Below are positions 1 through 53,657 of a stretch of DNA of 53,657 bases, piece by piece. The position numbers were made by a program, and so were the translations under genes. The notes beneath the pieces were generated by a model. It did no database searches and had not been told where the DNA came from. It saw nothing but the letters and a program-made list of their open reading frames with translations. Source of the DNA: Prochlorococcus sp. AG-347-K17 (GTDB lineage Bacteria > Cyanobacteriota > Cyanobacteriia > PCC-6307 > Cyanobiaceae); assembly GCA_003281385.1 (NCBI GenBank), contig QCCE01000011.1, positions 1 through 53,657 on the forward strand, in the 5' to 3' direction. Every line of letters starts with the position of its first letter. Within the stretch, counting starts at the first letter, position 1.

Positions 1-554
1 AAATTTAATTGGTTGTTAAATAATTCTTCATTTTTCTTTCCATTAAAGTATAAAAGATAAGCTTCTTTAGCTACAGGAAAACCATTTTTGATAAATAACC
101 ACTGATACATTTCAAGTTGTCTTTTATAAGCTTTTGCATATTCGTATTTAATAAAGGTCTCAGACCAATCAAAATTATTTCTAGATGTAGCTTTTACATC
201 AATAATAATAAGTTCACCATTTCTTTTCTGCCAAATATCATCCACAGCTCCACCAAAATCATAATTATGTTCAATTGACTTGTATCTTATCCCTTGAAAA
301 TTACTTCTCCAAAGTTCTAAATCTTTGTGTTTGAAAGGAACAGCATCGATACCATGTTGAATAAATAAAGGATGCGGCTCCTGAATTTTTCTGTAGTAAT
401 CAAATTCATTTTTACATAAATTATCTACAGCAATATTTAAAGTAAATGGTAATGATGGTGGTTTTATTTGATATTTTTTATCAAGTACACAACATCTTGG
501 ACAACTAAGATATTTCTCGACAGTAGATCTACTTAATTTTATAAATTTAGTCAT
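1..554 (-). CDS. PD-(D/E)XK nuclease family protein, C-terminus cut by window edge
   Basis: Reading the minus strand from an ATG at 554-552 gives an open frame of 184 codons that runs off the left edge. The nuclease core is recognisable: a GGAVDD stretch (residues 101-106), then the hydrophobic strand and DVK (D119, K121), then the QxxxY motif (Q146, Y150). These are the metal-binding, catalytic and helix motifs of RecB/Cas4-like nucleases. The N-terminus has an S-R-S-T-x-x-x-Y-L-S-C-P-R-C-C stretch (Cys18, 21, 22). That resembles the start of Cas4/AddB-type proteins, where one N-terminal Cys binds an iron-sulfur cluster; the C-terminal Cys trio that would prove this lies outside the window. 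It is downstream of guaA on the same strand. The family call is firm. The role (repair, phage defence or other) is not visible. Confidence 0.8.
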   Translation of the reverse strand, partial: MTKFIKLSRSTVEKYLSCPRCCVLDKKYQIKPPSLPFTLNIAVDNLCKNEFDYYRKIQEPHPLFIQHGIDAVPFKHKDLELWRSNFQGIRYKSIEHNYDFGGAVDDIWQKRNGELIIIDVKATSRNNFDWSETFIKYEYAKAYKRQLEMYQWLFIKNGFPVAKEAYLLYFNGKKNEELFNNQLN

Positions 555-756
555 TTCTCTTAATATCTCATAGATAAATATTTCTTACATAAAATAAAAT
601 CTTAAATTTTTTAGAAACATGTTAACTCACCCCCACTAAATGGTTCCTCCCAGTTTTGATGTTTCAAAGTCATTGATAACTATTGACTTCTATGAAGTAG
701 CAATTTCCGTGACAAGCCAATTAGTTCCATTCTTGATGAAATAAGGCAATTTTCCG
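555..756. other. Intergenic region downstream of guaA
   Basis: This 202-base gap between the nuclease gene and guaA contains no open frame worth calling. Its one notable feature is a 21-base stretch at 627-647 that matches the last 21 bases of guaA at 18 of 21 positions. The 109 bases between the two copies show no gene, tRNA or clear hairpin. The promoter of the nuclease gene must lie here, but no convincing -10 box was picked out. Confidence 0.5.
627..647 (-). repeat. Degenerate copy of the guaA 3' end, possible relic attachment site
   Basis: The 21 bases at 627-647 match 757-777, the end of guaA including its stop codon, with three mismatches and the same orientation. The copies are exactly 130 bases apart. 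Read as codons on the minus strand, the copy gives Gly-Thr-Ile-stop-Trp-Gly-stop against the real Gly-Thr-Ile-Glu-Trp-Glu-stop. The guaA 3' end is a known target for integrating genomic islands in other bacteria, so this may be a leftover of integration and excision. That reading is inference; a chance match or simple local duplication is possible. Confidence 0.45.
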
Positions 757-2343
757 TCACTCCCACTCAATAGTTCCAGGAGGTTTGCTTGTAATATCAT
801 AAACAACTCTATTAACTGTAATTACTTCATTTACAATTCTATTTGCAATCCTCTCCAAAATCTGAAAAGGAATTTTAGACCAATCGGCTGTCATGCCATC
901 TTCACTAGATACACAACGTAAAACTATTGGCCATGCATAAGTCCTTTTATCTCCCATAACTCCTACAGTTTTAACAGGTAGCAATACTGCAAAAGCTTGC
1001 CAAATATCATTGTAAAGACCAGCTTTTATAATTTCGTCTCTTACTATCCAGTCTGCATCTCTTAAACTATCAAGTTTTTCATTATTCACCTCTCCTAAAA
1101 TTCTTATTGCTAATCCTGGTCCAGGGAATGGATGCCTTTTTATAATTTCTTCCGGCAAACCTAAAGCAGCGCCGACCTTTCGGACTTCATCCTTAAAAAG
1201 TTTTCTTAATGGCTCAACTAATTTGAATTGCAGATCTTTTGGCAATCCACCCACATTATGATGACTTTTTATTTTTACAGCTATTCTTTCACCAGTCTTG
1301 GGATCAATATTAGTACCAGCACTTTCAATAACATCAGGATAAAGAGTACCTTGGGCTAAATACTGAAAAGGTCCCAATCTATTGCTTTCTTCTTCAAACA
1401 CTCTGATAAATTCTTCACCTATAATTTTCCTTTTTTGTTCTGGATCAGTGATCCCTCTTAATTTAGCAATAAACCTTTCCCTTGCGTTAATGTATTCAAC
1501 TTTTATGTGAAATTTTTTATCAAAAAAATTCATTAAAAATTCCGGTTCACCTTTTCTCATGAAACCTTGATCTATAAACATGCATGTAAGCTGATTGCCA
1601 ATTGCTTTATTTAGAAGAAAAGCAAGAGTTGAAGAATCAACTCCTCCAGACAAGGCAAGCAAAACTTTTTTATTGCCAACTTGCTCTCTTATCCTGGGAA
1701 TAGTCTCCTCCAAATAGGTTTCGGTTGTCCAATCAGCCTCACAAGAAGAAATTTTATAAACAAAATTCTTAATTACAGTCATCCCAAACTCTGAATGAAT
1801 AACTTCAGGATGAAATTGTACTCCAAATAATTTCTTTACATCATTTGAAATTGCTGCATGGAGTGTGTTCTCAGTATGGGCAATTTTATTAAATCCATCA
1901 GGCAAAAAATTAATAGAATCGCCATGACTCATCCACATAATAGATTTATCTTCTACGTCAGAAAGGAGGTCGGATGCTTGATCAATATTTATCGGCGCTC
2001 TACCATATTCAGCTTTTTTGGTTGCTGAAATAACAGATCCTCCAAGTTCTTTGACCATTAATTGCATCCCATAGCATATACCAAGAATAGGAATTCCTAA
2101 ACTAAAAATTTTTTCATCACACTTGGGAGAATTTTGTTCATATACAGAATTTGGACCTCCACTCAAAATAATCCCTCTAGGATTAATTTTTTTAATTTCT
2201 TCAATTGAAATATAATTACTCACTACAAGAGAAAAAACATTAGTTTCTCTAATTCTTCTTGCAATCAGTTCAGAATATTGAGATCCAAAATCTAAAATTA
2301 ATATTGAAGGATCTCGTTCTTTTTTTAAAGATGTTTGACTCAT
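757..2343 (-). CDS. guaA: GMP synthase (glutamine-hydrolysing)
   Basis: GuaA converts XMP to GMP using ATP and ammonia from glutamine, the last step of guanine nucleotide synthesis in the cytoplasm. The 528-residue protein has the usual length. An N-terminal class I glutamine amidotransferase domain carries the triad Cys90 (in GICYGMQ), His178 and Glu180 (in FHPE). The ATP pyrophosphatase domain has the P-loop SGGVDSS at 232-238. The C-terminal dimerisation domain ends in the conserved PPGTIEWE. It follows cbiD by 54 bases on the same strand, so the two may be co-transcribed. A degenerate copy of its 3' end lies 130 bases downstream. Confidence 0.98.
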
Positions 2344-2397
2344 GTATAAAAATTAGCTCAATTTAATTAGAAAAGCATAATGAATAACAAATTAATT

Positions 2398-3510
2398 TCA
2401 TTGAAAATAAGAAATATATTTATTACCGTAAATTCCTGCCCACCTTATTTTCCTTTTTCTATCAAAAATGATTGATGCAATTTCCATATCAGTTTTCACA
2501 TACCTATTTACATAATCAAAAGAACGCTTTTCAATCGAATTTGATAAATTCTTGAATAATTTATCAGCTAAAGATTGATTAAATCTTTCAAGAATTAATA
2601 ATGCATCCTCAAGATTATTTAACTGAGATAATTCAACGATTATTTCAGGTGGCACCTTTTCTTGAACGGCAAAATAAACAAGAATCTCAATTCTTGCATC
2701 TGCTAAATGATTATGTGTATGAAAAATACCACCTGCTAATTTAATTAATTTTCCGTGATAACCAAAAAGAATTACAGTTTTAACTTTTCTTATTGCAGCA
2801 TCGACTAATAATGGTCCTATCCAATTTCCAATTTTGATAATTGGCAAATTAACATTATAAGTTTTAGCCAAATTTAATCCATTTTCTCCAATAACAAAAA
2901 CAACTGCTCCTTTAAAATCTTTATCAATTAACTTTGCTAGTTTAGTTTTAGCCTCTTCCAATTGATCAGGTGAAGCACTTGAATAAGTCTCGGCAGAAGT
3001 TCCAATAATAGATAATCCATCAACTATACCAAATGACTTATTACTAGTTCTTTCAGCTAAAAACTTCCCCTTTGGGAAAATAATTTCTAATTTCAAATTA
3101 AAGCCTTCAGGAAGAATATCTAATAAATTTTCATATAAAACTTCTTTTGCAAAACTAGAAATGCATATCTCTGATGTATCTTCTTTGATACCTACACCAG
3201 ATCCTGCAATAATATTTATTGGAATTGTTTGTACAGAATTATTTAAAGAAATATTTTCTAAAGAGGCTATTGTCCATATTTCTAAGTTTTCTGTAATATC
3301 AAGATCTAAGCCTGATTTTGCAAAGGTAATTCCTAATGCATGCGAGTCATTTTTAAGTAACCCAACAGAATGAATCTCAATTTTTATTTCTTTTTTTTCA
3401 TTGGGAATTTTTATTAATTCATAATTCTTAAATGGTAACCCTACTAATTTTTTTAATGCTGACCTAGCAGCTCCAGCAACCCATAAAGGTAAAGAAAATC
3501 CTTTTTTCAA
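2398..3510 (-). CDS. cbiD: Cobalt-precorrin-5B C1-methyltransferase
   Basis: CbiD methylates C1 of the corrin ring in the anaerobic (early cobalt) branch of cobalamin synthesis. The 370-residue protein has the family's hallmark stretches: an N-terminal TxxxxAxAAxxAL-like segment (AGAARSALKKL), the GSGVGI motif near residue 100, and the FLAERTSNKSFGIVDGLSI region near 150-170 leading into GTSAE. The GYHGKLIKLAGGIFHTHNH segment in the second half is also typical. Prochlorococcus makes its own corrinoid (pseudocobalamin), so a lone cbiD apart from other cob/cbi genes fits. It lies upstream of guaA and is divergent from the aminotransferase gene, with 60 bases between starts. Confidence 0.95.
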   Translation of the reverse strand: MKKGFSLPLWVAGAARSALKKLVGLPFKNYELIKIPNEKKEIKIEIHSVGLLKNDSHALGITFAKSGLDLDITENLEIWTIASLENISLNNSVQTIPINIIAGSGVGIKEDTSEICISSFAKEVLYENLLDILPEGFNLKLEIIFPKGKFLAERTSNKSFGIVDGLSIIGTSAETYSSASPDQLEEAKTKLAKLIDKDFKGAVVFVIGENGLNLAKTYNVNLPIIKIGNWIGPLLVDAAIRKVKTVILFGYHGKLIKLAGGIFHTHNHLADARIEILVYFAVQEKVPPEIIVELSQLNNLEDALLILERFNQSLADKLFKNLSNSIEKRSFDYVNRYVKTDMEIASIIFDRKRKIRWAGIYGNKYISYFQ

Positions 3511-3570
3511 ATCAAGTAATTGAAAAATATATAATGAGAACTAATCTAAGAATGACCTATTTCACAAAAA

Positions 3571-4734
3571 GTGGCCATACAACAAAAATTATCATTGATG
3601 ATTCCTGGACCTACACCAGTGCCAGAAAAAGTTTTACAAGCATTAAGTAAGCATCCAATAGGCCATCGCAGTAAAGAATTTCAAGATCTAGTAGAAAGTA
3701 CTACTAAAAATTTACAGTGGCTTCATCAAACTCAAAATGACGTTCTAACAATTACTGGTAGTGGAACTGCCGCAATGGAGGCTGGAATAATAAATACCTT
3801 AAGTAAAGGAGATAAAGTAATTTGTGGAGAAAATGGAAAATTTGGCGAAAGATGGGTAAAAGTTGCTCATGAATTTGGTCTAGAGGTTATAAAGATTCAT
3901 TCCGAATGGGGTACTCCACTTGATCCGGAAAAATTCAAACAGGTATTAAAAGAAGATAATCAAAAAGAAATAAAAGCTGTTATCTTGACTCATTCTGAAA
4001 CCTCAACAGGTGTAATCAATGATCTAGAAACTATAAGTTCATATATTCGCGAACACAGAACAGCTTTATCAATTGTTGACTGCGTTACAAGTCTAGGAGC
4101 TTGCAATGTACCAGTTGATAGATGGGAATTAGATATCGTTGCTTCAGGATCACAAAAGGGATACATGATACCTCCTGGTCTAAGTTTTATAGCAATGAGC
4201 CAAAAAGCATGGGATGCTGCAGAAAAATCTAATTTACCAAAATTTTATCTAGATTTACAATCATACAGAAAAAGTCTTTTAAATAACAGTAATCCATATA
4301 CTCCAGCAGTTAATTTAGTTTTTGCTTTAGATGAAGCGTTAAAAATGATGAGAGAGGAAGGCTTAGATAACATTTTCCACAGACACAATAAACATAAATT
4401 AGCAATGAGTAATGCGGTAAGGGCTTTAAATCTGAAATTATTTGCTGATGAAAAATATTTAAGCCCTTCAATTACTGCGATAAAAACAGGAGAAATAGAT
4501 GCAGAAGAATTTAGAAAAATAATAAAGAATAATTTTGATATTTTACTTGCGGGTGGTCAAGATCATTTGAAGGGCAAAATATTTAGAGTCGGACATTTAG
4601 GATATGTTAACGATAGAGATATAATTACAGTAGTTTCTGCTATAAGTAATACTCTTCTAGACCTCGGCAAGATTACAGCACAACAAGCTGGTGAAGCACT
4701 ATTTGTAGTATCTAAATGTCTTGAGGGCAATTAA
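3571..4734 (+). CDS. spt: Class V aminotransferase (serine-pyruvate / alanine-glyoxylate type)
   Basis: This is a PLP-dependent fold-type I aminotransferase of 387 residues. The PLP lysine is Lys196 in ASGSQKGYMIPPGLSF. The N-terminal MIPGPTPVP motif and the SGTAAMEAG phosphate-binding loop near 63-71 are typical of serine:pyruvate / alanine:glyoxylate enzymes, which in cyanobacteria are linked to photorespiratory glycolate metabolism. Substrate preference cannot be read from sequence. The start chosen is GTG at 3571; an ATG at 3598 would begin at the conserved MIPGPTP, so the first nine residues are uncertain. It is divergent from cbiD and ends one base from the opposing small gene. The gene symbol follows cyanobacterial usage. 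Confidence 0.9.
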   Translation: MAIQQKLSLMIPGPTPVPEKVLQALSKHPIGHRSKEFQDLVESTTKNLQWLHQTQNDVLTITGSGTAAMEAGIINTLSKGDKVICGENGKFGERWVKVAHEFGLEVIKIHSEWGTPLDPEKFKQVLKEDNQKEIKAVILTHSETSTGVINDLETISSYIREHRTALSIVDCVTSLGACNVPVDRWELDIVASGSQKGYMIPPGLSFIAMSQKAWDAAEKSNLPKFYLDLQSYRKSLLNNSNPYTPAVNLVFALDEALKMMREEGLDNIFHRHNKHKLAMSNAVRALNLKLFADEKYLSPSITAIKTGEIDAEEFRKIIKNNFDILLAGGQDHLKGKIFRVGHLGYVNDRDIITVVSAISNTLLDLGKITAQQAGEALFVVSKCLEGN

Positions 4735-4735
4735 T

Positions 4736-4942
4736 TTAAGTGCCTGGCTCTTCAACATTTCCACCTAATTCAACAATCTTTTTTCTAAGAACGATTGATT
4801 TTTTTTCGTCACCATTGGTTTGAGCTATTGCAAGTGCAAACTCTAATTTTTCGAGTTGGTGGCCACCCTCGAAAAAAGATAATTTTTTCTTAATGCGGTT
4901 TTTATTATCTTTGTATGAAATTTGTGAAGACATAAAATTCAT
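4736..4942 (-). CDS. Small conserved hypothetical protein
   Basis: This 68-residue, largely charged protein has no signal peptide or membrane segment. The middle (FEGGHQLEKLEFALAIAQTNGDEKKSIVLRKKIVELGG) reads as two amphipathic helices, perhaps a small helical adaptor. It sits tail-to-tail with the aminotransferase gene, one base between stops. The balanced residue use and tight packing argue for a real gene. The start could be the first Met (4942) or the Met three codons later (4933). It is not recognised as a named family. Confidence 0.65.
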   Translation of the reverse strand: MNFMSSQISYKDNKNRIKKKLSFFEGGHQLEKLEFALAIAQTNGDEKKSIVLRKKIVELGGNVEEPGT

Positions 4943-5064
4943 GCTTTAGTTATTATTATGCCAAGAAAAGGGTACATTACGAGAGAAATCCAAAATATTC
5001 TTTGACTAAGAACATAAACAAAAAAATTTTTTCCTAAAATTATATTCAAATATCTTTGAAATTA

Positions 5065-5577
5065 ATGCTTAACATAAATTTAATCTACTATTTAGTTGCA
5101 GGTTCTATTTTTGGAGCTTTAGCTTTAAAAACAGGAATTCCTGCCGCTCCTCTTGCAGGCGCTTTAATAGGGGCAAGCATACTTAGCATAAGCGGAAAAG
5201 TCGACATTGCAGAGTGGCCAATCGGGACTAGAACAATTTTAGAAATAGGCATTGGAACAGTAATTGGTACATCATTAACCAAGAATTCATTAGTTGATAT
5301 TCAAAACTTATGGAGACCAGCAATATTAATAACTTTCACTTTAGTTATTACTGGATTAGCAATTGGATTATGGACTAGCAGATTACTTAATATAGACGTA
5401 ATAACAACAATACTAGGTGCAGCTCCAGGAGGAATTAGCGGAATGAGTCTTGTTGGATCTGAATACGGCGTGGGTGCTGCAGTAGCAACTCTACACGCAG
5501 TAAGATTAATTACTGTACTTCTAATTCTTCCTTTAGTTGTGAAATGCTTGAATTTATTTGGAGTAATTAAATCTTAA
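5065..5577 (+). CDS. AbrB-type membrane protein, single-repeat (half-length) form
   Basis: This 170-residue, strongly hydrophobic protein has about five membrane segments with Gly/Ala-rich turns: TGIPAAPLAGALIGASI early, an EIGIGTVIGTSL loop, and GAAPGGISGMSLVG near 130-145. It resembles one half of the duplicated AbrB membrane family (sometimes labelled putative ammonia monooxygenase), unrelated to the DNA-binding AbrB. Full-length members carry two such repeats of about 155 residues; this one has one, so a homodimer may form the complete unit. The ATG at 5065 is preferred over an in-frame TTG at 5056. The transported substrate is unknown. Confidence 0.75.
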   Translation: MLNINLIYYLVAGSIFGALALKTGIPAAPLAGALIGASILSISGKVDIAEWPIGTRTILEIGIGTVIGTSLTKNSLVDIQNLWRPAILITFTLVITGLAIGLWTSRLLNIDVITTILGAAPGGISGMSLVGSEYGVGAAVATLHAVRLITVLLILPLVVKCLNLFGVIKS

Positions 5578-5631
5578 ATTTCTATAGACATATTCTCAAT
5601 AAAAGATATTTTTAAATAGAGGAAAAGTTTA

Positions 5632-6084
5632 ATGAAAACATTCAGGTCACAAAAACTAATATTACTTACTTTAGGATTGTTCACTCCTATAATCTTTACG
5701 ACGTCCAAAGTAAACGCAGGATCATTTGGAGCAGAAATTTTCTGTACTATGAGAGATGGAGGAAATGATCATGAAAGTAGTTGGGATGCAGCATACACTT
5801 ATATTAAGAAACAAAAGGGAGGAATTTTCAAAGTCTCACCTAAACAAGCAGCAGCACAAATTACTGAATCAGTAATCAGAGATAGAGAAACTTTCAGCTA
5901 TTGTGTTGAATATCTGGATAAACTGCATCCAAATAGGCAACTAATAAAAGATTTAGAAAAAGAAGAAAAGAGAAAAGAAAAAGAAGTTCAAGACAGAGAA
6001 AAGAAAAGAAAAAAATTAGAACGAGAATTAGAAGAAACAAATCAAAATTTTTCAGAAGAAACAATTGAACGATATAGTTATTAA
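5632..6084 (+). CDS. Secreted protein with charged coiled-coil tail (DUF6554-like)
   Basis: The 150-residue product starts with a signal peptide (basic start, hydrophobic stretch 9-24, likely cut after the NA of KVNA near residue 29). The mature part has a conserved-looking block GAEIFCTMRDGGNDHESSWDAAYTYIK with two Cys residues overall (38 and 87) that could form a disulfide. From about residue 100 the chain is almost all Lys, Arg and Glu, predicted to be a long helix or coiled coil. I recall this N-terminal block as a cyanobacterial family of unknown function (DUF6554, from memory). It lies 54 bases after the AbrB-type gene. The function is unknown. Confidence 0.75.
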   Translation: MKTFRSQKLILLTLGLFTPIIFTTSKVNAGSFGAEIFCTMRDGGNDHESSWDAAYTYIKKQKGGIFKVSPKQAAAQITESVIRDRETFSYCVEYLDKLHPNRQLIKDLEKEEKRKEKEVQDREKKRKKLERELEETNQNFSEETIERYSY

Positions 6085-6242
6085 CTAAAACTTTGAAATT
6101 TATAGGAAAGTAAGTAATAAGTTTCTTTTGTATCTATCTACACTAAACTACATTTTTAAGAGCTAATTTAGGCTAAAAAGTGATAACTAAATATTGACTT
6201 TTGATATATTCAGGCCATGATTCAATTAAATAAATGATCTGA

Positions 6243-6644
6243 ATGCATATTAATGATGCGGTGTTTTTAGAGGATTTATGTCCTAAGTTCAGATTAAGAC
6301 AATGGCGAAAATCTATTCATAGGTTTACTGGAAAAAGTTGTATATATTGCGGAAATCCATCTGAATCAATTGACCATGTAATACCACGAAGCCAAGGAGG
6401 CTTAAGTACAACAGAAAACTGCGTTCCTGCATGTCTTTCTTGTAATGGAGATAAATCAGATGAAAATGCTTTATTTTGGTACAGAAGGCAAAAATTTTAT
6501 GATCCTCGAAGAGCAATGGCTATAAGAGCTTGGTTAGAAGGAGATTTAAGATTAGCTATAAGATTACTGCAATGGGCCAATCCTAACTTTAAAGTAAAAA
6601 ATAAAAATTACGAAAAAGATGACTCAAGATATGAAGCAGCTTGA
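6243..6644 (+). CDS. HNH endonuclease domain protein
   Basis: This 133-residue protein has a zinc-binding HNH nuclease core. CxxC (Cys33, Cys36) is followed by the DH pair (Asp44, His45) in ESIDHVIPRSQGG, Asn59 in TTENC, and a second CxxC (Cys64, Cys67) in CLSCNGDK. Such HNH proteins cut or nick DNA. A conserved cyanobacterial version of this size is common outside mobile elements, so it need not be a homing enzyme. No intron or intein boundary is visible around it. The ATG at 6243 follows a 158-base intergenic stretch that should hold its promoter. Confidence 0.88.
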   Translation: MHINDAVFLEDLCPKFRLRQWRKSIHRFTGKSCIYCGNPSESIDHVIPRSQGGLSTTENCVPACLSCNGDKSDENALFWYRRQKFYDPRRAMAIRAWLEGDLRLAIRLLQWANPNFKVKNKNYEKDDSRYEAA

Positions 6645-6872
6645 CTACCAAACATTACATATTTTTCTAGAGTTATAACTCTCACATATATTTTCCAATT
6701 CTCTTGGCGATTCTGGAAATATTAATATTGTCGAAAATGCAACAAGAAAGACAAATAATTTTTGGTAGAATTTAAAACTAACTAAACTAATTTCTTTATC
6801 TATAAGACGGGGATGTCTTTTACTAATACAGAAGGATTTTGGTTTGAAATCAAGCCTTAGAGCTGTCTTCAT
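6645..6872 (-). CDS. Small membrane protein, hypothetical
   Basis: This 75-residue protein has a basic N-terminal third, a hydrophobic segment near residues 36-52 (FYQKLFVFLVAFSTILIF), then a polar tail ending in a Cys-containing block (LENICESYNSRKICNVW). One membrane span with the two Cys on the far side is the simplest reading. The tail resembles small proteins I recall from marine picocyanobacteria, which supports a real gene, but no function is known. It abuts the HNH gene stop-to-stop and is divergent from the epimerase gene. Confidence 0.6.
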   Translation of the reverse strand: MKTALRLDFKPKSFCISKRHPRLIDKEISLVSFKFYQKLFVFLVAFSTILIFPESPRELENICESYNSRKICNVW

Positions 6873-6907
6873 TCTTAATTAATACATTTGTACTACTTTA
6901 ACCCTGT

Positions 6908-7786
6908 ATGACGAAAACTGCAAGTTTAATCGGAAATAAAAATAAATTTTTAATCTTAGGATGTGGTTACAGCGGTAGTTTTTTTGCAAAAACTATTAGA
7001 AAATTTGGTTGCACTGTTTTAACAAGCTCAAGATCTGTAAGCAAAAACCCAAATAGTTTTTTATTTAACAGTGAAACCGGTAAAGTTCCTGATAAAGAAA
7101 TTTTTGATGGAGTCACGCATATTCTTAGTTGCATACCTCCTGACAAAAATGGAAATGATCCCGTATTAGAAAGCCTACAAAGTAAATTACAAAATTTATC
7201 CCTTGAATGGGTTGGATATTTATCTACCACAGGAGTATATGGAAACACTGGTGGTGGTTGGGTTTCTGAGATAGATCAGCCTAATCCTTATCAAAAGAGA
7301 AGCCGCCATAGATTAAATTGCGAAAAAAAATGGATTGAATCTAGTTTACCCGTGCAAATTTTTAGATTACCTGGCATCTATGGACCAGGAAGATCCACCT
7401 TTGAAGCAATCAAAAATCAAAAAATTCGAGTAATTTTAAAAAAAGCTCAAGTATTTTCAAGAATTCATGTTGCTGATATTACACATGCAATTATTTATTT
7501 GTTACAAAATAAAGATAGTTTAAAGTTTCACCAAATTATTAATATTGCAGATGATGAACCCTCTTCTCAAATAGAAGTAATTCAATACTCTTACGATCTA
7601 ATGGGTTTAAAAATGCCAAATCCAATATTATTTGAAGATGCAAAAAAAGAAATGTCACCTATAGCTCAATCCTTTTGGATGGAAAATAGAAGAGTATCTA
7701 ATAAATTGCTATGTGAAACACTTGGTTATGAACTAATTTATAAAAACTATAAATTAGGCTTAAAAAACTGCTTTTTAAATAGTTAG
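6908..7786 (+). CDS. NAD(P)-dependent epimerase/dehydratase (atypical SDR, YeeZ-like)
   Basis: The N-terminus has a Rossmann dinucleotide fold with the glycine motif GCGYSG (Gly18, Gly20, Gly23) after strand KFLIL. The GYLSTTGVYGNTGGGWVSE segment near 105-125 and the RLPGIYGPGRS segment near 150-165 are typical of short-chain-dehydrogenase-like epimerases of the YeeZ/NAD-binding group. At 292 residues the length fits. The usual YxxxK catalytic pair is not clear, as in other atypical members, so the reaction is unknown. pdxA follows after 21 bases on the same strand, suggesting co-transcription. Confidence 0.85.
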   Translation: MTKTASLIGNKNKFLILGCGYSGSFFAKTIRKFGCTVLTSSRSVSKNPNSFLFNSETGKVPDKEIFDGVTHILSCIPPDKNGNDPVLESLQSKLQNLSLEWVGYLSTTGVYGNTGGGWVSEIDQPNPYQKRSRHRLNCEKKWIESSLPVQIFRLPGIYGPGRSTFEAIKNQKIRVILKKAQVFSRIHVADITHAIIYLLQNKDSLKFHQIINIADDEPSSQIEVIQYSYDLMGLKMPNPILFEDAKKEMSPIAQSFWMENRRVSNKLLCETLGYELIYKNYKLGLKNCFLNS

Positions 7787-7807
7787 AAAATAAATTTAAA
7801 AACCTTT

Positions 7808-8842
7808 ATGAATATCAAAAAAACTAATAATACTTTTAAAATTGTAATAAGCGTAGGAGATGAGTCTGGCATAGGGCCTGAAATAATTTTAAAAGCCCTA
7901 TGTTCTGATGACTTACCAGACAATATTGACTTTACCTTGGTAGGTTCCAAGAAAAATTTATTAAAAACATATAAACACCTTAAGAATCTTGGTTTAGAAA
8001 AAATTGCAAATCCAAATTCTTTACAAATTTATGATCTAGAAATTTCTCCATCTGATGATAAATCTAAATCTAGTTATGGTAACTCAAGTTTCTATTACTT
8101 AACAAAAGCAATAGAGATCGTCAGACAGTTTCCTAATTCAGCACTTGTTACTGGTCCAATCTGCAAAAAATCATGGTCACTAGCAGGTCATTACTTCTCT
8201 GGACAGACTGAAGTATTAGCAAAATCATGTGGAATAAAAAATGTTGGAATGTTATTCACAGCAAAATCTCCAATCACAGGTTGGAGATTTAATACGCTTT
8301 TAGCTACAACACACATACCACTTTGTGAAGTTCCAAAAACGCTAAATACAAAATTAATCCATTCTAAATTAGATCTTTTCAAAGAATTTTGCATTCAATA
8401 TAATAAAAAACCTATTTTAAAAGTTGCAGGATTGAACCCTCACGCTGGCGAAGAAGGTATTTTAGGTAATGAAGAAAAAGATTGGCTCAATGATTCATTG
8501 ATTGCTTGGAATGAAAAGAATAAAGATATTGAATTATTAGGACCAATATCACCAGATAGTTGCTGGAACTCCTCCGCAAAAGCTTGGAGACACAAAGACG
8601 CTGAAAAACATGATGGGATTCTTGCTATGTATCATGATCAAGGTTTAATACCAATTAAAGTTATAGCTCTTAATTACTCAGTAAATACGACGATAGGTTT
8701 ACCTTTTATAAGAACATCCCCAGATCATGGAACAGGCTTTGATATTGCTGGCAAAGGAATAGCTCAATCGCAAAGCATGATTGAGGCTATAAAAGCTGCA
8801 ATAGAAATGAATAAAAATTCAAGATTGCTTAACACGCATTAA
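7808..8842 (+). CDS. pdxA: 4-hydroxythreonine-4-phosphate dehydrogenase
   Basis: PdxA oxidises 4-phosphohydroxy-L-threonine with NAD in the DXP-dependent pyridoxal-phosphate pathway. The 344-residue protein shows the family marks: GDESGIGPEI at 17-26, VTGPICK, and three metal-binding His residues, His169 (TTHIPL), His212 (NPHAGEEG) and His276 (YHDQGLIP). The C-terminal RTSPDHGTGFDIAGKG is near-invariant in the family. Its last 24 bases overlap the end of the convergent accB. It follows the epimerase gene by 21 bases. Confidence 0.97.
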   Translation: MNIKKTNNTFKIVISVGDESGIGPEIILKALCSDDLPDNIDFTLVGSKKNLLKTYKHLKNLGLEKIANPNSLQIYDLEISPSDDKSKSSYGNSSFYYLTKAIEIVRQFPNSALVTGPICKKSWSLAGHYFSGQTEVLAKSCGIKNVGMLFTAKSPITGWRFNTLLATTHIPLCEVPKTLNTKLIHSKLDLFKEFCIQYNKKPILKVAGLNPHAGEEGILGNEEKDWLNDSLIAWNEKNKDIELLGPISPDSCWNSSAKAWRHKDAEKHDGILAMYHDQGLIPIKVIALNYSVNTTIGLPFIRTSPDHGTGFDIAGKGIAQSQSMIEAIKAAIEMNKNSRLLNTH

Positions 8843-9316
8843 AACTTGCCCAAATTCAACTGGCGTTCCATTCTCAACGAGAATTTCTACTATTTCAGCG
8901 TTAAATTCAGATTCAATTTCATTCATCAACTTCATAGCCTCCAAAATACAAATAGTTTGGCCTTCGTTAACATTACTCCCCACCTCTACAAATGGCTCTT
9001 CACCGGGCGCTGCAGCCCTGTAGAAAGTTCCAACCATAGGAGATGTAATTTCAGTAAGATCTGAACGCCCAGGCGGTGCCACCGATGGCGCCTCAGGCTC
9101 ATTAACTATTGAGACATTATCATTAATAGATTTTTGAGTAATTGATTGACTATCAAATAAAGTTTTTGAAGCTAAATTATTAGATATTTGGTTTTGACCA
9201 AATAAATTACGCTTTATTTCGAGTTTAAAATCTTCTCCCTCTAGTAAGAACTCTTGAATGTCGCTTGAAGAAATTTTCTCTAATAAGCGATTCAAATCTT
9301 CATGATCTAATTTCAT
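8819..9316 (-). CDS. accB: Biotin carboxyl carrier protein of acetyl-CoA carboxylase
   Basis: AccB carries the biotin that shuttles carboxyl groups to acetyl-CoA in fatty-acid synthesis. The 165-residue protein has an N-terminal helical segment, a flexible Pro/Ser/Ala-rich linker (about 70-87), and a C-terminal biotinyl domain starting at ITSPMVGTFYRA. The biotin-accepting lysine is Lys129 in LEAMKLMNEI. It begins six bases after the efp stop on the same strand, the usual cyanobacterial efp-accB pair. Its 3' end overlaps that of pdxA by 24 bases. Confidence 0.97.
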   Translation of the reverse strand: MKLDHEDLNRLLEKISSSDIQEFLLEGEDFKLEIKRNLFGQNQISNNLASKTLFDSQSITQKSINDNVSIVNEPEAPSVAPPGRSDLTEITSPMVGTFYRAAAPGEEPFVEVGSNVNEGQTICILEAMKLMNEIESEFNAEIVEILVENGTPVEFGQVLMRVKQS

Positions 9317-9321
9317 AGCAA

Positions 9322-9882
9322 TTAATTTTCACGTCCTAGATAACTATCGTTACGAGTGTCAACTTTAATCATTTCTCCCACAGAAATAAAAAGAGGAACC
9401 ATAACTTGAGCACCTGTTTCTAGAATAGCTGGTTTTGTACCCCCACTAGCAGTGTCTCCTTTAACTCCAGGATCGGTCTCTGTAACTTTTAAGGTAATCG
9501 ATATTGGAAGTTCCACTTCCAAAACTTTACCATTATGGAAAATAACATTAACCTCCATTCCTTCTTTCAAATACTTAGAACCCTTTCCGATTTGTTCTGG
9601 AGAAAGTCTTGTCTCTTCAAAACTTGTCATATCCATAAAAACATAATCTCCCGACTCCACATAAGTGTGTTGCAGGTTAGACTTCTCTAGGATAGCCTGC
9701 TGTACTGATTCTCCGGCTCGAAAAGTTTTTTCAACAACGTTGCCGTTTTGAACTGATTTTAGTTTTGTTCGCACGAAAGCAGAACCCTTACCAGGCTTGA
9801 CATGTAGAAATTCTACAACACGCCAAACTTGTCCATCCAATTCGATAGTGGTACCTGTGCGAAAATCGTTACTGGAAATCAT
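9322..9882 (-). CDS. efp: Translation elongation factor P
   Basis: EF-P binds next to the ribosomal P site and relieves stalling at proline runs. The 186-residue protein has the three-domain EF-P length. It opens with [16 protein letters not shown], and the loop that reaches the peptidyl-tRNA is [12 protein letters not shown], with Lys32 at the tip where some bacteria modify it. The C-terminal [17 protein letters not shown] segment is highly typical. accB follows immediately, so the two are probably co-transcribed. A 43-base divergent gap separates it from the cyclophilin gene. Confidence 0.98.
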
Positions 9883-9925
9883 TCCTGTATTACACCCTCA
9901 AGGATCATAAACCTGCAAGAGTACT

Positions 9926-11017
9926 ATGCAAAAATTCTTATCAAATCAGAACAAACTTTTCTTAATTTTATCAATCATAATTTTACAGGTTTTGCTCTTT
10001 AAACCCACTCAAGTACTAGCTGATTTACCCACTGGGAACGCAGTAAAAGACCCTAATGCAATCCTCCGAAACGCACTCCCCATCAAGCAAGTTGAATTGC
10101 AAGAAATTCAACATAAATTAGAAGAAACTAGTGATCTTGTCAGAGGAGGAAGATGGCCCGCTCTTACGAAAACTGTTACAAAATGTCAATCATTACTAAA
10201 AAAATACCAAAATCGAATTATCAAAGATTTACCAAACGATAAAAAGAAAATTGCTGAAAAAACATTTTTAGAACTCAAAGAAAATTTTGATAGCCTTCAA
10301 GATCATTCCAAAGAAAAGGATAAGTACTCCTTTATATCTACCCGCAAAGAGGCTTTGGATAAAATTGGTGGATTAGAAGAATATTTCTTACCAAGTCAAT
10401 TTCCTTACAATATTCCAAAAGAATTTGATAATCTTCCAAGATTATTAGGCAGAGCAAAAGTCAATATAAAAACCTCCAAAGGAGAAATGAAAGCTATTGT
10501 GGATGGATTTAACGCCCCACTTACAGCAGGAGCATTTGTAGATTTATCTTCAAAGAATTTCTATAAAAATTTACCAATTAATAGAGCAGAAGAATTTTTT
10601 GTGTTACAAACAGGTGATCCAATTGGAGAAGCAATTGGTTATATAGATCCCGAAACAAATAAAGAACGTCATGTTCCTCTAGAAATTAGAATCCCTGATG
10701 AAAAAGAAACTTTTTATAATCAAACTTTTGAAGATTTAGGTTTTTATACAGAAACACCGACATTACCATTCGCAACTCTTGGAACTTTAGGGTGGTCACA
10801 TTCAAATACGGCAGTTGATGATGGATCATCACAATTTTTCTTCTTTTTATATGAAGCGGAATTAAATCCAGCCGGTCGCAATTTAATCGATGGAAGGAAT
10901 GCTGCTTTTGGTTATGTTATTGAAGGTTTTGATGTATTAGAAGAACTAACTAAAGATGACATAATAATCTCTATAGATGTTCTAGATGGGATTGAAAACC
11001 TCAAATTAAATGCATAA
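9926..11017 (+). CDS. Cyclophilin-type peptidyl-prolyl isomerase, lumenal (CYP38/TLP40-like)
   Basis: This 363-residue protein has a signal peptide (hydrophobic 11-26, probable cut after VLA near 32). It then has a helical region of about 150 residues and a C-terminal cyclophilin domain from about 175 (VNIKTSKGEMKAIVDGFNAP to the end). The layout of an N-terminal helical bundle plus a degenerate cyclophilin domain matches the thylakoid-lumen protein TLP40/CYP38, which helps photosystem II assembly in plants. The cyclophilin active-site residues are only partly kept, as in CYP38. Export to lumen or periplasm is expected. Its last eight bases overlap thiL. Confidence 0.88.
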   Translation: MQKFLSNQNKLFLILSIIILQVLLFKPTQVLADLPTGNAVKDPNAILRNALPIKQVELQEIQHKLEETSDLVRGGRWPALTKTVTKCQSLLKKYQNRIIKDLPNDKKKIAEKTFLELKENFDSLQDHSKEKDKYSFISTRKEALDKIGGLEEYFLPSQFPYNIPKEFDNLPRLLGRAKVNIKTSKGEMKAIVDGFNAPLTAGAFVDLSSKNFYKNLPINRAEEFFVLQTGDPIGEAIGYIDPETNKERHVPLEIRIPDEKETFYNQTFEDLGFYTETPTLPFATLGTLGWSHSNTAVDDGSSQFFFFLYEAELNPAGRNLIDGRNAAFGYVIEGFDVLEELTKDDIIISIDVLDGIENLKLNA

Positions 11018-11996
11018 AGAAACATTAGAAGATATAGGAGAAAAAGAATTAATTAATAGGCTTGGAAAGTTTATGCCTAGCAATCAAATATTAGATGATT
11101 GCGCTCTAATCAAAAATAGAAATAATGACTTACTTGTTAATAATGATTCTTTAGTTGAAAATATTCATTTCAACGACCTTACTATTTGTCCTAAAGATCT
11201 AGGATGGAAAGCAGTTGTGAGCAATATCTCTGACTTATTATCCAGTGGAAGTAAAGAAACTATAGGGATTACTATAAGTCTAATACTACCTGCTAAAACT
11301 GAGTGGTTTTGGGTTGAAGAATTGTATAAAGGAATAAATAAAGCTTTAAAAAAATACGGCGGGATAATTCTCGGAGGAGATTGCTCAAAGGGAAATCAAA
11401 AGGCTATATCAATAACAGCCTTTGGAATTCAAGGCGAGCTTGAATTACGAAGAAATGCTTGTAGACCTGGCGAAATTATCTTAACAACAGGGATTCATGG
11501 TCTTAGCAAATTAGGATTTTTGATACAGAGTAAAATGAACTTCGATAATAATGTTTCTCTTAATGAAAGATTAATAAGTAAGTCCATCAAACATTTTTGC
11601 CGCCCTAAATTATATCCAAATTTAATAAAAAATCTCCTTAAAACTCGCTCCAATAAAAAAATAAAAAAATTAGGATGTACTGATAGCAGTGATGGGCTCT
11701 TTCAAGCAATACAAGATTTAGCAATAGCTAGTAAATGTAAAGCAATTTTAAATTATGAAAAAATACCAAAAGATAAGGATTGGCCAAAAGGAGATAAATG
11801 GGAAAATTATTATTTTTTTGGAGGTGAAGATTACGAATTAGTTTTCTCATTGCCGAAAAAATGGGCATATAATTTATCTAAACTAGATAAAAATATCTAC
11901 GAGATCGGTTATTTCACTATAGGTGAACCATCAATAGAATTTACAAATAAAAGTAAAAATCAATTATTGAAAAACGTACCTTTCAAGCACTTTTAA
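11010..11996 (+). CDS. thiL: Thiamine-monophosphate kinase
   Basis: ThiL phosphorylates thiamine monophosphate to the active diphosphate. The 328 residues include the family's N-terminal DDCALI and NNDSLVENIHF segments, the GGDCSKGN metal/nucleotide loop near residue 125, and the late GCTDSSDGLFQAIQDLA block with GGEDYELVF. These are the standard AIR-synthase-fold motifs of ThiL. The start overlaps the upstream cyclophilin gene by eight bases, so translation is probably coupled. It ends one base short of the gap2 stop on the other strand. Confidence 0.96.
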   Translation: MHKETLEDIGEKELINRLGKFMPSNQILDDCALIKNRNNDLLVNNDSLVENIHFNDLTICPKDLGWKAVVSNISDLLSSGSKETIGITISLILPAKTEWFWVEELYKGINKALKKYGGIILGGDCSKGNQKAISITAFGIQGELELRRNACRPGEIILTTGIHGLSKLGFLIQSKMNFDNNVSLNERLISKSIKHFCRPKLYPNLIKNLLKTRSNKKIKKLGCTDSSDGLFQAIQDLAIASKCKAILNYEKIPKDKDWPKGDKWENYYFFGGEDYELVFSLPKKWAYNLSKLDKNIYEIGYFTIGEPSIEFTNKSKNQLLKNVPFKHF

Positions 11997-11997
11997 A

Positions 11998-13020
11998 TTA
12001 TTCCCAATTTTTAGCAACAATTTCTGCTAAGTCAACAACCCTTTGACTATAACCCCACTCATTATCATACCAAGCAAGAACCTTAACAAGATTATCACCT
12101 ATACACATAGTGAGGTCGCTATCTACAATTGATGATTCATTAGTACCTGCATAATCGCTTGATACTAATGGTTCATCTCCATACTTAATAATGCCCTTCA
12201 TTGCCCCTAAAGATGCTTCCTTAAGAGCATTATTTACTTCTTCAGTCGTGACAGATTTAGAAGATTCAAATACGAAATCTACCGCTGAAACGTTAGGAGT
12301 TGGAACTCTCATTGCAATTCCTGTTAATTTGCCTTTCATTTCTGGGTAAACTAGAGCGACTGCTTTTGCAGCACCTGTAGAAGTAGGAACAATATTTGTA
12401 GCAGCGGCTCTAGCCCTTCTTAAATCTCTATGACTATTATCTAAAATTCTTTGATCCCCTGTATAACTATGAATTGTAGTCATCAAACCTTTGTTAATAC
12501 CAAAAGTTTGATCCAAAACTTTAACCACTGGAGCTAAGCAGTTTGTAGTACAACTAGCATTACTCAAAATATCATAATCTTTGTGTTTATAGGTATCAGC
12601 ATTAACTCCAACTACATAAGTACCAACGCCATCGCCTTTACCAGGCGCAGTTAAAATAACTTTTTTTGCTCCTACATCTAAGTGCTTACTTGCTCCTACA
12701 TCTGTATTAAAAACTCCAGTAGATTCGATAACCAAATCTACACCCCAGTCTTTCCAAGGAAGATTCAATGGGTTTCTATCAGAAAAACACTTTATTGTCT
12801 TGTTATTAATTACAAAAGTATCATCAGTATATTGAATATCAACACCATCAAGCTGTCCAAGGACTGAGTCATACTTTAGTAAATGAGCATTAGTCTTAGG
12901 ATCTGAGGTAACGTTAATTCCAACCACTTCAATATTGGTGTAAGCTCCTCTACTAAGCCAACAACGCATAAAGTTTCGACCAATTCTACCAAAGCCGTTA
13001 ATTGCAACACGCAAAGTCAT
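11998..13020 (-). CDS. gap2: Glyceraldehyde-3-phosphate dehydrogenase, Gap2 (Calvin cycle) type
   Basis: GapDH with catalytic Cys157 in [12 protein letters not shown] and His184 in [10 protein letters not shown]. The N-terminal [11 protein letters not shown]ossmann motif and total length of 340 are standard. In cyanobacteria the Gap2 form uses NADP(H) or NAD(H) and works in the reductive direction of carbon fixation. The segment [15 protein letters not shown] after the first fold matches the cyanobacterial Gap2 subgroup as I remember it. It is transcribed divergently from murC across a 193-base AT-rich gap that must hold both promoters; a possible -10 box (TATGAT) lies at 13057-13062 on the minus strand. 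Confidence 0.96.
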
Positions 13021-13056
13021 AATTAATAATTTCTAAATGATTAACCTAAGTTGCTG

Positions 13057-13062
13057 ATCATA
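13057..13062 (-). promoter_or_regulatory. Possible -10 box for gap2
   Basis: Minus-strand TATGAT lies 36 bases ahead of the gap2 start codon. It differs from TATAAT at one position. No good -35 box is seen at 17 bases, which is common in this kind of AT-rich genome, where -10-like words also occur by chance. Confidence 0.3.
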
Positions 13063-13213
13063 CTGAATTTTGTGCAATAACGTAAGGTTTTTTCGATTTA
13101 TTAAGCAAATAAGTCTTGTTTTGTATTAATTCAAGAAAAAAAACATTTTTTTTTTAAGAAAAAATAGCAAAATTTCACCTAGAAGTTATTTTGATTTAAG
13201 TAAAAGATAAACA

Positions 13214-14626
13214 TTGGATAAAAAATTACTTTTGAAAAGTCATTTTCATTTTATTGGTATTGGAGGTATTGGGATGTCAGCATTAGCATTAGGTTTACTT
13301 AAAAAAGGTTGTTCAGTTTCGGGATCTGATTTAGTTAAAAACGATGAAACTAAAAAATTAGAGGAATTAGGTGCAGTAATCTTTACTTCTCAAATTCGAC
13401 AAAATATTAAATTTGTCATTTCCAAATTTACCAACAAATTAATTAATTTTGTTGTAAGCTCCGCGATCAAGCCAGAAAATGAAGAATTTTCATACTGCAG
13501 AGAAAAAAAATTCTCAATAAAACATCGTTCAGAGATTCTTGCAATGCTTATGAGCACCTATACTTCATTAGCGGTAGCCGGCAGCCACGGAAAAACATCA
13601 ACCAGTACATTTCTATCTACAATACTTGAGTTATGTACAAGTAATTCTTCATCAATAACCGGAGGAATAATTCCTATTTACAACTCTAATTGTCATTTAG
13701 AAAATACAAAATACTTAGTAGCTGAAATTGATGAATCTGATGGAACAATTAACAAATATAACTCTGACATCGGAATAATCAATAACATTGATTTTGATCA
13801 TTGCGATCACTTTTCTGATTTAAGTGAAGTTATATCCTCTTTTAAAAGTTTCGCTAAAAACTCTAAAAAATTACTACTTAATTTTGATTGTAAAACCTTA
13901 AGAAATAATTTTTATTCTAATTATAAGTGGTCAAATACTACGGCCAAAAACGTAGCTTATGCAATAATTCCAACTGAAATTAATTCAAAGTATACAATTG
14001 GCAAATATTATGAAAATGGGAATTTTATTTGTAGTCTAAATATTCCAATTCCAGGATTACACAATCTATCGAATATAACCGCAGCAATAGCAGCTTCAAG
14101 AATGATTGGAGTAGATTTTATAGAAATTAAGAAAAATATAAAATATCTGAAACTCCCAAAAAAAAGATTTGAATTCAGAGGCCAAATAGATGAGAGAAGT
14201 TTTTATGATGATTATGCACATCACCCAAACGAAATAAAAGAGACGATTAAATTAGGAAGATTATTTATTCAGCAAAAACATAATAATGAATGTCAACAAA
14301 GTAGATTAATAGCTGTATTTCAACCTCATAGATATTCTCGAGTAAAGCAATTTACTAAAGAATTTGCTGAAGAATTATCAAAAGCAGATGTTATTTATGT
14401 AACCAGTATTTATGGAGCAGGAGAAGAAAACGAAGATAAACTTACTTCGAAAATTATCACTGATCTGATTTATAAAAAAAATAAAAATGTCAGTTACATA
14501 AATAATTATTATGAAGTTACAAAGAAGTTTTACAATTTAACGCAAAAAGGTGATTTAATTTTGAATATGGGAGCTGGTGATTGTCATAATTTCTGGTCAA
14601 TTTTAAATAAAAAACAATTAAAATAG
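13214..14626 (+). CDS. murC: UDP-N-acetylmuramate--L-alanine ligase
   Basis: MurC adds L-alanine to UDP-MurNAc, the first amino-acid step of peptidoglycan stem synthesis. The 470-residue protein has the N-terminal HFIGIGGIGMSALA motif (15-22 core), the ATP loop GSHGKTST at 123-130, and the YDDYAHHPNEI segment typical of Mur ligases. The start must be TTG at 13214. An in-frame TAA sits at 13208-13210, and the next in-frame ATG (Met21) would cut the UDP-binding glycine motif. murB follows after 11 bases, so the two form an operon. Confidence 0.95.
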   Translation: MDKKLLLKSHFHFIGIGGIGMSALALGLLKKGCSVSGSDLVKNDETKKLEELGAVIFTSQIRQNIKFVISKFTNKLINFVVSSAIKPENEEFSYCREKKFSIKHRSEILAMLMSTYTSLAVAGSHGKTSTSTFLSTILELCTSNSSSITGGIIPIYNSNCHLENTKYLVAEIDESDGTINKYNSDIGIINNIDFDHCDHFSDLSEVISSFKSFAKNSKKLLLNFDCKTLRNNFYSNYKWSNTTAKNVAYAIIPTEINSKYTIGKYYENGNFICSLNIPIPGLHNLSNITAAIAASRMIGVDFIEIKKNIKYLKLPKKRFEFRGQIDERSFYDDYAHHPNEIKETIKLGRLFIQQKHNNECQQSRLIAVFQPHRYSRVKQFTKEFAEELSKADVIYVTSIYGAGEENEDKLTSKIITDLIYKKNKNVSYINNYYEVTKKFYNLTQKGDLILNMGAGDCHNFWSILNKKQLK

Positions 14627-14637
14627 ATAAATAATTT

Positions 14638-15531
14638 ATGAATAAAAAGATTTTTTCTGAAAACTGTAATTTAAGTAGTTATACAACTATAAAAGTAGGT
14701 GGAGTAGCTGAATATTTTGCTGAGCCAAGAAGCATTAATGAATTTTCATATCTAATAAAATGGGCTAATTTAAACAAACAAAGATGTCAAATAATTGGTG
14801 CAGGTTCAAATCTTTTAATAAATAATATTTTCATAAAAGGCTTAATTATTTGTACAAAAAGAATGAAATCAATAAAGATAGAGCCATATTCAGGAATTGT
14901 TGAAGCGGAAGCAGGTGTAATGCTCCCAACATTATCTAATTTACTTGCTAAAAATGGATTACAAGGAGGGGAATGGGCTGTCGGAATTCCAGGAACATTA
15001 GGAGGAGCAATTTATATGAATGCTGGCACAGATAATTTATCGCTAGCAAATAATCTTATTTCCGTAAAAGTTATAAATAATAAAACTTATGAAAAAATAG
15101 TAATTGAAAAAAAAGATATCAATTTTGAGTATAGATTTAGCTCTTTTCAAAGAAATGATTTGACAATTATTAGTGCAAAATTACATTTTGAACCTAATGG
15201 AAATCTAGAGCAATTAATTCAAACAACCAAAAATAACCTTAAATTAAAAACAGAAACACAACCATATCATCAACCAAGTTTTGGTAGTGTTTTTAAAAAT
15301 CCTGAAAATAATTATGCGGCAAAATTAATTGATGATGTGGGTTTAAAGGGATTTAAAATTGGCGATGCTGAAATTTCTACAATGCATTCAAATTTTATAA
15401 TTAACACTTCTTCAGCAAGTTCAAAAGATATTTATGAATTAATAACAGTAATTCAACAAAAAGTACTACAAAACAAAGGCATTTCTTTGAAACCGGAAGT
15501 AAGAATGATTGGTTTTGACTATCCTAACTAA
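14638..15531 (+). CDS. murB: UDP-N-acetylenolpyruvoylglucosamine reductase
   Basis: MurB is the FAD enzyme that reduces enolpyruvyl-UDP-GlcNAc to UDP-MurNAc. The 297-residue protein shows the FAD-binding GAGSNLLI stretch, then [24 protein letters not shown], and [10 protein letters not shown], whose Ser is the proton donor. This short type IIa-like layout is usual in cyanobacteria. It follows murC by 11 bases and precedes the ybaB-like gene by 17. Confidence 0.96.
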
Positions 15532-15548
15532 AGAAACGTTTTTACAAA

Positions 15549-15899
15549 ATGGCGGGTTTTGGACTTCCTAACTTTGGACAACTTACAGAAGCTTTTAAAA
15601 AAGCTAAACAAATTCAGCAAGATGCTCAAAAATTACAAGATGAGCTGGAAAATATGGAGATTGAAGGCAAAAGTGATGATGAAATGATAAAAGTTTGGAT
15701 AAGTGGAAACCAACTTCCTTTAAAGGTCGAAGTACAAGAAAATATCTTAAATTCAAATAAAGAACAAATAGAGCAAAATATTTTACAAGCTATTCAAAAA
15801 GCTCATGAATTATCCACTACAACTATGAAAGAAAGGATGAATGATTTGACTGGTGGATTAAATCTTAATCTTCCTGGTTTTGATAATAGTGACTCTTAG
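15549..15899 (+). CDS. YbaB/EbfC nucleoid-associated protein
   Basis: This small 116-residue protein matches the YbaB/EbfC family, which forms dimers that bind DNA as a nucleoid component. The family pattern is visible: an N-terminal long helix with [24 protein letters not shown], a short sheet ([16 protein letters not shown]), and a C-terminal helix with [20 protein letters not shown]. It is the last gene of the murC-murB-ybaB group. Its final 35 bases overlap the 3' end of rsgA on the other strand. Confidence 0.92.
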
Positions 15900-16782
15900 A
15901 AGACTCAATCATTTCTTTATAAAAAGAATACCTTTCGAAGGATTTATCTAAATTACATCCCTCATCCATTAAATGTAAACAGTTACGAAATTTACACTTA
16001 ATTCCTTTTTCAATTACTTGTTTATATATTTCTGAATAAAGATTTGGTAACAACTTAATATCAACCTCTAAAGGTTGCATATTAAAACCAGGAGTATCAA
16101 CAATGTAACTTTGATTCGATATAGAAAATAACTCAACATTTCGAGTAGTATTTTTTCCTCTCTTAATTTTATTAGAAACTGGAGCAGTACTATTTTGAAG
16201 ACCTGGAATAATCATATTTAGCAAAGTAGTTTTACCAACTCCGGATGGGCCCATAAAAATTGAACATTCTTTTTGCTTTAACTCAGCTAATAAATCTTTA
16301 AAACAATCAGTTTTCTGTAAATTTAAAGTTACTACTTGATACCCCCATTTTTCAAACTTATCAAGTAAATATGATCTTCTTTTATCACAGATTAAATCAC
16401 ACTTTGTCAAAACTAATGTGACTTCAACTCCCATTGATTCTGCTGATATCAAAAACCTATTAACTTGAGACAAATTTAACTTTGGTTCTTCAACGGAAAA
16501 AGTGACGTAGATGTTAGAAATATTTGCAACTGAAGGTCTTACTAAAAGATTTTTCCTTTTTTTTAGACTTGCTATTACTGCGCGTTTACTTTTAAAGTCA
16601 ATTTTTTCAATCGCTACTTCATCCCCAACATATATTAATTGATCCTTGAAATTTATAGACTTTTTAACCTTACATAAAAATTTCTCGCTATTTCCAGATT
16701 TTTGTTGATTTTTTAAATCAACTAAAAAAAAATCATTAAATTTTTTCGTAACTAAACCTAAATATTTACTATTAGTTTTCAT
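15865..16782 (-). CDS. rsgA: Ribosome small-subunit-dependent GTPase RsgA
   Basis: RsgA checks late 30S ribosome assembly. The 305-residue protein shows the circularly permuted GTPase order: G4 TKCD at 126-129, then G1 GPSGVGKT at 178-185, then G3 DTPG at 229-232. An N-terminal OB-fold-like segment precedes these. A C-terminal zinc knuckle has Cys263, Cys268, His270 and Cys276. It overlaps the upstream TusA-like gene by 11 bases and the convergent ybaB gene by 35. Confidence 0.96.
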
Positions 16783-17002
16783 TCAATATTTTTATTTTTA
16801 CAAATTTTTCATTTTCTTTAATTTGTTTAAACAAACATCCCATCTCTTTTAAATTGTTTAATACCATTTCTTCTGGTTCACCTTTATCTAATTCAACAAT
16901 AAGTTGTTCGTTTTTGGATAACTTCTCCAAAGCCAATTTAATTTTGACAACATTTAAAGGACATGGAACAGATTTAAGATCCAAATACTTTAAAAAAGTC
17001 AT
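16772..17002 (-). CDS. TusA/SirA-family sulfur carrier-like protein
   Basis: This 76-residue protein has the TusA/SirA/YedF fold pattern. A short strand with LDLKSVPCPLNVVKIKLAL at the start places Cys14 in a CPLN motif (CPxP in most members), followed by beta-strands and a second helix. TusA-type proteins pass persulfide sulfur in tRNA thiolation or cofactor synthesis. The Pro-to-Asn change after the Cys is seen in some subfamilies, and the real partner is unknown. It overlaps dnaJ by one base and rsgA by 11, so the three are translationally linked. Confidence 0.82.
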   Translation of the reverse strand: MTFLKYLDLKSVPCPLNVVKIKLALEKLSKNEQLIVELDKGEPEEMVLNNLKEMGCLFKQIKENEKFVKIKILNEN

Positions 17003-18126
17003 TAGGATTCTTTACCAAATAATTTACTAAAAAGTCCACTACTGGAATTAATATTTTTATCTGAATATTGAGAAGCTAAACCCTCTAAAAGCTCTCGTTC
17101 TCCATCGGTTATGCGAGTTGGTAATTTTACTTTTACTAAGACTTCATGATTTCCTCTTGCAACCGGATTACCAAGTCTAGGAACCCCTTTATTCTCAAGT
17201 GAAAGAGTTGTATTTGGCTGCGTACCACTTGGAATTTTTAAATTAACATCTCCATCAACTGTAATAATTTTAACCGTGTCACCTAAAATAGCCTGTAAAT
17301 AACTCACTGCTATTTCTGAATAAATAGTCACACCATCTCTTTTAAGTTTTGAATCACTTTTAACCTTTATAAAAACATAAAGATCTCCAGGGGGACCGCC
17401 TTTCAAACCAACATTTCCCTCTCCTGAAACTCGTAATTTAGTCCCAGTATCAACACCTGCAGGAATATTAATTCTTAATTTTTTTCTGACTTGTTTTACT
17501 CCATTACCTCCGCAACTTATACATGGATCCGCAATTATCTGACCAGCTCCATTACATGAAGGACATTCAGCTACTTGTGTGAAATTCCCAAAAGGTGTTC
17601 TAGTAGCTCTTCTAACTTGTCCACTGCCTCCACATGTTGAACAAGTTTTTGGTCCGGTTCCTGGTTTGGCACCTGTTCCCCTACAGACTTCACATGTCTC
17701 AAGATGAGGTATTTTAATTTCTCTTTGTTGGCCAAATATTGCATCTTTAAAGTCAACATTAAGGTCATACCTTAAATCATCTCCTTGTTGAGGGCCTCTT
17801 CTTGGAGTTCTTCCTCCCTGTGGATTTTGTCCACCGAAGCCATTAAAAAAAGTTTCAAATAAATCTGCAAAGCCACCCATATCCCCCATATCAGGCATAC
17901 CAGCAGCGCCTCCAAGGCCAGCCTCCCCAAACTGATCATATCGAGCTCTTTTTTCAGGATCGGCTAATGCTTCATAAGCCTTGCCAATTTCTTTAAATTT
18001 ATCTTCAGCCCCTGGCTCTTTATTTACATCAGGATGGTATTGCCTTGCTAATTTTCTATAAGCCCTTTTTAAGGTATCCGCATCAGCATCTCTTGAAACT
18101 CCAAGTATCTGGTAAAAATCAGCCAT
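17002..18126 (-). CDS. dnaJ: Chaperone protein DnaJ
   Basis: This is a type I Hsp40 of 374 residues. It has a J domain (residues 4-70) with HPD at 31-33, a Gly/Phe/Met-rich linker (about 70-115), and four CxxCxGxG zinc repeats starting [24 protein letters not shown] and CISCGGNG. The C-terminal substrate-binding domain follows. It delivers clients to DnaK and stimulates its ATPase. It sits 29 bases after grpE in the same direction, giving a compact grpE-dnaJ unit; a dnaK gene lies at the far end of the window. Confidence 0.98.
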
Positions 18127-18155
18127 TAGAAAATACTCAAATAAAAAGTTGGAAT

Positions 18156-18875
18156 TTATACATCTTCAGAAGTATTTTCTTCTGAATCAATATCCTCTTC
18201 AACTTTATCCTTTTCTACTTCCTCTTGTGAATTTTGTTTGCCAGGTCCCATAGAAACTTTAACTAAAGCATGTCTCAAAACCTTACCTTCTAAATGATAT
18301 CCTCGCTGCAATTCTTCTACAATAAAATCTTCTGTAAACTCTTCACTAGGCTCTCTTAATACAGCTTCATGTAAATTAGGATCAAATTGCTGACCAACAA
18401 CCCTCATCGGCGCAACACCTTGTTGTTTTAAAACCTCTACTAATTGTTTATATAATCCTTGATAACTTCTATGAAGAGCTTGAGCTTCTTCACTTTCTGG
18501 TTTAAGTTGTTGTCTTGCTCTTTCAAAATTATCAACAATAGGAAGTATTGAAGTTATAGTCTTAGAAACAAGCTGGATTTTTAAATCATCCTGATCTCTA
18601 GACTGCCTTTTTCTAAAATTATCAAAATCTGCTGATATTCTTACATATTGATTTTTTAAAGTTTCATGCTCTTTTTCTAACTGTTCTAGCCTCGCATCAT
18701 TATTAGAAATAGTATTTTTTAAATCTTCAGTATTTATATCTTCTGTTTTTTTAGACGCTAATTCATCATTGTCGATTACTAGATCTTCTGATATTTGGGA
18801 ATCTTCAGGAACATTATCCTGATCAGAAATATCATTTTCTTTATTATCAATATTGTCTGATTGATTTTCAATCAT
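18156..18875 (-). CDS. grpE: Nucleotide exchange factor GrpE
   Basis: GrpE releases ADP from DnaK. The 239-residue protein has an acidic, low-complexity N-terminus (about 1-65), a long coiled-coil helix containing [13 protein letters not shown], and the C-terminal beta domain with [13 protein letters not shown] and the late [18 protein letters not shown] motif. A Glu/Asp-rich tail follows. It is upstream of dnaJ. The 75-base gap separating it from msrB contains a small hairpin. Confidence 0.96.
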
Positions 18876-18929
18876 TTTTCTAAAAATTTATTAAGACTAT
18901 TTTCCATTAAAATGATGCACATAACAAGT

Positions 18930-18943
18930 TGCGGAAGGCCGCA
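18930..18943 (-). terminator. Small GC-rich hairpin after msrB
   Basis: A five-base stem TGCGG / CCGCA closes a four-base loop, eight bases beyond the msrB stop and 55 bases before the grpE start. It stands out in very AT-rich DNA. No good T-run follows on the minus strand, so a factor-independent terminator is only a possibility. Confidence 0.3.
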
Positions 18944-18950
18944 CAAATTT

Positions 18951-19445
18951 TTAATCAGGAACAAACCTTAACGCGAGACCGTTATTACAGTATCTTTTTC
19001 CTGTTGGAAGTGGCCCATCATTAAATACATGCCCTTGATGGCCTCCACATCTTGAGCAATGATATTCAGTTCTTGGGACAATCAACTTAAAATCAACCTT
19101 CGTTTCGATTGATCCTTTAATTGAATCCCAAAAGCTTGGCCATCCTGTACCACTATCAAACTTTTTATCCGAGAGAAAAAGTGGAAAATCACATCCTGCA
19201 CAATGGAAAACTCCTTTTCTTTTCTCATTATTTAATTTGCTACTAAAAGCTCTTTCGGTTCCTTCCTCCCTCAAAATATAATATGATTCTGGACTGAGCC
19301 TTGATTTCCATTCCTCTTTTGATAAATTCCACTCTTCTTTAGAAGCTAGAGAAGAAGCTAACGCTTGAATAGGCTTTAAAATTGTTTTTAATATTGTCAT
19401 AAAAAGAATTAGAATAAAAGTTCTTCTTGATAAAAATCGATTCAT
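18951..19445 (-). CDS. msrB: Peptide-methionine (R)-S-oxide reductase, exported
   Basis: MsrB repairs the R form of methionine sulfoxide. The domain shows two zinc CxxC pairs (CAGCDFPLF and CSRCGGHQGHVF) and the catalytic Cys in RYCNNGLALRF near the C-terminus. The start is placed at 19445 (MNRFLSRRTF). An upstream in-frame ATG at 19478 would overlap the divergent dus gene by 11 bases. From 19445 the N-terminus has a twin-arginine-like SRRTFIL motif, then a hydrophobic stretch, suggesting Tat export to the periplasm or lumen. The product is 164 residues. Confidence 0.92.
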   Translation of the reverse strand: MNRFLSRRTFILILFMTILKTILKPIQALASSLASKEEWNLSKEEWKSRLSPESYYILREEGTERAFSSKLNNEKRKGVFHCAGCDFPLFLSDKKFDSGTGWPSFWDSIKGSIETKVDFKLIVPRTEYHCSRCGGHQGHVFNDGPLPTGKRYCNNGLALRFVPD

Positions 19446-19467
19446 ATATTTACTCACATAAAAAGTA

Positions 19468-20472
19468 ATGAGTTCCATACATTCTGATTCTATTAAAAAT
19501 ATTCATAAATTAAGTATTGCTCCAATGATGGATTGTACTGATAAACATTTCAGAATGATAATGAGAAAAATAAGTTCTGAAGCTCTTTTGTATACAGAAA
19601 TGATTGTGGCTCAAAGTTTATTTCATACGGATAAAAAAGAAAAATTTTTAGATTTTAATAATGAAGAACATCCGATATCAATTCAATTTGGAGGAGATAA
19701 TCCCGATATTCTTAAAGAGGCCGCCAAAATGGCACAAGAATGGGGTTATGACGAAATAAACTTTAATGTTGGCTGTCCAAGTCCAAGAGTCAGTTCTGGA
19801 AATTTTGGTGCTTCGCTTATGAAGGATCCTGAAAAAGTTGCTAAATGCATAGATGCATTAAAAAATAATTGCAGCTTACCCGTCACGATTAAACACAGAA
19901 TTGGTGTAGACAACGATGATAGTTTTACAAATTTAAATAATTTCGTAAGATGCATTGCAAAAGCTGGTGCAGACAGATTCACAGTTCACGCCAGAAAAGC
20001 CATATTAAAAGGGTTAAATCCAAAACAAAACAGGACAATACCTCCACTTAGATACGATGTAGTAAAAAAATTAAAGAAATTAAATCCAGAATTATTAATA
20101 GAAATCAATGGAGGTTTCACAAATATTGATGAATCATTAAAAGCTCTTAATGATTTTGATGGTGTCATGATTGGACGATCAGTATATAAACATCCCCTAA
20201 GATGGTCTGGAATTGATGAAAAAATTTATGGAAAAAATACGAAGTCTAAATCTGCTTCAGATATTGTCTTTTCTTTAATTCCATACATAGAAAAACATCT
20301 CATTAATGGAGGCAAATCATGGGATATTTGTAAACATCTTATAAATATAGTTGAGGGTATTCCAAGAGCAAAAATTTGGAGGAATCAAATTTCAACTAAA
20401 TCTATAAAAAAAGAATTAGATATTAATTTTCTCCTTGAATTAACTTCTAGATTGAAAGAGATGGGTTATTAA
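19468..20472 (+). CDS. dusA: tRNA-dihydrouridine synthase, DusA type
   Basis: This FMN-dependent enzyme reduces uridines in tRNA. The 334-residue protein opens its TIM barrel with APMMDCTDKHFRMIMR and has the catalytic Cys103 in NFNVGCPSPRVSSGNFGASLM, the DusA-type signature rather than the DusB one. VHARKAILKGLNPKQNR and the NGGFTN / GVMIGRSVYKHP phosphate-binding segments follow. It is divergent from msrB (22 bases between starts) and its last four bases overlap the end of the RNA-binding protein gene. Confidence 0.94.
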   Translation: MSSIHSDSIKNIHKLSIAPMMDCTDKHFRMIMRKISSEALLYTEMIVAQSLFHTDKKEKFLDFNNEEHPISIQFGGDNPDILKEAAKMAQEWGYDEINFNVGCPSPRVSSGNFGASLMKDPEKVAKCIDALKNNCSLPVTIKHRIGVDNDDSFTNLNNFVRCIAKAGADRFTVHARKAILKGLNPKQNRTIPPLRYDVVKKLKKLNPELLIEINGGFTNIDESLKALNDFDGVMIGRSVYKHPLRWSGIDEKIYGKNTKSKSASDIVFSLIPYIEKHLINGGKSWDICKHLINIVEGIPRAKIWRNQISTKSIKKELDINFLLELTSRLKEMGY

Positions 20473-21083
20473 TTCTCCTCATTAGATGATTTACCCTCAC
20501 TTGAAATCCCTCTTTTTCTTCTACTTCTTCCACTTTCATATTCAGAGTTTTCAGCAGAATTTTCATAACTATAACTCCTATCTTCCCAACCTTCCGCTCC
20601 CGAAGATTTATTTTTAAAAGAAGCACTAGGTTCATTGTTGCCACCACCATAGCTGCCGCTATTTCCCCCGCCATAGCCACCGCTATTACCACCACCATAG
20701 CCACCGCTATTTCCCCCGCCATAGCCACCGCCATAGCCACCGCTATTACCACCACCATAGCCACCGCTATTACCACCACCATAGCCACCGCTATTACCAC
20801 CACCATAACCACCTCTTCCTCCTCTACGGGATCCACCAGAACCTCTAGGCTCAGCTTTATTAATTCTTAATGGCCTACCCATAAGTTCTGTGCCTTGCAA
20901 ACCTTCAATAGCTGTTGACTCAATAGCTTCATCTGCCATTTCAATAAAAGCGAAACCTCTTTTCCTACCGGTATCTCTCTCTAAAGGAAGAGAACAATTT
21001 GAAACCTCACCAAAAGGAGAAAACAACTGTATAACATCTTCACGCTCTGCGCGGAACGGCAAATTGCCAACAAAAATACTCAC
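20469..21083 (-). CDS. Glycine-rich RRM RNA-binding protein
   Basis: The product has one RRM domain (residues 1-80) with RNP2 IFVGNL (3-8) and RNP1 KRGFAFIE (41-48), then an RG-rich hinge. A Gly/Tyr/Asn/Ser repeat region follows (about 91-150, unit GGYGGGNS), then a charged tail; total length is 204. Cyanobacterial Rbp proteins of this build respond to cold and bind mRNA; the Gly-rich arm resembles sequences that phase-separate. It is monocistronic-looking, with a 116-base leader region to argH that contains a perfect 7-base-arm dyad (21121-21135). The unit count may vary between strains. Confidence 0.93.
   Translation of the reverse strand: MSIFVGNLPFRAEREDVIQLFSPFGEVSNCSLPLERDTGRKRGFAFIEMADEAIESTAIEGLQGTELMGRPLRINKAEPRGSGGSRRGGRGGYGGGNSGGYGGGNSGGYGGGNSGGYGGGYGGGNSGGYGGGNSGGYGGGNSGSYGGGNNEPSASFKNKSSGAEGWEDRSYSYENSAENSEYESGRSRRKRGISSEGKSSNEEN
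20634..20813 (-). repeat. Gly-rich repeat array inside the RRM protein gene
   Basis: About 180 bases code for repeats of the eight-residue unit GGYGGGNS: six recognisable full units, one GGYG partial unit in the middle, and diverged end units. The DNA repeat is 24 bases with few third-position changes, mostly differing in one codon, so slippage could change copy number in frame. Confidence 0.85.
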
Positions 21084-21120
21084 TTTAAACTCAACAAAGA
21101 AAAATTTACCTTATAAAAAA

Positions 21121-21135
21121 ACTACAATTTGTAGT
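21121..21135. promoter_or_regulatory. Palindromic dyad in the leader of the RRM protein gene
   Basis: ACTACAA and TTGTAGT form perfect 7-base arms around one base, 38 bases ahead of the RRM protein start. The one-base centre makes a protein operator more likely than an RNA hairpin. No known regulator site was matched. Confidence 0.35.
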
Positions 21136-21199
21136 CTCATAACGTTGCTTTACTATTCTACTTCAAAGTATACCCTTGTTGTAGAAAAATAATTGAGAT

Positions 21200-22579
21200 T
21201 CAAAGTAACAAATTTTTTTGCCAATTATTTACCTCTTTTTCTACCTGAACAAAACCTGTACCACCTTCGCTATTTCTTGATTTAACTACATTAAAAGGTT
21301 TAAGATCGATAAAAACATCCTCATCAAATTCGTGATGAAATTTTTTAAATTCATCAATTTTGAGGTTTTTAAATAATATTTTTCTCTCCAAGCAATATTT
21401 AACTATTTCACCAACAACTTGATAGGCGGTTCTAAAAGGAACACCTTTACCAACCAAGTAATCTGCCAAATCTGTAGCATTAGAAAAATCATTTTCTACA
21501 GAATCAGATAAATTTTTAGTATTAAATTCAATTCCCTCATTAATCAAAATAGTCATTGCTTTAATACAAGAAGATATTGTTTCTGAAGTATCAAATATTG
21601 GCTCCTTATCTTCTTGAAAATCCTTATTGTAAGAGAGTGGTACCCCTTTGACCATGGTTAACAATGCCTGAAGATGTCCATATACTCTTCCCGTCTTGCC
21701 TCTTATCAATTCAGGAACATCAGGATTTTTTTTCTGCGGCATTAAGCTACTTCCAGTGGCACATTTATCTGTTAATTGTGCAAAAGAAAATTCATCAGTT
21801 ACCCATAAAATTATTTCCTCAGAAATTTTACTTAAATGCGACATTAACAAAGCAGATGCAGAAACAAACTCTATACCAAAATCTCTATCACTTACTGCAT
21901 CGATACTGTTTTTATAAATCTTTTCAAAACCTAGTTCTGCAGCTGTAAAGTGCCTATCTATTTTTATTTTTGTTCCAGCTAATGCTGCAGCTCCTAATGG
22001 AGAAGTGTTGACTCTTGAGCGTACCTCTTTAAACCTTTCACGGTCTCTTTGGAGCATTTCTATGTAAGCCAATAAATGATGAGCCAAAGATAATGGTTGA
22101 GCTCTTTGCATGTGAGTGTATCCAGGGATTAAGGTATATATATTAGATTTAGCGAGATTTAAGAAGGATTTTTGCAAATCAGTAATTAAAATTTCAATAT
22201 TGTCAATCTCTTTTCTTAGCCACAATCTTATGTCTGTACCAACTTGATCATTTCTGCTTCTACCTGTATGTAATTTTTTTCCAGTTTCACCAATCAAACT
22301 TATCAGCTTTTCTTCTATACAGTAATGAATATCTTCAGAAGGTGGACTGGGAGAAAATTTTCCCTCCAAAAACTCAACTTTTATTGATTCTAGACCATTA
22401 ACAATTTGCAAAGCTTCAGAAGAGGATAAAACTTGCGTTTTTCCAAGCATTTTTGCATGAGCAATCGAGCAATCTAAATCTTCTAAAATAAGCTTTCTAT
22501 CAAAACTAATTGAGGCATTAAACTTTTCAATAAAAGGGTCAAGTGCATTATCAAACCTTTTACTCCAAACTTTAGCCAT
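21200..22579 (-). CDS. argH: Argininosuccinate lyase
   Basis: ArgH splits argininosuccinate into arginine and fumarate, the last step of arginine synthesis; argG lies at 49 kb. The 459-residue protein carries the fumarase/aspartase superfamily signature [12 protein letters not shown] at 276-287, whose flexible loop holds the catalytic Ser. His156 in [10 protein letters not shown] and the [13 protein letters not shown] block near 104-115 are also standard. The 62-base gap upstream separates it from the PP2C phosphatase gene on the same strand. Confidence 0.97.
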
Positions 22580-22641
22580 ATCAATTAGTAACTTTAGGTA
22601 TCTCTAATAAAGCATTTTTTTATATAAGTGACAAAAAATAT

Positions 22642-23982
22642 TTATTTCACTTGAAAAATAACCATCGATGCATCATCTTCCAGATTTCTATTTTGACCTG
22701 TAAAATCATCTAACTTTTTAAATATTTTATTTAAAATTTCTTGAGAGGTAAAAGATTGCTTGCATAATTTTGTCAAAATTAAAATCAACCTCTCCTCATC
22801 AAATCTTTGACCTAGAGAGTTGGAAGCATCAATTACTCCGTCAGTATAATAAAGAACTAAATCATTTTCATTAAGCTTTATTTCACCACAATGATATTCA
22901 GCATCTTTTTGTAGTCCCAATACAAATCCTTCTGCATCTAATTTTACAATTTTCTGTTCTGAACTTTTCCAAAGCAGAGGGGGATTATGAGCTGCATTAG
23001 CGAATCTCAATTTTCTAGTTCTAGGATCATAATCTGAGTAAAATAATGTCATAAATCTATGCGATTGATCTAAATCATTGATTGCTAGTTGATTCAAATC
23101 ATGCAAAATTCTATCTGGAGGCAAACCTGTAAGAACCTCTGCACGTAGCATTCCTCTTAACATAGTCATTAAGAGACCTGCTGGAATCCCTTTGCCCATT
23201 ACATCACCTATCACAAAAGCCCATCTTGACTTTTCTTTTCTTTTTTCGGAGATATTCGCCTTTAAGCACATAAAATCGTAGTAATCTCCACCAAGCTGGA
23301 GAGCTGGTCTACAATGCGCAGCTAGGTCTATACCATGAATGATTGGACAATAATCCGGAAGTAATCGAGATTGAATTTCAGCACCAGTAGAAATTTCTCT
23401 ATCCACGTTTTCATGCTTTTTCTTTGTTTTTATTAAGTAGTAATTTTCTAACCCAACAGCTAGACAATTTTCAATAAAATTAAAATTACTATCTTCAGTA
23501 ATCAACTCCCCAGAGATATCCTTGCTAAAAATATAAATAAACCCTCTACATTTACCTCTAGAATTTATTTTTTTTGTTTCAATTTTGTAGTCTTTAAAAT
23601 TATTTTTTAAAGCATTTTCAAAAATTAAAATTTCTTTAATCTTAAAATTTTTTGAAAAATGAAATTGATTCAAAAAACTATTAATTTCTTCTTGAATTGT
23701 TAAATATTCATCAACAGCAGAAATTTTTATATTTTCATTCCATATCCCCCCTTCATAGTTTAAAGGAATTATTAAAATTAAATTCTCAGAAAAAATATGT
23801 TTAAAAATTAAGCATACATAATCCAATAACTTATTTATGTTGGAAAATGATTTTAAATAATAAGCTAAAGAAGATGCAATTTCGGCAAATTTATATTTTT
23901 TTAGAGTCACAGTAGATTCATTTTCTAAAAAATTTTGAATAAATTTGCTGGAAAATATTTTTTCTTTTTGATTATTTGTCAC
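22642..23982 (-). CDS. PP2C-type (RsbU/SpoIIE) serine phosphatase with N-terminal sensor-like domain
   Basis: This is a 446-residue signalling protein. Residues about 25-185 look like a diverged GAF-type sensor domain. The linker REISTGAEIQSRLLPDYCP is typical before SpoIIE domains. The phosphatase domain then has metal-binding Asp233 (LGGDYYDF) and Asp260 (GDVMGKG), and ends in NLEDDASMVIF. Such enzymes usually dephosphorylate anti-sigma-factor antagonists. No partner genes are next to it, so its target is unknown. ftsY lies 67 bases upstream on the same strand. Confidence 0.92.
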   Translation of the reverse strand: MTNNQKEKIFSSKFIQNFLENESTVTLKKYKFAEIASSLAYYLKSFSNINKLLDYVCLIFKHIFSENLILIIPLNYEGGIWNENIKISAVDEYLTIQEEINSFLNQFHFSKNFKIKEILIFENALKNNFKDYKIETKKINSRGKCRGFIYIFSKDISGELITEDSNFNFIENCLAVGLENYYLIKTKKKHENVDREISTGAEIQSRLLPDYCPIIHGIDLAAHCRPALQLGGDYYDFMCLKANISEKRKEKSRWAFVIGDVMGKGIPAGLLMTMLRGMLRAEVLTGLPPDRILHDLNQLAINDLDQSHRFMTLFYSDYDPRTRKLRFANAAHNPPLLWKSSEQKIVKLDAEGFVLGLQKDAEYHCGEIKLNENDLVLYYTDGVIDASNSLGQRFDEERLILILTKLCKQSFTSQEILNKIFKKLDDFTGQNRNLEDDASMVIFQVK

Positions 23983-24049
23983 AACGAATCTAATAGATAA
24001 ATATGTTTTAACATTAAATTTAAATTTTTAAAAAAAATTAATTAAAAAT

Positions 24050-25414
24050 TTATTTATCTGCGAGCATGGCTTCTACAAATTCATAACTATTAAATGGTCT
24101 TAAATCTTTAATACCTTCTCCAGCTCCAATAAACCTTATAGGCAAATTTACTTCTTCAGATACAGCTAAAGAGACTCCTCCTCTAGAAGTCCCATCTAAT
24201 TTGGTAATAATTGCTCCACTTAAATCTGCTGATTTAGCGAAACTTTTTGCTTGTTTTAAACCATTTTGACCCTGACTTGCATCTAAAACTAATAATGATT
24301 CAACAATTGCATCTGGAACTTTTTTATCAATAATTTTTTTTATTTTTGCTAATTCATCCATCAAATTATTTTTTGTTTGTAATCTACCCGCTGTATCAAC
24401 AAGTAACAAATCAACATTTCTTTTTTTTGCAGAGTTAATTGCATCAAAAACTACAGCAGCTGGATCAGCATTTTTTGATTGATTTGATATAACATCAACA
24501 TTACTTCTATCTCCCCATACTTTAAGTTGTTCTACTGCAGCAGCTCTAAAAGTGTCAGCGGCAGCTATCAAAGTTTTATAATTACTTTTTGATGACAAAT
24601 ATGCTAATTTTCCTAATGTAGTAGTTTTACCAACACCATTAACCCCTACTAATAACCAAACATTTAACTTACCTTTCTGGGGCACTAAGATATCAGTACC
24701 CGAATTTTTTATTGGTTTATCGATAATTAATTTTAATTCCTTCTTTAAAAATTTAATTCCTGCTTCTCCACCCACTACTTCCTCGTTTAATTTTGTTCTG
24801 AGAGAACTTATAACTTTATCTGTTGAATCTATTCCTACATCAGCTCTTATTAAAAGAGTTTCTAAGTCATCAAGAGATTCAGGAGTCAGAGGATCATCTC
24901 CCAATTTATCCAATAATTCAGTAACAAATCCTTTTCGGGTTTCTTCTAATCCTCTCCGTAATTTAGTTAACCAATCAATTTCATCAATCGATATTTGATT
25001 TATTTTTTTTCCTTGAGCAGCCAATACCATTGCAGACCAAGTAAAATTATCATCAAATTCCCCTAATTCAGTTTCATCAATAGTTTTTAACGATCCAGGA
25101 AAATTTTCATTACTTGCAACATTAATCAGATCTTGATTCTCAAGTTCTTGCTTTTGCTCTTCTTGCTTCGCTAATTCTTGCTTTTGCTCTTCTTGCTTCG
25201 CTAATTCTTGCTTTTGCTCTTCTTGCTTCGCTAATTCTTGCTTTTGCTCTTCTTGCTTCGCTAATTCTTGCTTTTGCTCTTCTTGCTTCGCTAATTCTTG
25301 CTTTCGCTCTTCTTGCTTCGCTAATTCTTGCTTTTGCTCTTCTTGACGTTTTTTTAAAAGTGCATAAGCTTGTTCAGCCCACTCTCGAGAATTATCGGAA
25401 TCAATATTAGTCAT
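24050..25414 (-). CDS. ftsY: Signal recognition particle receptor FtsY with repeat-expanded N-terminus
   Basis: FtsY is the membrane-associated GTPase that receives SRP-ribosome complexes. The C-terminal NG domain has the P-loop GVNGVGKTTTLGKLA, the DTFRAAAVEQL insertion box, DTAGR and TKLDG. The N-terminal acidic A region differs from the usual: residues 25-94 are seven tandem copies of a ten-residue unit (EEQKQELAKQ), a predicted charged single helix or coiled coil. Total length is 454. The repeat explains part of the extra length. It lies 63 bases after nusB, in a DUF502-nusB-ftsY run. Confidence 0.97.
   Translation of the reverse strand: MTNIDSDNSREWAEQAYALLKKRQEEQKQELAKQEERKQELAKQEEQKQELAKQEEQKQELAKQEEQKQELAKQEEQKQELAKQEEQKQELENQDLINVASNENFPGSLKTIDETELGEFDDNFTWSAMVLAAQGKKINQISIDEIDWLTKLRRGLEETRKGFVTELLDKLGDDPLTPESLDDLETLLIRADVGIDSTDKVISSLRTKLNEEVVGGEAGIKFLKKELKLIIDKPIKNSGTDILVPQKGKLNVWLLVGVNGVGKTTTLGKLAYLSSKSNYKTLIAAADTFRAAAVEQLKVWGDRSNVDVISNQSKNADPAAVVFDAINSAKKRNVDLLLVDTAGRLQTKNNLMDELAKIKKIIDKKVPDAIVESLLVLDASQGQNGLKQAKSFAKSADLSGAIITKLDGTSRGGVSLAVSEEVNLPIRFIGAGEGIKDLRPFNSYEFVEAMLADK
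25133..25342 (-). repeat. Seven 30-bp tandem repeats in ftsY
   Basis: Seven head-to-tail 30-base units cover 210 bases and keep the reading frame. They code for EEQKQELAKQ; unit two has Arg in place of the first Gln and the last unit ends ELENQ. The central units appear identical at DNA level, indicating recent expansion or ongoing homogenisation. Confidence 0.95.
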
Positions 25415-25477
25415 TATTAATTATTAGCATTTAATAAATTTAAAATACTATCTATTTATATCAAATAATCATGTCAA

Positions 25478-26098
25478 TTAAATTGTTTGTAATCTCCTTA
25501 AAACTCCATTAATAAATTTTCTCCCTTGCAAATCACTATATTTATTAGCTAAATTAACAGCCTCATCACAAGCAACAGATACGGGCGTGTTCAAAAAATT
25601 GATATCCACATAAGCTAAACGCAAAATATCTCTATCAATTCTTGGTAATCTTTTTAATCTCCAGCCATCCATTACTTGATCAATATCAGAATCAATGCTT
25701 TTAATATTATCAATTATATTATAAATCCTTTGATTCACATCCTCTCTTATATCAATTTGGCCGCTAGAAACAATTAATTTTGGAAAGTCTAGAGTTATTG
25801 AAAGTGTATTCATTACAGTTTCAATTTTTGCTAGAGATTTTTTCAACTCATTTCGAACATTTGAATAAGAGGATTCAATGCCTTCTTGCAATTCACTATC
25901 TAATATTTTTTGTGAGGCATTTTCTAACTCTGACTCGCAATTATCTAATTCCTCTCTGCAGTGGTTTATTAGAGAATCCAGAGCAGCTTCAAAAATTTCT
26001 TCTATCTGAAATTTATTTAACTTTAAATCACCTTTATCTTTTATAAGGCCAAGAGAAATTAATGATAATTCTCTAGAAATAGATCTATTATGCATCAA
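25478..26098 (-). CDS. nusB: Transcription antitermination protein NusB
   Basis: NusB is part of the antitermination complex that acts on rRNA transcription. The all-helical 206-residue protein begins SISRELSLISLGL (the RRxARExALQxLY-like start of NusB). Its conserved C-terminal half has GWRLKRLPRIDRDILRLAYVDINFL, then TPVSVACDEAVNLANKYSDLQGRKFINGVL. The extra central insertion of about 50 residues is usual in cyanobacterial members. It starts the base before the DUF502 stop codon on the same strand, so they are translated in tandem. Confidence 0.95.
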   Translation of the reverse strand: MMHNRSISRELSLISLGLIKDKGDLKLNKFQIEEIFEAALDSLINHCREELDNCESELENASQKILDSELQEGIESSYSNVRNELKKSLAKIETVMNTLSITLDFPKLIVSSGQIDIREDVNQRIYNIIDNIKSIDSDIDQVMDGWRLKRLPRIDRDILRLAYVDINFLNTPVSVACDEAVNLANKYSDLQGRKFINGVLRRLQTI

Positions 26099-26833
26099 TT
26101 AAGGAGAAGTATTAGTGGAAGCTCGTAATTGAGAAAACAATTTTGAAAATGTTGGATTTGAAGTATTATTTTTCTCGTCTGGATTAACTATCCCAGCAGA
26201 AATTATTGTTTTAAAGGCATCTTCAACAGAAATATCTAAATCCTTGACAGAAGACTCAGGAACAAGTGTGTACCACCCAGTAGTTGGATTTGGTGCCGTG
26301 GGTATAAAAACACTAAGTAACTTTTCTTCCAATTCTGGCTGTAAAGAAGGTCCTACATCTCCAGTTACAAAGCCTACACTATATAATCCCTCACGAGGAT
26401 ATTCAACTAATACAACTCTTCTAAATCTTTTAGATTTATTACTTAAGAAAGTTTCTAATAATTGTTTAAGAGTTTTATAAACCGCTCCAGCTACTGGAAT
26501 TTTTGATAAAGTACCCTCTCCAAATTCTAATAACCATCTCCCTACGAAATTTCTCGCCATCAAACCTATAAGCAAAATGGCTAATAAAGGAACAGTTAAT
26601 CCTAAGGTAAGATTAATTAAATCTTGTAATAAAGGATTTAAAGTTATAAAAGGATTTAGTTGCTTTGGAACTGAAGTAACTAATGTTAAAACAAATTTAC
26701 TAACTAGTGATGATAGCCATATTGTTGTTGCTAAGGGTATTACAACTAGCAAACCCGCAATAAGATCATTTTTTAGATCTTGTTGCAGTCTAGATCCTAA
26801 ATTCGAATCTTGATTTTGATTAGATTCAACCAA
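26099..26833 (-). CDS. DUF502 family membrane protein
   Basis: This 244-residue protein has two membrane segments (about 25-50 and 75-95) and a conserved soluble part. The block GEGTLSKIPVAGAVYKTLKQLLETF, followed by VVLVEYPREGLYSVGFVTGD and VFIPTAPNPTTGWYTLVPESSV, is characteristic of DUF502, a widespread membrane family of unknown function. It is first in the DUF502-nusB-ftsY run; a 143-base AT-rich gap divergent from queG provides the promoter region. Confidence 0.92.
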   Translation of the reverse strand: MVESNQNQDSNLGSRLQQDLKNDLIAGLLVVIPLATTIWLSSLVSKFVLTLVTSVPKQLNPFITLNPLLQDLINLTLGLTVPLLAILLIGLMARNFVGRWLLEFGEGTLSKIPVAGAVYKTLKQLLETFLSNKSKRFRRVVLVEYPREGLYSVGFVTGDVGPSLQPELEEKLLSVFIPTAPNPTTGWYTLVPESSVKDLDISVEDAFKTIISAGIVNPDEKNNTSNPTFSKLFSQLRASTNTSP

Positions 26834-26976
26834 AATAACCTTCTAATTATATTAACTTTACTAATAATTTAACTGTTTTTACTGAGTTAGGATATATTTT
26901 TTTTAAATATATTTAATTTATTTATAAGTTTATTCTTCAAAAAACTTTAAATTAAAATGCTATAAAAAATAAAGAA

Positions 26977-27924
26977 ATGGTTTATACGATTCAAGACAAA
27001 AGAGAAATTAGTAAAAAATTAAAAGAAAGAGCTATTTTTGAAGGCTTTACAATTGCTGGAATAGCTTCAATACCTGGAAGTTCGCGTATAAAATTAAGGA
27101 CTAATGCATTAGAAAGATGGTTATCAAGTAACCACCATGCTGAAATGAAATGGATGGAAGCAGAAAAAAGAAAAAATATAGGCTCCCTCTTTGAAGATGC
27201 AAAAAGCGTGTTAAGCGTTGGATTTGCTTACATACATTCAGAAAACAACAGCAATAATTTTCTCAAAGTAGCTAAATTTAGCCAAGGAGAAGATTACCAT
27301 AAAGTAATTTACAAAAAATTAAAAAATATTGGTAAATGGATCAACTTAAAAATTCCTGATTGCAAATGGAAAATATGTGTTGATACCTCCCCGCTACTTG
27401 AAAAAGCATGGGCTGAAGAATCAGGGATTGGTTGGATAGGTAAGAATAGTAATTTAATAAGCAAAAAAAATGGTTCTTGGTTTACTTTAGGCTTTATGAT
27501 CCTGACGAAAGATTTAATGCCAGATAAACCGCATCAATCACTTTGCGGAAAATGTGATTTATGTATTGAACATTGTCCAACAAAAGCAATAGTAGAACCC
27601 TTTGTAATAAAATCAAACCAATGCATTGCGTATCACACAATAGAGAACAGAAATGAAATTATTCCAAAGAAAATAGAAAAACATTTAGATGGATGGGTTG
27701 CGGGATGCGATATTTGTCAAGACGTTTGCCCTTGGAATAAGTCAGTGCCATACAACAATAATTTTGAAACTACACCGAAAGAATGGATTAAAAATCTCAA
27801 TTATGATTCTTTAAATTGGGACGATAAAACTTGGAAAGAAAATCTTAAAGGAACTACATTGAAAAGAATTAAACCATGGATGTGGAGAAGAAACATTCAA
27901 GCAAATCTAAACAATAAAAAATAA
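26977..27924 (+). CDS. queG: Epoxyqueuosine reductase
   Basis: QueG makes queuosine in tRNA from epoxyqueuosine, using a corrinoid cofactor. The 315-residue protein has the catalytic Asp136 in VDTSPLLEKAWAEESG. Two [4Fe-4S] clusters are bound by Cys190/193/196/200 (CGKCDLCIEHCP) and Cys216 with 244/247/251 (GCDICQDVCPWNK). Its need for a corrinoid fits the cbiD gene in this window. A TATAAA word at 26961-26966 lies close to the start, so the transcript leader may be only a few bases. The TPR gene follows after five bases. Confidence 0.96.
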   Translation: MVYTIQDKREISKKLKERAIFEGFTIAGIASIPGSSRIKLRTNALERWLSSNHHAEMKWMEAEKRKNIGSLFEDAKSVLSVGFAYIHSENNSNNFLKVAKFSQGEDYHKVIYKKLKNIGKWINLKIPDCKWKICVDTSPLLEKAWAEESGIGWIGKNSNLISKKNGSWFTLGFMILTKDLMPDKPHQSLCGKCDLCIEHCPTKAIVEPFVIKSNQCIAYHTIENRNEIIPKKIEKHLDGWVAGCDICQDVCPWNKSVPYNNNFETTPKEWIKNLNYDSLNWDDKTWKENLKGTTLKRIKPWMWRRNIQANLNNKK

Positions 27925-27929
27925 AAAGT

Positions 27930-28793
27930 ATGAAAAAGTTTTTAAAAATAATAATCTGGATCTCCTTGGTTAACCTTTGCTGTTTTCAAATAGAAAAAGT
28001 TCAATCAATAGTTCCTTATTATTATTTCCCAACAATAGAAAACTTACAAAAGCAAAGTTTATCTATTGGCCAAAATGCTTATCAACTACTTTATTTAGGT
28101 CTGTACAAAGAAAGTCTTAACTTAGCCAAATTAGCTGTAAAAATAAATGGAAAAGATGAAAAACTATGGTTAATTTTGGCTGAAGCACAAATAGCGAACA
28201 AACAATACAAAAACGCATTAAATTCTTTATATAAAGCAGAAATGATAAATTCAAATATTAGCGAAATATATTTTGCTAAAAGTAATATTTACTTAAAAAT
28301 TTCTCAACAAACAAAGGCAAAGAGTGCTTTAGCAAAAGGAATAAAGATAGAACCTAATAATTACAAAGCTATTTTTCAATTAGGAAATATTTTATTAATG
28401 GAAAAAAATTTCTCAGGAGCTATCCAATTGTTTGATAAATCTATCAAAATAAAACCTGATTTCTGGCAAGCCATCAATAATAAAGGTTTAGCTTATTTCG
28501 AGAAAAACAATACAAATCTATCAATTAAATATTTTGAAAGCGCAATTTCAATTCAAGAAAATGCTGAACCATTACTAGGACTAGCCTCATGTATAAGAAT
28601 AAATAATACTGAATTAGCAATTCAGTTAGCAAAAAAAGCTTTGGCTAAGGATCCCAAATATGTCAATTTTGATTATAGAAAAGAACAATTATGGGGCAAA
28701 AAATTACAAGCCTCTACTGAAATTCTTTTACAAAATGAAGAGCTAAAAAAAGATGTAGTACTAGCAAAATCGAAAATAATAGAATCATCTTGA
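27930..28793 (+). CDS. TPR-repeat protein with signal peptide
   Basis: This 287-residue protein has an N-terminal signal or membrane anchor (hydrophobic 5-20, with CC at 17-18). It then has a series of about five to six tetratricopeptide helical pairs from residue 45 on, with the typical W/L/G/Y/A/F/A/P spacing (for example AIQLFDKSIKIKPDFWQAINNKGLAYF). TPR repeats mediate protein contacts, so this is probably an envelope or lumen assembly factor. It lies between queG and the topoisomerase gene, the same order as in other Prochlorococcus (from memory). Its partner is unknown. Confidence 0.85.
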   Translation: MKKFLKIIIWISLVNLCCFQIEKVQSIVPYYYFPTIENLQKQSLSIGQNAYQLLYLGLYKESLNLAKLAVKINGKDEKLWLILAEAQIANKQYKNALNSLYKAEMINSNISEIYFAKSNIYLKISQQTKAKSALAKGIKIEPNNYKAIFQLGNILLMEKNFSGAIQLFDKSIKIKPDFWQAINNKGLAYFEKNNTNLSIKYFESAISIQENAEPLLGLASCIRINNTELAIQLAKKALAKDPKYVNFDYRKEQLWGKKLQASTEILLQNEELKKDVVLAKSKIIESS

Positions 28794-28870
28794 TTTTCAA
28801 GACTGGTAAATATTGTTTTACCTATTAGTCTTAATTTAGTTAATCAATAATAATTCAACTTTGCGCTCTA

Positions 28871-31312
28871 ATGAATAAGAAAAACTTTACTTCTATCTCA
28901 CTTCAAGAAGAAATGCAACGTTCTTATTTGGAGTATGCAATGAGCGTAATAGTTGGACGTGCTCTACCCGATGCAAGAGACGGTCTTAAGCCTGTACAAA
29001 GAAGAATACTATTTGCGATGTATGAACTAGGTTTAACACCCGACAAACCATTTAGAAAGTGTGCGAGAGTTGTAGGAGATGTACTTGGAAAATACCATCC
29101 CCACGGAGATCAAGCAGTATATGATGCATTGGTAAGGTTAGTACAAAATTTTTCAACGAAATATCCTACTCTTGAAGGCCATGGAAATTTTGGATCTGTA
29201 GATAATGATCCGCCAGCAGCAATGAGATATACGGAAACCAGACTAGCTCCGATAGCTCATAAAGGTTTTCTTGAAGAAATTGGATCAGAAACAGTAAGCT
29301 TTTCAAATAACTTTGACGGTTCTCAAAAAGAACCAGATATTCTTCCTGCTCAACTTCCATTTTTGTTGTTGAACGGCTCTTCAGGTATTGCTGTTGGAAT
29401 GGCAACAAACATACCCCCTCACAATCTAGGCGAGATTGTAGATGGCTTAGTTGCTTTGGTAAAAAATAAAGATATAAGTGATAAAAAACTCTCAAAGATA
29501 ATTAAAGGGCCTGATTTTCCCACAGGCGGAGAATTAATTTATAGTCGAGCAATAGAAGAACTTTATGAAACAGGAAAAGGATCATTAACGATAAGAGGAG
29601 TTTTAAATAAAGAAGAAGTAAATCTAGGCAAAGGGAAACACAAAAGAAATGCACTAATCATTACGGAACTTCCTTACCAAATCAATAAAGCAGGTTGGAT
29701 TGAAAAACTCGCGGAACTTGTTAATTCTGGGAAAATTAATGATATCTCGGATATTAGGGATGAGAGCGATAGAGATGGAATGAGAATTGTAATAGAGCTA
29801 AAAAAAGATTCTAATTATGAACTTGTTATTTCTAATTTATATAAAAAAACAACCCTACAAACAAACTACGGCGCAATATTCTTGGCTTTAATTGAAGGCA
29901 AACCTGTACAACTAAACCTAAAACAATATCTCAATTATTTTCTTGAATTTAGAGAAGAAACAATTAGAAAAAGAACTTATTATTTTCTAAAAAATACTCT
30001 CGAAAAACTAGAAATATCAGAAGGCTTATCTAAAGCCATAAAAAATATTAAAAAAGTGATCGCAATAATAGAAGAATCAGAAAATTCTGTGGAAGCTCGA
30101 TCAAAATTAATTGAAAATTTTTTGTTAAGTGAAAAACAAGCAAATTCAGTTTTGGATATGCCATTAAAAAAATTAACAAATTTAGAAAAGAATCAAATTG
30201 ATAATGAAATAAAAAATTTGGAAGAAAAGAAAAATTATTTTCAAAAATTATTGAACGAAAGAGATTTATTACTTAATTTACTTATAGATGAATTATTAAT
30301 ATTAAAGAAAAAATATAATTCTCAACGAAAAACAAAAGTAATAAAAAATCTAAATCAAGATGAAGAATTAGAAACCCTTAATAAACAGATATTAGATGAA
30401 TTTATAAATAAAAAAACTAAATTATATATAGATAACAGACTTTATTTAAAAAAAATAATATTAAGTACTTACAAGAAATCATTTGAAGTTGCAAATAAAA
30501 TTATAGATAATAAAAATATTCATAAATTTATATGCAACATTGAAAAAAATATAAAATTAATTGGAATCACAAATACAGGAAAAGTTTTTAGCATTGATTG
30601 GGAGACGAATTTTAATAAAGACTATAAGTTAGATAATAAAATTCTTGGAAATATCCATCCTAGTGAGATAATAAACTTTCATTCATTTAAAAAAGAAATA
30701 AAAAATTATTTATGCATTTTGAATTCCGATGGAAGATTTAAAAAAGTTTTATTTGATGAAGATATGATTAAAAGTAATAGATCTTTTACAATTACAAAAT
30801 TAAAAAATAATTTAAAAACAATTGACTCATTTATTTTTAATGAAAACAAAGATTTAATAATATTAACTTCGATAGGGAGAATTTTTAGATTTAATTTATC
30901 AAATAAATTTTTAACTCCAACTTCTAAACAATCCCAAGGATTAATACTTATAAAACTTTTACCAACTGAAAAAATTGTTTCATGTTGCACATATCATAAT
31001 GGAGAAAATATCTTTTTAATATCTAGAAAAGGAAAAATCTTTTGTATAAGAAGTAATGAAATTTATTACTCAAATGAATATAGCTTAGGATACTTAAATG
31101 AAAAAACTCAACTTAACTATGATTACTTTCTCAAAATAATGACTAGTAGCCATTACCTTGATATTGAAACTAATAAAAATAAATCTGCAAGATTGGACCT
31201 AAATAAATTAAATTTTAAATCCAATAAATCAAATTTTTTAAATGAACTTTTAAAATTAGATAAGGATGAATACCTTGAAAATTGCTTCCGACTTGAAAAC
31301 TTTCTTGACTAA
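28871..31312 (+). CDS. Type II topoisomerase subunit A (GyrA/ParC-like, second copy type)
   Basis: The N-terminal breakage-reunion domain is clear: the active-site Tyr120 lies in [12 protein letters not shown], with [18 protein letters not shown] at 30-47 and [15 protein letters not shown] at 77-91. The 813-residue length suits GyrA or ParC. The C-terminal third should be a beta-pinwheel; weak blade motifs such as [13 protein letters not shown] are present. The GyrA box (QRRGGKG-type), needed for gyrase DNA wrapping, is not seen. This suggests the ParC-like cyanobacterial paralogue, pairing with the single GyrB. The last 400 residues are very Lys/Asn/Ile-rich, showing AT bias. The 3' end overlaps purF by four bases. 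Confidence 0.88.
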
Positions 31313-32769
31313 GATTTATATTCATTTTCAACCCAATTTAAGTATTCTTGATTTACTGTTCCTGTTACATAAGAACCAGTAAAGCAACTCATCTCCAAAT
31401 CTTTAATAGGAGAATCACTTATTATGGACTTACGCAAACTTTCAACACTTTGATACACAAGGTTATCAATTTCAAGATGATCAGCAATTTCACTTATTGT
31501 TCTATCATGAGCTATTAATTCATCTCTATTAGGCATATTTATTCCATAAACATGAGGATAACGAACGGGAGGCGCTGCTGATGTAAAAAAAACTTTATTT
31601 GCTCCTGCATCTTTAGCCATTTGGACAATTTCTTTTGAAGTAGTACCTCTTACTATAGAATCATCAACAATTAACACATTTTTATTTTTAAACTCTGCGC
31701 TCATAGCATTTAATTTTTGTCTTACAGATTTCTTACGTTTATGTTGACCAGGCATTATAAATGTTCGACCAACATATCTATTTTTAAAAAAACCTTCCCT
31801 ATATTCTATCCCTAGTTGTCTTGCAACTTGCATTGCTGCGGGTCTAGAAGAATCAGGAATAGGCATTACTACATCAACATCTCCAGAATTAATTGTCTCT
31901 TTTATTGTTTCTGCCAAATAATCTCCCATTTTTAAACGAGCTTTATAAACTGAAATACCATTCATAATGGAATCTGGTCTAGCTAAATAAACATATTCAA
32001 AAGCACAAGGAAACAACATTGGATTTGCTGAACATTGCTTAGAAAAAAACTCCCCATTAAGATTTATAAAAACAGCTTCTCCAGGATCTACATCTCTCAC
32101 TACTTGATAATCATTATTCTCTAGCACTAGTGATTCACTAGCAACCATCCACTCTTCTTTTTTTGTGGTTAAAGAAAGTCTTTTGCCTATGACCAAGGGC
32201 CGAATACCGAAAGGATCTCTGAAAGCTAATAAACCATGTCCTGAAATTAATGCGATTGAAGCATATGATCCCTGAATTCTTTTATGTAAAGATTTAACCG
32301 CATTAAAAATAATATCAGGTTCTAATTCTTGATTATGAATTTGTTCTTGTAATTCTGTCGCGAACACATTTAATAACATTTCCGTATCACTTGAAGAATT
32401 GGTATGCCGCTTGTCAATATTAAATAATTGTTTTTCTAAATCTCTGGTATTTGTTAAATTTCCATTATGTATTAAAACAATTCCATAAGGAGCATTAACG
32501 TAAAAAGGCTGTGCTTCTTCAACACTTTCTGCTGATCCCTTTGTCGCATACCTAACATGACCCAATCCAATTTTGCCGATTAAATTCCTCATATCTCTCG
32601 TTCTATAAGCAGTATTAACATGACCTTTAGCCTTATGAATATGAAAAACAGTATTTTCCATTGTAGCTATACCTGTTGAATCTTGACCTCTATGCTGCAA
32701 AAGCAAAAGACTATCGTAAATTTGTTGATTTACATCATCTGAAGACACGATTCCAACTATTCCGCACAT
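31309..32769 (-). CDS. purF: Amidophosphoribosyltransferase
   Basis: PurF commits PRPP to purine synthesis using glutamine. The catalytic Cys is Cys2, exposed by removing Met in MCGIVGIV, so there is no propeptide as in Bacillus. The PRPP loop [17 protein letters not shown] lies near residue 365. A Bacillus-type [4Fe-4S] site is partly visible (Cys in [13 protein letters not shown] and SCFTGSY), but the first Cys of the C-terminal pair is replaced. The 486-residue length is normal. It follows purL by 47 bases. Confidence 0.97.
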
Positions 32770-32816
32770 AACTTAAAATCTTAAAATTTTTAATAGTTGA
32801 GAAATGTTTTTCATAT

Positions 32817-35156
32817 TTATAAGAAACCTGAAATACTATTATTAAATTTTTCGGTTAATTCCTCAACCCTAATATTGCAAATATTTTTTTCGTTGATTTT
32901 TATATTCAGCGTGTCACTAGATACGTATCCTATTTTTTTAACGTACACACTTGGTGGAAAATTTATTTGATTTTGTTTTAAATAGTTAGACCATTCATTT
33001 TGTTTCATTTTACCAATTGAAAAAATAATTCTTGATCCCCCTTCGGCAAACAATAAATTATCAACTCTATTTAAATATTTCTCTAATTCTATAGTTGCAC
33101 CCTTTGCGGACAAAATACAAGACTCTGCTAAAGCTATAGCTAAACCTCCGTCGCTTATATCGTGAGAAGAAACTACAATACTTTTTAAAATAGCATTTCT
33201 TAAAAAACTCTGGCAAAACTTTTCATCCGACAATTCTATTTTTGGGGGCCGTCCTGTAATTTCTCCATGAAAATATTCCAAATAAGAACTAGCTGCGATT
33301 TTTATTTCTGATTTGGAAGAACCAATTAACCAGATTTGATCTTCAATATTTTTCCATTCACTACTTATAGCTTTTTCGACATTATTAATCTTTCCAACCA
33401 TTCCAATAACAGGAGTAGGATTGATAGGAGTAATTAGATTATCTTTATTTTTAGATTCATTGTATAAAGATACATTACCTCCTGTAACAGGAGTTTCTAA
33501 AGCTTTACAGGCTTCAGCAATTCCATTACATGAAGAAGAGAGTTGCCAATATCCTAATTCATTCTCAGGGGAAGAAAAATTTAAATTATTTGTAATTGCT
33601 ACTGGTTCAGCTCCAACGCAACTAACATTTCTAGCGGACTCTGCAACGGCTGCGATAGATCCTCTAAAAGGATCAAGCGCAACCCATCTACTATTACAAT
33701 CAACTGAAGCAGCGACACCAGAAAATACTTTACTTTTATTTTTTTTATTTTGTTCCCTTAGTCTTACTACGGCTGCGTCTGATTTTCCAGGTGTAAATAC
33801 TGTATTTGCTTGTACTTGAGAATCATATTGTTTATAAATCCATCGTTTAGAAGCTATTGATGGATTAGAGAGTAGTTTTAAAATAATCTCTGAAAAAGAA
33901 AAATTCTTATTTTCCTTCAATGATAATATTTTTTGCTCATGAATTTCTGGTAAATCGTTTTCTTTCCATTCCCATTTCTTTAAAAGATCATCGGGTGGAT
34001 TATTAATCACATTGTGAAAATTTACAGGAGTATCATCGGATAAAGCAGAAGTAGGTATTTGGGCCACAATTTTACCTTTATGAGAAATAATTACCTCATT
34101 AGTTCCTATCACTTCACCAATAACACTGGCATATAATCCCCATTTATGAAATTTTTCAATAAGGTCATTAATTTTATCTTCTTTAACAACAAACAACATT
34201 CTTTCTTGCGATTCAGATAATAAATATTGATATGAAGACATATCATCTTCTCTTGAAGGGACCAAATTTAAATCAATAGATATTCCTAAATTTCCATTTG
34301 CAGCCATTTCTGCGCTACTACATGTTAAACCTGCTGCACCCATATCTTGAGCTGCTATTACATCCCCTGTTTTGAAAGCATCCAAACAAGCTTCAATAAG
34401 ACTTTTCTCAATAAATGGATCACCTACCTGAACAGCAGGTCGATCATCCAATGAGGTTGTAGTTAATTCTGAACTAGCAAAACTAGCACCACCAACACCG
34501 TCTCGGCCAGTTGTATTACCAACATATAAAACTGGTGATCCTACATTTTTAGCTCCAGAACAAACGATTTCCTCGGTCTCTAAAAGTCCTAAAGCCATAA
34601 CATTAACTAGAGGATTTCCAGAGTAACTATCATCGAAGTTAATTTCACCTCCAACAGTCGGCACACCAACACAATTTCCATAATGTGCAATACCGGAAAC
34701 AACTCCTCGTAGTAAATCAACATTTGATGATTTATCAAGGTTGCCAAATCTCAATGAATTCAACACTGCGATTGGCCTTGCACCCATTGTAAATATATCT
34801 CTTAAAATCCCTCCTACACCTGTTGCTGCGCCTTGAAAAGGTTCAATAGCAGACGGGTGATTATGACTTTCTATTTTAAAAACAAGTTTTTGATTATTTC
34901 CAACATCAATAACGCCAGCATTTTCTCCAGGTCCAACTAAAACATTTTTACCTTCAGTAGGAAACTTAGATAGTAAAGGTTTCGAATTTCTATAACAACA
35001 ATGTTCAGACCACATCACTCCAAACATGCCCAATTCCGTTCTATTAGGTTTTCTCTTTAATCTTTTGCAAATTTCTTCGTAATCATTACGTGATAAATTT
35101 TCAACTTTTAATGCTTCATTAAGATCATATAGATCATTATTTTCTTGATTTATCAT
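32817..35156 (-). CDS. purL: Phosphoribosylformylglycinamidine synthase subunit II
   Basis: PurL makes FGAM from FGAR with ATP and ammonia in purine synthesis. At 779 residues it is the small, PurQ/PurS-dependent type. Family marks are GVMWSEHCCYRNSKP (His52), the KIESHNHPSAIEPFQGAATGVGGI block near 95-115, GDPFIEKSL and AQDMGAAGLTCS. PurQ and PurS are not in this window. It starts three bases after the PRC-barrel gene and lies upstream of purF, so dnaN-PRC-purL-purF may be one transcript. Confidence 0.97.
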   Translation of the reverse strand: MINQENNDLYDLNEALKVENLSRNDYEEICKRLKRKPNRTELGMFGVMWSEHCCYRNSKPLLSKFPTEGKNVLVGPGENAGVIDVGNNQKLVFKIESHNHPSAIEPFQGAATGVGGILRDIFTMGARPIAVLNSLRFGNLDKSSNVDLLRGVVSGIAHYGNCVGVPTVGGEINFDDSYSGNPLVNVMALGLLETEEIVCSGAKNVGSPVLYVGNTTGRDGVGGASFASSELTTTSLDDRPAVQVGDPFIEKSLIEACLDAFKTGDVIAAQDMGAAGLTCSSAEMAANGNLGISIDLNLVPSREDDMSSYQYLLSESQERMLFVVKEDKINDLIEKFHKWGLYASVIGEVIGTNEVIISHKGKIVAQIPTSALSDDTPVNFHNVINNPPDDLLKKWEWKENDLPEIHEQKILSLKENKNFSFSEIILKLLSNPSIASKRWIYKQYDSQVQANTVFTPGKSDAAVVRLREQNKKNKSKVFSGVAASVDCNSRWVALDPFRGSIAAVAESARNVSCVGAEPVAITNNLNFSSPENELGYWQLSSSCNGIAEACKALETPVTGGNVSLYNESKNKDNLITPINPTPVIGMVGKINNVEKAISSEWKNIEDQIWLIGSSKSEIKIAASSYLEYFHGEITGRPPKIELSDEKFCQSFLRNAILKSIVVSSHDISDGGLAIALAESCILSAKGATIELEKYLNRVDNLLFAEGGSRIIFSIGKMKQNEWSNYLKQNQINFPPSVYVKKIGYVSSDTLNIKINEKNICNIRVEELTEKFNNSISGFL

Positions 35157-35159
35157 TAT

Positions 35160-35867
35160 TTATATCCAAGGGTCATCTTCTTTTTTTTCTCTAAACGGTA
35201 TAGATGTTCTTTCATTATTATAAAAACTTTTTTGTTTAAAATCTAAGTTTTGGCTAATATCTTCATCTTCTTCTAGCCATTCCTCTAATCTATTAGAAGC
35301 AATATTTTTCATATCATCAAATCTATCAAAAATTTTTTTTCCTTTTTGAATAAATTCATTTTTAATACTTGATTTAATCAAAGATAAATCATCTAAAGAA
35401 TTACTTTCACAGAATACCAATCCCGGTTGTTGGTCATTGATATTATCAATAGTTAATTTCCATCTACTAGAACCTGGAATCTTGGGATTAGATCTAGAGA
35501 CTAAGTAATATTTAATTTTTCCCGTTTTCATTTCAAATAAAAAATCTGCAATGACTCCTATTTTTGATCCATTTATATTTATAAGATTAGCTTCTATTAA
35601 AGTTGGGAACCTATTTAAAGTTGCTAAATCCGAAATAGCTGGATCGCCTTTAACATAAATTTCATTATCTATTATTTGAGTAATTTGATTTAATCGCCAA
35701 ACATTTCTTTTTAAATCAAAGTTTGAAGGACGAGAGTACCATCCTAGAATCCGGTGTACTGGAGGATGCATCCAAACATTTTCGCCATTTCCGTAATTAA
35801 GGACCATGTTACCCTTAACACTATAATTTAATAATTCACTTAATAAAATTTCTTTAGGTAATTTCAA
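35160..35867 (-). CDS. PRC-barrel domain protein between dnaN and purL
   Basis: This 235-residue protein is conserved next to dnaN in Prochlorococcus as I recall it. Residues about 60-145 look like a PRC barrel (two strand-rich blocks: EIYVKGDPAISDLATLNRFPTLIEA and NGSKIGVIADFLFEMKTGKIKYYLVSRS). The C-terminal part is helical and very charged. PRC barrels occur in RimM and photosynthetic reaction-centre H subunits, but the role here is unknown. Only one base separates it from the dnaN stop and three from purL, so translation coupling is likely. Confidence 0.8.
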   Translation of the reverse strand: MKLPKEILLSELLNYSVKGNMVLNYGNGENVWMHPPVHRILGWYSRPSNFDLKRNVWRLNQITQIIDNEIYVKGDPAISDLATLNRFPTLIEANLININGSKIGVIADFLFEMKTGKIKYYLVSRSNPKIPGSSRWKLTIDNINDQQPGLVFCESNSLDDLSLIKSSIKNEFIQKGKKIFDRFDDMKNIASNRLEEWLEEDEDISQNLDFKQKSFYNNERTSIPFREKKEDDPWI

Positions 35868-35868
35868 A

Positions 35869-37026
35869 TTAAGAACGAACCTGCACAGGCATAACTAAAT
35901 AAGTAAAAGAATTAAGATTATCTTCTGGAACAAAAACAGCTGGTGTAGTTGCAATATTACACTTTAAAAGTACATTTTCAGAAGCAATAACTTTTAAACC
36001 CTCTAACAAATATCTTACGTTAAATGCAATATCAAAATTTTCTCCAGAATAAGATACAGGTATTGATTCATTTGCATTTCCAATATCTTGAGCATCTGCG
36101 CTAATTGAAGCTAAATCTGTATCATTTAATTTAATCTTTACAACACTACTTTGTTGATCAGCTAAAACAGCAATTCTTTCTAATGAATCAATTAATTTTT
36201 TTGTATTAAAATTTAGAATTTTAGAAAAAGAATCAGGAATTAATTGTGAATAATTAGGATAAGTACCTTCTAAAGTTCTTGTAGTAATTATTTGATTAGA
36301 AGATATAAATACTACTTGACCTTTGTCATAGAAAAGCTTAATTGAATTTTCTGAGCTTCTCAAAGATACTAGTTTTTCAATTTCTCTCAATGATCTAGTT
36401 GGAATAGTTACCGATAAATCTTCAACATTTGAAGATAAGTTTTCTTTATTTTCAATATTTTCTTCATTACCAATTAAGGCAACAGCCAATCTATGACCAT
36501 CTGTAGAAGCAGACTCTAAATAATTTGGTTTAAAAGTAAAATTGACACCTGTGAGTAGTTGCTTTGAATCATCATTACTACTGGCAAAAATAGTAGATTT
36601 TAAAGCCTTTAAAAAGGAACTAGGATCAATATTCAAAGAAGTACCGCTTTCAACAAATGGCAAATTAGGATATTCATCAGAGGGGATCCCTTTTAGATTG
36701 AAAGAACCTCTATCACTTTTTATTAGAATATTATCTGAATTCTCGTCTACTTCTAGAGAAACAGGAGTTTCAGTAGGTAGTTTGTTTACTATTTCGGATA
36801 AAAGTTTTGAAGGTATAGTAATAGCTCCACTATTTTTGACAGTTCCATCAAAAGAAGTTTGAATTCCTAAATTTAAGTCAAATCCTGTGACGCTAATTTT
36901 ATTAGTTCCTTCATCAGCTGTTAAAAGTATGTTTGCAAGAATTGGATGCGTTGGCCTTGAAGCAACTGCCTTGCTTACTAATTGTATAGCATTATTTAAT
37001 TCATTTTGATTACAAATAATTTCCAT
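35869..37026 (-). CDS. dnaN: DNA polymerase III beta subunit (sliding clamp)
   Basis: DnaN forms the ring that holds polymerase III on DNA. The 385-residue protein has three repeated clamp domains. Typical segments are VSKAVASRPTHPILANILL at 17-35, the FNLKGIPSDEYPNLP stretch near 110-125, RSLREIEKLVS near 213, and a C-terminal TYLVMPVQVR. It reads away from the likely replication origin, whose 337-base gap lies directly upstream. This dnaN-at-origin order is standard for cyanobacteria. Confidence 0.98.
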   Translation of the reverse strand: MEIICNQNELNNAIQLVSKAVASRPTHPILANILLTADEGTNKISVTGFDLNLGIQTSFDGTVKNSGAITIPSKLLSEIVNKLPTETPVSLEVDENSDNILIKSDRGSFNLKGIPSDEYPNLPFVESGTSLNIDPSSFLKALKSTIFASSNDDSKQLLTGVNFTFKPNYLESASTDGHRLAVALIGNEENIENKENLSSNVEDLSVTIPTRSLREIEKLVSLRSSENSIKLFYDKGQVVFISSNQIITTRTLEGTYPNYSQLIPDSFSKILNFNTKKLIDSLERIAVLADQQSSVVKIKLNDTDLASISADAQDIGNANESIPVSYSGENFDIAFNVRYLLEGLKVIASENVLLKCNIATTPAVFVPEDNLNSFTYLVMPVQVRS

Positions 37027-37136
37027 CAGAATTTGGAACTTTTTACAAATACAATATACTTTTTTCGTAAATTAAATTCAATAAATTTATTTTTTACTTT
37101 TTTTCTAATATAAAAATAAATAATAAAAAAAAAATT

Positions 37137-37148
37137 TAGTAGTAGTAG
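37137..37148 (+). promoter_or_regulatory. DnaA-trio-like TAG repeats
   Basis: TAG occurs four times in a row (37137, 37140, 37143, 37146), between the AT-rich block and the first tandem DnaA-box-like pair. Read 3' to 5' it is GAT repeated, the form of the DnaA-trio that DnaA uses to open origin DNA in Bacillus. Confidence 0.55.
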
Positions 37149-37152
37149 TTCT

Positions 37153-37170
37153 TGTGGGAACTGTGGAATT
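37153..37170 (-). promoter_or_regulatory. Tandem DnaA-box-like pair next to TAG triplets
   Basis: Two adjacent minus-strand boxes, GTTCCCACA (37153-37161) and AATTCCACA (37162-37170), match TTTTCCACA at 6 and 7 of 9. They begin four bases after the TAG triplets in the orientation expected for loading DnaA onto that strand. Confidence 0.5.
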
Positions 37171-37215
37171 CTTCAATTAAACAGCTTGTTTATTTAGTTT
37201 ACAAAGAAAAGAATA

Positions 37216-37244
37216 TGTGTAAAAAATTTTTTATTTGTTGAAAT
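37216..37244 (-). promoter_or_regulatory. Two further DnaA-box-like sites, same orientation
   Basis: Minus-strand TTTTACACA at 37216-37224 matches TTTTCCACA at 8 of 9. ATTTCAACA at 37236-37244 matches at 7. Both share the orientation of the pair at 37153-37170. Confidence 0.4.
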
Positions 37245-37273
37245 TTTTTTATTTTTTTCGAAAATTTGAAATT

Positions 37274-37343
37274 TATTCAACAAATAGAATTTCTTGTTAT
37301 GTACTTTTCAACAGATGAGGTTTGTTTTTAATTGATTTCCACA
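37274..37343 (+). promoter_or_regulatory. Three forward-facing DnaA-box-like sites
   Basis: Plus-strand sites TATTCAACA (37274-37282, 7 of 9), TTTTCAACA (37305-37313, 8 of 9) and ATTTCCACA (37335-37343, 8 of 9) are spaced about 30 bases apart. Their orientation is opposite to the four sites on the left. Confidence 0.45.
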
Positions 37344-37363
37344 GACACTATTTTTTTTGGATT

Positions 37364-38467
37364 TTAATATCCTAAGATTTTAGTTATATTTTTTAATGAA
37401 GGTTCAATATTTTTCCTAAAAATAGCATCGTTGTTTTTTATAGCGCAATCAGGATCTTTCAATCCATTTCCAGTCAGAACACAAACAATAGTCGATTCTT
37501 TCTGAATTCTATTTTTATTTTTAATCAGTCCAGCAACTGATGCCGCACTAGCAGGTTCACAAAAGACTCCCTCTTTGGCAAGAAGTTTATAAGCATTGAT
37601 TATTTCTTCATCTGTAACTGATTGAAAGTCTCCTTTACTTTCTTTCTTTACTATTTTTGCTTTTTCTCTATTTACAGGATTCCCAATTCTAATAGCTGTA
37701 GCAATTGTTTCTGGATCCTTAACAATTATATTTTTTACTAATGGAGCAGAGCCTTCAGATTGAAAACCCATCATAATTGGTAATTTTAAATTTCTTTTTA
37801 TTTTTGAATATTCTTTAAATCCCATCCAATAAGCAGTTATATTTCCTGCATTGCCCATTGGAATGCAAAGCCAATCAGGAGCAATACCTAAATCATCAAC
37901 TATTTCAAAAGCTGCTGTCTTTTGTCCTTGTATTCGATATGGATTTACAGAATTAACAAGTTCTATAGGATGTTCTGAGGATAAATCTCTAACTATTTCA
38001 AGAGCCTTATCAAAGTTTCCATTAATAGATATTATTTCGGCACCATACATTAAAGCTTGCGCAAGCTTTCCTTGTGCAACAAATCCTTCTGGGATTAAAA
38101 CATAAGGTTTTAATCCTCCTCTAGAAGCATATGCAGCAGCAGCAGCAGAAGTGTTTCCAGTACTTGCACAAATTACTGCTTCACGACCTTCTTCTTTTGC
38201 TTTGCTAATCGCCATAGTCATACCACGATCTTTAAAAGATCCTGTCGGATTAAGGCCATCATATTTTAAAAAAACTTTTGTTCCATTTCCAATTAAGTTA
38301 CTAATTGATTCGCTTTGAATTAATGGAGTGTTTCCTTCATTGAGGGAAATAATAGGAGTTTTATTAGTAACCGGGAGATATTGTTTATAAGCTTCTATTA
38401 GACCTGGCCATCTTTTTTTTCTGTAATTAATACGCAGTTTATTTTTAATTTTATGCAATAACACCAT
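37364..38467 (-). CDS. thrC: Threonine synthase
   Basis: ThrC converts O-phosphohomoserine to threonine with PLP. The 367-residue protein has the PLP lysine Lys79 in [14 protein letters not shown], and the PLP-phosphate loop region [14 protein letters not shown] near 200-215. The length and short N-terminus match the compact bacterial class. It is the first gene on the right side of the origin and reads toward it, while dnaN reads away. It is six bases after the DUF1400 gene. Confidence 0.96.
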
Positions 38468-38473
38468 GATTGT

Positions 38474-39046
38474 TTAATTTGATTTAATTCTTTCTAGAGG
38501 AGAATTGGTGAAAAAGGTTAATAATTCTGAAATCGATTCTACTTTATTCATAACTTTGCTCAAAGCGCTGACATCTAAAATTACAGTTTTAGTTGGGTAC
38601 CCTTCAAAAAAATTTATTAGATTTATTTCACCTTTTCCAATGTTAATTCCTTGAATTACGCTTGCTCTAAGGGCCAACATGCCTGTTCTATTATCTGTTG
38701 CTCTGGGAGGGTGAATAATAGATGAAAGTCTTGTTAAAAAAACATTTCCTATTTCAGAATATACTAGTTTGCTTGCAATGGTAATAGGAATTTCAAAATC
38801 TTTATTTAAAACTGTTCTAATTTCTTCATCAGGAGATCCAGTTGCTTTCAAAATTCTTTTTAATTTACCTGTAGATTTACCTTCTTTGACAAAAGTTTTT
38901 AAAGAATTCACTGTAATTGTCCTCGAAAATATGCCGTATGTGATTTTAATTTCTTCAGCAGCATTAGCTTTTGGAACATTAAAAAATAATGGAGAAATTA
39001 CTAAAATAAAAAATATTTTAAATAATAAAAATTTACTAGACTTCAT
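38474..39046 (-). CDS. DUF1400 family secreted protein
   Basis: This 190-residue protein has a signal peptide (hydrophobic 8-22, likely cut after ANA near 29). It contains the block ITYGIFSRTITVNSLKTFVKEGKSTGKLKRIL, typical of the cyanobacterial DUF1400 domain, which often precedes an alpha/beta hydrolase domain. Here the hydrolase part is absent, so it is the domain alone, expected in periplasm or lumen. The function is unknown. It starts one base before the ABC1 kinase stop, a tight same-strand junction. Confidence 0.85.
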   Translation of the reverse strand: MKSSKFLLFKIFFILVISPLFFNVPKANAAEEIKITYGIFSRTITVNSLKTFVKEGKSTGKLKRILKATGSPDEEIRTVLNKDFEIPITIASKLVYSEIGNVFLTRLSSIIHPPRATDNRTGMLALRASVIQGINIGKGEINLINFFEGYPTKTVILDVSALSKVMNKVESISELLTFFTNSPLERIKSN

Positions 39047-40903
39047 TTAGATATTTGCACCAGCGGCAATCTTAACAAGTCTTACTACTCCTTTTTCAGT
39101 AACTTTCTTTGCAATTTTTATACCCATTTCTTTTGTGTAGGGCTCATTTATAAGTCTCGGAACCCTTTTTACGAAAATGTCAATCGAATAGCCGGGTACT
39201 TTTTGTAAAATCTCTAAAAAATTTCTCAATGGCGCAACATACATTATAAGATCATTCAAGTTATTATTTTCGTTAGTAGTATTTAATTTAATTGATTGAG
39301 GAAGATAATTATTTAAACTTTTCAATATTTTTAGACTAAGTAAATCTATCTGATTTGTTAAACCTTCAACTATCTCATTTCTAAGAAATCCTCCATTTGG
39401 AGAAAAGAGAAGATTTATAACTTCGTCTAAAAGTTTTTCTAAGTCGAGATTTGTTTGCTTGGCAGCGTTAGAAAGAAGATCTTCTAAACGATCCCATTTA
39501 AATTTTTTATTATCAAAAAGCATTTCTTTAAGGCTTTCCCTTAATTGTGGATCAGGGTCTTCCATTAACCTTCTTGCAAAATATGGATAAGCTGCGCCTA
39601 ATATTTTGAAGTTTGGATCTACACTTAAAGCTATTCCCTCTAATGTAAGTAATGATCTAATTATAAGAGCATAATACGGGGGTAGTCTGAAAGGGAATTT
39701 ATACATAACACCAGACATATCGTCAGTAACGCTCTTAAAATCCATTTTCGAAACTCCTTGTTCAACGGCGTTAATGAAAACATCTTGAAATGCTGGAACT
39801 ATGGGTTCTAGATTAACTTCCTCTGATAAAAATCCTAATTTAACAAAATCTTGAGACAATTTATCGAAGTTTTTATTTACTAAGTGAACTACTGCTTGAA
39901 TTAATCCTGACCTAGATTTTCTGGAAACTTCGCTCATCATTCCAAAATCTAGATAACATAATCTGCCATCTTCTAGGGCTAATAAATTACCTGGATGCGG
40001 GTCTGCATGAAAAAAACCATGTTCTAAAAGTTGTTCTAAACTGCATTGCACCCCTATATCAATCATGTCATCAGGATTAATTCCTAATTTTTTAACGTCT
40101 TCTAAATTTGTTAATTTTGTACCGTCTATCCATTCCATTGCTAAAACTCTTCTTGAAGTTATTTCTTTATAAATTTTTGGGACGGCAATCATCTTGTTAT
40201 GTTTATGCATATCTCTAAATTTTTCTGCATTTGCAGCTTCGTTTAGATAATCCATCTCTTCAAAAACTCTCTTGCCTAATTCATCAATCAAAGCAACTAG
40301 ATCACTTCTTATCAATCTGATATTGTTTTTTAGCCAATAAGCAATGTTCCTTACAATGTAAAGGTCTAAGGTTATTTGTTCTCTTAAACCTGGCCGTTGT
40401 ACTTTTATTGCAACGATCTCTCCATTTTTTAATTTGGCTTTATGCACTTGACCTAAAGAAGCAGCAGAAATTGGCTCCTTATCAATTTCTAAAAAAATCT
40501 CATTTATTTTGTTTCCTAAATCTTCTTCTATTAATTCCATAGCTTTATCGCCATCAAAACCAGGGAGCTGATCTTGTAATTCAGATAATTCTTCTAGAAG
40601 TATTCCTGGGATTATATCTGGTCTTGTTGATAAAGCTTGGCCTGCTTTAACAAATGCAGGTCCAAGTTCTACTAACAAAGTTGTTAATTCTCTTGCTCTA
40701 AATCTTGCTTGTGGTTCATTTTTCAATCTTCCAGTCAATTTATCCCATCCAACAGAAAAGATGTAAGCAAAAATTGGTATAAGTGTTTGCCAAAGTCTTT
40801 TTAAGAGTCTTCTAGGATTTTTTTTGTAAATTTTAGAAATTGTATCTGGATCATAATTTAAGAGTCCTGATACCTCAATAAAATCAGTAAAATCTTCTTT
40901 CAT
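39047..40903 (-). CDS. ABC1/UbiB-family atypical kinase
   Basis: This 618-residue protein belongs to the ABC1K (UbiB/COQ8-like) group. It has the KxGQ motif (KAGQ at 86-89), an Ala-rich nucleotide loop SAASLGQVHKA, and kinase catalytic residues in HADPHPGNL and YLDFGMM. Cyanobacteria and plastids have several such proteins, tied to quinone and tocopherol metabolism. C-terminal helices may anchor it to membranes. Its substrate is not evident. It is divergent from recN with 68 bases between. Confidence 0.93.
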   Translation of the reverse strand: MKEDFTDFIEVSGLLNYDPDTISKIYKKNPRRLLKRLWQTLIPIFAYIFSVGWDKLTGRLKNEPQARFRARELTTLLVELGPAFVKAGQALSTRPDIIPGILLEELSELQDQLPGFDGDKAMELIEEDLGNKINEIFLEIDKEPISAASLGQVHKAKLKNGEIVAIKVQRPGLREQITLDLYIVRNIAYWLKNNIRLIRSDLVALIDELGKRVFEEMDYLNEAANAEKFRDMHKHNKMIAVPKIYKEITSRRVLAMEWIDGTKLTNLEDVKKLGINPDDMIDIGVQCSLEQLLEHGFFHADPHPGNLLALEDGRLCYLDFGMMSEVSRKSRSGLIQAVVHLVNKNFDKLSQDFVKLGFLSEEVNLEPIVPAFQDVFINAVEQGVSKMDFKSVTDDMSGVMYKFPFRLPPYYALIIRSLLTLEGIALSVDPNFKILGAAYPYFARRLMEDPDPQLRESLKEMLFDNKKFKWDRLEDLLSNAAKQTNLDLEKLLDEVINLLFSPNGGFLRNEIVEGLTNQIDLLSLKILKSLNNYLPQSIKLNTTNENNNLNDLIMYVAPLRNFLEILQKVPGYSIDIFVKRVPRLINEPYTKEMGIKIAKKVTEKGVVRLVKIAAGANI

Positions 40904-40971
40904 AACTTTATATATTTAAAACCTTTATTTTTTTAAAAAAGAAGTTAATTTTTTTATATGGAAGGTTTATC

Positions 40972-42651
40972 ATGTTAATACAACTAAAAATAGAAAATAT
41001 TGCCCTAATAGAAATTATAGAAATTAATTTCGAAAAAGGTTTGAATATCATAACTGGGGATTCTGGTTCAGGAAAATCATTAATTTTGGATTCCCTGAAT
41101 GCTTTATTTGGTGGAACTAATATACCTCTAAAACATTTAATACGTCCAGGAAAAGATTTTTGCGTTATTGAGGCATTATTTTCTTCTTCTTCTCAAATTA
41201 ATAATTGGTTAACTAGTAATGGTTTTGAAATAACTTCTTCAGAACTACAAATTAAAAGAAAATCTTATAAAAAGAACAATAAAATCTTATCCAAATATAG
41301 CCTTAATGATTTACCAATTAATAGACAATCTTTAGAAAAACTTGGAGGATTTTTAATAGATTTTGCAGGTCAATCCGACACTTTTATCTTTGATTCTTTA
41401 GATAAGAGAAGATTAATTATTGATGACTTATGTTCCCAAAAGTTTAGAGAGACTAGCGAAAGGATTAGAAGTATATGGGGAGAAACTAAAGTTTTAAAAA
41501 AATTAATGGATGAAAAAATAGATTTTTCTAAGAATCAAGAAGAAAAAAACTTGGCAATTAAACACATGTTGAAGAGTTTAGAAGAAGCTGATTTAAATTC
41601 CAGTGAAGAAATTTGTGAATTAGAGTTAGTAGAAAAAAAACTTGTAAATAATTTAGAAATTAATAATTCAATTAAATCATCATTAGAAAATTTAAATAAT
41701 TTTAATCATGATGAGCCGTCAGTAACTTCTTTCATAAATCAATCAATAAAGATTTTAAATAAAACAGCAGATTTCGATTTAAAGATTCAAAACTTTAGAG
41801 AGAAGTTCTTAAATATTCATGCTGATATTGAAGATTTAATTTTTGATCTAAACTCATATTTGCAAGAAATAGAAAATCATGAATCTAATCTTCCAGAAAT
41901 ACAAAAAAGATTATTCTTTTTAAAAAATTTAGAGAGAACTTTTTCATTGGATCTTACTCAATTAATTGAAAAGCGCGATCAATTAAAGACGTATTTTCAA
42001 CAGAATGATCAAGCTAGTGATATTTCCAGGATTCAAGCTCAGATTGCGAATTTACAAAGGAATTTAGATTCTTTATTTGTTATTCAATCTACTGAAAGAA
42101 AAAAAATTGCTAAACATTTACAAAATTCAGTAATGTCGATATTAAGCAATCTAGGTTTAGAAAATGCAAATTTTTCAATTCAATTTTCTGAATGCAAGCC
42201 TTCTGGCGATGGAATTGACGATATAAATTTCTTGTTTTCTGCTAATCCTGATCAGAAGCTTGCTCCATTATCAAATGTTATTTCTGGTGGAGAAATGTCA
42301 AGATTTTTATTAGCTATTAAATCTAGTATTTCTAAACAACCAAATACTTTCTTTTTAGATGAAATTGATAGTGGTTTAAGTGGTAAATCTCTATTTTCTT
42401 TGGTTGAGCTAATAAAAGAAATTTCTAAAAATCAACAAGTCTTATGTATTACACATCAGCCATTCCTAGCTGCTAGGGGATCAGCTCATTTCAAAGTTAA
42501 TAAAAAAGTAATTGATAGAATAACTTACACTTCAATTGCAAAGCTAACTACAAAAAATCAAAGAAAAAAAGAACTAATAGAACTTATAGGTGGAGTCTCA
42601 TGCGAAGTAAACGAATATGCTTCTAGACTTCTTGATCGCTCAGCTGCGTAA
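40972..42651 (+). CDS. recN: DNA repair protein RecN
   Basis: RecN is an SMC-like ATPase acting in double-strand break repair. The 559-residue protein has Walker A GDSGSGKS at 29-36, a long central coiled coil (about 170-370), the signature ISGGEMSRFLLAIK and Walker B FFLDEIDSGLSG near the end. The length is normal. uvrA follows on the same strand after 54 bases, making a repair pair. The ATG at 40972 is supported because the upstream ATG at 40958 runs into a stop after four codons. Confidence 0.96.
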   Translation: MLIQLKIENIALIEIIEINFEKGLNIITGDSGSGKSLILDSLNALFGGTNIPLKHLIRPGKDFCVIEALFSSSSQINNWLTSNGFEITSSELQIKRKSYKKNNKILSKYSLNDLPINRQSLEKLGGFLIDFAGQSDTFIFDSLDKRRLIIDDLCSQKFRETSERIRSIWGETKVLKKLMDEKIDFSKNQEEKNLAIKHMLKSLEEADLNSSEEICELELVEKKLVNNLEINNSIKSSLENLNNFNHDEPSVTSFINQSIKILNKTADFDLKIQNFREKFLNIHADIEDLIFDLNSYLQEIENHESNLPEIQKRLFFLKNLERTFSLDLTQLIEKRDQLKTYFQQNDQASDISRIQAQIANLQRNLDSLFVIQSTERKKIAKHLQNSVMSILSNLGLENANFSIQFSECKPSGDGIDDINFLFSANPDQKLAPLSNVISGGEMSRFLLAIKSSISKQPNTFFLDEIDSGLSGKSLFSLVELIKEISKNQQVLCITHQPFLAARGSAHFKVNKKVIDRITYTSIAKLTTKNQRKKELIELIGGVSCEVNEYASRLLDRSAA

Positions 42652-42668
42652 AATAAAAAAAATTCTAC

Positions 42669-42674
42669 TATAAT
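42669..42674 (+). promoter_or_regulatory. Likely -10 box for uvrA
   Basis: A perfect TATAAT lies 31 bases upstream of the uvrA start, between recN and uvrA. It suggests uvrA has its own promoter in addition to any readthrough from recN. No clear -35 box is present. Confidence 0.5.
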
Positions 42675-42705
42675 AGTCTTTTTAAATCATAATCCAGATT
42701 TAAAC

Positions 42706-45609
42706 ATGGTTAATAAGGTTGATAGTAGTTTTGCAGAAGATAATTCAATTAATATTAGAGGAGCTCGTCAGCATAATTTAAAAAATATTGATCTTTCTCT
42801 ACCTAGGAACAAATTTATAGTTTTTACAGGTGTGAGTGGAAGTGGTAAAAGTTCTTTAGCCTTTGATACTATTTTTGCTGAAGGTCAAAGAAGATATGTT
42901 GAGAGTCTTTCTGCATACGCAAGGCAATTTTTGGGTCAAGTAGATAAACCAGATGTTGACAATATTGAAGGTTTATCACCTGCTATTTCAATTGATCAAA
43001 AATCCACAAGTCATAATCCTCGTTCAACAGTTGGAACAGTAACAGAAATACAAGATTATTTAAGATTATTGTTTGGTCGTGCTGGAGAGCCGCATTGTCA
43101 CCACTGCGGGATTCCAATTGCGCCTCAAACAATTGATGAAATGGTGGATCAAATTCTTCTTTTACCAGAAGGAACAAGGTACCAATTGTTGGCTCCTGTT
43201 GTAAGAGGTAAGAAAGGAACACATACAAAATTAATAAGCGGATTAGCTGCTGAAGGATTTGCTAGGGTAAGAATCAATGGAGAGGTAAGAGAACTTGCTG
43301 ATAGTATTGAATTAGATAAAAATCAAATTCATAATATTGAGGTAGTAGTTGATAGATTAATTGCAAGAGAAGGAATACAAGAAAGATTAAATGATTCACT
43401 ACAAACTTGTCTTAAAAGAGGCGATGGCTTAGCAATAGTAGAAGTTGTTCCAAAAAAAGGAGAAAATTTACCTCCTAACTTAGAGAGAGAAAAGCTTTAC
43501 TCTGAAAATTATGCATGTCCTGTACATGGCTCTATTGTTGAAGAACTTTCTCCTAGATTATTCTCTTTTAATAGCCCATATGGTGCCTGTCCAGATTGTC
43601 ATGGGATTGGTTATTTAAAAAAATTTACTGCTGATAGAGTTATACCTGATAAAACATTGCCTGTTTATGCTGCCATAGCTCCTTGGAGTGAAAAAGATAA
43701 TACTTATTACTTCTCTTTACTTTATTCTGTTGGTCAAGCTTATGGTTTTGAATTAAAAACTCCTTGGAAAGATTTAAGTGATTTGCAAAAACAAGTTCTA
43801 CTGTTGGGATCAGATAAACCAATATTAATTCAAGCTGATAGTCGATTTAAAACTTCTAGTGGCTTTGAAAGACCTTTTGAGGGGATTTTACCAATATTAG
43901 AAAGGCAATTGAATGAAGCCAATGGAGAATCAGTTAAACAAAAATTAGAAAAGTATTTAGAATTAGTTCCTTGCAAGACATGTTCAGGAAAAAGATTAAG
44001 ACCTGAGGCTTTGGCAGTAAAACTTGGCCCATACAACATTACTGACTTAACTTCTATAAGCGTTTCTGAAACTCTAAATCACATAGAGCGTATCATGGGT
44101 TTAGGTAAGACAAAGAAAGAAAATATATCCTTATCAGAAAAACAAAAGCAAATAGGTGAATTGGTTTTAAAAGAGATTCGTTTACGATTGAAATTTTTAA
44201 TTAATGTAGGTTTAGATTATTTGACTTTAGATAGACCAGCTATGACTTTGTCTGGTGGCGAGGCTCAGCGTATTAGATTGGCTACACAAATAGGTGCAGG
44301 TCTTACTGGTGTTTTATATGTATTAGATGAACCAAGTATTGGTTTGCACCAGAGAGACAATGACAGATTACTAGAAACATTAAAAAGCTTAAGAGACTTG
44401 GGTAATACTTTAGTTGTTGTTGAACATGATGAAGATACTATGAAATCAGCAGATTATTTAGTAGATATTGGTCCAGGGGCAGGTGTTTATGGTGGGGAAA
44501 TTATTGCTAAAGGATCTTATCAAGATGTCTTAAATTCAGAAAAGTCATTAACTGGAGCTTATCTCAGTGGTAGGAAATCGATTCCTACTCCAAAAGAACG
44601 TAGATCATCTGTAAAAAAAAGTTTAATTTTAAATAATTGCTCTAAAAATAATTTAAAAAATATTTCTGTTGAATTTCCTTTAGGAAGATTAGTTTCTGTA
44701 ACTGGTGTGAGTGGAAGTGGGAAGAGCACTTTGATAAATGAATTACTTCATCCTGCATTGTGTCATTCACTAGGTTTAAAAGTTCCTTTTCCTCAAGGAG
44801 TAAAAGAATTAAAGGGTATAAAGGCAATTGATAAAGTTATCGTTATTGATCAATCTCCAATAGGAAGAACTCCAAGATCAAATCCTGCTACATATACTGG
44901 TGCTTTTGATCCTATAAGGCAGATATTTACTGCCACAGTAGAAGCAAAAGCAAGAGGCTATCAGGCTGGTCAATTTAGCTTTAATGTGAAAGGAGGAAGA
45001 TGCGAAGCTTGTAAAGGTCAGGGAGTCAATGTAATTGAAATGAATTTTTTACCTGATGTGTACGTTCAATGTGAAGTATGTAAAGGAGCTCGTTTTAATA
45101 GAGAAACTCTTCAGGTGAAATATAAAGGTTTTAATATATCTGATGTTTTAGAGATGACTGTTGAACAAGCTGCAGAAACTTTTTCTGCTATACCTCAAGC
45201 TGCTGATAGATTATCTACATTGGTTGATGTTGGCTTAGGATATGTCAAATTAGGCCAGCCAGCTCCTACATTATCTGGTGGAGAGGCTCAAAGAGTTAAG
45301 TTAGCTACGGAATTGTCAAAAAGGGCTACTGGAAAAACTTTATATTTGATTGATGAACCAACTACAGGGTTAAGTTTTTATGATGTTCATAAATTAATGG
45401 ATGTGATACAACGTTTGGTAGATAAAGGTAATTCAGTAATTGTTATTGAACACAATTTAGATGTTATTAGATGTTCAGATTGGATTATCGATTTAGGACC
45501 TGATGGAGGGGATAAAGGAGGAGAAATCATTGCAGAAGGTATTCCTGAGGATGTAGCTAAAAATCCTAAAAGTCATACGGCAAAATATCTTAAAAAGGTT
45601 CTGAAATAA
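42706..45609 (+). CDS. uvrA: Excinuclease ABC subunit A
   Basis: UvrA recognises bulky DNA damage for nucleotide excision repair. The 967-residue protein has two ATPase modules, with Walker A GVSGSGKSS at 42-50 and GVSGSGKST later. Signature motifs are LSGGEAQR in both halves. Zinc CxxC pairs include CHHCG and CKTC in the first half and CEAC / CEVC in the second (RCEACKGQG). Length is standard. This marine genome relies on it for sunlight damage. It lies 54 bases after recN. Confidence 0.98.
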   Translation: MVNKVDSSFAEDNSINIRGARQHNLKNIDLSLPRNKFIVFTGVSGSGKSSLAFDTIFAEGQRRYVESLSAYARQFLGQVDKPDVDNIEGLSPAISIDQKSTSHNPRSTVGTVTEIQDYLRLLFGRAGEPHCHHCGIPIAPQTIDEMVDQILLLPEGTRYQLLAPVVRGKKGTHTKLISGLAAEGFARVRINGEVRELADSIELDKNQIHNIEVVVDRLIAREGIQERLNDSLQTCLKRGDGLAIVEVVPKKGENLPPNLEREKLYSENYACPVHGSIVEELSPRLFSFNSPYGACPDCHGIGYLKKFTADRVIPDKTLPVYAAIAPWSEKDNTYYFSLLYSVGQAYGFELKTPWKDLSDLQKQVLLLGSDKPILIQADSRFKTSSGFERPFEGILPILERQLNEANGESVKQKLEKYLELVPCKTCSGKRLRPEALAVKLGPYNITDLTSISVSETLNHIERIMGLGKTKKENISLSEKQKQIGELVLKEIRLRLKFLINVGLDYLTLDRPAMTLSGGEAQRIRLATQIGAGLTGVLYVLDEPSIGLHQRDNDRLLETLKSLRDLGNTLVVVEHDEDTMKSADYLVDIGPGAGVYGGEIIAKGSYQDVLNSEKSLTGAYLSGRKSIPTPKERRSSVKKSLILNNCSKNNLKNISVEFPLGRLVSVTGVSGSGKSTLINELLHPALCHSLGLKVPFPQGVKELKGIKAIDKVIVIDQSPIGRTPRSNPATYTGAFDPIRQIFTATVEAKARGYQAGQFSFNVKGGRCEACKGQGVNVIEMNFLPDVYVQCEVCKGARFNRETLQVKYKGFNISDVLEMTVEQAAETFSAIPQAADRLSTLVDVGLGYVKLGQPAPTLSGGEAQRVKLATELSKRATGKTLYLIDEPTTGLSFYDVHKLMDVIQRLVDKGNSVIVIEHNLDVIRCSDWIIDLGPDGGDKGGEIIAEGIPEDVAKNPKSHTAKYLKKVLK

Positions 45610-45809
45610 GAAAATCCTTGTTGTATTTCTTTTTATTTTAATTAGTGCAGCAATACTAAATTCTTTTTAAATGGGGGATAAAACTCCTCTATAACTGATT
45701 TCTTGAAAACTGTTATATAAAAAAATCAAAAATCATAATGCTTTCTTAATATTTCCATAGGAAATCCAGCTTATTTGTATTAAAGGCCGTTTATCGGAGG
45801 ATTTGCTGA

Positions 45810-47219
45810 ATGAGGTTAAAATTTTTACATTTACATTTACATGGTCTTATTCGCTCTAAAAATCTTGAATTAGGAAGGGACGCTGATACAGGAGGGCAAA
45901 CGCAATACGTTTTAGAGTTAGTTAAAAGTTTGGCTAATACTTCAGAAGTTGATCAAGTAGATTTAGTCACTCGTTTAATTAACGATCCTAAAGTTGATGA
46001 TGAATATTCTCAAGAAGAAGAATTTGTAGAACCTGGAGTGAAAATTTTAAGATTTAAATTTGGACCTAATAAATATTTAAGAAAGGAATTACTTTGGTCT
46101 TATTTGGACGATTTAACTGAATCCCTTATCTCTTATTACAAAAAAAATAAAAAGCCTAATTTTATTCATGCACATTACGCGGATGCTGGATATGTAGGAG
46201 TTAAACTAAGTCAATCCTTAAATGTTCCACTTATTTTTACCGGTCATTCTTTAGGAAGAGAAAAACAGAGGAAATTGCTTGATGCCGGTTTAAAAACTAA
46301 TCAGATCGAAAAGCTTTATTCCATAAGTAAAAGAATTGAGGCAGAAGAAAATGCATTAAAGAAAGCAGATATCGTTGTTACAAGCACTGAACAAGAGTCG
46401 GTTTATCAATATGCTCAATATTCTTCTTTTTCTTCTCACAAAGCTAAAGTGATTCCGCCTGGCGTTGATCATAATAAATTTCATCATATTCACTCGACAA
46501 CAGAGACAGCTGAAATTGATATTATGATGCAACCTTTTTTAAAGGATTCTACTAAACCTCCATTATTGACTATTTCTAGAGCTGTACGGAGAAAAAATAT
46601 ACCTTCTTTGATTGAAGCATATGGAAGATCTGAAAAATTAAAGAGAAAAACTAATTTAATTTTGATTTTGGGTTGTAGAGATAGTACTTCAAAACTTGAC
46701 CCTCAACAAAAAGAAGTATTCCATAATATTTTTGAAACGATTGATAAATATAATTTGTACGGAAAAGTAGCTTATCCAAAAAAGCATCTTTCAAGTCATA
46801 TTCCTGCTTTATATAGGTGGGCTGCTAGTAGAGGGGGTGTATTTGTAAATCCAGCTTTAACAGAGCCCTTTGGTTTAACTCTTCTTGAAGCTTCTTCATG
46901 TGGATTGCCAATAATATCAACAAATGATGGAGGACCAAAAGAAATTCACTCAAAATGTGAAAATGGACTTTTAGTTGATGTTACTGATATTAATGAAATG
47001 AAAGTTATTCTTGAAAAAGGAATTTCTAATAATAATCAGTGGAAGATATGGAGCAGAAATGGAATTGAGGGTGTTAATAGGCACTTTAGTTGGAACACTC
47101 ATGTACGCAATTATTTATCAATACTTACAGGAGAGTTTTCAAGGTCAAATAGCTATTCTTCATCTGATATTAAGCATAGTTGTTTAAAAGGAAGTTCTTC
47201 ACTAATAAAACCCCACTGA
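45810..47219 (+). CDS. sps: Sucrose-phosphate synthase, glucosyltransferase domain only
   Basis: This 469-residue family 4 glycosyltransferase should make sucrose-6-phosphate from UDP- or ADP-glucose and fructose-6-phosphate. Marks are HGLIRSKNLELGRDADTGGQ at 11-30, TGHSLGREKQRKLL near 145-160, and ALTEPFGLTLLEASSCGLP near 350-370 with the two catalytic Glu. No HAD-type phosphatase domain follows. A good Shine-Dalgarno GGAGG sits at 45796-45800, nine bases from the ATG, which is uncommon in this window. Its 3' end overlaps a minus-strand gene by 67 bases. A 200-base upstream gap holds its promoter. Confidence 0.92.
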   Translation: MRLKFLHLHLHGLIRSKNLELGRDADTGGQTQYVLELVKSLANTSEVDQVDLVTRLINDPKVDDEYSQEEEFVEPGVKILRFKFGPNKYLRKELLWSYLDDLTESLISYYKKNKKPNFIHAHYADAGYVGVKLSQSLNVPLIFTGHSLGREKQRKLLDAGLKTNQIEKLYSISKRIEAEENALKKADIVVTSTEQESVYQYAQYSSFSSHKAKVIPPGVDHNKFHHIHSTTETAEIDIMMQPFLKDSTKPPLLTISRAVRRKNIPSLIEAYGRSEKLKRKTNLILILGCRDSTSKLDPQQKEVFHNIFETIDKYNLYGKVAYPKKHLSSHIPALYRWAASRGGVFVNPALTEPFGLTLLEASSCGLPIISTNDGGPKEIHSKCENGLLVDVTDINEMKVILEKGISNNNQWKIWSRNGIEGVNRHFSWNTHVRNYLSILTGEFSRSNSYSSSDIKHSCLKGSSSLIKPH

Positions 47220-47398
47220 TCAAATACTTTAGGATCAGGGTGAAGAATTAATTGATTGTTATGAGTTTTCTTTAATTTGAAACCTTTCTTAGATAGTTTT
47301 TTCATTAAGTTAGCTGTTTCCTCGAATCTTGATGCCATTGCGTCAAGACTTGAGCAGTCACTTGTTAGTCCATTATCTTTCCAAGTAAAAAAATTCAT
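47153..47398 (-). CDS. Small conserved hypothetical protein overlapping sps
   Basis: This 81-residue protein begins FTWKDNGLTSDCSSLDAMASRFEETANLMKKL, with a helix, then strands KLKKTHNNQLILHP and a proline-rich end. The sequence looks like a genuine folded protein that I recall from picocyanobacteria, though no function is known. It starts 10 bases after the mraY stop on the same strand and overlaps the last 67 bases of sps, read on the other strand. The overlap could allow antisense interference. Confidence 0.65.
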   Translation of the reverse strand: MNFFTWKDNGLTSDCSSLDAMASRFEETANLMKKLSKKGFKLKKTHNNQLILHPDPKVFDQWGFISEELPFKQLCLISDEE

Positions 47399-47408
47399 AA
47401 TAAATTTT

Positions 47409-48485
47409 TTAGAGGTTGGTTTTTAAAACTATACCTAAAATTACAAGTAAAATGTTGATTTTCCAAAAATTTTCAACTATCTTTTGTTCCTTAATTCCTT
47501 TAAGTTCATAATGGTGGTGTAGCGGAGACATTAAAAATATACGTTTACCTTGATAAAATAACTTTTTTGTAATTTTAAAAAATCCTACTTGAATTATTAC
47601 TGATAGTGATTCAATAATAAATATTCCTGAGAAAATAGTTACGGTAAAAATGCTATTAGTTAATAATGCAATAGAACCTAGAATTGCTCCAATACTTAAA
47701 GATCCAGTGTCACCCATAAATATTTTTGCAGGATAACTATTATATTTAAGAAATCCTAAGCATATGCCTGACATTGAATAACATAAGATACTAAAAATAA
47801 AAAACTCTTGCTGTTCTTTCATTAGTATTTCTGTTCCTAATCCGTAAAAGACGATTCCACTGCATCCAGCTGCTAATCCATCTAGTCCATCAGTCAAATT
47901 TACTGAATTACTTATTCCAACCAGTACTAAAAAAGAAATGGGCAATATGAAAATATTCACATTTATTCCCCAAGAGTCAGATATTGTTATTAATGGATTT
48001 ATTAAATTTTTATCATAGGTTAATAATATGAAAATTATCGAGATGATACTTTGTAAGATAAATTTCTCTTTTGTTTTTAATCCTGTATTTTCCTTATTTT
48101 TAATACTTAAATAATCATCTAAAAATCCTATAACAAAGAAACCAAAAATAGTAATTAATAAAAGAAATAATTTTAGAGAACCTAAATTTAAAGTTATTAT
48201 TAAAAGAAAAATTAAAAAAGGGATTATCATAAAAATCCCTCCCATTGTTGGGGTATTACCTTTTTTAAAGTGATTAGCAGGACCTTCGGTTCTTATATTT
48301 TGAAGTATATTTAATTTTTTGATTATTTTTAAACCATTCTTTGTCGTGATTAAAGAAATAAAGAAAAATAATGTATAAACTAATAAAAAAATAAAATTGT
48401 TAAAAAAAAACGAGGTTACTATTAAAGCAAAAGTATTTAATACTATTAAGGATTTAAAATTAAACTCTTTAATCTTCCCAATCAT
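47409..48485 (-). CDS. mraY: Phospho-N-acetylmuramoyl-pentapeptide-transferase
   Basis: MraY moves phospho-MurNAc-pentapeptide to undecaprenyl phosphate, the first membrane step of peptidoglycan synthesis. The 358-residue protein has about ten membrane segments. The catalytic Asp residues lie in NLTDGLDGLAAG and MGDTGSLSIG, and the LMSPLHHHYELKG motif is present near the end. The start overlaps the DUF3134 gene by 17 bases. MurB and MurC are in the other part of this window. Confidence 0.97.
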   Translation of the reverse strand: MIGKIKEFNFKSLIVLNTFALIVTSFFFNNFIFLLVYTLFFFISLITTKNGLKIIKKLNILQNIRTEGPANHFKKGNTPTMGGIFMIIPFLIFLLIITLNLGSLKLFLLLITIFGFFVIGFLDDYLSIKNKENTGLKTKEKFILQSIISIIFILLTYDKNLINPLITISDSWGINVNIFILPISFLVLVGISNSVNLTDGLDGLAAGCSGIVFYGLGTEILMKEQQEFFIFSILCYSMSGICLGFLKYNSYPAKIFMGDTGSLSIGAILGSIALLTNSIFTVTIFSGIFIIESLSVIIQVGFFKITKKLFYQGKRIFLMSPLHHHYELKGIKEQKIVENFWKINILLVILGIVLKTNL

Positions 48486-48750
48486 CTTCTAAAGAAGGGT
48501 CTTCTTCAGTTTTATAATCTTCCTTTTCTCCCATTAGCGCTGAAAGTTCTTCTTCTTCTATCGTACTAATCTCTTGTGAATCTCCATCTTTTTCAGCAAT
48601 AAGCCTTCCTGTATCTTCAAGCCAAGATAATAAATCAGGTTCATCTCTCAGGGGTAAAACAGGAGCTGGATCGTCTCTGTGATAGCAGCTTAAAGCAGGG
48701 TTAACTTCAGAGATATCGTCTAATCTGAGTTTTAATTTATTTGAATCCAT
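48469..48750 (-). CDS. DUF3134 family protein
   Basis: This 93-residue acidic protein contains NPALSCYHRDDPAPVLPLRDEPDLLSWLEDTGRLIA, the block I associate with cyanobacterial DUF3134 (from memory). It is followed by a Glu/Asp-rich tail. The function is unknown. It overlaps mraY by 17 bases, so the two are probably translated together. A perfect 19-base tandem duplication lies one base upstream of its start codon. Confidence 0.8.
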   Translation of the reverse strand: MDSNKLKLRLDDISEVNPALSCYHRDDPAPVLPLRDEPDLLSWLEDTGRLIAEKDGDSQEISTIEEEELSALMGEKEDYKTEEDPSLEDDWED

Positions 48751-48751
48751 T

Positions 48752-48789
48752 AAAGGTTTTGTTCTATATAAAAGGTTTTGTTCTATATA
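48752..48789. repeat. Perfect 19-bp tandem duplication upstream of DUF3134 gene
   Basis: A 19-base unit (AAAGGTTTTGTTCTATATA) is present twice, at 48752-48770 and 48771-48789, with no mismatch. It lies between the DUF3134 and small membrane protein starts. The TATATA in each copy could act as a -10 box, so the duplication may double a promoter element. Confidence 0.9.
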
Positions 48790-48822
48790 TAAGATAATAC
48801 ATAATGAAGCACACGAAAAACT

Positions 48823-49017
48823 TTGTTTGATAAATCTAATTTAAAATACTTTACTGTCTGGCTAATTTCATTGTTTTTGTCTGGATTATTTAAAATTATT
48901 GGATACTTCAATCCTGATGCTTTAATAATTAATAACTTTCTTCTCTTATTACTAGTTTTTGGTCCAGCTCTTTTAGTTACAATAATATTAGTTTTTAATA
49001 AGTTTTCAAATTCTTAA
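48823..49017 (+). CDS. Small two-span membrane protein
   Basis: This 64-residue, strongly hydrophobic protein has two membrane segments (about 10-27 and 38-57) split by a GYFNPDALI turn. No family is recognised. The only start seen in frame is TTG at 48823, so the start is uncertain. It precedes argG by 21 bases on the same strand and may be co-transcribed. Its sensible two-helix layout and placement support a real gene. Confidence 0.55.
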   Translation: MFDKSNLKYFTVWLISLFLSGLFKIIGYFNPDALIINNFLLLLLVFGPALLVTIILVFNKFSNS

Positions 49018-49038
49018 TTACGTCAAAAATTTAAATTT

Positions 49039-50268
49039 ATGGAGCAAACTTATATGCAGCAGATAAAAAAAGTTGTACTAGCTTATTCTGGTGGAGTAGA
49101 TACTAGCGTTTGCATTCCATATTTGAAGAATGAATATGGAATTTCTGAAGTGATTACTTTTGTAGCAGATCTTGGACAAGGCGAGGATTTAGAACTTATA
49201 AGGCAAAAAGCTTTGAATTCCGGTGCATCTAAATCAATTGTTGGAAATTTAGTTAATAGTTTTGTTGAGAGATACGCTTTCCCAGCTATTAGAGCAAACG
49301 CTTTATATTTAGATAAATATCCTTTATCAACTGCTCTTGCTAGGCCTTTAATTGCTGAAAATCTTGTGAAAATTGCTAGAGAGATTAATGCCGATGCAGT
49401 AGCTCATGGATGTACCGGTAAAGGGAACGATCAAGTTCGATTTGACTTAGCAATCAATGCTCTAGGCCCTGATTTGAAAATAATTACTCCTGCAAGGGAG
49501 TGGAATATGAGTAGGGAAGAGGCAATAGTATATGGAGAAAAATTTGGCATTCCTGCACCAGTATCAAAAAAATCACCATATTCGATAGACGTTAATTTAC
49601 TCGGTAGGAGTATTGAAGCTGGCATATTAGAAGACCCAATGCAAGAAGCACCTGAAGATATATTTTCGATGACATCTTCAATTGATAATTCACCTGATTC
49701 TCCTCAAGATATAGAAATTGTTTTCAAAAATGGGTTTCCAGTTGGAATTAATGATGAATTTTTAACTCCAGTAGAGATTATTCAAAAAGCTAATGACCTT
49801 TCAGGTGCCCATGGTTTTGGAAGAATAGATATGATTGAAGACAGAGTAGTGGGAATTAAAAGTAGAGAGATTTACGAAACACCTGGCCTCCTACTTCTAA
49901 TCAAAGCTCACAAAGAATTAGAGAGCATTACATTAAACCCAGACGTCGTCGAGTTTAAGGGATTAGTGGAAAAAAAATGGGGTCAATTAGTCTATCAAGG
50001 TTTTTGGTTTGGACCTCTTAAAGAAAGTCTAGATGCATTTATATCATCGACACAAAATTCAGTTAATGGAAGAGTAAAGATGAGACTGTATAAGGGGAAC
50101 GCTACAATAATTGGGAGAATGTCGGAAAATAATTCACTTTATAGGGAAGATTTGGCAACTTATAGTAAAGATGATGTCTTTAATCACTCTTTAGCAGAGG
50201 GTTTTATTTATATGTGGGGTATGTCTAATAAAATATGGGCTGAGTTAAATTCAAAAACAAAAGACTAA
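49039..50268 (+). CDS. argG: Argininosuccinate synthase
   Basis: ArgG joins citrulline and aspartate with ATP; argH in this window finishes arginine synthesis. The 409-residue protein has the ATP-binding P-loop AYSGGVDTS at 15-23, and [11 protein letters not shown] and [15 protein letters not shown] further on. These are family landmarks. A second in-frame Met at residue 6 is an alternative start. The end lies three bases from the convergent rpsF stop. Confidence 0.97.
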
Positions 50269-50271
50269 CAT

Positions 50272-50745
50272 TTAAGATTCTGCTTTTTCTTTAGTTTCGG
50301 TAGCATCTTTTCCAGAAGGTGAAGGATCTGCACTTGCTACTGGTTGGTTTTCTTTAGATTCCACTTTGACATCTGTATTATCTTTATTCTCTGCTTGAGA
50401 TGTACTCTTATTTGAAGGTCTTGGGGCTGGCAAAGGACCCTCTTGTTTGACGGTCATATATCTAATCACATCATCACTTAGTCTCATTGCTTTTTCAATT
50501 TTGAAAATATGTTGCCCGTTGCCTTGATGACTTAGTTGTACGTAAATACCTTCTCTATGTTTTGCTATTTGATAAGCTAATCTTCTCTTACCCCTCATTT
50601 GACTATCCAGAATGGTACCGTCAAATTCTTCTAAGAGCTTATTGTATTTTTCAATGTGATTAGTTACTTCATCTTCCGCAATGTCTGGGCGGAGGATATA
50701 CATGGTTTCGTAATAAGATTGTTGATCGTTCATAGTTTCAGACAA
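50272..50745 (-). CDS. rpsF: Ribosomal protein S6, with long disordered C-terminal tail
   Basis: S6 binds 16S rRNA and S18 in the platform of the small ribosomal subunit. The S6 domain is clear ([17 protein letters not shown] to [12 protein letters not shown], residues about 10-102). A Pro/Ser/Lys/Glu-rich tail of about 55 residues follows and looks disordered, as in other marine cyanobacterial S6 proteins. The start could be the first Met or the one four codons on (50733). It is convergent with argG and has a 92-base upstream gap to aroE. Confidence 0.95.
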
Positions 50746-50837
50746 GGTCTTTGGCTCATAAATTGGAGTGATGAGCGTCTGTTCATTATTTACGATACAT
50801 TACGACAGGCAATTTCTAAAAAAAAGTGGATCATTTT

Positions 50838-51698
50838 TTAAAGATATTTTTTTAATGCGTCATTCATTATATGAAAAGGTACCTCTAAGCCATTTGTCCA
50901 AAATGATAATGATTTCAATCCCTGAGCAACAAGCATTTGCAAACCATCGATAGTCATGCATCCTTTATTAGCGCTGAATTTTAATAGATGAGTCGGAGCA
51001 GGATTATAGATTAAATCATAAACAATAGTTTTTGAGTTAAGAGATCTCCAAAAATAATCTCCATATGGCAATAAATTCATTTCATTTTTGGCTGTCTTCA
51101 TTCCTACTGGCGTTGTATTTACAACTAAATCTGCTTCTTCAATTAAATTTTGAGCTTGATTATCGTTACTTAAGAAGCTCTGAAGTTCAATTTGATTTTC
51201 AAAGTTTTTTATTAATTCATCTAGTGATGATTTGTTACGTCCTATTACTGAAATTTTTGAAAGATTTAAATTTATTAAACCTTGAATAACAGATTTTGCT
51301 GCACCTCCGGAGCCAAGAACTATTGATTTTTTCTTTGCTAAGTTATGATTTTTTAATGGATAAATAAATCCTTCCAAATCAGTATTAGTTGCACTCCATT
51401 CATTTTCAGAATTTAATTTAAGAGTATTAATAGCCTTCAGTTTGTTTGCAATAGGCGAAATTTCACTACATAGGTTAAATACTTTTTCTTTATGGGGAAT
51501 TGTTATATTTAAACCTTTGCAATTGATTTTTTTCAAAGAATTCAGAACCAATTCTAGATCTTCATCTTTGCAAGGTATAGCAATATAAATTAAATCTAAG
51601 CCTAGATATTGGAATGCGGCATTTTGCATAATTGGTGACAATGAATGGCTTACTGGATTGCCGATTAATGCTATAAAAGATGTCTTACTTGAAATCAT
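50838..51698 (-). CDS. aroE: Shikimate dehydrogenase
   Basis: AroE reduces 3-dehydroshikimate with NADPH in aromatic amino-acid synthesis. The 286-residue protein has the substrate motif SHSLSP at 17-22, catalytic Lys70 in NITIPHK, and the NADP loop GSGGAAKSV. NTTPVGM and the late DGLQMLVAQG stretch are also typical. The 115-base gap upstream, divergent from dnaK, should hold both promoters. Confidence 0.97.
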   Translation of the reverse strand: MISSKTSFIALIGNPVSHSLSPIMQNAAFQYLGLDLIYIAIPCKDEDLELVLNSLKKINCKGLNITIPHKEKVFNLCSEISPIANKLKAINTLKLNSENEWSATNTDLEGFIYPLKNHNLAKKKSIVLGSGGAAKSVIQGLINLNLSKISVIGRNKSSLDELIKNFENQIELQSFLSNDNQAQNLIEEADLVVNTTPVGMKTAKNEMNLLPYGDYFWRSLNSKTIVYDLIYNPAPTHLLKFSANKGCMTIDGLQMLVAQGLKSLSFWTNGLEVPFHIMNDALKKYL

Positions 51699-51813
51699 GT
51701 TTAGAATTTTTCTTTAAAATAATGATCTGTTCGGGAACCACACCCCATCTTTGAGTAACAATAATGACGTCAATGACCGATTATGGAGAATAACAAATAT
51801 AAAGGCTTTACCC

Positions 51814-53657
51814 ATGGGCAAGGTTGTAGGAATCGATTTAGGAACAACTAATAGTTGTGTTGCTGTAATGGAAGGTGGTAAACCTACTGTAATAGCAAAT
51901 GCTGAGGGTTTCAGAACTACTCCATCAGTTGTTGCATATACAAAAAATCAAGATCAGCTTGTTGGACAAATAGCTAAAAGACAGGCTGTAATGAACCCTG
52001 AAAATACTTTTTATTCAGCAAAACGATTTGTTGGAAGAAGAGTTGACGAAGTTAATGAAGAATCTAAAGAAGTTAGTTATTCTGTTGAAAAATCTGGTTC
52101 TAGCGTCAAATTAAAATGCCCTATTTTGGATAAGCAGTTCTCTCCTGAAGAGGTAAGTTCTCAAGTTTTAAGAAAGTTAGCAGATGATGCGGGTAAATAT
52201 CTTGGTGAAAAAGTTACACAAGCTGTAATTACAGTTCCAGCTTATTTTAATGATTCACAAAGACAGGCTACCAAAGATGCTGGAAAGATTGCAGGTTTAG
52301 AAGTCCTCAGAATTGTCAATGAGCCAACCGCTGCGGCCTTAGCATATGGTTTGGATAAAGAAAATGAAAAAATTCTTGTTTTTGATTTAGGGGGAGGAAC
52401 ATTTGATGTCTCAGTTATTGAAGCAGGTGATGGAGTAACTGAAGTTCTATCTACGTCTGGAGATACACATTTAGGTGGTGATGATTTTGATAGATGTATT
52501 GTAGATCACTTAGCTAATACTTTTAAATCCAATGAGGGTATTGATCTTAGACAAGATAAGCAAGCTTTGCAAAGATTGACTGAAGCTGCAGAAAAAGCAA
52601 AAATAGAGCTCTCAAATGCTACGCAAAGTGAAATAAATTTACCCTTTATTACAGCTACGCCTGAAGGACCAAAACATTTAGATTTGAATCTTACCAGAGC
52701 AAAGTTCGAGGAACTAGCAGCTTCTTTAATTGATAGGTGTAAGACACCAGTTGAGAGAGCTATAAGCGATGCAAAAATTTCTACTAGTGAAATTGATGAA
52801 GTTGTTATGGTCGGAGGCTCATCTAGAATACCTGCTGTTCTAGATTTAGTTAAAAAAATAATTGGTAAAGAGCCAAATCAAACAGTTAATCCTGATGAGG
52901 TAGTAGCTGTTGGAGCTGCAATTCAGGGAGGAGTTTTAGCCGGAGAGGTTAAAGATATATTGTTGCTTGACGTTACTCCACTTTCTCTAGGTGTAGAGAC
53001 TCTAGGCGGAGTAATGACAAAAATGATAAATCGAAATACTACTGTACCTACAAAGAAATCTGAAACATATTCAACTGCTGTAGACGGTCAAACAAATGTT
53101 GAAATACACGTTTTACAGGGTGAAAGAGAAATGGCTTCTGATAACAAAAGCTTAGGAACCTTTAGATTGGATGGAATACCGTCAGCACCAAGAGGAGTTC
53201 CGCAAATCGAAGTTACATTTGATATCGATGCAAATGGAATTCTTAGTGTTACTGCTAAAGATAAAGGAAGTGGTAAAGAGCAAAGTATTTCTATCACTGG
53301 TGCTTCTACTCTATCTGATAATGAAGTAGAAAAAATGGTTAAAGATGCTGAATCAAATGCATCTGCAGATAAAGAAAAAAGAGAAAAAATTGATTTAAAA
53401 AATCAAGCTGAAACTCTTGTCTACCAAACAGAAAAGCAACTTAGTGAGTTAGGAGATAAAATTGATGCTGCAGCCAAGTCTAAAGTTGAAGAAAAAAGTA
53501 AAGCTTTAAAAGAAGCAACTTCAAAAGAAGATTATGAATCAATGAAAAAACTTCTTGAAGAACTTCAGCAAGAACTTTATACAGTTGGTTCATCTGTTTA
53601 TCAGCAACCAGGTAATCAACCACCATCACCTGGCGCAGCAGGCGGTACTGATCAGAG
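51814..53657 (+). CDS. dnaK: Molecular chaperone DnaK (Hsp70), C-terminus cut by window edge
   Basis: This is the Hsp70 ATPase chaperone. The N-terminal nucleotide domain has GIDLGTTNS (6-14), the [17 protein letters not shown] region and [10 protein letters not shown]. The substrate domain and helical lid follow, and the frame is open to the window end at about residue 614, probably some 20 residues short of the true end. Only one dnaK is visible here; cyanobacteria often carry several, and this intact canonical form resembles the essential DnaK2. DnaJ and GrpE are encoded at 17-19 kb. Confidence 0.97.

Follow-up and report, generated by a model that had tools for sequence, protein, structure and literature searches.

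The window analyzed here, a 53,657-nucleotide stretch of Prochlorococcus sp. AG-347-K17 (contig QCCE01000011.1, positions 1 to 53,657), contains a predicted replication origin between dnaN and thrC (Table 1). Because dnaN begins at 37026 and is encoded on the minus strand, the elements follow one another along the dnaN strand as box, box, 4 bp, four CTA triplets, an AT block with a predicted dnaN promoter, and finally dnaN. The tandem 9-mers abut, are co-oriented and each differ by two bases from the cyanobacterial DnaA box TTTTCCACA, of which the dnaN–thrC intergenic region holds no perfect copy. The strand opposite the boxes bears 3'-GAT-5' four times, which is the trio orientation of the basal unwinding system (BUS). 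The whole module (37137–37170) spans 34 bp. A preliminary description had reported an AT-rich run, four successive TAG triplets and two adjacent box-like sites in the minus orientation upstream of dnaN, and the sequence coordinates confirmed it. A coding explanation of the TAG run was ruled out, as the stretch is intergenic. One relative (L014) carries a perfect TTTTCCACA at apparently the same place as the box-like TTTTCAACA (37305..37313), judged by eye.

Table 1. Features of the predicted origin and its borders (window coordinates; box mismatches are counted against TTTTCCACA).
Feature	Coordinates	Strand	Evidence
dnaN, DNA polymerase III beta clamp, 385 aa	35869..37026	-	TIGR00663, E 1.1e-98, above cut-off
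dnaN–thrC intergenic region, predicted oriC	37027..37363		80.4% AT; 11 box-like 9-mers vs 3.4 in shuffles; skew sign change across region
AT-rich block, predicted DNA unwinding element, overlapping predicted dnaN promoter	37041..37136		91.7% AT (window, 68.7%); placed relative to trios as in BUS
Predicted dnaN promoter, TTGAAT-17-TATATT	37053..37081	-	5 such sites found vs 3.4 expected, weak alone; columns 37027–37085 mean 95% conserved, 93 distinct Prochlorococcus sequences
Four DnaA-trios, plus strand TAGTAGTAGTAG (5'-TAG-3' ×4), 3'-GAT-5' ×4 on predicted DnaA-bound strand	37137..37148	+	mean column conservation 0.984
Spacer TTCT, 4 bp	37149..37152		sequence variable; length fixed in register scanned
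Trio-proximal DnaA box GTTCCCACA (plus strand TGTGGGAAC)	37153..37161	-	2 mismatches
Second tandem DnaA box AATTCCACA (plus strand TGTGGAATT)	37162..37170	-	2 mismatches; exact 9-mer in 72/78 named Prochlorococcus sequences
Box-like TTTTACACA	37216..37224	-	1 mismatch
Box-like ATTTCAACA	37236..37244	-	2 mismatches
Box-like TATTCAACA	37274..37282	+	2 mismatches
Box-like TTTTCAACA	37305..37313	+	1 mismatch
Distal DnaA box ATTTCCACA, opposite orientation, candidate loop partner	37335..37343	+	1 mismatch; all nine columns >=90% conserved
thrC, threonine synthase, other border of region	37364..38467	-	TIGR00260, E 6.3e-96

As published, the BUS rule calls for a DnaA box with at most two mismatches to the species motif, a tandem box with at most four, a spacer of at most 16 bp and at least three consecutive 3'-NAN-5' trios, and the system has been predicted in 1755 of 2070 species (PMC8287927). 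The site has two mismatches in each box, a 4-bp spacer, four 3'-GAT-5' trios on the correct strand and, beyond the trios, DNA that is 91.7% AT; the surrounding cluster of 11 box-like 9-mers, none of them perfect, is of the kind expected of an oriC. The genome has one DnaA match, on another contig than dnaN. It carries the single-strand-binding residues (the ISM isoleucines I190 and I193, with N187, R202 and E228) and the arginine finger (R264); the trio-capture set (E183, N187, R202, E228) and K222 and E223 are likewise identical to B. subtilis DnaA (PDB 8btg numbering), and position N196 (B. subtilis numbering) is D here. As a separate observation, the DNA-reading motif DHTTV reads DHSTV in 24 of the 28 family DnaA proteins (from L342–L371) that have this protein site (T415 in B. 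subtilis numbers). The inner box lacks the A of CCACA in 22 of 24 DHSTV genomes versus three of eight genomes with T, a comparison uncorrected for kinship.

The closest described counterpart is the B. subtilis BUS (DnaA-box 6/7 plus trios), which shares with our site the two co-oriented boxes, the short spacer and the 3'-GAT-5' trios (PMC6669920, PMC10721633), as well as the position upstream of dnaN, the extra distal boxes and the DnaA pocket residues. The B. subtilis module occupies the interval between dnaA and dnaN and requires a distal box as well (PMC6669920), and a requirement for the BUS in vivo has been shown for B. subtilis and H. pylori. Unlike in B. subtilis, dnaA is not adjacent here, the boxes are imperfect and of the TTTTCCACA type, and four perfect trios take the place of six of a degenerate motif, all six of which are engaged in the cryo-EM model. 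The order and orientation that the preliminary description had likened to the B. subtilis system, together with the spacing and the trio motif, thus agree with the published definition. Its label "Bacillus-like" suits the layout; it undersells an arrangement common in the cyanobacteria examined, and it does not extend to dnaA, which lies on another contig.

Within the phylum, a useful comparison is genome G263. Its PsaA matches that of PDB 6KIF/6KIG, which we take to be S. elongatus PCC 7942, at all 763 residues. G263 carries the module upstream of dnaN (E 8e-11 with profile R1, described below; boxes start at -152 and -143), where it reads TTTTCCACA TTTTCCACA GCCC CTACTACTACTG, with the same order as here. 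It differs in having eight perfect boxes within 1.5 kb upstream of dnaN, compared with none in our intergenic region. S. elongatus DnaA separates its cognate scaffold in vitro only when both boxes and trios are intact (PMC8287927). Cyanobacterial oriC has been predicted next to dnaN with TTTTCCACA boxes (DoriC 10, PMC6323995; PMC4674748), matching the location and box type found here, and DoriC 10 records have gained trio-like motifs (PMC6323995); trios for Prochlorococcus are not described in the available text of these two papers. Our literature search found no description joining DnaA-trios and Prochlorococcus; the supplementary table of PMC8287927 may already include this site.

GC skew gave a mixed picture. 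The skew check proposed in the preliminary description came out partly in its favor: skew changes sign across the site (window skew of -0.094 to the left and +0.069 to the right of 37150), and the cumulative minimum lies near 41 kb, ∼4 kb from the site, at the boundary to a plus-strand gene at 40972. In a single-contig relative (G015), the skew arms averaged +0.015 and -0.014 over 20 sampled stretches (400 of 1658 kb; 19 readable), which is the right sign and weak. We also noted that thrC and the next two genes (37364–40903) are transcribed toward the site, with the cumulative minimum near their far end. In populations of Prochlorococcus HLI and HLII, read coverage is bilinear around a fixed terminus, with the peak position not stated in the available text (PMC9589681).

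We searched for the site in related genomes with a profile built solely from 18 sequences of other families, which was run over dnaN-upstream DNA. The site was found in 28 out of 28 sequences of the genus (the window being one of them) and in 78 out of 78 named Prochlorococcus sequences, 119–139 bp from dnaN; the two sets overlap, and four of 110 loci with fewer than 160 bases upstream were omitted. The assignment to the genus follows the labels of the nearest among 80 named dnaN loci, which are up to 98% identical and carry the name Prochlorococcus; two of the 80 are labeled uncultured Synechococcaceae. Merging the sets gave 95 distinct Prochlorococcus sites, all of them found. The exact TAG run was present in 21 of the 28 genus sequences and 64 of the 78 named ones, with the remainder one base different. 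Spacer 4-mers were diverse (15 different among the named and 15 among the genus sequences) and the register was constant. Mean column conservation across 93 distinct Prochlorococcus sequences was highest in the trios among the six segments compared (0.984), followed by the outer box (0.962, cut as 37161–37169), the dnaN-promoter end (0.952), the AT block (0.91), the inner box with spacer (0.906, 37149–37160) and the rest (0.852). Part of this conservation may be transcriptional, because the predicted dnaN promoter shares the intergenic space.

A wider scan was blind to the middle trio bases and counted as positive only scores above all 360 shuffled controls. It found the module in 99 out of 100 sequences taken upstream of dnaN from the family's other genera (40 chosen one per genus and 60 from mostly GC-rich genera, added after C-centered trios had appeared) and in 18 out of 20 sequences from other families of the class. 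The conservation across relatives on which the preliminary description had staked its reading is thus clearly in its favor. Of the two class sequences that were missed, one comes from a genome (G053) that carries its match next to dnaA, with dnaN some 1.6 Mb or more away, and the module therefore does not need dnaN. R1 matches lie 236–482 bases past the 3' end of dnaA in four genomes (G053:C1, G370:C24, G361:C155 and G296:C76).

To cover whole genomes, we used R1, a 40-column model trained on 33 sequences all from the same class, several of whose genomes were also searched. The search took in 241 class genomes (completeness of at least 97%, plus the genome studied here), with strict filters that lose weak matches and with rough E-values, and gave a match at E<=0.1 in 214 genomes and at E<=1e-3 in 179, including 14 out of 14 of the genus and 18 out of 26 from other genera of the family. 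The 1e-3 split and the family counts were tallied from result rows, with seven module-less genomes obtained by difference. Strong matches were frequent in family f12 (32 of 35 genomes) and less so in f15 (13 of 28). The blind profile found the site in seven of the eight genomes of our own family that had no strong R1 match (G064, G115, G121, G140, G149, G160 and G206; G220 was outside the scan), G121 barely passing (11.0 against a threshold of 9.4). Most cyanobacteria that we examined have the box-box-spacer-trio layout.

These data bear on a reading in which the TAG run and boxes serve to control the dnaN promoter, for example through repression of dnaN by DnaA, and are not the place of opening. 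A promoter-like site does lie within 100 bp, and the dnaN end is conserved about as well as the outer box. Against such control, the spacer varies in sequence and not in length and the trios hold a 3-base rhythm, as a single-strand filament needs, and the G053 module sits by dnaA, far from dnaN. We consider promoter control very improbable, and strand opening remains our preferred reading of the block.

The family also offered a view of which trio bases can change, its dnaN-upstream DNA ranging from 17% to 64% GC. Trio letters are given for the top strand, the DnaA-bound strand being the complement. The 95 distinct Prochlorococcus sites hold 380 trios, of which all 380 end in A and 379 have T in the middle; the first base drifted (C 363, T 14, A 3). 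The other members of the family contributed 99 sites (396 trios, 42 genera). Here the first base was C in 391 out of 396, the middle base varied (T 256, G 130, A 6, C 4), and so did the third (A 279, G 108, T 7, C 2). The bound strand thus shows C in place of the middle A 130 times, T six times and G four times (140 changes, in GC-rich relatives). A one-per-genus subset (39 sites) gave 26, one and one, respectively (28 changes), and enriched sampling therefore does not create the A-to-C pattern. Middle G occurred in 21 of the 42 genera, middle C in four and middle A in two, and the number of middle-G trios rose with local GC (Spearman 0.73, n=99). GC-rich relatives (L282–L341 and L032–L071; e.g., L329, L322 and L315) carry trios such as CTACGACTACGG, C-centered on the bound strand, and the box-adjacent trio retains its adenine in 97 of 99 sites. 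The box T columns, taken for comparison, changed to C 21 times, to A 15 times and to G once; in C versus G, box columns and trio middle base differ (Fisher p 5e-21, uncorrected for kinship), with the proviso that the box columns helped find the site and the middle columns did not.

A matching preference is known from the laboratory. Strand separation in B. subtilis survives a change of the middle A to C, which also allows better growth than a change to G or T; the amine common to A and C has been proposed to contact Asn187 (PMC10721633). Asn187 is present in all 29 DnaA proteins retrieved from 30 genomes of these genera. From the substitutions observed we infer that the lineage follows the chemical rule of trio recognition; our literature search found no report of a natural A-to-C bias at the middle trio base in GC-rich relatives.

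Some cyanobacteria appear to have no module. Nine families (f28, f31–f36, f38 and f39) had no R1 match at E<=1e-3 in any of 33 genomes, R1 having been trained on module-bearing lineages, and 29 of the 33 had DnaA. Only four of the 241 genomes lacked a DnaA above the TIGR00362 cut-off (G346, G352, G358 and G441), all of them in the nine families and none with a strong R1 match. One of these (G346, f32; listed as 99% complete) also gave no dnaN match at E<=0.001 with the window protein as query. Inspection of dnaN-upstream DNA in 29 module-less genomes found no trio run (defined as three or more NTN, including two CTA, no farther than 14 bases from a box) in any, and the same rule flagged the control G263. 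Perfect boxes near dnaN numbered at least three in 12 of the 29 and at most one in the other 17. Two of the 12 (G323 and G406) keep short trio-like remnants beside a box pair, CTATTAATA and CTACTG, of which the CTATTAATA remnant satisfies the published three-trio rule. Nine loci (L254, L256, L260, L263–L266, L271 and L272) show clusters of perfect boxes upstream of dnaN without CTA-repeat trios, with an abutting pair in six of nine and short remnants in L260 and L263.

The trio-pocket residues of DnaA were kept in the 20 module-less genomes compared. In the DnaA tree, genomes of f32, f33 and f31+f38+f39 fell in three separate places, with low deep supports, and the module-bearing G269 and G370 branched next to f32. 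An account in which the module-less families are simply DnaA-independent was rejected as too simple, given the DnaA genes, the box clusters, the two remnants and the scattered placement in the DnaA tree. Our literature search found no report of the nine-family absence. Genome G402 has a PsaA that differs at ∼6 of 751 residues from PDB 4KT0/5OY0, presumably Synechocystis PCC 6803. It has DnaA and lacks both an R1 match and a box near dnaN. Synechocystis 6803 and Synechococcus 7002 can do without dnaA, and Cyanobacterium and Geminocystis have no such gene (PMC7198777). The pattern, as seen in dnaN-upstream DNA, fits a putative disappearance of the module from lineages that do not need DnaA.

The same genomes speak to a second alternative, that the site is an origin opened by boxes and AT block alone, with the trios serving another strand-specific step such as helicase loading. 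Since boxes are kept without CTA-repeat trios in 12 of the 29 inspected genomes, which belong to other families, some origins may work without trios, and DnaD is reported to bind in a strand-specific manner to the B. subtilis origin (PMC10201434). On the other side stand the S. elongatus trios, needed for strand separation in vitro (PMC8287927), and the changes in the family, where the first base stays, the middle one is A or C and the third is free to vary, a pattern that matches the DnaA pocket (PMC10721633). We think this alternative very improbable.

Searches of the genome itself spoke for a nonrandom site. The 12-mer CTACTACTACTA is present once in the 1,497,472-base genome, at this site; its reversed pattern matches three times, so uniqueness of the 12-mer is only modest evidence. 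R1 had a single match at E<=0.1 in the genome, which was this site (E 3e-9, the sequence being among the 33 used in training). In shuffles of the intergenic region, box-like 9-mers (at most two mismatches to TTTTCCACA) reached the observed 11 in one of 1000 cases, two of the 11 being two readings of one palindrome. Perfect copies of TTTTCCACA total 14 in the genome, where the reversed pattern matches 22 times, and two of these copies lie 24 bp apart away from the origin contig (G000:C9:21349-21381). The three reversed matches might suggest that the TAG run arose by chance, as a trinucleotide repeat of AT-rich DNA. This is scarcely credible: no such run appeared in 5000 dinucleotide shuffles of the region, every tabulated Prochlorococcus sequence has at this position either the 12-mer itself or a run one base different, and the family and class sequences that were positive in the blind scan have a run related to it. 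Conservation, more than chance statistics, is the decisive point for the reality of the site.

We observed the anatomy of the site, its uniqueness in the genome, its conserved position and spacing, a DnaA with trio-binding residues and a like arrangement in G263. The block is very probably the strand-opening module (BUS) of this Prochlorococcus origin. DnaA would bind the two tandem boxes, and the DnaA filament would then be fed onto the four 3'-GAT-5' trios of one strand, pulling open the AT-rich DNA between the trios and dnaN, and replication would start at this site. The distal conserved box at 37335–37343 may raise local DnaA by looping, as proposed for B. subtilis. The window copy is a canonical member of an already known system, to which our analysis adds a phylum-wide picture and a natural test of the trio code.

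The 34-bp module gives origin-plasmid and in vitro experiments a concrete target, and its presence may be a sequence mark separating DnaA-dependent from DnaA-independent cyanobacteria. On balance we favor reading the family as a natural readout of the DnaA trio code, in which AT pressure (Prochlorococcus) would move the first base, GC pressure in its relatives would turn the middle A into C, very rarely into G or T, and the third base would drift freely, as a dinucleotide pocket with an Asn-to-amine contact predicts. Trios would vanish once they have become dispensable, for instance in DnaA-bearing genomes of the Synechocystis type, and in some lineages with the boxes kept; C-centered trios would be a working variant outside the published 3'-NAN-5' rule. 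The GC range of the family lets evolution test the model of trio recognition, the middle change tolerated in the laboratory being the one found repeatedly in nature.
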